In this document: positions 1 to 43,789 of the stretch, in pieces
Position numbering within the stretch: position 1 is the stretch's first letter
Layout of the letters: each line of letters starts with the position of its first letter
NCBI GenBank assembly: GCA_002773355.1
Contig: PFBL01000011.1
Coordinates: 1-43,789, forward strand
Source of the DNA: Candidatus Kaiserbacteria bacterium CG10_big_fil_rev_8_21_14_0_10_56_12
GTDB lineage: Bacteria; Patescibacteriota; Minisyncoccia; Phycocordibacterales; Phycocordibacteraceae
DNA length: 43,789 nt
Reading direction: 5' to 3'
Made by a program: the position numbers and the translations under genes
Notes under the pieces: model-generated
Told to the model about the DNA's origin: nothing
The model's database searches: none
Seen by the model: only the letters and a program-made list of their open reading frames with translations

Positions 1-96
1 CGAGGAGAATCCTCGGCTATCGTTCCTCACGTGAAGAGGCCGTACGATTGGGTATTATTAAAAGTGAGAGTGTCCTAATTCAGGGGTGAATTTGCC
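1..96 (+). mobile_element. 3' end of an IS element (transposase C-terminus plus terminus)
   Basis: Bases 21-96 are the exact reverse complement of 43714-43789, the last 76 bases of the window. The frame beginning at base 3 is open from the window edge and ends in TGA at 87-89; it reads RRILGYRSSREEAVRLG and ends SVLIQG. The R..LGYRS..E pattern resembles the C-terminus of DDE (rve-type) transposases of the IS3/IS481/IS30 kind. The two copies diverge just after base 96, which would be the element boundary. Bases 1-15 also form a small hairpin (CGAGGA, GAA loop, TCCTCG). Seen: the repeat and open frame. Inferred: IS identity and family. Alternative: a non-IS dispersed repeat at which assembly stopped. 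Confidence 0.5.
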
Positions 97-181
97 ACAT
101 TGGGAATACGGCAATGGTAGCACGTACAGTAGGAGCTGTCAAGCCGTGTCGTAGCTTGGTGCCCAGAGATACACTGAGGGC

Positions 182-1075
182 ATGGGAAAGAAGAAAAAGG
201 TGGGAGCAAGGCGCGGGAGAAGGCCGACAAAGAGGCGCAGGCTCCCGATAGAGCACTGGAGTCATTCGAGTCTCATGGCGTTTTTACGCAACCCGCTCGC
301 GTGGCACAAGCGCTACGTCGAGAAGATCTACGACACGCCGAGCAATCCGGCTGGGGTGATCGGGCGTGCGGGGCATGTGGCACTCGAGCACTATTATAGC
401 GGCGCCGACAAAGAGACGGCCAAGCGGCTCGGCCTCGAGTACCTGCGCTCGGTTGGTGACTTTGAAATCAACTTCGGGAGAGCGACGTCAGCGCGCGCCA
501 AGAAGGCGAAGCGACTCGCGATGGAGAAGGACTATCTCCAGGCGGTCGGCTTCTATCTCGCGCGAGCTCCAAGGCACACGGTGCTCGGCGTAGAGGTGTC
601 TGGCATTGCGCGCGTCCCAGGATACGCGCTCCCTCTCAAGGCGATATCAGACCTCGTGGTCGAATCGCGCGACCGCCCGGGCTACGTCGATATTGTCGAC
701 CACAAGTTCGTCGACGCGTTTAGCAAGAGCGGGGCCGAGAAGCCGCTCTTTGTCATACAGGCGCTCTTTAACTACTTCACCGTCTCCGAGATGTTCGAAC
801 GTCCGGTCGGGAAGTTTATTGTCTATGAGTGTAAGAAAAGGAGGAACAAGGACGGGTCGTCGCAGATGCGCCGCTACGTGCTCGACTATGCGCAGGTACA
901 AGACGAGTTCGCCGTCTTTCGGCGATTGATCAACGACGCCACGCGTGAGATGCAGAGCCGCAAGATATTCCTACCCAACCCGTCTGATATGTTTGAGGGC
1001 GAGAACTCGTTTGATATCTACCGGCTCTCGCTCGTTGACGACGAGACTACTGAGCAGTTGCTTGATCGAGAATAA
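182..1075 (+). CDS. PD-(D/E)XK (RecB/Cas4-like) nuclease family protein
   Basis: 297 aa. After a very basic N-terminus (residues 1-20, mostly K and R), the sequence carries the marks of the RecB-type PD-(D/E)XK fold: GH..LE around H65, an acidic residue at E138, D157, the IVDHK core with D173 and K175, and a following Q193...Y198 (QxxxY helix). This family cuts DNA in recombination, repair or CRISPR-like processes; the substrate here cannot be read. No cysteine cluster is visible, unlike the second nuclease of this kind at 30623-31402. A TACACT -10 box lies at 170-175, six bases before the ATG, so the mRNA is probably leaderless. The 3' end overlaps the convergent DsbA-like gene by 29 bases. 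Confidence 0.75.
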   Translation: MGKKKKVGARRGRRPTKRRRLPIEHWSHSSLMAFLRNPLAWHKRYVEKIYDTPSNPAGVIGRAGHVALEHYYSGADKETAKRLGLEYLRSVGDFEINFGRATSARAKKAKRLAMEKDYLQAVGFYLARAPRHTVLGVEVSGIARVPGYALPLKAISDLVVESRDRPGYVDIVDHKFVDAFSKSGAEKPLFVIQALFNYFTVSEMFERPVGKFIVYECKKRRNKDGSSQMRRYVLDYAQVQDEFAVFRRLINDATREMQSRKIFLPNPSDMFEGENSFDIYRLSLVDDETTEQLLDRE

Positions 1076-1718
1076 GTTGGATTGCGTCGGCGGTATAGGC
1101 ACCATCGAGAACAATCGGTGCCTTGCCCGGCATCACGATGAGCGAGTAGGGTGTGCCGCGCGCGCCCGTGTCGAGCGCGTTCTGTCGGTCGGCCTTGATA
1201 CGGGCGTCAACCTCGGCGGCGGCATTACTGTAGCAAGACGCGAAGGCCGCGCTCGGCGCTCCTGCGCGCGCCGCCAGGGCACCATATTGTGAGGGGTCTG
1301 CGGGCTGGTTCTCGTACAATGAGTCGGCAAACGCCCAGAAAGCGTCGTTGCCGCCTGTCTTTGCGACACACTCGGCGGCTTCGGCGTGCTTAAGCGCATT
1401 TGGGTGAATCTCAGTGAGAGGGAACTGGCGGAAGACCCAGGCCACTCTGCCGTTGACACCCGCATCTGAGATCACCTGATGCATTGTTGCCTCGAAGGCC
1501 TTACAATAGCCACAATCAAAGTCAGAATATTCGACGATCATGATCGGGGCGGCCGGGTTGCCGAAAATGTGGTCGTTCGTATCAACCGGGCGCACCAGGG
1601 CAGGGTTGCCATTCCCCGAGCTCGTCGAGGGCTGTTTACGAAGCGAGCCGTACACTGCGAGCGCCACGATAATGCCGCCGATAACAATGGCGATGGGTAT
1701 TGTGCGGGAGGAGCTCAT
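1047..1718 (-). CDS. Membrane-anchored DsbA-like thioredoxin-fold protein
   Basis: 223 aa. One N-terminal membrane segment (about residues 7-24) anchors a thioredoxin-fold domain outside the cell. The active-site CGYC lies at residues 69-72, preceded by EYSDFDC, and a cis-proline GTP motif sits near residue 187. This matches the thioredoxin_4/DsbA group, which oxidises or isomerises disulfides in secreted proteins; secreted cysteine-containing clients would include the metalloprotease in this window. The linker after the membrane segment contains PSTSSG, possibly a relic of a palindromic repeat (see repeat at 1614-1631). It is the last gene of a minus-strand run; a TATAAT box (1726-1731) seven bases before the ATG suggests its own promoter. 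Confidence 0.85.
   Translation of the reverse strand: MSSSRTIPIAIVIGGIIVALAVYGSLRKQPSTSSGNGNPALVRPVDTNDHIFGNPAAPIMIVEYSDFDCGYCKAFEATMHQVISDAGVNGRVAWVFRQFPLTEIHPNALKHAEAAECVAKTGGNDAFWAFADSLYENQPADPSQYGALAARAGAPSAAFASCYSNAAAEVDARIKADRQNALDTGARGTPYSLIVMPGKAPIVLDGAYTADAIQLILDQATAQ
1614..1631. repeat. Possible relic of a dispersed palindromic repeat inside the DsbA-like gene
   Basis: The 18-base stretch contains CGAGCTCG and resembles the widespread short repeat CCTGAGCTTGTCGAAGG with a few changes. On the coding strand it gives the residues STSSG in the linker between membrane anchor and thioredoxin domain. The similarity is from memory of that repeat and is weak by itself. Confidence 0.25.
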
Positions 1719-1725
1719 GGATTTG

Positions 1726-1731
1726 ATTATA
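1726..1731 (-). promoter_or_regulatory. -10 box of the DsbA-like gene
   Basis: TATAAT on the minus strand, seven bases upstream of the ATG at 1718 and overlapping the stop codon of the upstream exonuclease gene. It fits the short-leader pattern seen before many genes in this window. Confidence 0.5.
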
Positions 1732-2308
1732 ACGGAAGCGCGTGCGTCAGCGTGGGGCCGTTCTCTCTCGCGTTTGTCCAGTGTGCAGTATCGAGCTTGA
1801 TGTCGCGGACGGTGCGTAGATCCTTGTACTTCAACAAGCCGTTCTTGATGGCATACTCGTAGAGCTCTCGCGTGATGCGCACGTCCTCGATGCAGTACTC
1901 GCGCACCTTGTCATACTTGCCTTCGCGCCACCAGTCAGCGGCCTTCAATCCGTCGCCTGACTTGCCACGACCGAGTGTTGCTTCGGCGAGCGATTGGAGT
2001 CGGATGCGTCGCCCGAGCGCTCGGTGCACCTCCACGAGTAGATCAAGAGAGTGGAGGCGCGTTAGGTCTCCCGGATAATAGCGATTAAGGAGCGGTATAT
2101 CGAAGGTGTTCGAATTATACCCGATGAGCATGTCTGCCGCCTCGAGCACAGGCCAGAGTTGCGGGAGATCCTCTTGTAGATATGACGAGTAGGTGCCGGT
2201 GAGCGAGTCGTGTACGCCAACCACGGTGAGCTCTTGCTCGCTGACGTCAACGCGACCGCGCACGGCAGAATCAGAGATTGACTCGATGTCGAAGGTGATG
2301 GCCCGCAT
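1727..2308 (-). CDS. DEDD-type 3'-5' exonuclease / RNase H-like protein (YprB type)
   Basis: 193 aa. The DEDDy exonuclease residues can be seen in order: D7 and E9 in FDIES, D70 in GYNSNTFDIPLL, and Y138 with D142 in the YCIEDV motif. This places it in the RNase H-like exonuclease superfamily (YprB/DnaQ-like), which removes nucleotides from 3' ends of DNA or RNA with two metal ions. The protein is the isolated exonuclease domain with no polymerase or helicase part, so a role in repair or RNA turnover is likely but not decided. It starts three bases after hisS ends and is followed eight bases later by the DsbA-like gene, so it belongs to the same minus-strand run. Confidence 0.8.
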   Translation of the reverse strand: MRAITFDIESISDSAVRGRVDVSEQELTVVGVHDSLTGTYSSYLQEDLPQLWPVLEAADMLIGYNSNTFDIPLLNRYYPGDLTRLHSLDLLVEVHRALGRRIRLQSLAEATLGRGKSGDGLKAADWWREGKYDKVREYCIEDVRITRELYEYAIKNGLLKYKDLRTVRDIKLDTAHWTNARENGPTLTHALPL

Positions 2309-2311
2309 GCC

Positions 2312-3589
2312 CTAGCGCTCGGCGCGCACTAGTCGTATAAGTTCTGCGGTCGTTACGGTCGATTCAGTACTGGTCGCGAGTACCTTAACGCGTAGTGAAC
2401 CGCTAGCAACTTCATCCTTACCGTATGCCGCAAAGAGGTGGATCGAGCGCTTGAGCGCGTCTTTGATCTGGTCACCAAGAGCGCGCTCGGTGAGGTTCAC
2501 AAAGACGCGCAAACCCTCCTTGCGCAGTGTTGCGGCAAATGCCTCGGCGGCGGGGATGTCCTCGGGAGCTGGCGTACCAAGATAGAGCTGGGTAGTGCTC
2601 GCGACATGGTCGGGAACAAGCCCGTGTGCCTCGAGAAAGTCCATGAGCGTCACGTCTCCCATACCGAACCCTATGGCAGGCACCGGCTCCCCGCCAAAGA
2701 GGGCGACGAGCCCATCGAAGCGGCCGCCGCCAAAGAGCGAGCGAGCGTTCGATGGGTCGGTATCAAATACTTCAAACACCATGCCGGTGTAATAATCAAA
2801 CCCGCGCGTGACGTGAGGTGCGAAGACGGCGTTTGTTACTCCCGCTGTCTTGAGACGCGCAACGTGCTCGAGCACTTTTGCCTTCTCTGTCGCGACGTCG
2901 CGGTGATCGTCCGGAGTATCGATAATCGAGAGTGGGTCCTGGCTGCTCAGGGTCCCGGTTGCTGTTAAAAATTCTTCTCGTGATATCTTCTCATTGCGGT
3001 CAAGAAATCGCAGATAATCCTGTATCTTGTCGTCTTCAAGACCTGCGGCTCTGCACGCGGCGTTAAGCAAGGGGCGCGAATTAATCTTGATGACAAACGA
3101 TGCGTCATCTGCGCCAAAGGCCTGCATCAAGGCGTGTGCCAACTGCACCGTCTCGAGATCGGCCTCGCCCTCAGGTAAGCCCACGAGGTCGACGTTGAGC
3201 TGGTAGTGCTCGCGTAGGCGACCCCGCTGTGGACGTTCATAGCGAAATACGTTTGGAAGAGAGAACCAGCGTAGGGGGAGCGCGAGCTCACGCCGCTTCG
3301 CGGCGACCATCCTCGCCAGAGTAGGGGTCATCTCTGGCCGCAAGGTAACGCGGCGCTCTCCTCGGTCGACGAAGGTGTAGGTCTGTTCATTGACGATCTC
3401 TTCAGACGTCTTGGCCTCGTAGAGCTCTGCGCGCTCGAGTGGGGAAGCGTTATATTCCTCATACCCCCAGAGCGCGAGCGTTTCGCGAAGGCGCGTGAAG
3501 ATCCACTGGAGCTTCGCCCAGTCTGCGGGATAGAAGTCTCGTACCCCCTTGTAGGGCTCCGTAGCAAGCGGTTCGTCCATGAGACCCAT
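2312..3589 (-). CDS. hisS: Histidine--tRNA ligase
   Basis: 425 aa, the normal length for bacterial HisRS. Class II signatures are present: the N-terminal PYKGVRDFYP segment, motif 2 (FRYERPQRGRLREHYQ), the histidine-A signature region GFDYYTGMVFEV, and motif 3 (IGFGMGDVTL). The C-terminal anticodon-binding domain follows (about residues 330-425, with YLGTPAPED near its start). It charges tRNA-His in the cytoplasm. The start at 3589 lies four bases after the stop of the PH-domain gene; an internal ATG three codons later is the alternative. No Shine-Dalgarno is evident. Confidence 0.97.
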   Translation of the reverse strand: MGLMDEPLATEPYKGVRDFYPADWAKLQWIFTRLRETLALWGYEEYNASPLERAELYEAKTSEEIVNEQTYTFVDRGERRVTLRPEMTPTLARMVAAKRRELALPLRWFSLPNVFRYERPQRGRLREHYQLNVDLVGLPEGEADLETVQLAHALMQAFGADDASFVIKINSRPLLNAACRAAGLEDDKIQDYLRFLDRNEKISREEFLTATGTLSSQDPLSIIDTPDDHRDVATEKAKVLEHVARLKTAGVTNAVFAPHVTRGFDYYTGMVFEVFDTDPSNARSLFGGGRFDGLVALFGGEPVPAIGFGMGDVTLMDFLEAHGLVPDHVASTTQLYLGTPAPEDIPAAEAFAATLRKEGLRVFVNLTERALGDQIKDALKRSIHLFAAYGKDEVASGSLRVKVLATSTESTVTTAELIRLVRAER

Positions 3590-3593
3590 TGTA

Positions 3594-4130
3594 TCAGATA
3601 CCTGCTTCGGGGGGTTCCTCGGGGACGTATTTCAATATCAAATCGCGCATTTCTTCTGGGTGCGGTATGCCGAACATGTGGAATTCGTTCATTGCGCCGG
3701 CACTCTGCACCTTGATGCTCCCGATCCCGAGGAGTGAGGGGATGACGCCTCGCACGTCGGTGGTCACGTCTTGTACGCGGTCGAGCAATACGCTCGAAAC
3801 CTCGCGGTTGAAGTAGCGGCGTTGCTTGATCTCAACAATGCGCTGATTCGTCAGGATCCAGGCGTTTAGGTAGTAACGCGTCAAGGCACCCCACGCCGCG
3901 GTCCACACTAAGAGGAGCCAGAGTCCGAGCGTTGCGCGCAAGAGCGGTGCAGTAAAGTCGAGCAACAGCGCGTAGGGCGCGAGTGGTGGGGCGAGTCGCA
4001 TGAGTGGTGCGATGAGCGCCGGAAGAAGGGCGAGAATCACATACGGTATCAACCCCACCACGAACAGGAACCAATGCTTGCGGGTTTGGCGCACGACATG
4101 CTCCCCCGGCTCGAGTTCAAATTCTCTCAT
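3594..4130 (-). CDS. PH-domain (bPH_2, YdbS-like) membrane protein
   Basis: 178 aa. The start at 4130 overlaps the stop of the upstream small membrane gene in an ATGA, and the longer open frame upstream only runs through prmC, so it is rejected. The protein has two hydrophobic segments (about residues 22-47 and 55-85), then a bacterial PH-like domain with the typical ILTNQRIVEI and REVSSVLLDRVQDV segments. Proteins of this type sit in the membrane and are widespread, with no settled function. It lies between the small membrane protein and hisS. Confidence 0.8.
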   Translation of the reverse strand: MREFELEPGEHVVRQTRKHWFLFVVGLIPYVILALLPALIAPLMRLAPPLAPYALLLDFTAPLLRATLGLWLLLVWTAAWGALTRYYLNAWILTNQRIVEIKQRRYFNREVSSVLLDRVQDVTTDVRGVIPSLLGIGSIKVQSAGAMNEFHMFGIPHPEEMRDLILKYVPEEPPEAGI

Positions 4131-4357
4131 AGGAGCCCTGTTATCGCGTAGCCCACCAGCAAGAACGATACGATTAAATGGACGCCAATAGCGGGGAAGA
4201 TAATCGCGGAGCGATGGGAGTATGAAAGCCAGTGGTATATCGCCACGATCGTGTAGATCACCCAGTACAGCACCACGAGCAAAAAGAAAGTGACAATCAC
4301 CGTATGCGGATCTATCGTAATGGGGAAATCGAATAGCTGGAGCGGCTGTGCAGACAT
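4127..4357 (-). CDS. Small two-TM membrane protein of unknown function
   Basis: 76 aa. Two membrane segments can be seen, at about residues 18-40 and 51-73, joined by a short polar loop. It lies five bases after prmC and overlaps the next gene (PH-domain protein) by ATGA, so translation of the two is probably coupled. I do not recognise the family; a partner role to the PH-domain protein is only an inference from the overlap. Confidence 0.65.
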   Translation of the reverse strand: MSAQPLQLFDFPITIDPHTVIVTFFLLVVLYWVIYTIVAIYHWLSYSHRSAIIFPAIGVHLIVSFLLVGYAITGLL

Positions 4358-4362
4358 TACCT

Positions 4363-5154
4363 CTATGATACAACGACAACGCGAGATTGCGCATACTGAT
4401 CACTGTGTAGTGAGCTCGCGAGTCTATGCGAGGTAAAGAGTGTGCGGGCGGCCTCGGCATGCGCGCTGTCGCATTCGATCCAGGCCTGGCCACCAGGAGC
4501 GAGGCGATTGGGTAGCTCCGTGGCAATGCGCCGAATGAGGTCGAGGCCGTCAGCACCCGAGAAGATGGCAAGAGGGGGCTCATGGTCTGAGACGCTTGCG
4601 TCGAGTGTACGTCCACTAGGAATGTAGGGCGGGTTACAGGCGACGAGATCGAAGCGGAGGTCGGGCGGGAGAGGGTCGAAGAGGTCGCCGATGAGTACGT
4701 GAGCTCTCGAGGCATCGAGGCCGTTCTCTCGGATATTTTTATGAATCGGTGCTTCGTGTGTCGGGTCAATCTCAGCAAAAAAGACCTCGGCATCTGGGAG
4801 GTATTTGAGCACGGCACAGCCGATCGCGCCCGAGCCTGCACAGAGATCTAGCACGATAAGCTGGCGCGGCTTTTCTGCTCCTTCGGGCCCACTGTCGTTC
4901 GGGCAGCCAGTCGCAGAAAAAACCGCGCCAACTTTACGTAACATACGTTCCGTCCACCACTCGGTCTCGGGGCGGGGGATGAGGGGATGCGAGTCAACGC
5001 GGATTGTTAATCCGAGGAAGGGTTGCCAGCCGATCACGTAGGCGAGCGGCTCGCCTATGGCGAGCCGCTCGCAGTCGGCTCGGTAGGCGTCGCTCTCGAC
5101 GCCGTGGTACTTCTCCTCGAGGAGCCACGCCGCGTCTTTAGGGTCTGGGTGCAT
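4363..5154 (-). CDS. prmC: Peptide chain release factor N5-glutamine methyltransferase
   Basis: 263 aa. PrmC/HemK uses SAM to methylate the glutamine of the GGQ motif in release factors RF1 and RF2. Visible signatures: IPRPETEWW (about 59-67), the SAM-binding LDLCAGSGAIG (about 102-112), the acidic AEID, and the catalytic NPPY at 174-177. Between IPRPETE and the SAM loop is an extra stretch (about residues 78-98) encoded by a long imperfect palindrome (4862-4930). No prfA gene adjoins it, unlike the common arrangement. An extended -10 box (5165-5173) lies ten bases before the ATG. It heads the minus-strand run ending in the DsbA-like gene. Confidence 0.95.
   Translation of the reverse strand: MHPDPKDAAWLLEEKYHGVESDAYRADCERLAIGEPLAYVIGWQPFLGLTIRVDSHPLIPRPETEWWTERMLRKVGAVFSATGCPNDSGPEGAEKPRQLIVLDLCAGSGAIGCAVLKYLPDAEVFFAEIDPTHEAPIHKNIRENGLDASRAHVLIGDLFDPLPPDLRFDLVACNPPYIPSGRTLDASVSDHEPPLAIFSGADGLDLIRRIATELPNRLAPGGQAWIECDSAHAEAARTLFTSHRLASSLHSDQYAQSRVVVVS
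4862..4930. repeat. Imperfect palindrome inserted in frame in prmC
   Basis: TGGCGCGGCTTTTCTGC at the left is answered by GCAGAAAAAACCGCGCCA at the right, an almost perfect inverted repeat with arms of 17-18 bases; the centre holds two related pieces, CTTCGGGC and GTTCGGGC. It encodes about 20 residues that PrmC proteins normally lack, just before the SAM-binding loop. It looks like a mobile palindromic element tolerated inside a gene, comparable in idea to the Rickettsia palindromic elements. Confidence 0.6.
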
Positions 5155-5164
5155 TGTTCAGGAG

Positions 5165-5173
5165 ATAGTAACA
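5165..5173 (-). promoter_or_regulatory. Extended -10 promoter element of prmC
   Basis: TG-T-TACTAT on the minus strand, ten bases upstream of the prmC ATG (5154). It directly adjoins the terminator of the RRM gene. Confidence 0.5.
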
Positions 5174-5210
5174 GAAAATGCCCGCACATTAGTGCGCGGG
5201 CATTTTCTGT
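5171..5210 (-). terminator. Rho-independent terminator after the RRM gene
   Basis: ACAGAAAATGCCCGC (5171-5185) and GCGGGCATTTTCTGT (5196-5210) form a 15-bp perfect stem around a 10-base loop. The A/T-rich outer part of the stem supplies the U run on either strand. It lies 34 bases after the RRM gene stop on the minus strand and ahead of prmC. Confidence 0.85.
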
Positions 5211-5243
5211 CTCGCGGCGTTGTGCCGGAGAGGCGCGAGGAGA

Positions 5244-5588
5244 TTAGTATCCGCCCCGTGCACCGTAGCCACCGTTGCCGCCGCCGAAGCCACCGGCAGT
5301 ACGAGGTGGGCGCTCGCCCTGTGGGCGAGCAAAGGAGACTGAGAGCGTACGCCCGTCAAATTCCTTGCCATCCCATCGGTCGATCGCGGCCTGTGCTTCT
5401 GCCTCAGAGGCCATCTCGACGAAGCCGAAGCCGCGTGAGCGACCGGTCATACGGTCACTAATAATGCTAGCAGAAACGACTGATCCGGCCTCGCCAAATG
5501 CCTTTTTCAAATCGTCTTCTGTCGAGCGGTAGGGGATGCCGCCGACATAAAGCTTATTCCCCTGTACTGAATCTGTTGATGCGTCCAT
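5244..5588 (-). CDS. Glycine-rich RRM RNA-binding protein
   Basis: 114 aa. A single RNA recognition motif is complete: RNP2 LYVGGI at residues 13-18 and RNP1 RGFGFVEM at 52-59, followed by a short Gly/Arg-rich tail from about residue 92 ending in GYGARGGY. It resembles the small glycine-rich RNA-binding proteins of cyanobacteria and many other bacteria, which bind single-stranded RNA and often respond to cold. It is monocistronic: a promoter at 5677-5705 and a terminator at 5171-5210 frame it. The predicted leader is close to 90 bases long, unlike the short leaders of most other genes here, so control at the RNA level is possible. Confidence 0.92.
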   Translation of the reverse strand: MDASTDSVQGNKLYVGGIPYRSTEDDLKKAFGEAGSVVSASIISDRMTGRSRGFGFVEMASEAEAQAAIDRWDGKEFDGRTLSVSFARPQGERPPRTAGGFGGGNGGYGARGGY

Positions 5589-5676
5589 GAATTGGATTTA
5601 ACTGATTAACCTCGCCGAAACAACACCCTGGGGATCTATGCGACCCAACGAAGTTTTATACTCTGCGAGTGCTACT

Positions 5677-5705
5677 ACTATGCCAGGAATCGTTATAAAA
5701 AGCAA
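5677..5705 (-). promoter_or_regulatory. Promoter of the RRM gene
   Basis: On the minus strand TTGCTT (5700-5705), a 17-base spacer, then CATAGT (5677-5682) with an extended TGG before it. A second -10-like TATAAA lies closer to the gene. Either would give an untranslated leader of tens of bases before the ATG at 5588. Confidence 0.45.
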
Positions 5706-5724
5706 GAAAGGTGGGGATAAGAAT

Positions 5725-5753
5725 GAGGGCGCTCGTGGTCTACGAGCGCCCTC
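5725..5753 (-). terminator. Hairpin terminator after the RlpA-like gene
   Basis: GAGGGCGCTCGT and ACGAGCGCCCTC form a 12-bp perfect stem with a 5-base loop, 10 bases after the stop of the RlpA-like gene on the minus strand. The following tract is only moderately T-rich (ATTCTTAT), so termination may be partial. Confidence 0.65.
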
Positions 5754-5763
5754 GGGCGTGGTC

Positions 5764-6234
5764 TCATTTGAGCACCTCCATGACGAGCGTTGCGAGCCCG
5801 TCTCTTTTGTCGATGCCAAGCGCATCGAACCCGGCCGGTGAGAGGTCGAGTCCGCGCTCTGGGAACCTCTTCTGGTCTGGCCCGATGTCGTCGCACCTAC
5901 CGTAGATCACCTTCCCGTTCTTCGGATTTGTGATACGTAGGCGTTTGTTGAGCATCTTGCCTGACGGGCACGCTATCATGCCCGGGTCATGGACGCTGAA
6001 CGGCTTTCCGTTCGCCGTCCTGCGTCCGTCGAACCACATGGCATAGTAGCTCGCCAGCACTGTTTTGCGCGACACGGCCACCGGACGATACGCGTCACGT
6101 CCTACGCCCGTGCGGACGGCTGGTGCTACCACGATCGGCTCGACGATGGGCACTGCCCGTGGTTCGTATGGTTCGTACACGGCCGTGGGGCAGAGCACGA
6201 ACATGGCTATAATAAAGAACTTTATCTTCCGCAC
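5764..6234 (-). CDS. RlpA-like double-psi beta-barrel exported protein
   Basis: 156 aa. An N-terminal signal segment (MRKIKFFIIAMFVLCPTAVY) is followed by a proline-rich stretch and then a double-psi beta-barrel domain with the RlpA hallmarks ASYYAMWFDGRRTANG and the later GRCDDIGP...LDLSPAGFDAL. RlpA proteins act on peptidoglycan in the cell envelope, some as lytic transglycosylases; the family aspartate and histidine cannot be assigned here with certainty. The start is GTG at 6234, chosen because AGGAG (6241-6245) lies six bases before it, one of the few good Shine-Dalgarno sequences in the window. A TATAGT box at 6278-6283 could be its promoter. Divergent from the CAP-domain gene. Confidence 0.85.
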   Translation of the reverse strand: MRKIKFFIIAMFVLCPTAVYEPYEPRAVPIVEPIVVAPAVRTGVGRDAYRPVAVSRKTVLASYYAMWFDGRRTANGKPFSVHDPGMIACPSGKMLNKRLRITNPKNGKVIYGRCDDIGPDQKRFPERGLDLSPAGFDALGIDKRDGLATLVMEVLK

Positions 6235-6348
6235 CTACTACTCCTTGGGGCACCTTTGTGCGACCCGCTATCTGTGAACTATACATTCAAATACGCTCCC
6301 GCGCAAAATTTTCTTTCAGTCGGACGCAGTATTTTACCTAGCAAAGAG

Positions 6349-6362
6349 CCCGCTATAGCGGG
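6349..6362. promoter_or_regulatory. Perfect 14-bp palindrome between divergent genes
   Basis: CCCGCTATAGCGGG lies about 16 bases before the -10 box of the CAP-domain gene, where a -35 element would be, and flanking AAAGAG/TCGTTT adds partial pairing. Part of it (GACCCGCTAT) recurs at 6262-6271. It could be an operator for the divergent pair or a weak hairpin terminator; the sequence alone does not decide. Confidence 0.35.
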
Positions 6363-6375
6363 TCGTTTGTACATG

Positions 6376-6384
6376 TGGTATAGT
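6376..6384 (+). promoter_or_regulatory. Extended -10 promoter element of the CAP-domain gene
   Basis: TG-G-TATAGT, 13 bases before the ATG at 6398, predicting a leader of only a few bases. Confidence 0.6.
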
Positions 6385-6397
6385 AATTTCATCGCAT

Positions 6398-7372
6398 ATG
6401 AAGCCTTTTGCCTACCTCAGAAAGCACAAAGAAGGTGATAACGTCCCGTATGTCGTCGGTGGCGTGGTCGAGCTCCTGCTGTTTGCCATCATCAGCATAT
6501 TCGGGCTCATCGTTGCAGACCATTTTCTCCTCGAGAGCTCGTCACTCGCCTCGGTGATCTCCTCGGTCCTCGTCGACCTTACGAACGGTGATCGTGTCGC
6601 TCATCAGCTCGGCGGGCTCGCCGTGAGTCCGGCACTCACCGCGGCGGCGCAGGCCAAGGCGAACGATATGGCAGAAAAAGGCTACTTCGCACATACATCA
6701 CCCATCGATGGGAAGAACTCGTGGTACTGGTTCCAACAGGCCGGCTATACCTTTACCTATGCTGGCGAGAATCTCGCCGTCGACTTCTCCGACTCGGTCG
6801 ACGTGGAGCGCGCTTGGATGAATTCGCCTACGCACCGGGCCAACGTCTTGAATGGGCATTTCACTCAAATTGGCATCGCGGTCGCCCGCGGCACTTACGA
6901 AGGCCGTTCGACGCTTTTTGTGGCAGAAATGTTTGGGACGCCTGCCTCAGTACGGCAACAAAACAGAGTCGTCACACTTTCGTCATCGACCATTCCGCCG
7001 ACAGAGCTCGCGCTGGCCACGGCGAGTGCTCCCTCCTCGTCTACTGAGACGGTCACTCCTGCGGCGCCGGTCACGACCACCACAGCCAACCTCGTGCTCG
7101 GGTCAGAGGCTACGGGACTGGTGGCACCCACAGGCCCCACAGCCGCGTGGTGGCAACACCTCATCACGGCACCAAAAACCGCACTGCAGTACGCCTACTA
7201 CGTGCTGAGCATTATTATCGTGCTTATTCTAGTCTACGTGACGGAACTCGAGTTCCATCGCCGACACCTCCGACACGTTGCGGCGGCTCTGGCACTCCTT
7301 CTCCTTATGGTTGCGCTCTTGGTATTTGCGAACAGTGTACTGTTCGCACAGCCGATCATCGCGGCAGTCTAG
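6398..7372 (+). CDS. CAP/SCP-domain membrane protein (YkwD-like)
   Basis: 324 aa. A membrane segment at about residues 20-42 is followed by an extracellular CAP domain (about 55-185): ALTAAAQAKANDMAEKGYFAHTSP, the GENLAVDF motif, and WMNSPTHRANVLN, all hallmarks of the SCP/PR-1/YkwD family. A Ser/Thr/Ala/Pro-rich linker (about 190-245) leads to two C-terminal membrane segments (about 256-278 and 287-312). CAP proteins are common secreted or surface proteins of these bacteria with roles in binding or proteolysis that remain unsettled. The extra C-terminal membrane helices are less usual. Confidence 0.88.
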   Translation: MKPFAYLRKHKEGDNVPYVVGGVVELLLFAIISIFGLIVADHFLLESSSLASVISSVLVDLTNGDRVAHQLGGLAVSPALTAAAQAKANDMAEKGYFAHTSPIDGKNSWYWFQQAGYTFTYAGENLAVDFSDSVDVERAWMNSPTHRANVLNGHFTQIGIAVARGTYEGRSTLFVAEMFGTPASVRQQNRVVTLSSSTIPPTELALATASAPSSSTETVTPAAPVTTTTANLVLGSEATGLVAPTGPTAAWWQHLITAPKTALQYAYYVLSIIIVLILVYVTELEFHRRHLRHVAAALALLLLMVALLVFANSVLFAQPIIAAV

Positions 7373-7381
7373 GAACCGCGC

Positions 7382-7465
7382 CTAGTAGAAGAGAGCGGGG
7401 ATGAGCGCTCCGATCATACTGAGCGCAAGTAACACCACGATAATAATTGCGAAGGCACGCTTCAT
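7382..7465 (-). CDS. 27-residue single-TM peptide
   Basis: A short open frame from ATG at 7465 to TAG at 7382-7384 encodes MKRAFAIIIVVLLALSMIGA followed by LIPALFY: a basic N-terminus and one membrane helix. A TG-C-TACTCT extended -10 box sits seven bases before the ATG, the same spacing used by larger genes here, which supports real expression. It is convergent with the CAP-domain gene. It resembles in shape the tiny DUF4044-like membrane peptides of other bacteria, but the family cannot be assigned from this length. Confidence 0.5.
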   Translation of the reverse strand: MKRAFAIIIVVLLALSMIGALIPALFY

Positions 7466-7472
7466 AGTCTCT

Positions 7473-7481
7473 AGAGTAGCA
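7473..7481 (-). promoter_or_regulatory. Extended -10 element of the 27-residue peptide gene
   Basis: TG-C-TACTCT on the minus strand, seven bases before the ATG at 7465. Confidence 0.45.
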
Positions 7482-7507
7482 AAATTCTCGGTGCGGGCAA
7501 CCTGGCG

Positions 7508-9175
7508 CTAGTGGCTGTTGGTGGTGATCATATCGCGTTCAATGTCCGCGAAGGTGCCGCCGACTTTTTTACCCGGATTGAACACGTTCTGGGGATCGAA
7601 GATCCTCTTCGTCTCTTCAAAAAGCTTCACCATGTCAGGCCCGAAGAGCATAGTGAGAAAAGGGGTGCGAATGATGCCATCATTATGTTCACCGGTGGTG
7701 GTCCCGCCCTCTGCGATAACGAGTTCGTAGACCTTGGGCGCGAGCTCGAGGACGATCTTGCGGTTCTCCGCCTTGGTGAGATCCATAAGGGGAATGAGGT
7801 GGAAATTGCCATTGCCGACGTGTCCCGCAATCGTATACACCATGTGGTCCTTATAGACATCGAGGAGCGCGTTGAGTTTGGGCAGGAACGTGGGGTAGCA
7901 TTCAGGCGGTACCACAAAGTCATCGATAAACGGCACTGGGTAGAGGTTCGTAAGATTTTTTCGCAGTAGAGAGAAGCTCTCTCTCCGCACGATCCAGTAT
8001 TTTTCAGACTCGCGTTCGTCCTTCTCGATCTTGGTGTGTACATCGAGGTCGAAGAGTGCACTGCGGGCGTCGGCGACCTTCTGGCCGGCCTCTTCGAGAG
8101 TGTCCTCTGCGAACTCGGCCATGAGCAACATCTCTGGCACGCCCCCAAAGGCGACCATCGCCGTCTCAGGGAGGAAGTCTATCCCGAGTCGCGCAGCCTT
8201 CGCCCAGCCCATCTGTTCGAGCATTTGCGGGAGGAAGTGGACCGCAAGCTCAAAGGTGTGCTTATCATACGACTCGAACGACTCTGGATTGAACGGGAGG
8301 ATCCTCCCCACAATGGTCGGTAGGATGTTGAGATCCTTCAGGAAGATGACGAGCATCGCGCGGTGCTCCTTCGGTTTGATTAATCGCAGTTTGGCGCTCG
8401 TCCACAGGGCGAGCGTGCCCTGCGAGCCGCAAATCAGTTTCGCTAGGTTTGTCGAGCCAGTGCGTTCGTCGCGTATACGCCACAGCCCGTAGCCCGCCGC
8501 ATTCTTAGAAACCTTTGGTCGGTGTGCCTCGATGAGCCGTGCGTTGTTTGTTAATAGGGGGTCGAGATTTCGATAAATCGAGCCCTCAAGGGTCGGTAGC
8601 TTCTTTTTATCCTCGACCTCTTCTGGCGTAAGCGACCCAAAGGTCGCGCGTGAGCCGTCTGAGAGTACGACATCAAGTGATTCGATGTAGCGCTCAGTCT
8701 GTCCGTACTCAAGCGTGCGTTCACCTGCAGAATTGTTCGCTACGATGCCGCCCATTGCGCACAGCTCGCGCGACGCGGGGTAGGAGGGGAGGATCAGGTT
8801 TTTTTCGAGTGTTGCCTTCTCGAAGTCTCGGTAGAATACGCCCGGCTCGGTGATGGCGTAGTCGCTCCCCACCTCGCCCATGTGGTTGAAGTATTTGGTA
8901 AACGAGACAACGACGCTGGTCGTGAGGGAGCCTCCCGACATGTCGGTCGCCGCCGCACGCGCGGTCAGCGAGACATCCAGGCCCTCTGCGCGCGCCCGCG
9001 CGATCTCGTCAACAAGGCTCGCGAGGTCTTTGGCGTCCTTTGGGTAGACGATGAGCGATGGCGTGCGTGTGAAGAGCGATGCATCACGACTAAAAATCTT
9101 TAGTGTTGCGGGATCATCGCTCACGTCGCCGCGGAGCACCTTGGCCAGGCGCTGTTTCAAGTCGTCGGTGGACAT
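7508..9175 (-). CDS. FAD-linked oxidase, GlcD/D-lactate dehydrogenase type
   Basis: 555 aa. The open frame extends further upstream, but the start at 9175 is preferred because a TATACT box (9182-9187) lies six bases before this ATG. The N-terminal half is a PCMH-type FAD-binding domain (SLTARAAATDMSGGSL; ITEPGVFYRDFEKATLEKN; CAMGGIVANNSAG; GSQGTLALWTSAKLRL). The C-terminal half matches FAD-oxidase C with GHVGNGNFHLIPLMD and EGGTTTGEHNDGI, and it ends in FDPQNVFNPGKKVGG. Such flavoproteins oxidise 2-hydroxy acids such as D-lactate or glycolate. No Fe-S domain is fused. The electron acceptor and substrate cannot be read from the sequence. Confidence 0.88.
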   Translation of the reverse strand: MSTDDLKQRLAKVLRGDVSDDPATLKIFSRDASLFTRTPSLIVYPKDAKDLASLVDEIARARAEGLDVSLTARAAATDMSGGSLTTSVVVSFTKYFNHMGEVGSDYAITEPGVFYRDFEKATLEKNLILPSYPASRELCAMGGIVANNSAGERTLEYGQTERYIESLDVVLSDGSRATFGSLTPEEVEDKKKLPTLEGSIYRNLDPLLTNNARLIEAHRPKVSKNAAGYGLWRIRDERTGSTNLAKLICGSQGTLALWTSAKLRLIKPKEHRAMLVIFLKDLNILPTIVGRILPFNPESFESYDKHTFELAVHFLPQMLEQMGWAKAARLGIDFLPETAMVAFGGVPEMLLMAEFAEDTLEEAGQKVADARSALFDLDVHTKIEKDERESEKYWIVRRESFSLLRKNLTNLYPVPFIDDFVVPPECYPTFLPKLNALLDVYKDHMVYTIAGHVGNGNFHLIPLMDLTKAENRKIVLELAPKVYELVIAEGGTTTGEHNDGIIRTPFLTMLFGPDMVKLFEETKRIFDPQNVFNPGKKVGGTFADIERDMITTNSH

Positions 9176-9181
9176 GTACCT

Positions 9182-9187
9182 AGTATA
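9182..9187 (-). promoter_or_regulatory. -10 box of the FAD oxidase gene
   Basis: TATACT on the minus strand, six bases before the ATG at 9175. It decides the start codon of this gene. Confidence 0.55.
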
Positions 9188-9233
9188 CCCGCTCGATTCG
9201 CCAAAGTGGCGCCATGCTGTACACTGCCTGCAT

Positions 9234-9500
9234 ATGATTGATCCCACCAAAGTAGATCTCGACCAGCTACCCAAAAAGTTTTGTGACGGTGCCATTGGCG
9301 CCTACAACAAAGAAGTCTTCACCTTCATCCTCACGTCGGGCAATAGTCTCGACTCATTTGCGACCACGCCACAGATCATGAAGAGCATTGCCCTGTGGAT
9401 GAGCACCCAGTTGGAAAACTACGAGAAGCAGTTTGGTGCTATCAAGATGGAGCCACCAGAAATTCAAAGTCCATTACAGGCGGCCGACCTGGGGAAGTAG
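9234..9500 (+). CDS. DUF3467-like small protein
   Basis: 88 aa. The start ATG at 9234 follows a TACACT box (9220-9225); the longer frame upstream overlaps the divergent oxidase and is rejected. The protein has the pattern of DUF3467: a strand-like segment (EVFTFILTSG), then TPQIMKSIALWM, then a helix ending in LENYEKQFG. The family is small, cytoplasmic and of unknown function; the match is by eye. Confidence 0.6.
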   Translation: MIDPTKVDLDQLPKKFCDGAIGAYNKEVFTFILTSGNSLDSFATTPQIMKSIALWMSTQLENYEKQFGAIKMEPPEIQSPLQAADLGK

Positions 9501-9537
9501 CGCGTAGCGGCGTGCGCGCTACGGTATACTTGATGCC

Positions 9538-9771
9538 ATGAGTCCTGAGGAATACCGGGCGGTTGTCGAACATCTCGAGTAGATTAACAACCAACTCGCG
9601 CGGCAGAATTCGCTACGGCGTATGTTCTCGGTGGGTATCGTGTACGGCATAGGATTCTTTATCGGCTCGGCGATTATCGCAACAATCGCGCTCGGCGTGT
9701 TCGGTCCGTTCTTCGCACAGATCCCCTGGGTGCACGACTCGTTCGTGACGGGCGCCACACTCTTGCACTGA
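9538..9771 (+). pseudogene. DUF5665-like membrane protein gene with an in-frame TAG
   Basis: The frame from ATG 9538 to TGA 9769-9771 would encode 77 residues: MSPEEYRAVVEHLE, then TAG at 9580-9582, then INNQLARQNSLRRMFSVG and a hydrophobic segment (YGIGFFIGSAIIATIALGVFG). N-terminal helix plus one membrane region is the shape of DUF5665 proteins, common in these bacteria. A TATACT box at 9525-9530 lies seven bases before the ATG, so the gene retains a promoter. One base change explains the stop (for example AAG, CAG or GAG to TAG). Restart at ATG 9619 region is possible. Either a young pseudogene or a sequence error. Confidence 0.6.
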
Positions 9772-9817
9772 GTCAAAGATTATTGCGCACTGAGTACACA
9801 CGGTGTAGCATACCAAC

Positions 9818-12415
9818 ATGTCCCACACCAAGCTCTTCGGCGTTGGCATACTCCTTATCACCGCCGGAGCACTGGTGCTCCCAGGGCGTGCGAACGCCAT
9901 CATCTCGACGTACGCACAGCTCGATGCGAGTGGCATCATGAAAGGGTCACCCAGTGATATGTCGCCACAACCCACGATTAACTCGGGGAGCATCGGTAAC
10001 ATCTATCTCCTCGGCGAGCCGGCGTACATCACCTTTACTATTCGAGATCCGCAGGCGAGTAACGTAGCGAAAACACCGTGGGTGATCTGTCTTGATCCTT
10101 ATTCCCCCTATAGCACTGAAAAGTTCGACTGCCGGACGAGCATGCAGAAGTATTTCTTTACCGATACCGATCGAGACATATTGTTCAGACGGCCTTTTCC
10201 ACACCTTCACACGCCTGATGGGCTTCACCTTTACGACCTGGCCGAACGGCTATCGGCCAGTCGAGATCGGGCTCGCAGGTCTATCGCCCGAGCCGAATGG
10301 TACACAGGTGAAAAGTAATGCGGCAGAAACGATTCCTGCCGTGCTCATCAACCAGGCGTATCTCCCGTGTCGCGAAACCGGGTGCCCGTCAGACGTGCTC
10401 TTCTTGCCCGGCTTCGAGGGCAGTCGACTCTACTATCGGGACGTATTACATAGAGAACATCAGGTCTGGGAGCCCGACGTGTTCACTGACATTCCCTATC
10501 TCAAGATGAACGCCGACGGGACGAGCAAATACCCGCTCTACACCAAGGACATTATCGGTACAATCCAAGAGCACAACCCGCTCGCGACCAAGATTGCGAA
10601 CACCTTCGGCAAGAATCTCGATGTGTACAAGAGCTTCACTACCTATCTCGACACGCTTGTGGCGTCGAGCACCTTCAAGTTCCAGCACTGGCAGTCCTAT
10701 CCCTATGATTGGCGCTATGATGTGCGCGATATCGTAAATAATGGCACCACCACCATGATGCCAGACGGCACGATCAAGCAGGTGTACCTCAAGGATACGA
10801 TCATCGCTATGGCGTCGTCGTCACCCACGGGGCGGGTGACCCTTGTGGCGCACAGCGATGGCGGTTTGCTCGCGAAGGCCGCCGCGATATCGTTCGGTGC
10901 CGACGCGCCGAAATATATCGACCATATCATCATGGTCGGCACGCCCCAGCTCGGGACACCCAGTGATATCGCGGCGATGCTCCATGGCGATGAGCAGGAA
11001 GCCGGGATGGGCATGGTCATTGACGCGCACGGTGCGCGTGCAGTGGCCGATACGTTACCATGAGCCTACGGTCTCTTACCGAGCACTGCCTATTTCGCTC
11101 ACGTGTCTGATCCTGTCGTGTCGTTCGACTCGAGTGGCACGCTCACACAGACCCTCGCGTCGAACTATGGGAGTACGCTGACCACGCAGAACGCGCTCGC
11201 CCGCTTTCTTACAGACGCGGCGCAGTTGGACGCGAAGCTCGGACATGCAGGCGCACTCATAACTCCACAAGCGCTCTCTCAGACACTGATCGACAAAGCG
11301 TCCGCGACGCATGCGGCACTCGACTCGTGGGTGCAGCCCTGGGGTCTTGTGGTCAGCACCATTGCAGGGTGGGGGCAAAACACCGTCAAAGCGTTGTCAT
11401 ACACCACCGGCTCGTCGCGGATCATGTGCTCGAGTCTTACGTTCGTCATCGCCCTGAGCGAGGATGCCTGTGCATCTACTCCCGCGATCTCGCATACGCT
11501 GACAGAGACTCAGGACGGTGATGGCACGGTCGTGACGGGCAGTGCGGCTGGAGGTGGGGAAGAGATTTTTACTTCAATGCTTCGAGGTATCAAGAAGATG
11601 GGAAGGGACATATTATCCATCAAAATCTTTTTTCAAGCGCGCCTATACAGAACGTTATTGCAGACATTCTCAGCGGGTCGAACCCGCGTGACGAGGCCTA
11701 CATCTCTCTAACCAGGCCTACCGAAGGGACTAATCCGCTTACTCTGCGGATCAGCTCGCATTCGCCCGTGAACACCGTCGTTACCGACGCGAGTGGCAGG
11801 CAGACCGGCGTGGTACCCATGCCGGGTACAGACTTCGCCGGGATCAAGCGCGATATCCCCGGTAGCTCGGTACAGACCGTAGGCAACGAGCAGTATATAC
11901 AGGTGCCAAAGAGCGGCACCTACGAGGTGAGCGCGGTGGGGTACGCAAGTGGCCCCACGACACTCACTATTGATACGCTGGATAGTCATAGTACGGTGAC
12001 GGCGAGTGAGACCTTTACGAGAATCCCGACTACCTACCACTCGACGATCATGCTCTCGGTGGTGAACGGATCCTCGACCGCTCCAGCGGTCGACGTGACC
12101 GGCGACGGCATGCCCGACTTCACGGTCGTGTCATCGGCTCCGGGCACCGACCCGCTGGCCACTCTGCCGCTCTCGGCGCGACAAAATCACCAGCTCATGG
12201 CGCGTCTGCGAGAGCTCGTGCGACAGCTCACCATACACCGGTCGAACACGAAGCAGACCCTGAAACTCATCGACAAGATCGAGAAAGATGTACAGAAAGA
12301 CGTATCGCTCTATCTGCGCTCGCAGGAGCGCGGGCGCAGCACCACGCTCGACATGCCACCCGATCAAGCCGAGGCCATCCTCTCTATGCTGAGTGAGTTG
12401 CGAGAATTGATATGA
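9818..12415 (+). pseudogene. LCAT/PGAP1-like alpha/beta-hydrolase (lipase), broken by frameshifts and a stop
   Basis: Four adjoining open stretches form one protein of about 865 residues: signal peptide (9818, ending ..GRANA), Ig-like region, hydrolase core, and a C-terminal helical tail. The core has DVLFLPGFEGSRLYYR, HWQSYPYDWRYD, and the nucleophile elbow VAHSDGG (about 10848-10865), as in lecithin:cholesterol acyltransferase-like lipases. Damage: a shift of frame between about 10160 and 10230 (one surplus base), an in-frame TGA at 11061-11063 inside DTLP(stop)AYGLLPS, and a second shift at the T6 run 11628-11633 (one T too few). Codon use and reading on both sides stay gene-like, so decay is recent or these are sequence errors. 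Confidence 0.75.
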
Positions 12416-12870
12416 CGCTCGCACACAAGAAAGCCCTCGTCTTTGTGCTTGCTGGGGTTACGTATTTGGCTGGCCAGTACTTTCGCGGAGTCTGGTTTCT
12501 TCATCTTTCAATAGGCACTTGCAAGAACAGTGTTGATGATTGGGGCGTGTTTTGCAATTCGCCTTACGTGGGGACTCTCGGTTGGCCCCTTATCGACTTG
12601 GGTGCGATGATGTTGGTCGTGGCCATCGTGCTCCTCTTAGCAAATGCAGAAACGTTTCATAGGTGGCTGAAGTTCACTCTCTATTACGTCCCCATCGTCG
12701 TCTTGCTTGATCTACTGATCTACCCGATGAGCTCTGGCATTGGGTTTATTATGAGTGGCCCGCCGCTGGGCTATGAAAAGGGCATCTATCCCTTCGGGAA
12801 GCTGTTCGTACTTATCACGATTGGGATCGTGCTATGGGGATGGATTCGTGCGCACCGCGCGAAGGCGTGA
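12412..12870 (+). CDS. Four-TM membrane protein, possibly SPase II (LspA)-like in shape
   Basis: 152 aa. The start overlaps the stop of the hydrolase gene in ATGA, so the two were probably translated together. Four hydrophobic segments can be seen, at about residues 8-28, 58-80, 86-108 and 128-147. Length and four-helix layout recall lipoprotein signal peptidase, and the family also has an aspartate pair, but the family motifs are not clear here, so I do not assign that function. It is an integral membrane protein of unknown role. Confidence 0.6.
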   Translation: MTLAHKKALVFVLAGVTYLAGQYFRGVWFLHLSIGTCKNSVDDWGVFCNSPYVGTLGWPLIDLGAMMLVVAIVLLLANAETFHRWLKFTLYYVPIVVLLDLLIYPMSSGIGFIMSGPPLGYEKGIYPFGKLFVLITIGIVLWGWIRAHRAKA

Positions 12871-12910
12871 TACTCCGGTCGCATCGATTTTTATGTGCTA
12901 GGATAGTCCT

Positions 12911-12928
12911 ACAACTTGAGCAAGTTGT
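12911..12928 (+). other. Hairpin at the 5' edge of the metK leader
   Basis: ACAACTT-GAGC-AAGTTGT forms a 7-bp perfect hairpin whose right arm overlaps the 5' strand of riboswitch helix P1. It may compete with P1 or protect the 5' end of the RNA. A possible extended -10 (TG-C-TAGGAT, about 12896-12904) lies just upstream. Confidence 0.4.
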
Positions 12929-13026
12929 ATCAAGAGGCAGTGAGAGAATTGGCTTTATGACCTGCCGGCAGCACTGAGGAACTTCCTCGTAAGTGTGCCA
13001 ACTCCAACCCGCTCGGGAAAGATACG
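12924..13026 (+). promoter_or_regulatory. SAM-I riboswitch controlling metK
   Basis: The leader shows the SAM-I aptamer in order: helix P1 GTATC (12927-12931) with GATAC (13021-13025); the conserved ATCAAGAG; P2 GCAG with CTGC around TTGGC...ATGA; GGCAGC; helix P3 GCACT...AGTGT capped by GAGGAA-C-TTCCTC; the conserved TGCCAACTCC; a short P4 CCCG/CGGG; and the closing GAAAGAT. SAM-I RNAs bind S-adenosylmethionine and turn off downstream genes when SAM is high. It lies 70 bases before metK, the SAM synthase gene, with a hairpin and T-rich tract between them. Confidence 0.9.
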
Positions 13027-13033
13027 CCGGTAC

Positions 13034-13061
13034 GCCGCTCACGCGGCACACGTCTTTTCTT
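13034..13061 (+). terminator. Riboswitch terminator-like hairpin before metK
   Basis: GCCGC-TCAC-GCGGC (13034-13047) is followed by a T-rich tract (CTTTTCTTATTATT from 13054). Directly after the SAM-I aptamer this is the expected expression platform. The stem is short, so the exact switch structure is uncertain. Confidence 0.55.
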
Positions 13062-13095
13062 ATTATTCACGTGAGTACGTTATTGATGACATATC

Positions 13096-14034
13096 ATGAT
13101 TAGAACTGCAGAATTTGTGAGCCCGGGCCACCCGGATAAGCGTTGTGACTTTATTGCTGACAGCTTACTCGACGCGTATCTCGCAGGCGATCCACAGAGT
13201 CGTGTCGCCGTCGAGATTATGGGCGGCCACAACCTCATCACGATTAATGGCGAGGTTACCTCCTCGGCGAAGCCGGACATTGTCGGTATTGTGCGGGGGA
13301 TCGTCGGTGCCGAATACAAGGTGATTGAGAACATTGCACAGCAAAGTAGGGAGATTGGTCGCGGCGTCGACACCGGAGGCGCCGGCGATCAGGGCATCAT
13401 GAAGGGCTATGCGACCAGCGAGACCGAGACCCTCATGCCACTCGAATATGAGCTCGCGCGCACCCTGTGCCAGAAGATTTATGAGGTGTATCCGTTTGAC
13501 GGCAAGACACAGGTAACGGTCGAAGATGGCGTGGTAACCGTGGCTATCGCCAGCTTCCAGAACAGCAAAAATGTGGACCTCTTGCCACTCGTCAAGAAGG
13601 AGATCGACGCAAAGGAGTACCTGCTCAACGTCGCGGGAGAGTGGACGCAGGGTGGATTCGATGCCGACACTGGCCTCTCGGGTCGTAAGCTCATCGTGGA
13701 TAACTATGGCCCGGAGATCGCCATTGGCGGAGGCTCGTTCTCGGGCAAGGATTACACCAAGGTAGACCGCTCGGGTGCCTACATGTGCCGGCGCAGTGCG
13801 GTCGATCTGCTCCGCGCGCGCAAGGCGAAGACCGTGCATACCAAACTTGCCTATGCGATTGGCAAACCGGAGCCTGTCATGGCCGTTGCAGTTATCGACG
13901 GTGTCGAAGAGCAGATCACCGGATACGACCTGACACCGCTCGGCATCAAAAAGGCCCTCAAGCTCGACACGGTCAAATTCGCTGATACCTGCACGTGGGG
14001 GCACTTCGGTCGCGGGTTTACCTGGGACGTATAG
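13096..14034 (+). CDS. metK: S-adenosylmethionine synthase
   Basis: 312 aa, clearly shorter than the usual 380-400. It makes SAM from methionine and ATP in the cytoplasm. Signatures: GHPDK at 11-15, the ATP-binding GAGDQG at 95-100, DADTGLSGRK near 189-198, and GGGSFSGKDYTKVDRSGAYM near 211-230. The GAGDQG and GGGSFSGKD motifs are the two MetK PROSITE-type signatures. The missing length seems to come from loops in the N-terminal and central parts, a reduced form seen in small genomes. It is governed by the SAM-I riboswitch at 12924-13026. Confidence 0.96.
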   Translation: MIRTAEFVSPGHPDKRCDFIADSLLDAYLAGDPQSRVAVEIMGGHNLITINGEVTSSAKPDIVGIVRGIVGAEYKVIENIAQQSREIGRGVDTGGAGDQGIMKGYATSETETLMPLEYELARTLCQKIYEVYPFDGKTQVTVEDGVVTVAIASFQNSKNVDLLPLVKKEIDAKEYLLNVAGEWTQGGFDADTGLSGRKLIVDNYGPEIAIGGGSFSGKDYTKVDRSGAYMCRRSAVDLLRARKAKTVHTKLAYAIGKPEPVMAVAVIDGVEEQITGYDLTPLGIKKALKLDTVKFADTCTWGHFGRGFTWDV

Positions 14035-14055
14035 ACCGTGCGGCCACAGCGTGCG

Positions 14056-14064
14056 TGTTAGAAT
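14056..14064 (+). promoter_or_regulatory. Extended -10 element of the metalloprotease gene
   Basis: TG-T-TAGAAT, seven bases before the ATG at 14072. It supports this start over the in-frame GTG at 14051. Confidence 0.55.
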
Positions 14065-14071
14065 TGGGTGC

Positions 14072-16378
14072 ATGAGAGCGCACGTGAGCAGGGCGGTCAC
14101 GGTAGCGGGTCTGCTGTGTCTCGTCCTTCTTACTCCACAATCGACGCAGGCCGCGACAGTGACCACGCCGCTCATCTTTTGGGGAGGTCTTGAGGCACTT
14201 TTCGCGCCATTCGAGCAACTTGCCTCAAGTTATGGGCTCGCTGCCGTCGCATCGAGCGAGGGACCAAGCGCCCCGCAGAATCTTCGCCCAAGCGGCAAGG
14301 TGTATTACTCCGTCAATTTCTCTTATGGCGCGCCAGCCGACGCTGGTGCGGGGATCAAGGAATATCATGTCTATCGTGATGGCGTACTCCTGAGCACCGG
14401 GTGGAAAACGTTGAATGCCAACGACACGCGGTGGCCTGAGGCTGGCGCAACCTACACCTACACGGTCACCGCCGTCGACTGGGCGGGGCATGAGTCGCCG
14501 CCATCAAACCCCATTACGATTGCAGTGCCACAACGCCCATCGCTCAAATCGAGCTACAACATCCCCGTGCTCCTTGTTGACTTTCAGGATTGGAAGGACA
14601 AGAACCGACCGTTCACCAAAGACTATGTCGAGCAGATGATGTACACCCGTGAGCGCTCAGTGAACACATTCATCCAAGACAACACCTACGGCAAGTCGAA
14701 GATCACTGGGGAGGTCTATGGATGGTTTACGGTGCCAGGCAATCTCGCGGACTATGCAGGACGCTTTCTCAACGGCGGCCTCGGCTATGACATCAATTAT
14801 CCAAAGCTGATGAAGGATCTCGTGAGTGTTGCGGACGCGGACGTCAACTTCTCTGGTCGAGATGCAGTTGTTGTACTCCTGTACGGAGTCGGCACGGCTG
14901 GGGAGAGTGGTTACATCGCCCAGACACAGGAGGGCACTGTCTCGTTTGTCCCTATCTCGGCGCACCGTGGTGATAAGCTCACGGTGCCCGACATTGTGCA
15001 CGAACTTGGCCATAAGCTGTGGCATCTAGGGCACGCGGGGAGCTCTCGTTGCTCGGGTGGACTCTATTTTAGCACCGACGTGCGCGATCCGCAGGCGGAC
15101 GGTTGTTGGACGGGTCGCTACGAAGACACCACGGATGTTATGGGGTCCTATTTGAGAGATCTGAGTAGCTATCACCGGGAGAAGATGGGGGTACTCTCGA
15201 GTGGGCAGGTTGCCGTGGCCAACTCCTCTGGCACCTATACGCTTGATGTGCTTGAAACGCCTTCGAGCGGGATCAAGGAGCTGCGTATGCCCGTACCGCA
15301 CGGAGGCTTCCTCTTCGCCGAATATCGTCGGCCAGTTGGATTCGATGGGCTACCCCAGAGCGACGTGGGCGGGAGCGGGAGCGGGACGGTAGCACCGGGC
15401 GTGTACGTGAGAATGCAGCCCAGTTATTTCTCCTATGATATGGATACGCTGATCCCGACACGTAGCATTGGTTCTCCTGTCGTGTTTACACCAGGGCACG
15501 CATTCCACGATGCGGCCCGCGGGATAACGCTGGAGGTTACGTCCATGGATGCGCAATACGCAACCATTAAGGTTACGCGCGAGAGCACGGCGCGCGATGC
15601 ACCCGCAGACCCGCCACCGGCAGAACCGCCGCAACCAGATGGGCCATCTCCAGATGTAACACCTCCGCCGCCAGCGCCCGAGTCGCCACCGGCCGATACA
15701 GAACCACCGCCTGATGAACCTCCACCGTCATCACCGAGAGCGGACGGCACGGCCGTCACGCCGCCCCCGACGGTCACCAACGATGCGGCCGGCGAGCCAC
15801 CGACCACGACGGACACCGGGTCTGCCACCACCGGCGCGCGCTCAGGTGCTGGTAGCTCTGGTGACGTTACGCCGACGCCACAACCAAGGGCGCGCTCAAG
15901 CGCGCGCAATGATCTCTTCATAGAGGAGCTTTCGTTGTCATCGGGGAAGGCAGCTACGCCAGTTGCCGCACAGAGCCCCCTGGGGTTCAGTCTCTTGGTA
16001 CGTAACGCTGGGTCCAATACCGCCACGACGTTCTCTGTGCGATTGTGGGTTGATGAACAAAGCGATGGGTCGTGGGAGCACGTCGTAGAGATACCCTCGC
16101 AGGCGTTGTTAAAACCAGGAGCGCCGCAACGATTGTTTACGGGGTGGGTTGTGCCTCAGGCGGCACCGGGCACCTACGCGGCCGAGGCCTGTGTAGCTAT
16201 CGTGAATGGGACGGCGCTCACAGACATGGCGAGTCACTGTCGTGTGCTCAACCTCACGGTCGCCTCGGCGCCCGTAGCGCCACCGACGCTCGGCTCTACG
16301 GTGCTGAACGCCATCAAGGACAGCACGTACAACACATATCACGCGATACTCAATTTCTTCGGGAATCGCGGACAGTAA
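14072..16378 (+). CDS. Secreted multidomain metalloprotease (M6-like) with FnIII and CARDB-like domains
   Basis: 768 aa. A signal peptide (about residues 1-28, ending TQAA) leads to a fibronectin-III-like domain (about 65-150, with DGVLLSTGW and YTYTVTAVDWAGHES). The peptidase region follows, with the zinc motif HELGHKLWHLGH near residues 310-321, matching HExxHxxxxxGH with E as catalytic base. A very Pro/Thr-rich linker (about 510-605) joins a C-terminal beta domain (about 615-740) like CARDB, a surface-adhesion fold. The order is that of immune-inhibitor-A/M6-type secreted proteases. For a host-dependent ultrasmall cell it may act on host or environmental proteins; that role is inferred. 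No sorting motif is seen. Confidence 0.82.
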   Translation: MRAHVSRAVTVAGLLCLVLLTPQSTQAATVTTPLIFWGGLEALFAPFEQLASSYGLAAVASSEGPSAPQNLRPSGKVYYSVNFSYGAPADAGAGIKEYHVYRDGVLLSTGWKTLNANDTRWPEAGATYTYTVTAVDWAGHESPPSNPITIAVPQRPSLKSSYNIPVLLVDFQDWKDKNRPFTKDYVEQMMYTRERSVNTFIQDNTYGKSKITGEVYGWFTVPGNLADYAGRFLNGGLGYDINYPKLMKDLVSVADADVNFSGRDAVVVLLYGVGTAGESGYIAQTQEGTVSFVPISAHRGDKLTVPDIVHELGHKLWHLGHAGSSRCSGGLYFSTDVRDPQADGCWTGRYEDTTDVMGSYLRDLSSYHREKMGVLSSGQVAVANSSGTYTLDVLETPSSGIKELRMPVPHGGFLFAEYRRPVGFDGLPQSDVGGSGSGTVAPGVYVRMQPSYFSYDMDTLIPTRSIGSPVVFTPGHAFHDAARGITLEVTSMDAQYATIKVTRESTARDAPADPPPAEPPQPDGPSPDVTPPPPAPESPPADTEPPPDEPPPSSPRADGTAVTPPPTVTNDAAGEPPTTTDTGSATTGARSGAGSSGDVTPTPQPRARSSARNDLFIEELSLSSGKAATPVAAQSPLGFSLLVRNAGSNTATTFSVRLWVDEQSDGSWEHVVEIPSQALLKPGAPQRLFTGWVVPQAAPGTYAAEACVAIVNGTALTDMASHCRVLNLTVASAPVAPPTLGSTVLNAIKDSTYNTYHAILNFFGNRGQ

Positions 16379-16394
16379 GCCAGCAGGCGGCACG

Positions 16395-16993
16395 TTAGTG
16401 TATATTGCTGCCAGCGTCGGTGCGCAGTGTTGTGGCGAAGGGATACTCTCTATCGCGGAACAGAAGAGACGAAGCGATGGTGCCCAACAGCGAGGCGATA
16501 AACATAAATACGAACAAATAGTAGAATCCGTACACATCTACAACCACGCTCCCAAGTATTGAAGACACAGCCGCCACCATGTACCCATTGCCTCCCACGC
16601 GCCCCAGTCTAATGCCTCCTCCTTCGTCTTTACGAAGTGTGCATACAGAGCGTCAAATGCTGGACTTACTAACGCGACACCGACACCGAGCACCACCTGT
16701 GTGATAAGCAGCATTAGTTGAGTGATAGTGAACAGGTATAGGAAGCATCCGAGTGTGCTCACGCCGTAGCCTATGACGACCAGACGCTCCTTGTAGCGCA
16801 CTTTGTCTTCCCATGTGCTAATGAGATAGAGCACCACCCCCGACGTGAAGGTGAACGTGAAGTATGCTCAGCCTACATCAAGAATGTCGCCGCCTATTTG
16901 GCCGACGAAAATGGCGTAGATGGGTCCGATCATGCCCAGAGCCAGGTTGGCCCAGGCGTCTGCGATGATGAGAATCTTTAATCCATTACGCAT
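16395..16993 (-). pseudogene. Half-length (6-TM) MFS transporter, broken by a stop and a frameshift
   Basis: The frame from ATG 16993 reads MRNGLKILIIADAWANLALG and continues through MFS-like helices to TTA (TAA) at 16395; about 199 residues, six membrane segments. Half-size MFS proteins of this kind are common in this lineage. Damage: TGA at codon 42 (16868-16870), where GVG(stop)AYFTF suggests an original Gly, Trp or Ser, and a lost base at the C3/G3 run 16584-16586, inside the conserved DWGAWEAMG segment. Reading then continues in another frame as YMVAAVSSILGSVVVDVYGF. The substrate is unknown. It is convergent with the metalloprotease gene. Confidence 0.7.
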
Positions 16994-17070
16994 GATACAC
17001 AGATCCCGTCAAACGTCGCATAATCAACACATTATACACCACACGGTCGTCAGGTACGAGTTTCGACATC

Positions 17071-17079
17071 TGCTAGAGT
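17071..17079 (+). promoter_or_regulatory. Extended -10 element of the helicase gene
   Basis: TG-C-TAGAGT, six bases before the ATG at 17086. Confidence 0.55.
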
Positions 17080-17085
17080 AGGGAG

Positions 17086-18756
17086 ATGACACAAGGAGAG
17101 GCACTGGTGGTACTAAAAACTGGTGCAAACGTATTTCTTACCGGAGAACCGGGGAGTGGCAAAACACACGCCATCAACGAGTTTGTGGCGTGGCTACGCG
17201 CGTCGGGCATCGAGCCGTCGATTACGGCCGCAACCGGCATCGCCGCGACGCACGTCGGCGGTATGACGTTGCACTCGTGGAGCGGCATCGGTATTGCAGA
17301 GTCTCTGTCTCCAGCTGATGTTGATCGTATTGCGAGCAAAGAACACATTGCGCGGAGGATCGGGAAGGCGAAGGTACTGATTATCGAGGAGATCTCGATG
17401 CTCTCCGCGGCAACGTTTGAAATGGTCGACGCGGTCTGCCGGGAAGTGCGACGTGTCGATACGCCCTTCGGGGGTCTCGTCGTGGTGTTGGTCGGGGATT
17501 TTTTTCAGCTCCCGCCAGTCTCGCGCGCACGAGAGCTATCATTTGCCTATGAATCAGCTACGTGGCGCGAGTTCCATCTGCTCACGTGCTATCTCACCGA
17601 GCAGTTTCGTCAAGACGACAGCGCCTTTCTCGAAGTGCTTTCGGCGATACGCTCAGGCACGGTTGAGGCACTACACCACGAGAGTTTGGCCGCACGCGAG
17701 GTCGCCCGTGATACCGTCCCGGCAGACATGCCCAAACTTTTTTCACATAATGCCGATGTCGATATGATTAACGCTGCTGAGCTCGCCAAACTCGCTGGCA
17801 AGTCGCGAACGTTTCGGATGACAACCAAGGGTAAGGATACGCTGGTTGAGGGGCTGAAGCGCGGCTGTCTCTCGCCCGAGCTTCTTGAGCTCAAGGAGGG
17901 TGCGGCAGTGATGTTTACGAAGAATTCACCACAAGCCAAGTTCGTCAACGGGACACTCGGTGCCGTCGCTGGCTGGGGGTCGGACGGCATGCCCGTTGTA
18001 CAAACAAAGGACGGTAGGCGTATCGCAACCGAGCCGATGGAGTGGCAGTTCGAGGAGCAAGGTAAGGTCAAGGCGAGTGTCGCCCAGATCCCGCTACGAT
18101 TGGCCTACGCCATGACGGTGCACAAGAGTCAGGGCATGAGCATGGACGCTGCTGTTATGGATCTCTCGAAGGCATTTGAATATGGTCAAGGTTACGTGGC
18201 GCTCTCGCGCGTGCGTCGGCTCTCGGGAGTGTATTTAACTGGCCTCAATGCTCGAGCACTCGAGGTGCACCCCGAGGTGCTTGAAAAGGACAAGACCTTT
18301 CGAGCGGCCTCCGAGGCAGCAACAGACGCGTTCGCTCAGATGCCGCAGGCCGAAATCGCAACGATGCAAAAGAAGTTTGTGAAAGCCATGGGCGGTGCGT
18401 GGTTTGACGGAAAGGTGTCGCGCACGAAGAAGGGGAGAGCCAAGACAGGAGTTGGTCTGCCGGGCCGGCTTGCCGAGACCCTGCAAGCGGTGCGAGACGG
18501 CAAGACGCTGAAGAGCGTTGCCAAGGAGCGCGGGCTCGCTGTGTCGACGATTGTTACGCACCTGGAGGAGCTTGCGAGTATAGGTAAACTCGCGCGCGCC
18601 GATTTTATCCACCTCGTGCCAACGAATGTGCTTGATGAGATTCACGAAGTGCTGGCCGGGGCCACCGATGACAAGCTCGCCCCCATCTTCCACGCGCTCG
18701 GGGGCCGCTATTCCTTCGAGGCCATTCGGCTCACCAGACTCGCGCGCGACCGCTGA
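17086..18756 (+). CDS. Pif1/RecD-like ATP-dependent DNA helicase with C-terminal HTH
   Basis: 556 aa. Superfamily 1B helicase motifs are visible: Walker A GEPGSGKTH (about 20-28), ATGIAATHVGGMTLHSWSGIG (motif Ia region), Walker B LIIEEISM (about 104-111), VGDFFQLPPV (motif III), TEQFRQDD (motif IV), and AYAMTVHKSQGMSMDAAVMDL plus YVALSRVRRLSG (motifs V/VI). Such enzymes unwind DNA 5' to 3', for example G-quadruplexes or stalled forks. After about residue 445 comes a winged-helix-like domain (LAETLQAVRDGKTLKSVAKE, AVSTIVTHLEELASIGKL) like the HTH_40 domain at the ends of some helicases. The gene ends just before the PEP-mobile-domain fragment. Confidence 0.92.
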   Translation: MTQGEALVVLKTGANVFLTGEPGSGKTHAINEFVAWLRASGIEPSITAATGIAATHVGGMTLHSWSGIGIAESLSPADVDRIASKEHIARRIGKAKVLIIEEISMLSAATFEMVDAVCREVRRVDTPFGGLVVVLVGDFFQLPPVSRARELSFAYESATWREFHLLTCYLTEQFRQDDSAFLEVLSAIRSGTVEALHHESLAAREVARDTVPADMPKLFSHNADVDMINAAELAKLAGKSRTFRMTTKGKDTLVEGLKRGCLSPELLELKEGAAVMFTKNSPQAKFVNGTLGAVAGWGSDGMPVVQTKDGRRIATEPMEWQFEEQGKVKASVAQIPLRLAYAMTVHKSQGMSMDAAVMDLSKAFEYGQGYVALSRVRRLSGVYLTGLNARALEVHPEVLEKDKTFRAASEAATDAFAQMPQAEIATMQKKFVKAMGGAWFDGKVSRTKKGRAKTGVGLPGRLAETLQAVRDGKTLKSVAKERGLAVSTIVTHLEELASIGKLARADFIHLVPTNVLDEIHEVLAGATDDKLAPIFHALGGRYSFEAIRLTRLARDR

Positions 18757-18807
18757 GCGCGGTTGCCCGATACAGATAAAATTCGTATAGTTGAGAGAAA
18801 CGGGGCC

Positions 18808-21217
<2,410 letters not shown>

Positions 21218-21223
21218 CCAGCG

Positions 21224-21232
21224 ATAGTAGCA
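21224..21232 (-). promoter_or_regulatory. Extended -10 element of the PfkB-type kinase gene
   Basis: TG-C-TACTAT on the minus strand, six bases before the ATG at 21217. Confidence 0.5.
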
Positions 21233-21273
21233 TACGCGCAATGCGTGGTATTCTTGGAGCCATAGAAGCTCAT

Positions 21274-22371
21274 ATGCTGAAGATTGGGATTGTCGGGTTG
21301 CCCAACGTGGGGAAGTCCACGCTTTTTAATGCACTCACCAAAGCGTCGGTGCCGTGCGAGAACTATCCGTTTTGTACCATCGACCCTTCTGTTGGAGTCG
21401 TGGGCGTGCCTGACGAACGCCTTGCCGCCCTGACCTCGTTTTCAAAAAGCGAGAAGACTATCCCGGCGGCCATAGAGTTTGTCGACATCGCGGGGCTCGT
21501 CAAGGGTGCCTCGCAGGGCGAAGGTCTCGGCAATCAATTCTTGGCCAACATTCGCGAGACCGACGCGATCTTGGAGCTCGTGCGATTCTTCGACGACACG
21601 AACATCACGCACGTCGATGAGCAGATAGAACCCTATAAAGATATTGAGGTTACCAATCTCGAACTCGTACTCGCTGATGCAGAGCAGGTGCGCAAGCGCC
21701 GCGACAAGCTTGTGCGCGATATCCAAACCAACGTGAAGGGTGCCAAGGAGGAGGACGACGTGCTGAAGAAGCTCGAGCAAGGATTCGCCGAGGGGAAGCT
21801 CGCGCTCCATGCAAACCTCACTCCCGAGGAGAAGAAGCGAATCGCATATTTAAATCTCCTCACCATGAAGCCGATTCTCTATGGCTTGAACAAAAAGAGT
21901 GGGGGGCACAATCTCGACGAGCTTACAGACGGGCGAGCCGAGCGTGCGCTCGACATCATCGCGTCGTTCGGCAGTGAATACGTCTATCTCGACGCCGCAA
22001 CGGAGCGAGAGTTGAACGATGTCGCCGACGAAGATCGCGCAAGCTTCCGCCAAGAGCTTGGCGTGCACGAGGATGGTCTCACCGATCTTATTCGCAAGTC
22101 GTACAAAACGCTCAATTTAATTTCGTTTTTCACCACCGGTACGGACGAGACGCGCGCCTGGACGATCACGCAAGGGAGCACGGCACCAACTGCTGGCGCC
22201 GCGATCCACAACGACTTCCTGGAGAAGTTTATTCGTGCCGAGGTTGTCGCGACTGCGGATCTGCTTGCCGCCGGCAGCTATGCCGCCGCACGCGAGCAGG
22301 CCAAGGTGCGGACTGAAGGGAAGGACTATGTGGTGCAGGATGGTGATGTGATGGTCTTTCTGCACTGGTAA
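21274..22371 (+). CDS. ychF: Redox-regulated ATPase/GTPase YchF (OLA1 family)
   Basis: 365 aa, the usual length. The P-loop GLPNVGKST is at residues 8-16; YPFCTIDP, FVDIAGLVKGASQGEGLGNQFL and the C-terminal TGS-like domain (ISFFTTGTDETRAWTI, then GKDYVVQDGDVMVFLHW at the end) are all typical. YchF binds ATP more readily than GTP and interacts with ribosomes. The start ATG at 21274 is chosen over upstream in-frame codons because the protein then begins MLKIGIVGLP as in the family, and TG-G-TATTCT (21246-21254) precedes it by 19 bases. Confidence 0.96.
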   Translation: MLKIGIVGLPNVGKSTLFNALTKASVPCENYPFCTIDPSVGVVGVPDERLAALTSFSKSEKTIPAAIEFVDIAGLVKGASQGEGLGNQFLANIRETDAILELVRFFDDTNITHVDEQIEPYKDIEVTNLELVLADAEQVRKRRDKLVRDIQTNVKGAKEEDDVLKKLEQGFAEGKLALHANLTPEEKKRIAYLNLLTMKPILYGLNKKSGGHNLDELTDGRAERALDIIASFGSEYVYLDAATERELNDVADEDRASFRQELGVHEDGLTDLIRKSYKTLNLISFFTTGTDETRAWTITQGSTAPTAGAAIHNDFLEKFIRAEVVATADLLAAGSYAAAREQAKVRTEGKDYVVQDGDVMVFLHW

Positions 22372-22396
22372 CGCCGGAACCGCCGCCGAGGAGAAA

Positions 22397-22405
22397 TGGT
22401 ATAAT
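22397..22405 (+). promoter_or_regulatory. Extended -10 element of leuS
   Basis: TG-G-TATAAT, a consensus extended -10, 12 bases before the GTG start at 22418. Confidence 0.65.
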
Positions 22406-22417
22406 GCGGACCCGACC

Positions 22418-24829
22418 GTGGCATACGACCATTCAGCCATAGAAAAAAAGGCCCAGGAAAAGTGGGAGAGCCTCACGCTGTATGAGACCGATCTCACCAA
22501 CGACTCAAGAGAGCCCTACTATCTCTTGTGTGAGTTCCCGTATCCCTCTGGCGATCTCCATATTGGTCACTGGTACGCCTTCTCGGTGACCGACATCTAT
22601 GCGCGGATGCTACGCGCACACGGTAAGAACGTCTTGTTCCCGATAGGCTTCGACGCGTTTGGGCTCCCGGCTGAACGAGCCGCGATCAAGCACGGGCTCG
22701 ATCCTCGAGAGTGGACGTATAAAAATATCGAGCGCATGCGTAGCCAGCTCAGGAGCATGGGCGCGTCGTTCGACTGGAGTAAGGAGGTCGTGGCGTGCGA
22801 TCCGGGCTACTACCAATGGACGCAGTGGCTCTTTAGCAAACTCTTTGAACACGGGTTCGCCGAGCGACGCGAAGCATCAGTGAAGTGGTGTCCGACCGAT
22901 ATGACGGTGCTCGCCAACGAGCAGGTGATCGATGGTGCCTGCGAGCGTTGCGGCACGACGGTCGAGGAGAAGCGGCTGACGCAATGGTTCCTGAAAATTA
23001 CCGAGTACGCCGAGCGACTCCTCGACGGTCTGGAGACGCTCCCCTGGCGAGAAGAGATCAAGGAGGCCCAGCGGGCATGGATCGGCAAGAGCGAAGGTGC
23101 GAAACTAACGTTCGACCTCGCTCCTTCGACAAGGTTAAACCTTGTCCCAAATGAGGCCGTATCTATTGAGGTTTTCACCACTCGTCCGGACACTATATTT
23201 GGTGCGACGTATGTCGTGCTCGCCCCCGAGCACCCGCTAGTTACAGCATTGCTACCGGACATCGCGAATGCACAAGAGGTGCAGGCATACGTGAGCACGA
23301 CCGCCGCTAAGACAGAGCGCGAGCGGAGCGAAAATAAGGAGAAAACCGGCGTCAAACTCGAAGGGGTCATGGCCATCAACCCCGCGACCAAGGAAGAGAT
23401 CCCCATCTACGTGGCCGACTACGTGCTCGGCTCCTATGGCACCGGCGCCGTCATGGCGGTACCGGCCCACGATGAGCGGGACTACGAGTTTGCCCAGAGA
23501 TTTGATCTGCCGATACGGGTGGTGGTGTCGGGAGGGAACCAGACGCCCCATGCCGTGACGGGCACACTTCAAAACTCAGGGAGCTTTGATGGCCGATCAA
23601 GCCAGGAGGCGATGTGGGATATCGTTGAGGCGGTTGGGGGCGAGCGCGCCACGCAATACCGTTTGCGTGACTGGAGCGTCTCGCGCCAGCGGTACTGGGG
23701 GTGCCCGATCCCGATCGTGTATGATCCGGAGGGGAAGCCGCACGCGGTGCCGGCCGAGCGTCTGCCGTGGCTGCTCCCCACTGATGTTGACTTCGCCCCG
23801 ACAGGCAAGGCGTCGCCCCTCGCCTCCTCACGCGAATTGCAGGAGCGCGTGACCAAGATCTTCGGCGAGGGGTGGACTCCCGAGTACGACACGCTCGACA
23901 CGTTTGTGGACTCATCCTGGTATTTTATGCGGTACCTCGACAGCCAGAATGAGCATGCATTCTCTGACACCACTCTTATGAAGAAGTGGTTGCCCGTCAA
24001 TCGCTACTCGGGCGGCAGTGAACACACTACGATGCACCTCCTCTACGCGCGCTTCTTTACCAAGGCCTTGCACGATCTCGCGCTCGTGGACATCGATGAA
24101 CCTTTTGTCGAACGGTTTAATCGCGGACTCATCCTCGGCCCAGACGGGACCAAGATGAGCAAGTCTAAGGGTAATGTTATCAACCCCGATGACTTTGTCC
24201 TCAAGTTTGGCGCCGATGCGGTGCGCATCTATCTTGCCTTTATCGGGCCGTATAACGAGCCGGGGAGCTACCCATGGAATCTCGAGGGCGTCGCCTCGAT
24301 GCGCAGGTTTCTTGATAGGGTCGAACGCTTTGTCACACGCAACGTTGGCGCGGCGCCGCTCGAGCGGCCAGTGCTCGTCAAGGAGATCGCCAGGGCGGCG
24401 GTCAAGATACAGAATGATGGTGATCGTTTTAAATTCAATACCGCGGTAGCGACCCTCATGACATTTCTTGGTTCATTTGAAAAACTTGAGAACGTGCCTC
24501 ACGACATATTGCGCGACTTTCTTATTCTGCTCGCGCCGTTTGCACCGCACCTGGCAGAGCACCTGTGGGAGGTCATTGAGGAGAAGGGGAGTGTGCATTC
24601 CCACGCCTGGCCCACGTTCGACAAATCGCTCCTTATCGAGACGGAGGTTGAGATCGTGGTGCAGGTCAACGGCCGGCGTCGAGGGGCGGTGACGCTCGCG
24701 CCTGATGCGGCGGAGGGCGATGCGGTGGCGGCCGCCAGAGAGATACCAGCTGTCCAGACAGCATTGGGGAACAATGAGCCCACGCGGGTCATCTACGTGC
24801 CAGGCAAGATTGTGAATCTCGTGGTATAA
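22418..24829 (+). CDS. leuS: Leucine--tRNA ligase
   Basis: 803 aa. The start is GTG. Class I signatures: the HIGH-type DLHIGHW near residues 46-52 and KMSKS in GTKMSKSKGNV near residues 577-587. The editing (CP1) domain is present (TTRPDTIFGATYVVLAPEHPLV and GTGAVMAVPAHDERDYEFA), so mischarged tRNA-Leu should be corrected. The tryptophan-rich DWSVSRQRYWGCPIPIVY and the anticodon-binding region follow. Near residue 240 is a small extra stretch, PSTRLNLVPN, encoded by a perfect short palindrome (23128-23146). The stop codon lies in another TGGTATAAT box that may serve the next gene. Confidence 0.97.
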   Translation: MAYDHSAIEKKAQEKWESLTLYETDLTNDSREPYYLLCEFPYPSGDLHIGHWYAFSVTDIYARMLRAHGKNVLFPIGFDAFGLPAERAAIKHGLDPREWTYKNIERMRSQLRSMGASFDWSKEVVACDPGYYQWTQWLFSKLFEHGFAERREASVKWCPTDMTVLANEQVIDGACERCGTTVEEKRLTQWFLKITEYAERLLDGLETLPWREEIKEAQRAWIGKSEGAKLTFDLAPSTRLNLVPNEAVSIEVFTTRPDTIFGATYVVLAPEHPLVTALLPDIANAQEVQAYVSTTAAKTERERSENKEKTGVKLEGVMAINPATKEEIPIYVADYVLGSYGTGAVMAVPAHDERDYEFAQRFDLPIRVVVSGGNQTPHAVTGTLQNSGSFDGRSSQEAMWDIVEAVGGERATQYRLRDWSVSRQRYWGCPIPIVYDPEGKPHAVPAERLPWLLPTDVDFAPTGKASPLASSRELQERVTKIFGEGWTPEYDTLDTFVDSSWYFMRYLDSQNEHAFSDTTLMKKWLPVNRYSGGSEHTTMHLLYARFFTKALHDLALVDIDEPFVERFNRGLILGPDGTKMSKSKGNVINPDDFVLKFGADAVRIYLAFIGPYNEPGSYPWNLEGVASMRRFLDRVERFVTRNVGAAPLERPVLVKEIARAAVKIQNDGDRFKFNTAVATLMTFLGSFEKLENVPHDILRDFLILLAPFAPHLAEHLWEVIEEKGSVHSHAWPTFDKSLLIETEVEIVVQVNGRRRGAVTLAPDAAEGDAVAAAREIPAVQTALGNNEPTRVIYVPGKIVNLVV
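23128..23146. repeat. Perfect palindrome inside leuS
   Basis: GACAAGGTT-A-AACCTTGTC, 9-bp arms around one base, preceded by CCTTC. The left part (CCTTCGACAAG) equals the core of the widespread CTTCGACAAGCTCAGG-type repeat. It encodes part of a short non-conserved loop before the editing domain. Confidence 0.5.
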
Positions 24830-24859
24830 TGCAGACCTATTGACGGCCCCTAACGGATT

Positions 24860-24868
24860 TGCTATAAA
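24860..24868 (+). promoter_or_regulatory. Extended -10 element before the sigma-like gene
   Basis: TG-C-TATAAA, nine bases before the ATG at 24878. A second consensus copy, TG-G-TATAAT, overlaps the leuS stop codon at 24822-24830. Confidence 0.55.
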
Positions 24869-24877
24869 TTACACCAC

Positions 24878-25954
24878 ATGGCAACGACAAGCACAGCACA
24901 CCCATCAACCAAGAAAGCGCCCGCGGCGGCAACATTCAGTTTTGACAGTGCGAGCCTTGTAAAACGGCTTCTCGCGGCCGCATCTGAGCGCTCTCGCAAG
25001 GTGATTATCCAACGCTTTGGACTCGGCACGACGTCGGAGCGGGAGACTCTGGAGGCCATCGGCGACCGCCTCAACATCACCCGCGAGCGCGTCCGTCAGA
25101 TCGAGGCCGCGGGGCTCTCTGCTATCAGAGCTAGCAAGGCTTTCAAAGAGGCGGGACCCGCCTTTGATGAGCTCACGCGCTACATCGACTCTCTCGGCGT
25201 CCTTGTGTCCGAGGACGAGCTCTTGAAACGATTGGGTAAGGATGAGAAGACGCGCAACCGATTCCGCTTCATGTTGGTCGTTGGTGCTAGCTTCTTGCGT
25301 GAACGCGAGACCGACGATTTTCTCGCACGTTGGCACGTCGATGCCGCCACGGCGAATAAGATCCATGAGGCGCTTTCGCGTCTCTACGGCTCACTCAAGG
25401 ATGACGAAGTCTTCACCGAGGCAGAGTTGCTTGATCGTTTTCTCGAAGAACTCAAGGGTGTTAATGAAGCATACAAAAATGAAGAGGTTTTGAAGCGATG
25501 GCTCTCACTCTCGAAGCATATCGGCAGTAATCCGCTTGCACAGTGGGGCAAGACCACGGCGCCAGCGATCCACATTAAGGGCGTTCGTGATTACGCCTAT
25601 CTCGCAGTCAAGCGACACGGCGAGCCGATGCACTTTTCAGACGTATCCAAGGCTATTGGCACACTCTTCTCGAAGAAGGCGCATGTAGCCACGACTCATA
25701 ACGAATTGATCAAGGACCCACGATTTGTGCTGGTGGGTCGCGGTCTCTACGCACTCACCGAGTGGGGCTACACGCCAGGCGTGGTTCGTGATGTTATTCG
25801 CGAAGTGCTCGACAAGCACGGCCCTCTCAAGAAAGATGAGATTATCAAGCACGTGCGCAAGGCGCGTTTTGTGAAAGACAACACTATTTTGGTGAACCTC
25901 AATGATCCGCGTTACTTTAAACGCTCGAAGGACGGACGCTACGCGACCTCCTAA
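24878..25954 (+). CDS. Sigma-70 region 4 / HARE-HTH domain protein
   Basis: 358 aa. Residues about 38-80 form a sigma region 4-like helix-turn-helix (RKVIIQRFGLG, then RETLEAIGDRLNITRERVRQIE), the part of sigma factors that reads the -35 element. No region 2 is present, so it is not a complete sigma factor. The C-terminal part (about 240-355) matches the HARE-HTH fold, also in the RNA polymerase delta subunit (AYLAVKRHGEPMHFSDVSKAI, and a second copy VIREVLDKHGPLKKDEIIKHV). It likely binds DNA or RNA polymerase and modulates transcription. It has its own promoter and a strong terminator. Confidence 0.82.
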   Translation: MATTSTAHPSTKKAPAAATFSFDSASLVKRLLAAASERSRKVIIQRFGLGTTSERETLEAIGDRLNITRERVRQIEAAGLSAIRASKAFKEAGPAFDELTRYIDSLGVLVSEDELLKRLGKDEKTRNRFRFMLVVGASFLRERETDDFLARWHVDAATANKIHEALSRLYGSLKDDEVFTEAELLDRFLEELKGVNEAYKNEEVLKRWLSLSKHIGSNPLAQWGKTTAPAIHIKGVRDYAYLAVKRHGEPMHFSDVSKAIGTLFSKKAHVATTHNELIKDPRFVLVGRGLYALTEWGYTPGVVRDVIREVLDKHGPLKKDEIIKHVRKARFVKDNTILVNLNDPRYFKRSKDGRYATS

Positions 25955-25963
25955 CGCACACTA

Positions 25964-25996
25964 AACAGGCCCGCGAGTACGCGGGCCTGTTTTTTT
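25964..25996 (+). terminator. Strong rho-independent terminator
   Basis: AACAGGCCCGCG-AGTA-CGCGGGCCTGTT, a 12-bp stem with tetraloop, followed by a run of T to 25996. It ends the sigma-like/HARE gene. Confidence 0.95.
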
Positions 25997-25998
25997 GT

Positions 25999-26007
25999 TG
26001 ATATACT
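25999..26007 (+). promoter_or_regulatory. Extended -10 element of the DUF8128-like gene
   Basis: TG-A-TATACT, 16 bases before the ATG at 26024 and directly after the terminator. Confidence 0.55.
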
Positions 26008-26023
26008 ACAAAGCGTATACACT

Positions 26024-27397
26024 ATGCAGCCCCCGTTTTTTCATAAATTTGAGGAGGACGTCGTCAAGAAGCTTCATGCGAAGATCGGCCTTAAGTTAAC
26101 GCCGCGGCCGCTCCTCGCGGTCTCGTTAGCGGGCCTGGTCGTCTGCCTGGTGCTCGCGCCACAGGTCGTGATATCAGGGGTGAAGATTGCTTTCTTCGTG
26201 GCTCCCATCTGGCTCCCGTTCCTCATTATCTCTGGCGCCTATAAGATGTGGTACATCTACAAGCGTTCGTACTTTCTTGCGAACCAGAAATACGTCTTGC
26301 TCGAAATCAAGCCTCCGCGCAACGTGGTTAAAACGCCTGCGGCCATGGAGGCCTTCCTCAGTATCTTGCATCTCACGGGTGGCGAGTCGACGTGGTACGA
26401 CCGATTACGGGGCGGCACGCGTCCGTATTGGTCGCTCGAGATCGCTTCGTTTGAAGGTCAGGTGCACTTCTTCCTTTGGATCCGGTCGAGTTTGCGCCGC
26501 ATGGTCGAGTCGCAGATGTATGCTCAGTACCCGGGTGTTCAACTCATTGAGTCCCCGGATTACACGCGTCTTATTTCTGCGAAGCCAGGGGAGTGGTTTG
26601 TCTGGGGCACGGCGTACACCAAGGCACCGAACGACGACCCTTATCCCATCAAGACTTACGTTGATTTCGGCCTCGACAAGGTGCAGAAGGAGCCCGAACA
26701 GGTCGACCCCATCGCTCACCTTGTCGAGTTCATGAGCTCAATAGGCAAGGGCGAGTACCTCTGGCTACAAATGGTCATTCGAGCACACAAAGGCGAGAAG
26801 TACGGCATCACGAAGCCTAACGGCAAGCCGTACACCTGGCTCGATCGCGGTGAGGAGATCGTGAACGCCTTACGCCAGAAGACGCGTGAATCGTTCACCG
26901 ATCCGGTGACTGGTGCAGAACGGCACGATTTCCCGAACCCGACGAAGGGTGAGCAGGAGAAGATGCTCGCGATCGAGCGGCAGACGATGAAGCTTGGGTT
27001 TGATGTCGGCATGCGTTGTATCTATATTGCAAAGCCAGACCGAGTACAGGGGCCTACCATTTCGCACATCATCGGCCTCTTCAAGCCCTTTAGCACGGAG
27101 GGGTGGAACGGCATCAACTCGTCGAAAGGGATGAAAACGTTCGATGATTATCCGTGGGAAATTGGGGTCGAGAAGCGCAAAAATCGATTTCGTCGCGAAC
27201 TCGTCGAGGCGTATCGCCGGCGAGCCTATTTCTATGACCCCTTCTATGAGGGCGATTTGCCGCGCGAGAAGGTGATGGTGATGAGTAGTGAGGAGCTCGC
27301 GACGGTCTTTCATATCCCATCGCTCTCGACCCAGGCACCCGGACTTGAGCGCATGGCATCGGCGACCGGTGAGGCGCCAGCGAATCTACCGACCTAG
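26024..27397 (+). CDS. Conserved membrane protein, DUF8128-like (type IV secretion-related N-terminal region)
   Basis: 457 aa. Two membrane segments (about residues 27-48 and 52-75) are followed by a large cytoplasmic domain with HFFLWIRSSLRRMVESQMYAQYPGVQLIE, a pattern like the N-terminal part of conjugative VirB4/TraC-type proteins. It ends with a Pro/Ala-rich tail (LERMASATGEAPANLPT). No Walker motif is present, so it lacks an ATPase itself. Proteins of this shape are conserved across these bacteria, often near secretion or pilus genes; no such genes adjoin here. Assignment is by memory of the family and function is not known. Confidence 0.55.
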   Translation: MQPPFFHKFEEDVVKKLHAKIGLKLTPRPLLAVSLAGLVVCLVLAPQVVISGVKIAFFVAPIWLPFLIISGAYKMWYIYKRSYFLANQKYVLLEIKPPRNVVKTPAAMEAFLSILHLTGGESTWYDRLRGGTRPYWSLEIASFEGQVHFFLWIRSSLRRMVESQMYAQYPGVQLIESPDYTRLISAKPGEWFVWGTAYTKAPNDDPYPIKTYVDFGLDKVQKEPEQVDPIAHLVEFMSSIGKGEYLWLQMVIRAHKGEKYGITKPNGKPYTWLDRGEEIVNALRQKTRESFTDPVTGAERHDFPNPTKGEQEKMLAIERQTMKLGFDVGMRCIYIAKPDRVQGPTISHIIGLFKPFSTEGWNGINSSKGMKTFDDYPWEIGVEKRKNRFRRELVEAYRRRAYFYDPFYEGDLPREKVMVMSSEELATVFHIPSLSTQAPGLERMASATGEAPANLPT

Positions 27398-27401
27398 CCG
27401 T

Positions 27402-28406
27402 ATGACGGGATTCCTTCGTCGTTTTATAGCGGGCATGATTACAGCGCTCGAATTCCACTGCATGCGCTTTTGGAAACACTGGCTTGTCGTAGCCGCCCTG
27501 GTGGGCCTCGCTCTCGTGGTGTTGTACCTCCTGCTCCGTGCACCATTCACGTTCTCACCAACGACCATCACGATAGAGCGCGGTGAGTCTTCTGCGCAAG
27601 TCGCCGCGACTCTGGGTGAAAAGCGAGTGGTCACGAGTGCGCTCGCGCTCAGAGTGCTGCTGCGCATTTCTGGTGGCGATAACAAGCTACGCGAGGGCAC
27701 CTATGCGTTCACCGCGCCAGAGAATGTCTTTTCTATTGAGCGCCGACTCCTTTCTGGAGAGTATGGGGTGCCTGCGATTCGCCTCACGTTTATCGAGGGG
27801 GTAACCGTACCCGAGATGGCTCGGCAAGTTGCCGCCGCTTTTCCTGATATCACGGTGCGAGATTTTACCGCCCTCGCGCAGCCATACGAAGGGTACCTGT
27901 TCCCCAATACGTATGTATTCCCAGGGTCAGTTGATGCGGCATTTATCGTCAAGACACTACGGACGAATTTTGATAAACAAACAGAGGGCCTCAAGCGTGA
28001 CGTGGCTAGTTCAAAGCGCTCGTTTAGCGACGTGGTGACGATGGCATCCTTGGTCGAGAAGGAGGCACGTACTGACGAGAGCCGACGCATGGTCGCGGGG
28101 ATATTGTGGAACCGAGTCGACAAGGGTATGCGCCTCCAGGTCGATGCAGTTTTCGGTTACATTTTTGATACTGAGACATATTCGCCATCGCAGTCTGATC
28201 AAAAAGTCGCCTCGCCGTATAACACCTACCTCCATGCCGGTTTGCCTCCTGGACCAATAGGGAATCCGGGCCTCTCTGCGCTTGAAGCGGCGGCCAATCC
28301 AACAAAAACCAGCTATCTGTATTATCTCACCGGTGATGATAACCAGATGCACTACGCGACAACCTTTGCGGGTCATAAAACGAATTTGCAAAAATACATC
28401 AAATAG
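27402..28406 (+). CDS. mltG: Endolytic peptidoglycan transglycosylase MltG (YceG-like)
   Basis: 334 aa from ATG 27402; an in-frame ATG at 27462 (MRFWKHW) would put the membrane helix closer to the start and is equally plausible. One membrane anchor (about residues 26-46), a LysM-like N-lobe (ITIERGESSAQVAATL; RLLSGEYGV), then the YceG core: EGYLFPNTYVF, the catalytic glutamate in MASLVEKEAR, GILWNRVDKGMRLQVDA, SPYNTYLHAGLPPGPIGNPG. MltG cuts nascent glycan strands and helps set their length. It begins five bases after the preceding gene and 16 bases before mnmA. Confidence 0.95.
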   Translation: MTGFLRRFIAGMITALEFHCMRFWKHWLVVAALVGLALVVLYLLLRAPFTFSPTTITIERGESSAQVAATLGEKRVVTSALALRVLLRISGGDNKLREGTYAFTAPENVFSIERRLLSGEYGVPAIRLTFIEGVTVPEMARQVAAAFPDITVRDFTALAQPYEGYLFPNTYVFPGSVDAAFIVKTLRTNFDKQTEGLKRDVASSKRSFSDVVTMASLVEKEARTDESRRMVAGILWNRVDKGMRLQVDAVFGYIFDTETYSPSQSDQKVASPYNTYLHAGLPPGPIGNPGLSALEAAANPTKTSYLYYLTGDDNQMHYATTFAGHKTNLQKYIK

Positions 28407-28421
28407 CAAAGACTGAACCGC

Positions 28422-29345
28422 ATGGATCTCAAAGGCAAGCGAGTATTTGTTGGCCTCTCTGGCGGGGTGGATTCGGCCGTCTCGGCTGCGCTTCTCCAGC
28501 AGGCGGGGGCACGCGTCACGGGCGTATTCATTAAGGGCTGGTATCCACCAGGCATGCCCTGCACGTGGGCTGCTGACCGGCGCGACGCTATGCGTGTTGC
28601 CGCGCGACTCCGCATACCCTTTCATACCCTCGACGCGAGTGCCGAGTACAAGCAATACGTCATCGACTATTTGCTCGCTGAATATGCCGCGGGACGCACC
28701 CCGAACCCGGATGTCATGTGCAATAAGGAGGTGAAGTTCGGTGCCTTTTATCGCTACGCAATGACCTCGGGTGCCGATGCTATTGCGACGGGGCACTATA
28801 TCAAGGGCGAGAAGGATCAGCGCTACTTTCTCTGGGCGGTGCCGAAGGCGGTGCTTGAGAAAACGCTTTTTCCAGTCGGCATGATGGACAAGTCGCATGT
28901 TCGCGCGCTCGCCAGGAAATATCGGATTCCCGTTGCAGAAAAGAAGGACAGTCAGGGCGTGTGCTTCTTGGGTGCCGTATCAGTCAAGGAATTTTTGGAG
29001 CAGGAGCTCGGTACTGCGAACCCCGCACTGCTACATACCATTGGACAGCGCGTGGGCGACGAGTATGTGGTGGCAAAGGACGTGGTACGAGGGTTGCTCA
29101 CCCTATCGAGCAATCGAGTGGCACCGACACAGCGTATACCATTCACCCAGGCTAACTGGTTCATGGATCCTGAGCGCGCAGTATCGGCGCAGTGTCGGTA
29201 TCGCAGTGCGCGCATCTCGGGACGTATTCATGGTGGCGTCTTTATCGCGGAGCAGGTGCAGGCCGAGACGTCCGCGCCAGGGCAATCGATCGTCTTTTAT
29301 GACAAGAGTGACGCGCTTGTGGGTGGTGGTATTATAGCTGGATGA
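28422..29345 (+). CDS. mnmA: tRNA-specific 2-thiouridylase
   Basis: 307 aa, shorter than the usual 360. The PP-loop SGGVDS is at residues 13-18. NPDVMCN (about 95-101) holds the first catalytic cysteine and SQGVCFLG (about 180-187) the second. KFGAFYRYA, ATGHYI and KKDSQGVCF are typical. MnmA thiolates U34 of tRNA-Lys, -Glu and -Gln using sulfur from an IscS relay. The central and C-terminal barrel domains look trimmed. It overlaps the next gene by ATGA. Confidence 0.93.
   Translation: MDLKGKRVFVGLSGGVDSAVSAALLQQAGARVTGVFIKGWYPPGMPCTWAADRRDAMRVAARLRIPFHTLDASAEYKQYVIDYLLAEYAAGRTPNPDVMCNKEVKFGAFYRYAMTSGADAIATGHYIKGEKDQRYFLWAVPKAVLEKTLFPVGMMDKSHVRALARKYRIPVAEKKDSQGVCFLGAVSVKEFLEQELGTANPALLHTIGQRVGDEYVVAKDVVRGLLTLSSNRVAPTQRIPFTQANWFMDPERAVSAQCRYRSARISGRIHGGVFIAEQVQAETSAPGQSIVFYDKSDALVGGGIIAG
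29327..29335 (+). promoter_or_regulatory. Extended -10 element inside the end of mnmA
   Basis: TG-G-TATTAT, six bases before the ATG at 29342. It may start a separate short-leader transcript for the downstream nuclease genes. Confidence 0.5.
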
Positions 29346-29755
29346 GTCACATACGTTTACGTACGGCCGCGATCATCATTGCATGTATCGTGGTCGGGGG
29401 GTTCTTGCTCTCGGTGCCGCGAGCGCGTGACGGTGTGCAGACGCCAGCGGCACCAGCGGCGCCGCCGACGGTGCCAGATGCCGCAGTACGCGACGTCTAC
29501 AAGAAGGGCGTTCATACCATAACCGGGTCGATTATGGTCCCCAACGCTTGTACCGACGTGCAGGTAACGGCGACGCCTGTGCCCAATGCCGATACGCCTA
29601 CGAGCATTGAGGTGGGTATCTCATGGTCGCAGGATACGGGCGTGTGCCTACAGCTCCCGACGAAGAAGAGCTTCGAGACCAGCGTATCCGCCACGGGAGA
29701 CCTCCCGATCACGGCGAGCGTCAACGGACAGAACGCAACGACCACGGCACTATGA
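29342..29755 (+). CDS. Membrane-anchored or exported protein of unknown function
   Basis: 137 aa. One N-terminal hydrophobic segment (about residues 8-25) is followed by an Ala/Pro-rich linker (32-47) and a small beta-rich domain with two cysteines, in ACTDVQV and TGVCLQL, that could pair in a disulfide. I do not recognise the family. It overlaps mnmA at its start and the ATP-cone nuclease at its end, both by ATGA, so it is translationally linked to both. Confidence 0.6.
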   Translation: MSHIRLRTAAIIIACIVVGGFLLSVPRARDGVQTPAAPAAPPTVPDAAVRDVYKKGVHTITGSIMVPNACTDVQVTATPVPNADTPTSIEVGISWSQDTGVCLQLPTKKSFETSVSATGDLPITASVNGQNATTTAL

Positions 29756-30621
29756 CCGCTATGCCGACGATTATAAAAGCGGACGGATCAAGCGAGGTTT
29801 TTGATCCTGCGTGCCTCGTACGCTCTCTGCGACGTGCGGGTGCCGGAGCGCACACCGCCGAGCGCATCGCCGAGGTTATCACCGCGGGGGTTAAGCCAGG
29901 ATCGTCCTCGCGTGCCGTGTATACGAGAGCCTTCGCGCTCCTGCGTAAGGAGGCACGACCCGTGGCCGCACGTTACGCGTTGCGGCGCGCACTCTTTGAG
30001 CTGGGGCCCTCGGGACATCCGTTTGAGGACTTCGTGTCGCATCTTTATAGTGCTGAGGGTTGGCACGTCGAAACACGCAAAATAATACAAGGACACTGCG
30101 TCCCGCACGAAGTCGACTTCTACGCGACCAATAAGGACGGTACAGAGCACATCGCGGCAGAGCTCAAATACCACAACGATCCGGGATACAAAACGGATTT
30201 GAAGGCGGCACTCTATGTCAAAAGCCGTTTTGACGACATTTTTCAATGCGATCCCACTGTGCGATCGTGCCCCATAGAGCGGGGACTCTTGGTAACCAAC
30301 ACTAAGTTTACGACCGAAGCGATCGCGTATGCTGAGTGTGTGGGTGTCGAGCTCTTGGGCTGGGGGTATCCAGTGGGGAACAGCCTCTTTATGCACATGA
30401 GCCGCGCGCTGGTCTACCCGATTACCAGCCTGACTGGCATGACGCGCGCGGAGAAGAATATGCTTATTGCCGAAGGGACCATCTCAGTAGACCAGATCCT
30501 CCACGACCGACGACGCCTCAACGTGCTCCGCCTTGCGCCGGATCAGGTGGGCGATCTCCTCGCAGAAGCGGACGGACTGCTCTCCCTGCCGCCTCTTTCG
30601 CAGGACCCAGTAACTGACTAA
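29752..30621 (+). CDS. ATP-cone domain fused to a PD-(D/E)XK (Mrr-like) nuclease
   Basis: 289 aa. Residues 4-82 are an ATP-cone (PTIIKADGSSEVFDPACLV, then the helical part with AERIAEVI and ARYALRRAL), the nucleotide-sensing domain known from ribonucleotide reductases and NrdR. Residues about 88-200 are a Mrr/restriction-endonuclease-like fold: GHPFEDFVSHLYSAEGW, D122 in PHEVDFYA, and E137-x-K139 in AELKY, the expected catalytic set. A C-terminal helical part (about 230-289) follows. Together these suggest a DNA endonuclease whose action depends on ATP or dATP level. The start overlaps the upstream gene by ATGA; a second ATG at 29761 is possible. The next gene, an Fe-S nuclease, starts one base after the stop. 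Confidence 0.8.
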   Translation: MTAMPTIIKADGSSEVFDPACLVRSLRRAGAGAHTAERIAEVITAGVKPGSSSRAVYTRAFALLRKEARPVAARYALRRALFELGPSGHPFEDFVSHLYSAEGWHVETRKIIQGHCVPHEVDFYATNKDGTEHIAAELKYHNDPGYKTDLKAALYVKSRFDDIFQCDPTVRSCPIERGLLVTNTKFTTEAIAYAECVGVELLGWGYPVGNSLFMHMSRALVYPITSLTGMTRAEKNMLIAEGTISVDQILHDRRRLNVLRLAPDQVGDLLAEADGLLSLPPLSQDPVTD

Positions 30622-30622
30622 T

Positions 30623-31402
30623 ATGGCACGCGCAGGGAGCATCTTCGATCCAGAGTCTAAGGCACCGTTCACGTTGAGTCGGTCCAAAATTGATTTATTT
30701 TGCGAATGTCAGCGGTGTGCCTATCTTGATCTCAAGCTCGGAGTCAAGCGCGTCTCTGGCCCCTCCTTCACGCTGAATAATGCGGTGGACGAGCTCTTTA
30801 AGCGCGAATTCGATATCCACCGAGCCGCAAAGACCACCCACCCCCTCATGAAGTCGTATGGGATCGACGCCGTGCCGTTTGACGATCCACGCATGGATGA
30901 GTGGCGAGATGCGCTTCGTCGTGGCATAGGCTATCTTCACAAGCCCACGAACCTTTATCTACGGGGAGGTATCGACGATGTGTGGGTTACCCCGACCGGA
31001 GAGCTCATCATCGTGGACTACAAGGCAACGAGCAAAAAGGTGGGGCCGAGTACCGAGGACGATCTCTATGACTCATACAAGCGACAGATGGAGATCTATC
31101 AGTGGCTGTTTCGCATGAATGGGTTCACCGTATCGCCGACAGGCTATTTCGTCTACGCTAACGGCAATTCTGATAAGGAGGCGTTCTACGCGAAGCTCGA
31201 GTTCGATATCGTGCTCATCCCCTACACGGGAAGCGATGCGTGGGTCGAGGGCGCCGTGATGGATCTCAAGAAGATGCTCGTGAGTGATGACATTCCGCCC
31301 ATCGGCGTCGCCTTTGGCGGTGGGCCGTGCGATTACTGTACGTATCGCGAGGCGGCAGGGAAGGCGCTCATGGCGGTTCACAAGAAGAAGCGCAGAGCCT
31401 AG
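30623..31402 (+). CDS. Cas4-like PD-(D/E)XK nuclease with four-cysteine cluster
   Basis: 259 aa. A conserved core includes D118/D119, the VDYK motif with D132 and K134, and QxxxY (Q155, Y159) as in RecB/Cas4 nucleases. Cysteines C27, C29 and C32 near the N-terminus and C236 and C239 (PCDYC) near the C-terminus can supply the four ligands of an iron-sulfur cluster, as in Cas4 and AddB. Such enzymes are 5'-3' or flap-type exonucleases. No CRISPR array or other cas gene is in the window, so a general repair role is more likely than CRISPR adaptation. It lies between the ATP-cone nuclease and ung in a tight run. Confidence 0.8.
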   Translation: MARAGSIFDPESKAPFTLSRSKIDLFCECQRCAYLDLKLGVKRVSGPSFTLNNAVDELFKREFDIHRAAKTTHPLMKSYGIDAVPFDDPRMDEWRDALRRGIGYLHKPTNLYLRGGIDDVWVTPTGELIIVDYKATSKKVGPSTEDDLYDSYKRQMEIYQWLFRMNGFTVSPTGYFVYANGNSDKEAFYAKLEFDIVLIPYTGSDAWVEGAVMDLKKMLVSDDIPPIGVAFGGGPCDYCTYREAAGKALMAVHKKKRRA

Positions 31403-31419
31403 GACAAAAACCAATTCAC

Positions 31420-32088
31420 ATGCAGGTGAAAATAGAGTCATCATGGAAGGCACAACTCAATGGCGAGTTCGAGAAGGAATATTTCAAGGAGCTCACCGCG
31501 TTTGTAAAGGACGAATACAAAAAGGGCAGCGTCTATCCAGCGCCCAAGAATATTTTCAAGGCGTTTGACTTGTGCCCGTTTGATAGAGTGAGAGTCGTCA
31601 TTCTTGGCCAAGATCCTTATCACGGGGTGGGGCAGGCCAACGGGCTGTGTTTTGCCGTGGGCGACCATGTTACTATTCCGCCCTCTCTGCAAAATATATG
31701 TAAAGAAATAGAAAGTGACCTGGGCCAGAAGCTGTTACACAATAGCGGTGATCTGAGTCGCTGGGCAGAGCAGGGAGTGTTGCTCTTGAATGCGACGCTC
31801 ACCGTGCGTGCGCATGAAGCGGCGTCACATCAAGGTAAGGGGTGGGAAGCGTTCACCGACGCCGTGATTACAGCGCTTTCAGAAAAGCGCGACAATCTCG
31901 TCTTTATGCTCTGGGGAAATTATGCGAAGGCGAAAGGTGCGCATATCGATCGCACAAAACATCTCGTGCTCGAAGCCGCACACCCCTCGCCGTTCTCGGC
32001 CGCGAGCGGCTTTTTTGGATGCAAACATTTTAGCCAGGCCAACACCTATCTACAACAGCACGGCCAAACGCCGATCGACTGGCTCTAG
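31420..32088 (+). CDS. ung: Uracil-DNA glycosylase (family 1)
   Basis: 222 aa. GQDPYHG at 63-69 carries the catalytic aspartate (D65) and HPSPFS near residue 185 is the second active-site motif; LLLNATLTVRAHEAASH and FMLWGNYAK are also typical. Ung removes uracil from DNA formed by cytosine deamination or dUTP use. The start at 31420 gives the normal family length; the upstream in-frame extension overlaps the preceding gene. It is the last gene of the nuclease run. Confidence 0.96.
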   Translation: MQVKIESSWKAQLNGEFEKEYFKELTAFVKDEYKKGSVYPAPKNIFKAFDLCPFDRVRVVILGQDPYHGVGQANGLCFAVGDHVTIPPSLQNICKEIESDLGQKLLHNSGDLSRWAEQGVLLLNATLTVRAHEAASHQGKGWEAFTDAVITALSEKRDNLVFMLWGNYAKAKGAHIDRTKHLVLEAAHPSPFSAASGFFGCKHFSQANTYLQQHGQTPIDWL

Positions 32089-32099
32089 GGGAACCTGTT

Positions 32100-32108
32100 T
32101 GCTACAGT
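32100..32108 (+). promoter_or_regulatory. Extended -10 element of the M16 peptidase pair
   Basis: TG-C-TACAGT, eight bases before the ATG at 32117. Confidence 0.5.
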
Positions 32109-32116
32109 GAGCGCAC

Positions 32117-33430
32117 ATGGCGAGTAGAACGGAACCAAAGAGAACAAACGTGCCCGGCATCTCGTTCGTTCGAGCGCTCGACTGGATCGAGGAGTATCGG
32201 CTCGACAAAAACGGCCTCCAGATACTGCTCGTTCCAGACTCAGCGTCACCGGTGGCGGGCGTCATGGTGACCTACCACGTCGGGTCTCGTAACGAGGCAA
32301 TAGGATACACAGGAGCGACGCATCTGCTCGAGCACCTTATGTTTAAAGGCTCGAAGCACTTTAATAAGAAAAATGGTGGCGACGCGTTTGCCCTCCTTGA
32401 ACGTAAGGGTGCGCGTGTGAACGCGACGACGTGGAATGATCGTACCAATTACTACGAGGTGCTCCCGCGTGCTTTGGTACCCACGGCACTTGCGCTCGAA
32501 GCAGACCGGATGAGGAACGCGTATCTCCGCGAGACCGATCGTGTGTCAGAGATGCCGGTAGTGCGCAACGAGTTTGAGATCGGCGAGAACAACCCTGCCG
32601 AGGCACTCGATAAGCAGCTCTGGGCCCTTGCGTACCAGGCACACCCGTATCACCACTCCACGATCGGATGGAAAAGCGATATTGAGCGTGTCCCGATTGA
32701 GCGCTTGCAGAAGTTTTATGCCGACTTTTATCGTCCAGACAACGCGACGGTGACCGTCGCGGGAGGGTTTGATGTCAAAGAGGTTTTGGCTTGTATTAAG
32801 AAGGAGTTTGGTGCACACATCGCTCCATCAGCGCCGTTGCCGGAGCTCTATACCACTGAACCGCGTCAGGAGGGCGAACGGCGCGTGATGGTCCGTCGTG
32901 CAAGCGACTCGAACCTTGTGGCCATTGCCCACAAAATCCCGGGGGCATCGCACGGCGACGTCCCCGCGCTTCTGCTCCTTTCGCTCATACTTGCAGACGG
33001 AAAGGCGAGTCGGCTCTACCGAGCGCTCGTCGATACTTCGCAAGCGACCGACGTCACCACTATCTGTTATCAGTTGCGGGACCCATCGCTACTCAGTACG
33101 CTCGTTACGCTCACTCCTGGCACAGGGCACGACCGGGTTGAGCAGACGCTCAAGGCCGAGTTTGCTCGTATCTGCACAGAAGGTATCGCGGCAAAAGAGA
33201 TCGCAAAGGCGCGACAGTCGCTTCGTGCGTATATCGCCAGTCGTAGTGATGGGCCCTATGCGCTCCTCTCGAGTCTGAACGAGGAGATTGCGACGGGGGA
33301 TTGGACGCGATTTGTAACCTTTCCTGAGGCACTTGCTCGCGTGACCGCGCGCGAGGTGCAGGCTGTGGCCAAGAAATACCTGGTCGACGATCAAAGCACG
33401 GTCGGCCACTTCGTCGGGACACGCCTATGA
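32117..33430 (+). CDS. M16 (insulinase-type) zinc peptidase, active subunit
   Basis: 437 aa. The inverted zinc motif HLLEH is at residues 69-73, and a downstream glutamate in VRNEFEIGEN (about 148-155) can be the third ligand, so this copy should be catalytic. N- and C-terminal M16 domains are both present. It overlaps the second M16 gene by ATGA, the usual two-subunit layout in bacteria (one active, one not). These enzymes form a closed chamber that degrades peptides. No signal peptide is seen, so a cytoplasmic site is likely. Confidence 0.92.
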   Translation: MASRTEPKRTNVPGISFVRALDWIEEYRLDKNGLQILLVPDSASPVAGVMVTYHVGSRNEAIGYTGATHLLEHLMFKGSKHFNKKNGGDAFALLERKGARVNATTWNDRTNYYEVLPRALVPTALALEADRMRNAYLRETDRVSEMPVVRNEFEIGENNPAEALDKQLWALAYQAHPYHHSTIGWKSDIERVPIERLQKFYADFYRPDNATVTVAGGFDVKEVLACIKKEFGAHIAPSAPLPELYTTEPRQEGERRVMVRRASDSNLVAIAHKIPGASHGDVPALLLLSLILADGKASRLYRALVDTSQATDVTTICYQLRDPSLLSTLVTLTPGTGHDRVEQTLKAEFARICTEGIAAKEIAKARQSLRAYIASRSDGPYALLSSLNEEIATGDWTRFVTFPEALARVTAREVQAVAKKYLVDDQSTVGHFVGTRL

Positions 33431-34695
33431 GTAAGGACTTCGCCGCGGTGAGGGAATTTGCGTTATCTGGAGGAGGTCGGCTCTTTGTGGCGCCGACGAA
33501 CGCGCGCGATCTTGTCATCGTCGAGGGCTCCGTGCGTGGGGGACCAAACCTCGTGCCCAGGAGCGAGCGCGTACTGCCGGCACTCGCGGCCGCGCTCCTT
33601 GATGCGGGTACGACGTCAAGGAGCAAGAACGAGATTCGCGACGGTCTTGCGGCACGAGGCATCTCACTTGAATTTGGGTCCTCTGGAGATCGGACACGAT
33701 TTTCGGGGCGCTGCTTCCCCGAGGATCTTCCGCGGTTGTTGAATGTCATGTGCGAATGTTTGAACGAGGCGTCATTTCCTGAGACAGAGGTGAAGACAGC
33801 CAAGGCGCTCGCTCTCGGCGCCCTTGCTGACGAGCGTTCAGACACGAGGGCACAGGCCGAGCGGGCGTTTGCCGCTCTCTTGTATGACGCATCGCACGTC
33901 AACTATCGCCCGTCGGTACCGGAAGAGGAGCACGAGGTCCGCGCCGCGAGTCGAGGGAAGATTCGGGGCTTTGCGTCGACCTTAGGGCGCACTGGCCTCA
34001 TGATTGCGGTCGTTGGGGATGTGGTAGCCGCACCGGTGCATGCCGCTGTCACGAAGGCCTTCGCGCGCCTTGATAACAGGATTCTCGCGGTGCCACCCAA
34101 GAAGATGAACCGCAAGCAAGCGCAGCAGCAGGAGCGCCACATCGAGCTCAACGACAAAGCGAACGTTGATGTCTTGCTCGGTGCCGCGCTCCCCGTGACC
34201 ATTACTCATGTGCAGTACCATGCGCTACGCGTGGTCGCCGAGATGCTGGGCGGCGGCTTTACTGCTCACCTCATGCAAACACTGCGCCAGCGAGATGGGC
34301 TTACCTACGGTGTGTATGCGCGCCTCGCCGGGTTTGACGACGGAGCCGACGGATACCTGAAGGTGTGGGCAAGCTTTTCTCCTGCCCGCTTTGCCGAGTC
34401 GGTTGCACTGCTTCGCAAAGAAGTCGACCTCTTTTTCTCCAAAGGTCTGACCGAGTTGGCGTTGGTACAAACGCAAGAACGACTGGTTGGCTCGTATCTC
34501 GTCTCTCTATCAACGACAGAGAGCTTGGCGCTCGCACTGCACTGTATTGGGCAACAGGCGCGAGAGCTGTCCTACCTCAGCGATTTCCCCGACATTATCC
34601 GGGCGGTGACCCGGGCAGACCTCCACGCCGCGGTGGCGCTCATCCCCATCGATAAGCTCGCGTTGGTAGCGGCCGGCACAATCGGTAAAAGTTGA
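33427..34695 (+). CDS. M16 peptidase-like protein, inactive partner subunit
   Basis: 422 aa with the same two-domain M16 fold, but the zinc motif is lost: the equivalent helix reads LPALAAALLDAGT. The C-terminal RQRDGLTYGVYA (about residues 286-297) keeps the substrate-binding Arg/Tyr pair typical of the partner subunit. It is translationally coupled to the active subunit and likely forms a heterodimer with it. Confidence 0.88.
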   Translation: MSKDFAAVREFALSGGGRLFVAPTNARDLVIVEGSVRGGPNLVPRSERVLPALAAALLDAGTTSRSKNEIRDGLAARGISLEFGSSGDRTRFSGRCFPEDLPRLLNVMCECLNEASFPETEVKTAKALALGALADERSDTRAQAERAFAALLYDASHVNYRPSVPEEEHEVRAASRGKIRGFASTLGRTGLMIAVVGDVVAAPVHAAVTKAFARLDNRILAVPPKKMNRKQAQQQERHIELNDKANVDVLLGAALPVTITHVQYHALRVVAEMLGGGFTAHLMQTLRQRDGLTYGVYARLAGFDDGADGYLKVWASFSPARFAESVALLRKEVDLFFSKGLTELALVQTQERLVGSYLVSLSTTESLALALHCIGQQARELSYLSDFPDIIRAVTRADLHAAVALIPIDKLALVAAGTIGKS

Positions 34696-34701
34696 TATAG
34701 T
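34693..34701 (+). promoter_or_regulatory. Extended -10 element of alaS
   Basis: TG-A-TATAGT, overlapping the stop codon of the M16 partner gene, nine bases before the ATG at 34711. Confidence 0.55.
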
Positions 34702-34710
34702 TTGACTATT

Positions 34711-36507
34711 ATGACCGTTGCCGAAGTACGCAAGAGATACCTCGATTTCTTTGCTCAGCGTGGACACGCGATTATCCCTTCGGCGCCAATCGTACCGGAG
34801 AACGACCCCACAACGTTATTCACGAGCTCTGGTATGCAGCCTCTGGTGCCATATCTACTCGGCCAGCCTCACCCCGAGGGTACCCGCCTCGCCGATGCAC
34901 AGACCTCATTTCGTGCCGAGGACATTGAAGAGGTGGGGGACAATCGGCACACAACCTTCTTCGAGATGCTCGGCAACTGGTCGCTCGGCGATTATGGGAA
35001 GAAAGAAGAAATCCCCTGGCTCTATGAATTTTTGACTCGAGAACTATTATTTCCACCTGAGAAGCTCTGGGTGACGTGTTTTGAGGGTGATGAATCGCTT
35101 GGTATCTCGCGCGACAACGAATCGGCAGAAATCTGGCAGTCTCTCGGCATTCCGCAAGAACGCATTCGATTTTACCCTGCACGCAAAAATTGGTGGAGTC
35201 GTTCAGGAATACCGGCGAACATGCCCACAGGCGAGATCGGTGGGCCTGACACCGAAGTCTTCTACGACTTCGGCACCTCGCACGACCCGGCCTTCGGCGA
35301 AACATGTCATCAGAACTGTGATTGTGGGCGATTTGTTGAGATCGGGAACGCCGTCTTCATTACCTATAAAAAGACGATTGATGGGTCGTTTGAAAAGCTT
35401 GCTCAGCAGAACGTTGACTTCGGCGGAGGTCTCGAGCGTCTCGCCTTCGCGGCGATTGCCAACCCTGACATTTTTATGATCGATGTGTTCGACGAAGCGC
35501 GCCACGTACTCGAGACTAAGAGCGGGCAGAGCTATGAGAACGCGATAGCGACACGCTCATTCCGGATCATCCTCGATCATATCCGTGCCGCAGCGTTTTT
35601 TATCGCCTCGGGCATCAGGCCCTCGAACACCGAGCAGGGGTATATCCTGCGGCGTCTCATTCGTCGTTCCATACGTGAGGCAGACAAGCTCGGTATTACA
35701 GAACCGGTACTTGCCGCGGTCGCCGACGGATTCGGTAAGGCATATGAGGACGCGTATCCCTTCGTTCTAGCGAGCGCCGCGGCGATTAAGGATGAACTCG
35801 AGAAGGAGGAAGCGCAGTTTCGTAAGACTCTCACTCAGGGTCTACGCGAGTTTGAGAGGATGGGACAGCAGATCGACGCCTTCATTCTATTCACCACATA
35901 CGGCTTTCCAGTCGAACTCACCGTCGAGATTGCCGCAGAGCGGGGTATTAGTATCGACCTACGCGCGGTGGAGCAAAAGATGGCTGAGCACCAGGCACGC
36001 TCGCGCGCCAGCGCGGCGCAGAAGTTTGCGGGCGGCTTGGCCGACCACGCAGAGCAGACCATTCGTTACCACACGGCGCACCACCTACTCCTCAAGGCAC
36101 TCCAGATGGTGCTCGGGCCCGAGGTGCATCAGCGAGGAAGCAATATTACGAGCGAACGATTGCGCATCGACTTCTCCTATGGGCAGAAGATGACCGATGA
36201 GCAGAAGACAGAAGTAGAAAAGATCGTGAACGAAAAGATTCGCGAGTCTATCCCGGTACTGCGTACTGACATGCCCAAGGAAGAAGCCGAGAAGCTAGGT
36301 GCTGAGCACGAGTTTGGCGCCACCTACCCCGACACCGTTTCTGTCTATTCGGTGGGCCCGCTCGACAACGCCTTTTCGATAGAGTACTGCGGTGGTCCGC
36401 ATGTGGCGAATACCAGCGAGTTGGGAGAAGGCGGTAAGAAATTTAGGATTATGAAGGAGGAGGCGTCATCGTCCGGCGTCCGGCGTATCAAAGCGGTGCT
36501 AGAATAA
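34711..36507 (+). CDS. alaS: Alanine--tRNA ligase, short form
   Basis: 598 aa against about 870 in most bacteria. The class II core is intact (FTSSGMQPLVPYLLGQPHPEG; TSFRAEDIEEVGDNRHTTFFEMLGNWSLGDYGK; GGGLERLAF; SNTEQGYILRRLIRRSIR). The editing domain keeps its zinc sites, HTAHHLL and CGGPHV. The protein ends right after editing, so the C-Ala domain that aids dimerisation and tRNA binding is absent. The start ATG at 34711 is used instead of an upstream TTG because the -10 box lies at 34693-34701. Four bases separate it from the PilM-like gene. Confidence 0.95.
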   Translation: MTVAEVRKRYLDFFAQRGHAIIPSAPIVPENDPTTLFTSSGMQPLVPYLLGQPHPEGTRLADAQTSFRAEDIEEVGDNRHTTFFEMLGNWSLGDYGKKEEIPWLYEFLTRELLFPPEKLWVTCFEGDESLGISRDNESAEIWQSLGIPQERIRFYPARKNWWSRSGIPANMPTGEIGGPDTEVFYDFGTSHDPAFGETCHQNCDCGRFVEIGNAVFITYKKTIDGSFEKLAQQNVDFGGGLERLAFAAIANPDIFMIDVFDEARHVLETKSGQSYENAIATRSFRIILDHIRAAAFFIASGIRPSNTEQGYILRRLIRRSIREADKLGITEPVLAAVADGFGKAYEDAYPFVLASAAAIKDELEKEEAQFRKTLTQGLREFERMGQQIDAFILFTTYGFPVELTVEIAAERGISIDLRAVEQKMAEHQARSRASAAQKFAGGLADHAEQTIRYHTAHHLLLKALQMVLGPEVHQRGSNITSERLRIDFSYGQKMTDEQKTEVEKIVNEKIRESIPVLRTDMPKEEAEKLGAEHEFGATYPDTVSVYSVGPLDNAFSIEYCGGPHVANTSELGEGGKKFRIMKEEASSSGVRRIKAVLE

Positions 36508-36511
36508 CCGA

Positions 36512-37552
36512 ATGAGTTTTTTACGGCGTCTCTTTCGTCGCGAACGTCGAGAGGTGGTTGCTTTTATCGATATCGGGGCGCGCCGCGTGGTCGGTGCCTA
36601 CGTCTATTACGTTGGGAATAGCGTCCCGATCGTAGTCTATACCAAGGTGGTTGCTATCCGTGTGCAAACGGGCGAGGAGCATTCAGTCACTATGCTTGGC
36701 GCGCTCACGGAGCTCTGTAGCGCGATGGAGACGGAGGGGATACCCACTGTTCTACGCGGCGTTGGGAGGCGTGGCGTTGATTCGACACTCATCTCGATCG
36801 ACGCTCCCTGGCAGGAGACCGCGATCCATCATGTACACGTAGTCAAAGAGAAACCTTTTCTCTTTACCGCTGAGCTCGTCGCTGAAGCGGTCGCGGGCGT
36901 GAGCGCACCACAGCCGGGACGCGTCTTTACTGACGCGAGCGTCATCGGGACCGTGTTGAATGGCTACTCCATGCGCGCGCCCTATGGCAAGCGTGTGCGG
37001 CGCGCAACAACCGTCGTGCTGACCTCGAGCCTCGACGAGAAACTGTCGCAAGACATTCTTGACGTGGTCGGCAAGATGACCGTTGCCAAGCAACCCGCAC
37101 TCATTGCGGGTACGTCGCTTCGCTATCAAGCCCTGCGCGTGGTCTTCGCGCACGAGACCGAGGCACTCATTCTTGATGCAACCGGGCCACTGCCCGAGGT
37201 CGCGCTCGTCCGCAACGGCCTTCTTGCCGCCGTGTCGGAAACACCCGAAAGCCTCGGTGGAGAAACGGGGGTGACGTCAGACGATTTCATGCGGGCTTTT
37301 GCAGAGATCGCCAAGCAGTACCCGTTGCCGCGTACGATATTTCTCCTGGCTCGATTTGATCAAATGGATGACATGCAGAAGAAACTCAGTGCAGTGGCGT
37401 TTGGGGCATTTTGGCTCTCGGAGAATCCGCCACGCATTATCCCACTGCTTACGAGCAACATGACGGGGTTGGTTAAGCAAATGACCACCAATCCACCCGA
37501 CCTCCCACTCCTGCTCATGGCTCTGTACTACCGCTACCTTGACAAGCAGTGA
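36512..37552 (+). CDS. PilM/FtsA-like actin-fold protein
   Basis: 346 aa. The start VVAFIDIGARRVVGAYVYY resembles the first phosphate loop of actin-like ATPases, and the layout (SHS2-like insertion, later ALILDATGPLPEVALVRNG as second phosphate loop) fits the PilM/FtsA group. The key residues are diverged, so ATP binding is uncertain. In these bacteria such a protein commonly precedes the baseplate-J-like membrane protein found next here, suggesting an envelope complex. A basic N-terminus (LRRLFRRERR) could touch the membrane. Known type IV pilus partners (PilN, PilO, PilB) are not in the window. Confidence 0.65.
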   Translation: MSFLRRLFRRERREVVAFIDIGARRVVGAYVYYVGNSVPIVVYTKVVAIRVQTGEEHSVTMLGALTELCSAMETEGIPTVLRGVGRRGVDSTLISIDAPWQETAIHHVHVVKEKPFLFTAELVAEAVAGVSAPQPGRVFTDASVIGTVLNGYSMRAPYGKRVRRATTVVLTSSLDEKLSQDILDVVGKMTVAKQPALIAGTSLRYQALRVVFAHETEALILDATGPLPEVALVRNGLLAAVSETPESLGGETGVTSDDFMRAFAEIAKQYPLPRTIFLLARFDQMDDMQKKLSAVAFGAFWLSENPPRIIPLLTSNMTGLVKQMTTNPPDLPLLLMALYYRYLDKQ

Positions 37553-37610
37553 TGTGCTTCGCGCCGTTGACGCTTTTCACCAGCGGGGTTGGGCAGAGCC
37601 GAGTGAGAAC

Positions 37611-37619
37611 TGGTATACT
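37611..37619 (+). promoter_or_regulatory. Extended -10 element of the baseplate-J-like gene
   Basis: TG-G-TATACT, six bases before the ATG at 37626. It decides between this start and the in-frame start at 37539. Confidence 0.6.
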
Positions 37620-37625
37620 CTAGCC

Positions 37626-38837
37626 ATGCACAAATTTGACGATATTATCCCGCCTTCGCGACGAAAGGAGGCCGAGAAGCCAGCACAAGCAGATACGAAG
37701 TTACCCCGCGCGCCACGTCAAAAGGCGCGGTTGCCATACCTCACGATGTTTATTGTACTCATTGTCATCGTGGGTTCGGCGGGCGCCCTCATGTACTTCT
37801 CGAGTGCGAAGATCGAAATAGTGCCGTCAACGATTGCCGCGACTGTACAAGGCCAGTTCACTGCAGGACAGGAGGCGACTCAAGTGCCGTTCCGGGTGAT
37901 TACCGCGCAAAAGATTGCCTCGCAGGTGGTGAAGAGTAACGGCACCAAGACCGTCAATTCGGCCGCGTCGGGCGAGATTACTATCTACAACACGCAGTCC
38001 AAAGCGCAACCGCTTATCACGCAAACGCGCTTTGCCACCGCTTCGGGTCTCATCTTCCGCATTCATAAGGCCGTGAAGGTCCCGGGCGGGTCTGTCTCAA
38101 ACCCTGGGACGGTGGTGGCGACAGTCTATGCTGATAAAAACGGATCAGAATATAATGTCGGACCATCATCGTTTACTGTCCCCGGTCTTGCAGGGACGCC
38201 ACAGGCAAGCGAGGTGTATGCACGATCAACATCTGCGATGACCGGGGGCGCATCCGGCACGGTTCCGGTCGTGGACGCGGCGGGCGCGGTCCAGGCGCGC
38301 ACGGCCCTCACGACAGCACTCGCGCCCGATCTCGAGAAGAGTATTCGTGAGCAGATACCGGACGACTACGTCCTACTTCCCGGAGCGCTGAACACAACGT
38401 ATCAAGATCTCGACCCTACGCCGTCGCAGACAGACGGCATGGTGGATGTCAAGGAGCAGGGGACTGCGACCGCAGTCATTTTCCAAAACACGGGCCTCGC
38501 GAAGGCGATTGCTCTTGCGTCGTCGGGCACGAACTACCAGGGAGAACCGCTCACGGTCGCGTCAGTGGATGGTCTCAAGCTTGTCCCTACTGCCGGATTC
38601 CCCGACGCGGCGGCAACGACGTTCTCGTTCTCTCTCTCGGGCAGCGCACAGCTCGTATATGTCGTCGACAAGGCTAGAATCGCCGCGGCGGTGGCCGGCA
38701 AGTCGAGGCAGGATGCCGAGGTGGCACTTACGAATTACCCAGAGGTTAACCGTGCGGTGATTGTCCTCCGGCCCTTCTGGAAGCAGTCTTTTCCCGAGGA
38801 TCCGGCCTCAATATCGATTGACGTGAGCAAGCCGTGA
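37626..38837 (+). CDS. Single-pass membrane protein with baseplate-J-like domain
   Basis: 403 aa. A charged cytoplasmic N-terminus (about 1-35, Lys/Pro-rich) leads to one membrane helix (about residues 38-58) and then a large beta-rich extracellular part with GEITIYNTQSKAQPL, TRFATASGLIFRI and VSNPGTVVATVYADKNGSEYNVGPSSF, the pattern of the baseplate J/gp47-like family, known from phage tails and also common as membrane proteins in these bacteria. No other phage genes occur here, so a phage origin is not supported. It follows the PilM-like gene by 73 bases. The function is unknown. Confidence 0.7.
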   Translation: MHKFDDIIPPSRRKEAEKPAQADTKLPRAPRQKARLPYLTMFIVLIVIVGSAGALMYFSSAKIEIVPSTIAATVQGQFTAGQEATQVPFRVITAQKIASQVVKSNGTKTVNSAASGEITIYNTQSKAQPLITQTRFATASGLIFRIHKAVKVPGGSVSNPGTVVATVYADKNGSEYNVGPSSFTVPGLAGTPQASEVYARSTSAMTGGASGTVPVVDAAGAVQARTALTTALAPDLEKSIREQIPDDYVLLPGALNTTYQDLDPTPSQTDGMVDVKEQGTATAVIFQNTGLAKAIALASSGTNYQGEPLTVASVDGLKLVPTAGFPDAAATTFSFSLSGSAQLVYVVDKARIAAAVAGKSRQDAEVALTNYPEVNRAVIVLRPFWKQSFPEDPASISIDVSKP

Positions 38838-38845
38838 GGTGCTTG

Positions 38846-38874
38846 TTGACGGCTTGTCCACCTCCTGCTACATT
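38846..38874 (+). promoter_or_regulatory. Sigma-70 promoter of the infA-rpsI operon
   Basis: TTGACG (38846-38851), a 17-base spacer ending in TGC, then TACATT (38869-38874). This is close to consensus on both elements, with an extended -10. The ATG of infA lies 14 bases downstream. Confidence 0.8.
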
Positions 38875-38888
38875 GATACGGTACCTGC

Positions 38889-39128
38889 ATGGCTGAAGAA
38901 GGGGAAACTAAAACGACGACGGTAGGTACCGTTGAGGAGGTATTGCCTGACTCGCTTTTTCGTGTGCGAATCCCCTCAGCCGAGGAGGGTGGTGAAGAGA
39001 CGGTATTGCTCGCATACCTTGCGGGCAAGATGCGGCTCCACCGCATCCGCGTCTTGATGGGCGACCAGGTGGAGATGGTGCTCGACCCATATGGTGGTCG
39101 AGCGCGCATTGTTAGGCGGTTAACGTAA
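38889..39128 (+). CDS. infA: Translation initiation factor IF-1
   Basis: 79 aa. The OB-fold signature runs from [18 protein letters not shown] to the end ([26 protein letters not shown], then GRARIVRR). IF-1 binds the A site of the 30S subunit during initiation. It is the first gene of the ribosomal operon, followed by rpmJ, as in many bacteria. The acidic N-terminal extension (AEEGETKT) is slightly longer than usual. Confidence 0.95.
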
Positions 39129-39144
39129 CTATACAAAGATCAAG

Positions 39145-39261
39145 ATGAAAGTTCGGGCCTCTATAAAAAAACAACAGCCAGGTGATCAGCTCGTCCGTCG
39201 TGGCGGACGCCTTTTTCGTATCAACAAGAAAAACCCGCGCCGCAAGGCGCGTCAGGGGTAA
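39145..39261 (+). CDS. rpmJ: 50S ribosomal protein L36
   Basis: 38 aa, from ATG 39145 to TAA 39259-39261. The ends match L36 (MKVRASIKK at the start, RKARQG at the end). The zinc-binding cysteines and histidine of the usual form are absent, so it belongs to the zinc-free (C-minus) type. It lies between infA and rpsM, the standard place. Confidence 0.92.
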
Positions 39262-39270
39262 TCTATTTTT

Positions 39271-39651
39271 ATGCGTATAGCCGGCGTGACCATCTCAGAC
39301 ACCAAGCAGCTCGCGTATGCGTTGCCATATATCTATGGCATTGGCCCCGCGCGAGTGCGCGTCATACTCACTGAGGCAAAGGTGTCGTTCACCAAGAAGG
39401 GATCTGAACTCACGCCAGATGAGGAACAACGCGTTCGATCGCTCGCCGAAGCCTACATGATCGAGGGCGAACTCCGGCGTGACATTGGACAGAACATAAA
39501 GCGGCTGAAGGACATCAAGTCTGCGCGCGGCGCGCGTCACGAGCGCGGTTTGCCCGTACGTAATCAGCGGACGAAGACCAACTCGCGTACGCGGCGCGGC
39601 AACGTGCGTAAGACGATGACCTCAGGGCGTCGTACGCTTGAAAAGACATAA
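39271..39651 (+). CDS. rpsM: 30S ribosomal protein S13
   Basis: 126 aa. RIAGVTISDTKQLAYALPYIYGIG at the start, LRRDIGQNIKRLKDIKSARGARHERGLPVRNQRTKTNSRTRRG near the end are typical S13 segments. S13 sits in the head of the 30S subunit and contacts tRNA and the 50S subunit. No Shine-Dalgarno precedes the ATG. Confidence 0.97.
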   Translation: MRIAGVTISDTKQLAYALPYIYGIGPARVRVILTEAKVSFTKKGSELTPDEEQRVRSLAEAYMIEGELRRDIGQNIKRLKDIKSARGARHERGLPVRNQRTKTNSRTRRGNVRKTMTSGRRTLEKT

Positions 39652-39656
39652 TCACT

Positions 39657-40091
39657 ATGGGAAAGAAACGCATCATCAAGAAGAAGGGTAATGGGATGGA
39701 CACGGGCCGCAAGGACCGCGCTATGGCCAAGGCGACGAAGCGACACCTCGAGAAGGGTGTGCTCCATATTGAGGCGACCTTCAACAACACCAAGGCGAGC
39801 ATCACCGACGAGAATGGGAACGCAATCGTGAGTTCGTCGGCTGGCGCGCTTGGCTTCAGCGGTGCCCGCAAGTCAACACCGTATGCCGCCGCAAAGGTCG
39901 GCGAGTTCCTCGGAGAGAAGGGCACCATGATCGGCCTTAAGGAAGCATCAGTGATTATCCGCGGGGTAGGCGCGGGCCGCCAATCGGTCCTCCGTGCCTT
40001 CTCTACCAAGGGTATCGCGATCCGCTCGATCAAGGACGCCACGCCCGTCCCGCATAACGGACCGCGCCCACCGCGCCCACGTCGCGTGTAA
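39657..40091 (+). CDS. rpsK: 30S ribosomal protein S11
   Basis: 144 aa. The family body begins at HLEKGVLHIEATFNNTKASI; KSTPYAAAK and the C-terminal DATPVPHNGPRPPRPRRV are diagnostic of S11. The first about 28 residues are a basic extension; an internal ATG at 39693 or 39723 would give the more usual length. It starts five bases after rpsM. Confidence 0.96.
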   Translation: MGKKRIIKKKGNGMDTGRKDRAMAKATKRHLEKGVLHIEATFNNTKASITDENGNAIVSSSAGALGFSGARKSTPYAAAKVGEFLGEKGTMIGLKEASVIIRGVGAGRQSVLRAFSTKGIAIRSIKDATPVPHNGPRPPRPRRV

Positions 40092-40100
40092 TAGCACACC

Positions 40101-40715
40101 ATGATTACCCCCCCACGATACAAGACAGCAAAACGACTCGGTGTGACCGTGTTTGAAAAGGCGCAGACAGCCAAGTTCGCGCTATCGGCGGACCGCAGTG
40201 CGAAGAATAAGAAGCACAGTGGGCGCGGTCGTCAGAGCGAATACGGTAAGCAGATGCTCGAGAAGCAAAAAGTTCGTCTCACCTATGGCATCACAGAAAA
40301 ACAATTCCGTAGCTACGTGAATCGGGCGCTGGACGCGCGCGACGCCAAGCCGGTTGAACACCTCCACGAATTGCTCGAGATGCGTCTCGACAATGTGGTG
40401 TGGCGACTCGGCCTCGCGTCAACGCGCAGAGGCGCACGGCAAATGGTGGCGCATGGGCACGTCTGCGTGAACGGCAAGAAGATTCGCGTGCCCTCGCACC
40501 TGGTCAAGGTGGGGGAGACGATCGCGGTGCGCGAGGGCTCAAAGAGCCACGGTGTCCTGACAGGGTTTGCGGACCGCTTCGTGGAGCGGCCGCTCCCGTC
40601 ATGGCTCTCGTGGGACCCTAAGACGATGTCAGGTTCCGTCACCGAACGGCCGACCGCGTCTTCGGCCGACCCGGCGGGGGATTTGACCACGGTGCTTTCG
40701 TTCTATACGCGCTAA
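40101..40715 (+). CDS. rpsD: 30S ribosomal protein S4
   Basis: 204 aa. It shows the S4 RNA-binding domain (LEMRLDNVVWRLGLASTRRGARQMVAHGHVCVNGKKIRVPSHLVKVGE) and the N-terminal zinc-free region (SGRGRQSEYGKQMLEKQKVRLTYGITEKQFR). The C-terminal part has a lineage-specific insertion (GSVTERPTASSADPAGDL) before the final VLSFYTR. S4 starts assembly of the 30S subunit and often represses its own operon. Confidence 0.97.
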   Translation: MITPPRYKTAKRLGVTVFEKAQTAKFALSADRSAKNKKHSGRGRQSEYGKQMLEKQKVRLTYGITEKQFRSYVNRALDARDAKPVEHLHELLEMRLDNVVWRLGLASTRRGARQMVAHGHVCVNGKKIRVPSHLVKVGETIAVREGSKSHGVLTGFADRFVERPLPSWLSWDPKTMSGSVTERPTASSADPAGDLTTVLSFYTR

Positions 40716-40770
40716 GGTATGAGTGTATCGGTTGTTATTAATAATCTGAATGGGTAATTACGATTACGTT

Positions 40771-41715
40771 ATGGAATACCACATCACACTTCCAAGCAAG
40801 CCACGCATCGTCTCTGAAGAGGGCGATCAGGGCGTTTATGAAATTGATTCGCTGTATCCGGGCTACGGACACACGCTCGGTAACTCGCTTCGCCGCATTA
40901 TTCTCTCGTCACTCCCCGGTGCCTCAGTCACGCAGGTGAAGGTCGAGGGCGTGCCGCACGAATTTGCCACGGTCGAAGGCATGCGCGAGACCGTGATGGA
41001 GATGCTGCTCAATCTAAAGCGTGTCCACTTCGTCTTGCACGGCGACGAGCCACAGACCATTTCACTCGTCGCCAAGGGTGCGGGCGAGGTTACCGCAAAG
41101 GACTTCAAGCTCCCGAGCCAGGTGGAGATACAGAACCCCGACCAGCACATCGCCGACCTCTCAGCTAAAGCAACGCTCGAGATGGAGGTCACTATTGATC
41201 GTGGGCTCGGCTATGTCGCGCGCGAAGTCCTCACCAAGGACAAGGTCAATATCGGCACCATCGCGCTCGACGCAACCTTCACCCCGATCCGTCGTGTCAA
41301 CTACGAGGTAGAGAACATGCGCGTTGGCGATCGTACCGACTACAACCGCCTCCGCATTTTCATTGAGACCAATAACACCATCACGCCTCGTGAGGCGCTC
41401 GAGAAGTCGATCGAGATTATGATCCACCAGCTTAAGGCCGTGATCGGCTTCCAGGAGTCGGCCCAGGTGTCCTCGATTACGGCTGGAGCAGAAGAGGACG
41501 GCGCATCGTCTGATGCCAGCAAGGTGAAAGTGACCGATCTCGAATTGTCGACGCGCGTGACTACAGCGCTCGAAGGAGCGGGTATTAAAAGCGCGGCGGG
41601 TCTCGCACGCAAGTCAGCAAGCGCCCTTAAGGATCTTGACGGCATCGGCGACAAGGCGATCGATGAGATCAGTAAGGCGCTCGCGGAGCACGGCCTCACC
41701 CTTAAGGCAGACTAA
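40771..41715 (+). CDS. rpoA: DNA-directed RNA polymerase subunit alpha
   Basis: 314 aa from ATG 40771 (MEYHITLPSKP), the start that fits the family; an ATG at 40750 adds seven residues. The N-terminal domain has the assembly core YGHTLGNSLRRIILSSLPGA and VEGVPHEFATVEGMRETV. A linker rich in Ala/Asp/Glu (about 240-250) leads to the C-terminal DNA-binding domain, whose helix-hairpin-helix GIKSAAGLARKSASALKDLDGIGDKAIDEI is complete. So binding of UP elements or regulators remains possible. It lies between rpsD and rplQ in the usual order. Confidence 0.96.
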   Translation: MEYHITLPSKPRIVSEEGDQGVYEIDSLYPGYGHTLGNSLRRIILSSLPGASVTQVKVEGVPHEFATVEGMRETVMEMLLNLKRVHFVLHGDEPQTISLVAKGAGEVTAKDFKLPSQVEIQNPDQHIADLSAKATLEMEVTIDRGLGYVAREVLTKDKVNIGTIALDATFTPIRRVNYEVENMRVGDRTDYNRLRIFIETNNTITPREALEKSIEIMIHQLKAVIGFQESAQVSSITAGAEEDGASSDASKVKVTDLELSTRVTTALEGAGIKSAAGLARKSASALKDLDGIGDKAIDEISKALAEHGLTLKAD

Positions 41716-41723
41716 GTGTTGGT

Positions 41724-42077
41724 ATGGCATACACAAAGAAAGCACGAGTATTTGGTCGACCAAGCAATCAGCGCCGCGCGCTGATCCGCTCGCTCGCGCG
41801 CTCTTTGGTATTACATGAGACGATTGAGACTACGGAAGCGAAGGCCAAGGAGCTACGCCCCTTTGTCGAGCGCCTCGTAACGTATGCCAAGACAAATACC
41901 CTCGCTAGCCGCCGCCTCGCTGAGGCCAAGCTCCAGGACCCGGCGGCGGTCAAGAAGCTTTTCTCGGCGATTGGGCCGCGCTACGCCGACCGCAAGGGAG
42001 GCTACACGCGGGTGGTGAAGCGTACCAAGCGGGGCACCAACGACGCGCGAAAGCTTGCGTACATTGCCTTTGTCTAG
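41724..42077 (+). CDS. rplQ: 50S ribosomal protein L17
   Basis: 117 aa. FGRPSNQRRALIRSLARSLVLHE, ETTEAKAKELRPFVERLVTYAK and the final GPRYADRKGGYTRVVKRTKRGTNDARKLAYI are typical L17 segments. It follows rpoA by eight bases. Confidence 0.97.
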   Translation: MAYTKKARVFGRPSNQRRALIRSLARSLVLHETIETTEAKAKELRPFVERLVTYAKTNTLASRRLAEAKLQDPAAVKKLFSAIGPRYADRKGGYTRVVKRTKRGTNDARKLAYIAFV

Positions 42078-42092
42078 TATCCATTACCTACC

Positions 42093-42461
42093 ATGACCCC
42101 AAAAAAAGTAGCGCCCACAACCCACACCATCGATGCGACCGACCGTACGCTCGGCCGTGTTGCGAGCGAGGCGGCGCACGCCCTCCTCGGGAAGCGCTCG
42201 GTACACTTCGTCAAAAATCAGGCACTCCCGGTGACGGTGGTCATAGAGAATGCGAGCAAGCTGCACCTGCCTAAGCGCCGTGTCGAAGGCAAGGTCTACA
42301 CGCACTATACGGGCTACCCTGGGGGCCTTCGCGAGGTGCGGATGGACATGATGATCGACAAGAAAGGCATCGCTGAGGTCGTGCGTAAGACGGTTGACGG
42401 TATGATCCCGCGCAACAAGCTTCGTGCGCCGCGTATGAAGAATTTGATAGTCAAAGCATAA
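42093..42461 (+). CDS. rplM: 50S ribosomal protein L13
   Basis: 122 aa, somewhat shorter than the usual 140. DATDRTLGRVASEAAHALLGKR and the later KVYTHYTGYPGGLREV followed by VDGMIPRNKLRAPRMKNL are clear L13 marks; the C-terminal tail is trimmed. It lies with rpsI, its usual partner. Confidence 0.96.
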   Translation: MTPKKVAPTTHTIDATDRTLGRVASEAAHALLGKRSVHFVKNQALPVTVVIENASKLHLPKRRVEGKVYTHYTGYPGGLREVRMDMMIDKKGIAEVVRKTVDGMIPRNKLRAPRMKNLIVKA

Positions 42462-42464
42462 TAT

Positions 42465-42860
42465 ATGGCACCAACGTTTATCACGGCAGTCGGGCGACGT
42501 AAGACTTCGAGCGCGAGCGTGCGCATGACGGTAGCAAGCAAATCGAGTGTAGTGGTGAACGGCAAGACGCCCAAGGAATACTTCAAGACCGCCGAGCGCG
42601 CCAAGATCGCCGAGGAGGCACTCTCGGCAGCCGAGAGCGTGGAGCACTACGCAGTAGCGGCACACATAGAAGGCGGCGGCGTTGCCTCGCAGGCCGACGC
42701 ACTGCGCCATGCAATCGCCCGAGCACTCATCAAGGCAGAGCCCGCAACGCGCGCGAAGCTGAAGAGTGCAGGATTCCTTACCCGCGACCCTCGCGCCAAG
42801 GAGCGCAAGAAGCCTGGATTGGTGAAGGCCCGCAAACGAAAACAGTGGAGTAAGCGCTAA
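42465..42860 (+). CDS. rpsI: 30S ribosomal protein S9
   Basis: 131 aa. AVGRRKTSSASVRM at the start, GGGVASQADALRHAIARALIK and the C-terminal DPRAKERKKPGLVKARKRKQWSKR are diagnostic; the final KR tail reaches the P-site tRNA. It is the last gene of the operon and is followed by a terminator. Confidence 0.97.
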   Translation: MAPTFITAVGRRKTSSASVRMTVASKSSVVVNGKTPKEYFKTAERAKIAEEALSAAESVEHYAVAAHIEGGGVASQADALRHAIARALIKAEPATRAKLKSAGFLTRDPRAKERKKPGLVKARKRKQWSKR

Positions 42861-42877
42861 TCATTGGCATCTGTCTT

Positions 42878-42914
42878 AAGAACACCCGCCTCTTACCAGA
42901 AGCGGGTGTTCTTT
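42878..42914 (+). terminator. Terminator of the ribosomal operon
   Basis: AAGAACACCCGC (42878-42889) and GCGGGTGTTCTT (42902-42913) form a perfect 12-bp stem around 12 bases, with T-rich ends. It lies 18 bases after rpsI. Confidence 0.9.
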
Positions 42915-43017
42915 GTGGATGGCGAGCTGACAGGGAAGGAATTTGATGTATGCTGTATGACTTGGTGAGGTTGGCTCACCATGTATATTCTGGCCAGCGG
43001 GCCACGCCCGCAGAATG

Positions 43018-43023
43018 AGGAGG
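43018..43023 (+). promoter_or_regulatory. Strong Shine-Dalgarno sequence
   Basis: AGGAGG (extended to AGGAGGTGGTGATC) lies eight bases before the ATG at 43032. It is the best ribosome binding site in the window and decides the start of the next gene over the upstream ATG at 42981. Confidence 0.75.
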
Positions 43024-43031
43024 TGGTGATC

Positions 43032-43394
43032 ATGATGACGTTTCTCTGGATTTCAACCGCGCTGTATTTCGCGGTACAGCTCGGAAAGTTTCTGTACCGC
43101 CTGCGCGGGAGTCAGGTCAAGGTTCTGAAAGTGCGCGACTTCGTGGCGGGGACCGTAGAGTTGGGGCTACTCTGCTACGCGCCCACGGCTATGTGGGCGA
43201 TCGGGCACGGGATCATGTCAACCGCCACGGGCCCCAGCACCTACGTCTCGATGGGGTTCATAGCAATCCTCCTTGAGTGTGTGATCCTGGGCGGGGCGGC
43301 GCTGCTCTGGTACAATCACTACTCGCTCTACCAGGCGAGTTGCCACCGTGACGACTCCGTCGTGTACGAAGCGGAGGTGCGGACGGCGCAGTAG
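43032..43394 (+). CDS. Three-TM membrane protein of unknown function
   Basis: 120 aa (MMTFLWISTALYF...). Three hydrophobic segments can be seen, at about residues 3-20, 38-62 and 72-96, followed by a soluble tail with YEAEV near the end. I do not recognise the family. It uses a classic Shine-Dalgarno, unlike most genes here, and it lies between two strong terminators and next to the IS end, so it may be acquired DNA. Codon use is not obviously odd by eye. Confidence 0.6.
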   Translation: MMTFLWISTALYFAVQLGKFLYRLRGSQVKVLKVRDFVAGTVELGLLCYAPTAMWAIGHGIMSTATGPSTYVSMGFIAILLECVILGGAALLWYNHYSLYQASCHRDDSVVYEAEVRTAQ

Positions 43395-43420
43395 CAGGGC
43401 GGATCAGGGTCGCTCGGCTG

Positions 43421-43451
43421 GCGGGGGGAGGGAAACCTCCCCCCGCTTTTT
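43421..43451 (+). terminator. Terminator after the three-TM protein gene
   Basis: GCGGGGGGAGG-GAAA-CCTCCCCCCGC, an 11-bp stem with a GAAA tetraloop, followed by TTTTT. It starts 26 bases after the stop codon. Confidence 0.93.
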
Positions 43452-43460
43452 CGTACTTAT

Positions 43461-43487
43461 AAAAAAGACCCACGCCATAGGCGCGGG
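43461..43487 (-). terminator. Minus-strand terminator ending a possible small RNA
   Basis: On the minus strand CCCGCGCC-TAT-GGCGTGGG (one G-T pair) is followed by TCTTTTTT. No protein gene precedes it on this strand, so it may end a non-coding transcript (43461-43650). Confidence 0.7.
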
Positions 43488-43514
43488 ATACGTGAATGTG
43501 CTCAGTGTGGTTGG

Positions 43515-43564
43515 GTGGGTCGGACGGACGTGAAAGGGACCGGAAACCCGTCCGTCCGACCCAC
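43515..43564. repeat. Perfect 16-bp inverted repeat (hairpin)
   Basis: GTGGGTCGGACGGACG and CGTCCGTCCGACCCAC pair exactly around the loop TGAAAGGGACCGGAAACC. There is no T run beside it, so it is not a simple terminator. Confidence 0.85.
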
Positions 43565-43668
43565 GGGGCGCGGTGGGAGCTGGAACCCCGCACCTTGCTT
43601 CCACAATATACACCTCCTGCGCGAGCGCAAGTAGTTGTTTAGTTAACACCAGTCACCCCAAGAAATAG

Positions 43669-43696
43669 TTGACAAGTATAATAAAACGTGTACACT
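43669..43696 (+). promoter_or_regulatory. Consensus-like promoter reading into the right IS end
   Basis: TTGACA (43669-43674), a 16-base spacer, then TACACT (43691-43696). A perfect TATAAT also lies at 43677-43682 without a good -35. It points out of the window into the IS copy, so the gene it once served was probably cut off by the insertion. Confidence 0.6.
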
Positions 43697-43713
43697 ACCA
43701 GTAGGCAGTTCGA

Positions 43714-43789
43714 GGCAAATTCACCCCTGAATTAGGACACTCTCACTTTTAATAATACCCAATCGTACGGCCTCTTCACGTGAGGAACG
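43714..43789 (-). mobile_element. 3' end of an IS element, inverted copy
   Basis: Exact reverse complement of 21-96. On the minus strand the open frame enters at the window edge and ends in TGA at 43721-43723 with the same C-terminal residues (LGIIKSESVLIQG). The element body would lie beyond the right edge, as it lies beyond the left edge for the other copy. Confidence 0.5.

Follow-up and report, generated by a model that had tools for sequence, protein, structure and literature searches.

SAM-I aptamers upstream of metK without a recognizable terminator in a clade of Patescibacteria

Three related patescibacterial genomes carry a SAM-I riboswitch aptamer in front of metK with no recognizable terminator behind it, which is best read as a single loss of the terminator with retention of the aptamer. 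They would exemplify a riboswitch that has kept its sensor and lost its output part, in a setting where masking of a Shine-Dalgarno (SD) sequence appears to be unavailable, and they allow a test of how small the output of a SAM-I aptamer can be. One of the three is Candidatus Kaiserbacteria bacterium CG10_big_fil_rev_8_21_14_0_10_56_12, of which a stretch of 43,789 nucleotides was analysed (the window); the other two are Kaiserbacteria RIFCSPLOWO2_02_FULL_54_13 (L002) and Nomurabacteria LH-02apr19-231 (L003). They form a clade in the MetK tree with supports of 91 and 92. The features of the window are as follows.

12899–12904, + strand: probable −10 element TAGGAT, read from the sequence, with TG two bases ahead and without a convincing −35
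12910–12929, + strand: 5′ hairpin UACAACUU-GAGC-AAGUUGUA at the predicted transcript start, excluding full P1; ACAAC/GUUGU common to L002 and L003
12911–12915, + strand: ACAAC, the start of the leader motif ACAAYYNAA (65/122 leaders), the full motif not being kept in the window
12924–13028, + strand: SAM-I aptamer (RF00162), 57.2 bits, covariation over 49 sequences
12924–12931, + strand: P1 5′ strand GUUGUAUC, firm pairs GUAUC/GAUAC (RF00162 match, covariation)
12949–12952, + strand: pseudoknot L2 strand UUGG, partner CCAA at 13004–13007 (covariation, 49 sequences)
13004–13007, + strand: pseudoknot J3/4 strand CCAA (covariation, 49 sequences)
13021–13028, + strand: P1 3′ strand GAUACGCC (RF00162 match, covariation)
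13034–13047, + strand: 5-bp GC hairpin, first read as a terminator, which it is not (5-nt spacer, absent in L002 and L003)
13053–13061, + strand: UCUUUUCUU, probable remnant of an antiterminator strand; 9 bp possible with GGGAAAGAU, not beyond chance
13086–13088, + strand: second ATG, 10 nt upstream of the metK ATG and out of frame, also in L002 and L003
13096–14034, + strand: metK, methionine adenosyltransferase (MAT), 312 aa (Pfam PF00438, PF02772, PF02773)

The identity of the element as a SAM-I riboswitch is virtually certain. The first-pass annotation had read the conserved SAM-I elements in order, and the core blocks, the GGGAAAGAU segment and the UUGG/CCAA pseudoknot are all found. The Rfam SAM models, which it named as a check, give a significant match: over the whole window RF00162 matched 12924–13028 on the forward strand with 57.2 bits against a gathering score of 44.4 (E = 9.5e-11). 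Another Rfam riboswitch in the window is ruled out, RF00162 being the sole Rfam family at gathering score there. Laxer settings over 12600–13300 returned the same single match and no further SAM-I at up to E = 1. A second SAM-I elsewhere in the 632,001-base genome is likewise ruled out, with the window copy the sole match of the genome search.

Helices P1 to P4 and the L2-J3/4 pseudoknot are all present in the window aptamer. For covariation, 49 patescibacterial aptamers were aligned, and the known SAM-I pairs were scored against 500 shuffles. Of the two covariance models built, R1 had a poor structure and was set aside, and R2 was used. In P1 to P3, 92.4% of cells are paired, with two-sided changes at 18 of 26 pairs, above all 500 shuffles, and pairing falls to 30–42% when the partners are shifted by one to three columns. 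Pairing in the pseudoknot reaches 98.5% of cells, and all four of its pairs show two-sided compensatory changes. Since a covariance model cannot contain a pseudoknot, this is evidence independent of the retrieval of the sequences. P4 is weaker, 72.9% paired and without two-sided change. The window element is like SAM-I (S-box) RF00162 in aptamer architecture, pseudoknot, conserved core and metK target. It differs in that its clade has neither a terminator nor a beyond-chance antiterminator, and in the extra 5′ hairpin that competes with P1. The aptamer is thus a plain member of SAM-I, and not a new kind.

Between the end of the aptamer and metK lie 67 nt in the window, 39 nt in L002 and 14 nt in L003. 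In this position SAM-I is likely to act as a sensor of SAM. The 312-aa MetK is by its sequence a complete enzyme. It contains the GHPDK, GAGDQG, GGGSFSGKD and KVDRS motifs, which we take to have a role in MAT catalysis, and it aligns with solved PDB MAT structures at E = 2.5e-48. The match to TIGR01034 has E = 2.6e-67 and 227 bits, under the cut-off of 309 for that model. The first-pass annotation had described the target as a reduced MetK. A 312-aa MetK does lie downstream, but its length is not unusual, given that 63 of 108 SAM-I/metK leaders are of this short type. Its relatives place the organism with uncultured Nomurabacteria and Kaiserbacteria of the Patescibacteria. Three MetK types (short, mid and long) lie on separate branches within the genus in a 132-row tree; all three have SAM-I in front, an arrangement suggesting that the riboswitch moves, or is exchanged, along with its gene. 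At the L022, L023 and L025 loci, which reach about 3 kb or less per side, the flanking genes of the window had no match. Comparison of the leader with phages by BLAST gave a single short match of 57 bases, inside the coding region. The out-of-frame ATG is found at that place in four of 108 leaders (L001, L002, L003 and L090). A 775-aa open reading frame (14051–16378) with weak similarity to an M6 metalloprotease domain lies 16 nt past metK and could share its transcript.

The first-pass annotation had expected riboswitches to be sparse in such small genomes, and this proves not to be so. SAM-I is carried by 21 of 105 genomes of the family, by 84 of 379 sampled from the phylum and by 74 of 397 sampled from the order. 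In the family, metK is found in 23 of the 105 genomes, and 21 of these 23 have SAM-I, 19 by an Rfam SAM-I match and two more (L102 and L114) by the model built here. In the remaining two, metK starts about 90 nt from the contig end (L118) or is 5′-truncated (L121). SAM-I without metK was seen in G058, where the contig stops at that point, and in G087. Of the 80 related metK loci from named genomes, 54 are preceded by the aptamer, and the 26 without it include several that have no 5′ flank. SAM-I is therefore predicted to be a normal regulator of metK in the phylum Patescibacteria. A literature search found no paper on a SAM riboswitch in Patescibacteria; as far as the passages retrieved go, riboswitches in the candidate phyla radiation are mentioned just in passing, in one paper.

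Terminators were counted in 122 distinct leaders out of 133 loci, which were retrieved by aptamer or metK search and are not a random sample. A terminator-like hairpin was taken to be one of −4.5 kcal/mol or lower (a threshold of our choosing) followed by a T-rich tail, and start codons were assigned by script. The count leaves aside 80 further loci, and some weaker SAM-I matches from the phylum and order samples lie outside the leader set. Such a hairpin is present in 104 of the 122. With a laxer criterion only nine of the 122 are without any, and L002 has just a spurious hairpin of −2.9. The window, L002 and L003 have none (0/3), compared with 57 of 60 other leaders with a short MetK (Fisher 5e-4), although the three absences are close to one event because the genomes are related. 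The suggestion in the first-pass annotation that the switching device may differ from the standard one is borne out by this contrast. The sister of the clade, L025 (support 87 in the MetK tree), retains a terminator, UUCCUG...CAGGAA followed by a T-run.

The same annotation had seen a terminator with a stem of only 5 bp in the window. We reject this, as five bases (ACACG) separate the 13034–13047 stem from the T-rich stretch, L002 and L003 have none like it, and a terminator scan of 12880–13100 listed nothing.

Antiterminator-like pairing is common in the leaders as a whole. The GGAAAGAU segment pairs downstream better than 95% of shuffles (p ≤ 0.05) in 51 of the 91 leaders tested. Terminator-type SAM-I leaders of related Nomurabacteria and Kaiserbacteria (L025, L026, L087 and others) have the same aptamer, a short MetK and a similar promoter-to-aptamer layout. 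Unlike the window clade, L025, L026 and L087 retain the terminator hairpin and T-tract, and their GGAAAGAU:AUCUUUCC pairing is significant (p = 0.01, 0/1000 and 0/1000 shuffles respectively), unlike that of the window. Pairing of a putative antiterminator to the aptamer 3′ strand gave p = 0.166 for the window, 0.082 for L002 and 0.372 for L003, not beyond chance. The 9-bp GGGAAAGAU:UCUUUU helix was dropped as support, being at chance level in all three. The UCUUUUCUU of the window is probably a leftover of an antiterminator strand. Of the features of a transcription-attenuation platform the window thus has neither an intrinsic terminator in the stretch from P1 to metK nor an antiterminator beyond chance.

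Transcription might still be attenuated, by a cryptic or Rho-dependent route. SAM would close P1, UCUUUUCUU would be freed from GGGAAAGAU, and transcription would stop in the leader or in early metK. In its favor, termination is the mode of the sister lineage and of most relatives, and a 9-bp GGGAAAGAU:UCUUUUC pairing is possible in the window and L002 and is seen in the free-state fold of L002. Against this stand the chance-level pairing in all three leaders, the absence of a hairpin with T-tract from the window and L003 (with only the spurious one in L002), and the gap of just 14 nt between aptamer and AUG in L003. We therefore regard attenuation as unlikely.

The aptamer itself has changed little within the clade. 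Between 41 and 45 of its first 48 nt, and 30 to 33 of a 33-nt stretch at its 3′ side, are identical among the window, L002 and L003, and the changes cluster in apical P3. Synonymous third positions of metK are only 45–55% identical among the three. Because the core is near-identical while about half of the synonymous metK sites have changed, the aptamer is probably still in use and under strong selection in this clade. That bears on a further possibility, that the expression platform is decaying, such that the aptamer folds and binds SAM while regulation of metK is weak or lost. Decay would fit the terminator and antiterminator pairing that are gone or weak, the varying length of the stretch between aptamer and start, and a predicted accessibility of the start site that does not change (below). 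Yet such conservation would be unexpected for a useless RNA, and we consider decay improbable.

The clade leaders have a hairpin at their 5′ end. In the window its arms are UACAACUU (12910–12917) and AAGUUGUA (12922–12929), forming 8 bp (7 bp with a transcript start at 12911), and the 3′ arm overlaps six bases of the P1 5′ strand. The stretch 12911–12931 folds with −5.3 kcal/mol (z = −2.8), and 4 of 200 shuffles were as good. The extra 7-bp hairpin over the P1 5′ strand noticed in the first-pass annotation is therefore real. ACAAC...GUUGU surrounds the start of P1 in all three genomes, with the intervening 8, 10 and 8 nt diverged. The hairpins beat nearly all shuffles, with z = −2.8, −3.2 and −3.0 for the window, L002 and L003 on stretches whose boundaries were picked to bracket the hairpin; a freer hairpin search gave p = 0.25 for L003. 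The P1 5′ strand GUUGUAUC is identical in all three, and its 3′ partners vary (GAUACGCC, GAUACCUA and GAUACCAG). As the partners differ, the conserved GUU is explained by the hairpin and not by P1. The core of the hairpin is invariant among the three genomes and so shows no covariation. As a general feature, a local hairpin between the ACAA motif and P1 was rejected, since p ≤ 0.05 was reached in four of 122 leaders, which is chance level.

The 5′ arm contains the start of a motif that is widespread in these leaders. ACAAYYNAA lies directly upstream of P1 in 65 of 122 SAM-I leaders (e.g. L016, L019 and L088), compared with 0.56% of shuffles. A −10-like hexamer ends exactly 6 nt ahead of the ACAA motif in 40 of the 65 motif-bearing relatives, as it does in the window. 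Eight of 13 matches to a stricter form in 11 genomes fall in SAM-I leaders, which argues that the motif is part of the riboswitch leader rather than a promoter motif of general use. It is complementary over 8–10 nt to a stretch 3′ of the aptamer in L072, L085, L088, L090, L093, L099, L145 and L177. Complementarity of at least 8 nt between the motif and downstream sequence occurs in eight of the 65, where about 1.8 are expected.

Imposing the aptamer in computed folds removes the 5′ hairpin, at a cost of 4.6–6.7 kcal/mol that could be covered by the binding of SAM. In the start region, accessibility (three clade leaders, 30-nt tail) was 0.42, 0.50 and 0.53 in the free state and 0.44, 0.49 and 0.49 with the aptamer forced. 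The first-pass annotation had proposed folding the leader with and without P1. With and without the imposed aptamer, hairpin and P1 come out as mutually exclusive, and the start region is about equally open both ways. The barely changed accessibility of the start codon gives no positive support for translational control. Folding of the whole leader was set aside as proof of a switch (z = −0.73, accessibility unchanged).

The direction of control is likely to be SAM-dependent repression of metK. How it might be exerted is less certain, and the reading that we favor, tentatively, is an off-switch based on the exclusion between P1 and the 5′ hairpin, in which the closed aptamer hinders the initiation of translation. 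Without SAM the start of the transcript would fold as the 5′ hairpin (ACAACUU/AAGUUGU) and P1 would be open. With SAM, P1 would form and the hairpin would be forced open. The closed aptamer may then stand as a rigid obstacle ahead of a start codon whose reading does not involve SD pairing, lowering the initiation of translation, so that metK would be turned down when SAM is plentiful. Since folding gave no positive support, the translational route is our best guess. The aptamer model of L003 ends 14 nt short of the AUG, in favor of this route; the 67 nt separating AUG and aptamer in the window count against it.

The same exclusion could act instead on the stability of the mRNA. The 5′-terminal hairpin would shield the 5′ end, and P1 formation driven by SAM would open it and lead to decay. 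The predicted transcript begins with this hairpin, 6 nt past the −10 element, and the hairpin is excluded once P1 is forced; its lack of covariation is a point against, and we think this explanation very unlikely. A broader proposal, which we hold to be doubtful, is that in a lineage without an anti-SD the terminator was dropped and a 5′-end hairpin swaps with P1, whereby SAM sets either access of the 30S subunit or mRNA decay with no downstream platform.

Translational control in the off-switch we favor would have to operate without SD pairing. The 16S rRNA 3′ end in the genome of the window is GUGGAACAUAUCCAAU, where GGAUCACCUCC is expected. A 16S search over 18 genomes gave no match in eight. 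The CCUCC core is absent from ten of 11 readable 3′ ends (G000, G089, G057, G033, G235, G357, G559, G101, G098 and G277), and G386, of a different class, retains it (GGATCACCTCC). The ten are the genome of the window and nine others of its order or class. The literature passages on anti-SD or Shine-Dalgarno sequences in Patescibacteria that were found hold no mention of this loss. An SD-like 4-mer is present at −18 to −4 in only three of 35 window reading frames (start codons uncurated), and there is none ahead of the window metK. With a 16S lacking CCUCC and so few SD-like reading frames, an SD-masking platform in the window leader is unlikely. The 3′ ends concerned are at L261 (G000:C9:56086-56713, − strand), L265–L273 and L275, and an example of the missing core is UGGAACAUAUCC in place of UGGAUCACCUCC. 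The 16S gene of the window's genome is split over two contigs, and the part at L262 (G000:C17:65-1113, − strand) has 1,049 bases for model positions 39–400, so probably carries an insertion.

SAM-I riboswitches that act on translation have been described elsewhere. Passages of Barrick and Breaker (2007; PMC2258182) report some SAM-I in which the 3′ side of P1 contains the ribosome binding site, and count as direct translation control those with a start codon no more than 15 nt from the aptamer. The leaders of our clade resemble that arrangement, as there described, in having no terminator, and L003 with its 14 nt falls within the 15-nt limit. The window (67 nt) and L002 (39 nt) lie outside it, and the window differs in having no binding site built into P1 and a lineage 16S without an anti-SD. 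The SAM-I of Xanthomonas campestris, according to passages of PMC7270179, acts mainly on translation; a hairpin of its expression platform masks the SD together with the AUG, and it also senses uncharged initiator tRNA. It shares the SAM-I aptamer with the window, which has no SD to mask.

The clade also suggests a wider rule, in which patescibacterial lineages without an anti-SD would use terminators and those with one would use SD masking. In the f33-like group, from elsewhere in the phylum, an SD-like motif precedes metK in seven of nine leaders; its 16S had no match in the search over 18 genomes. L129, L131, L140, L141, L145 and L148, of families f33 and f73, have the look of SD masking, with a pyrimidine-rich strand facing AAAGGAG or similar before the ATG, and contrast with the terminator type of the window's order. 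In L135, L136, L138, L142, L205 and tentatively L204 the metK start codon lies within the P1 3′ strand (GAUAUG or similar), whereby the aptamer would cover the ribosome binding site; this is the direct-control arrangement of the passages in PMC2258182. AAGGA stands just ahead of this start in L136, L138 and L142.
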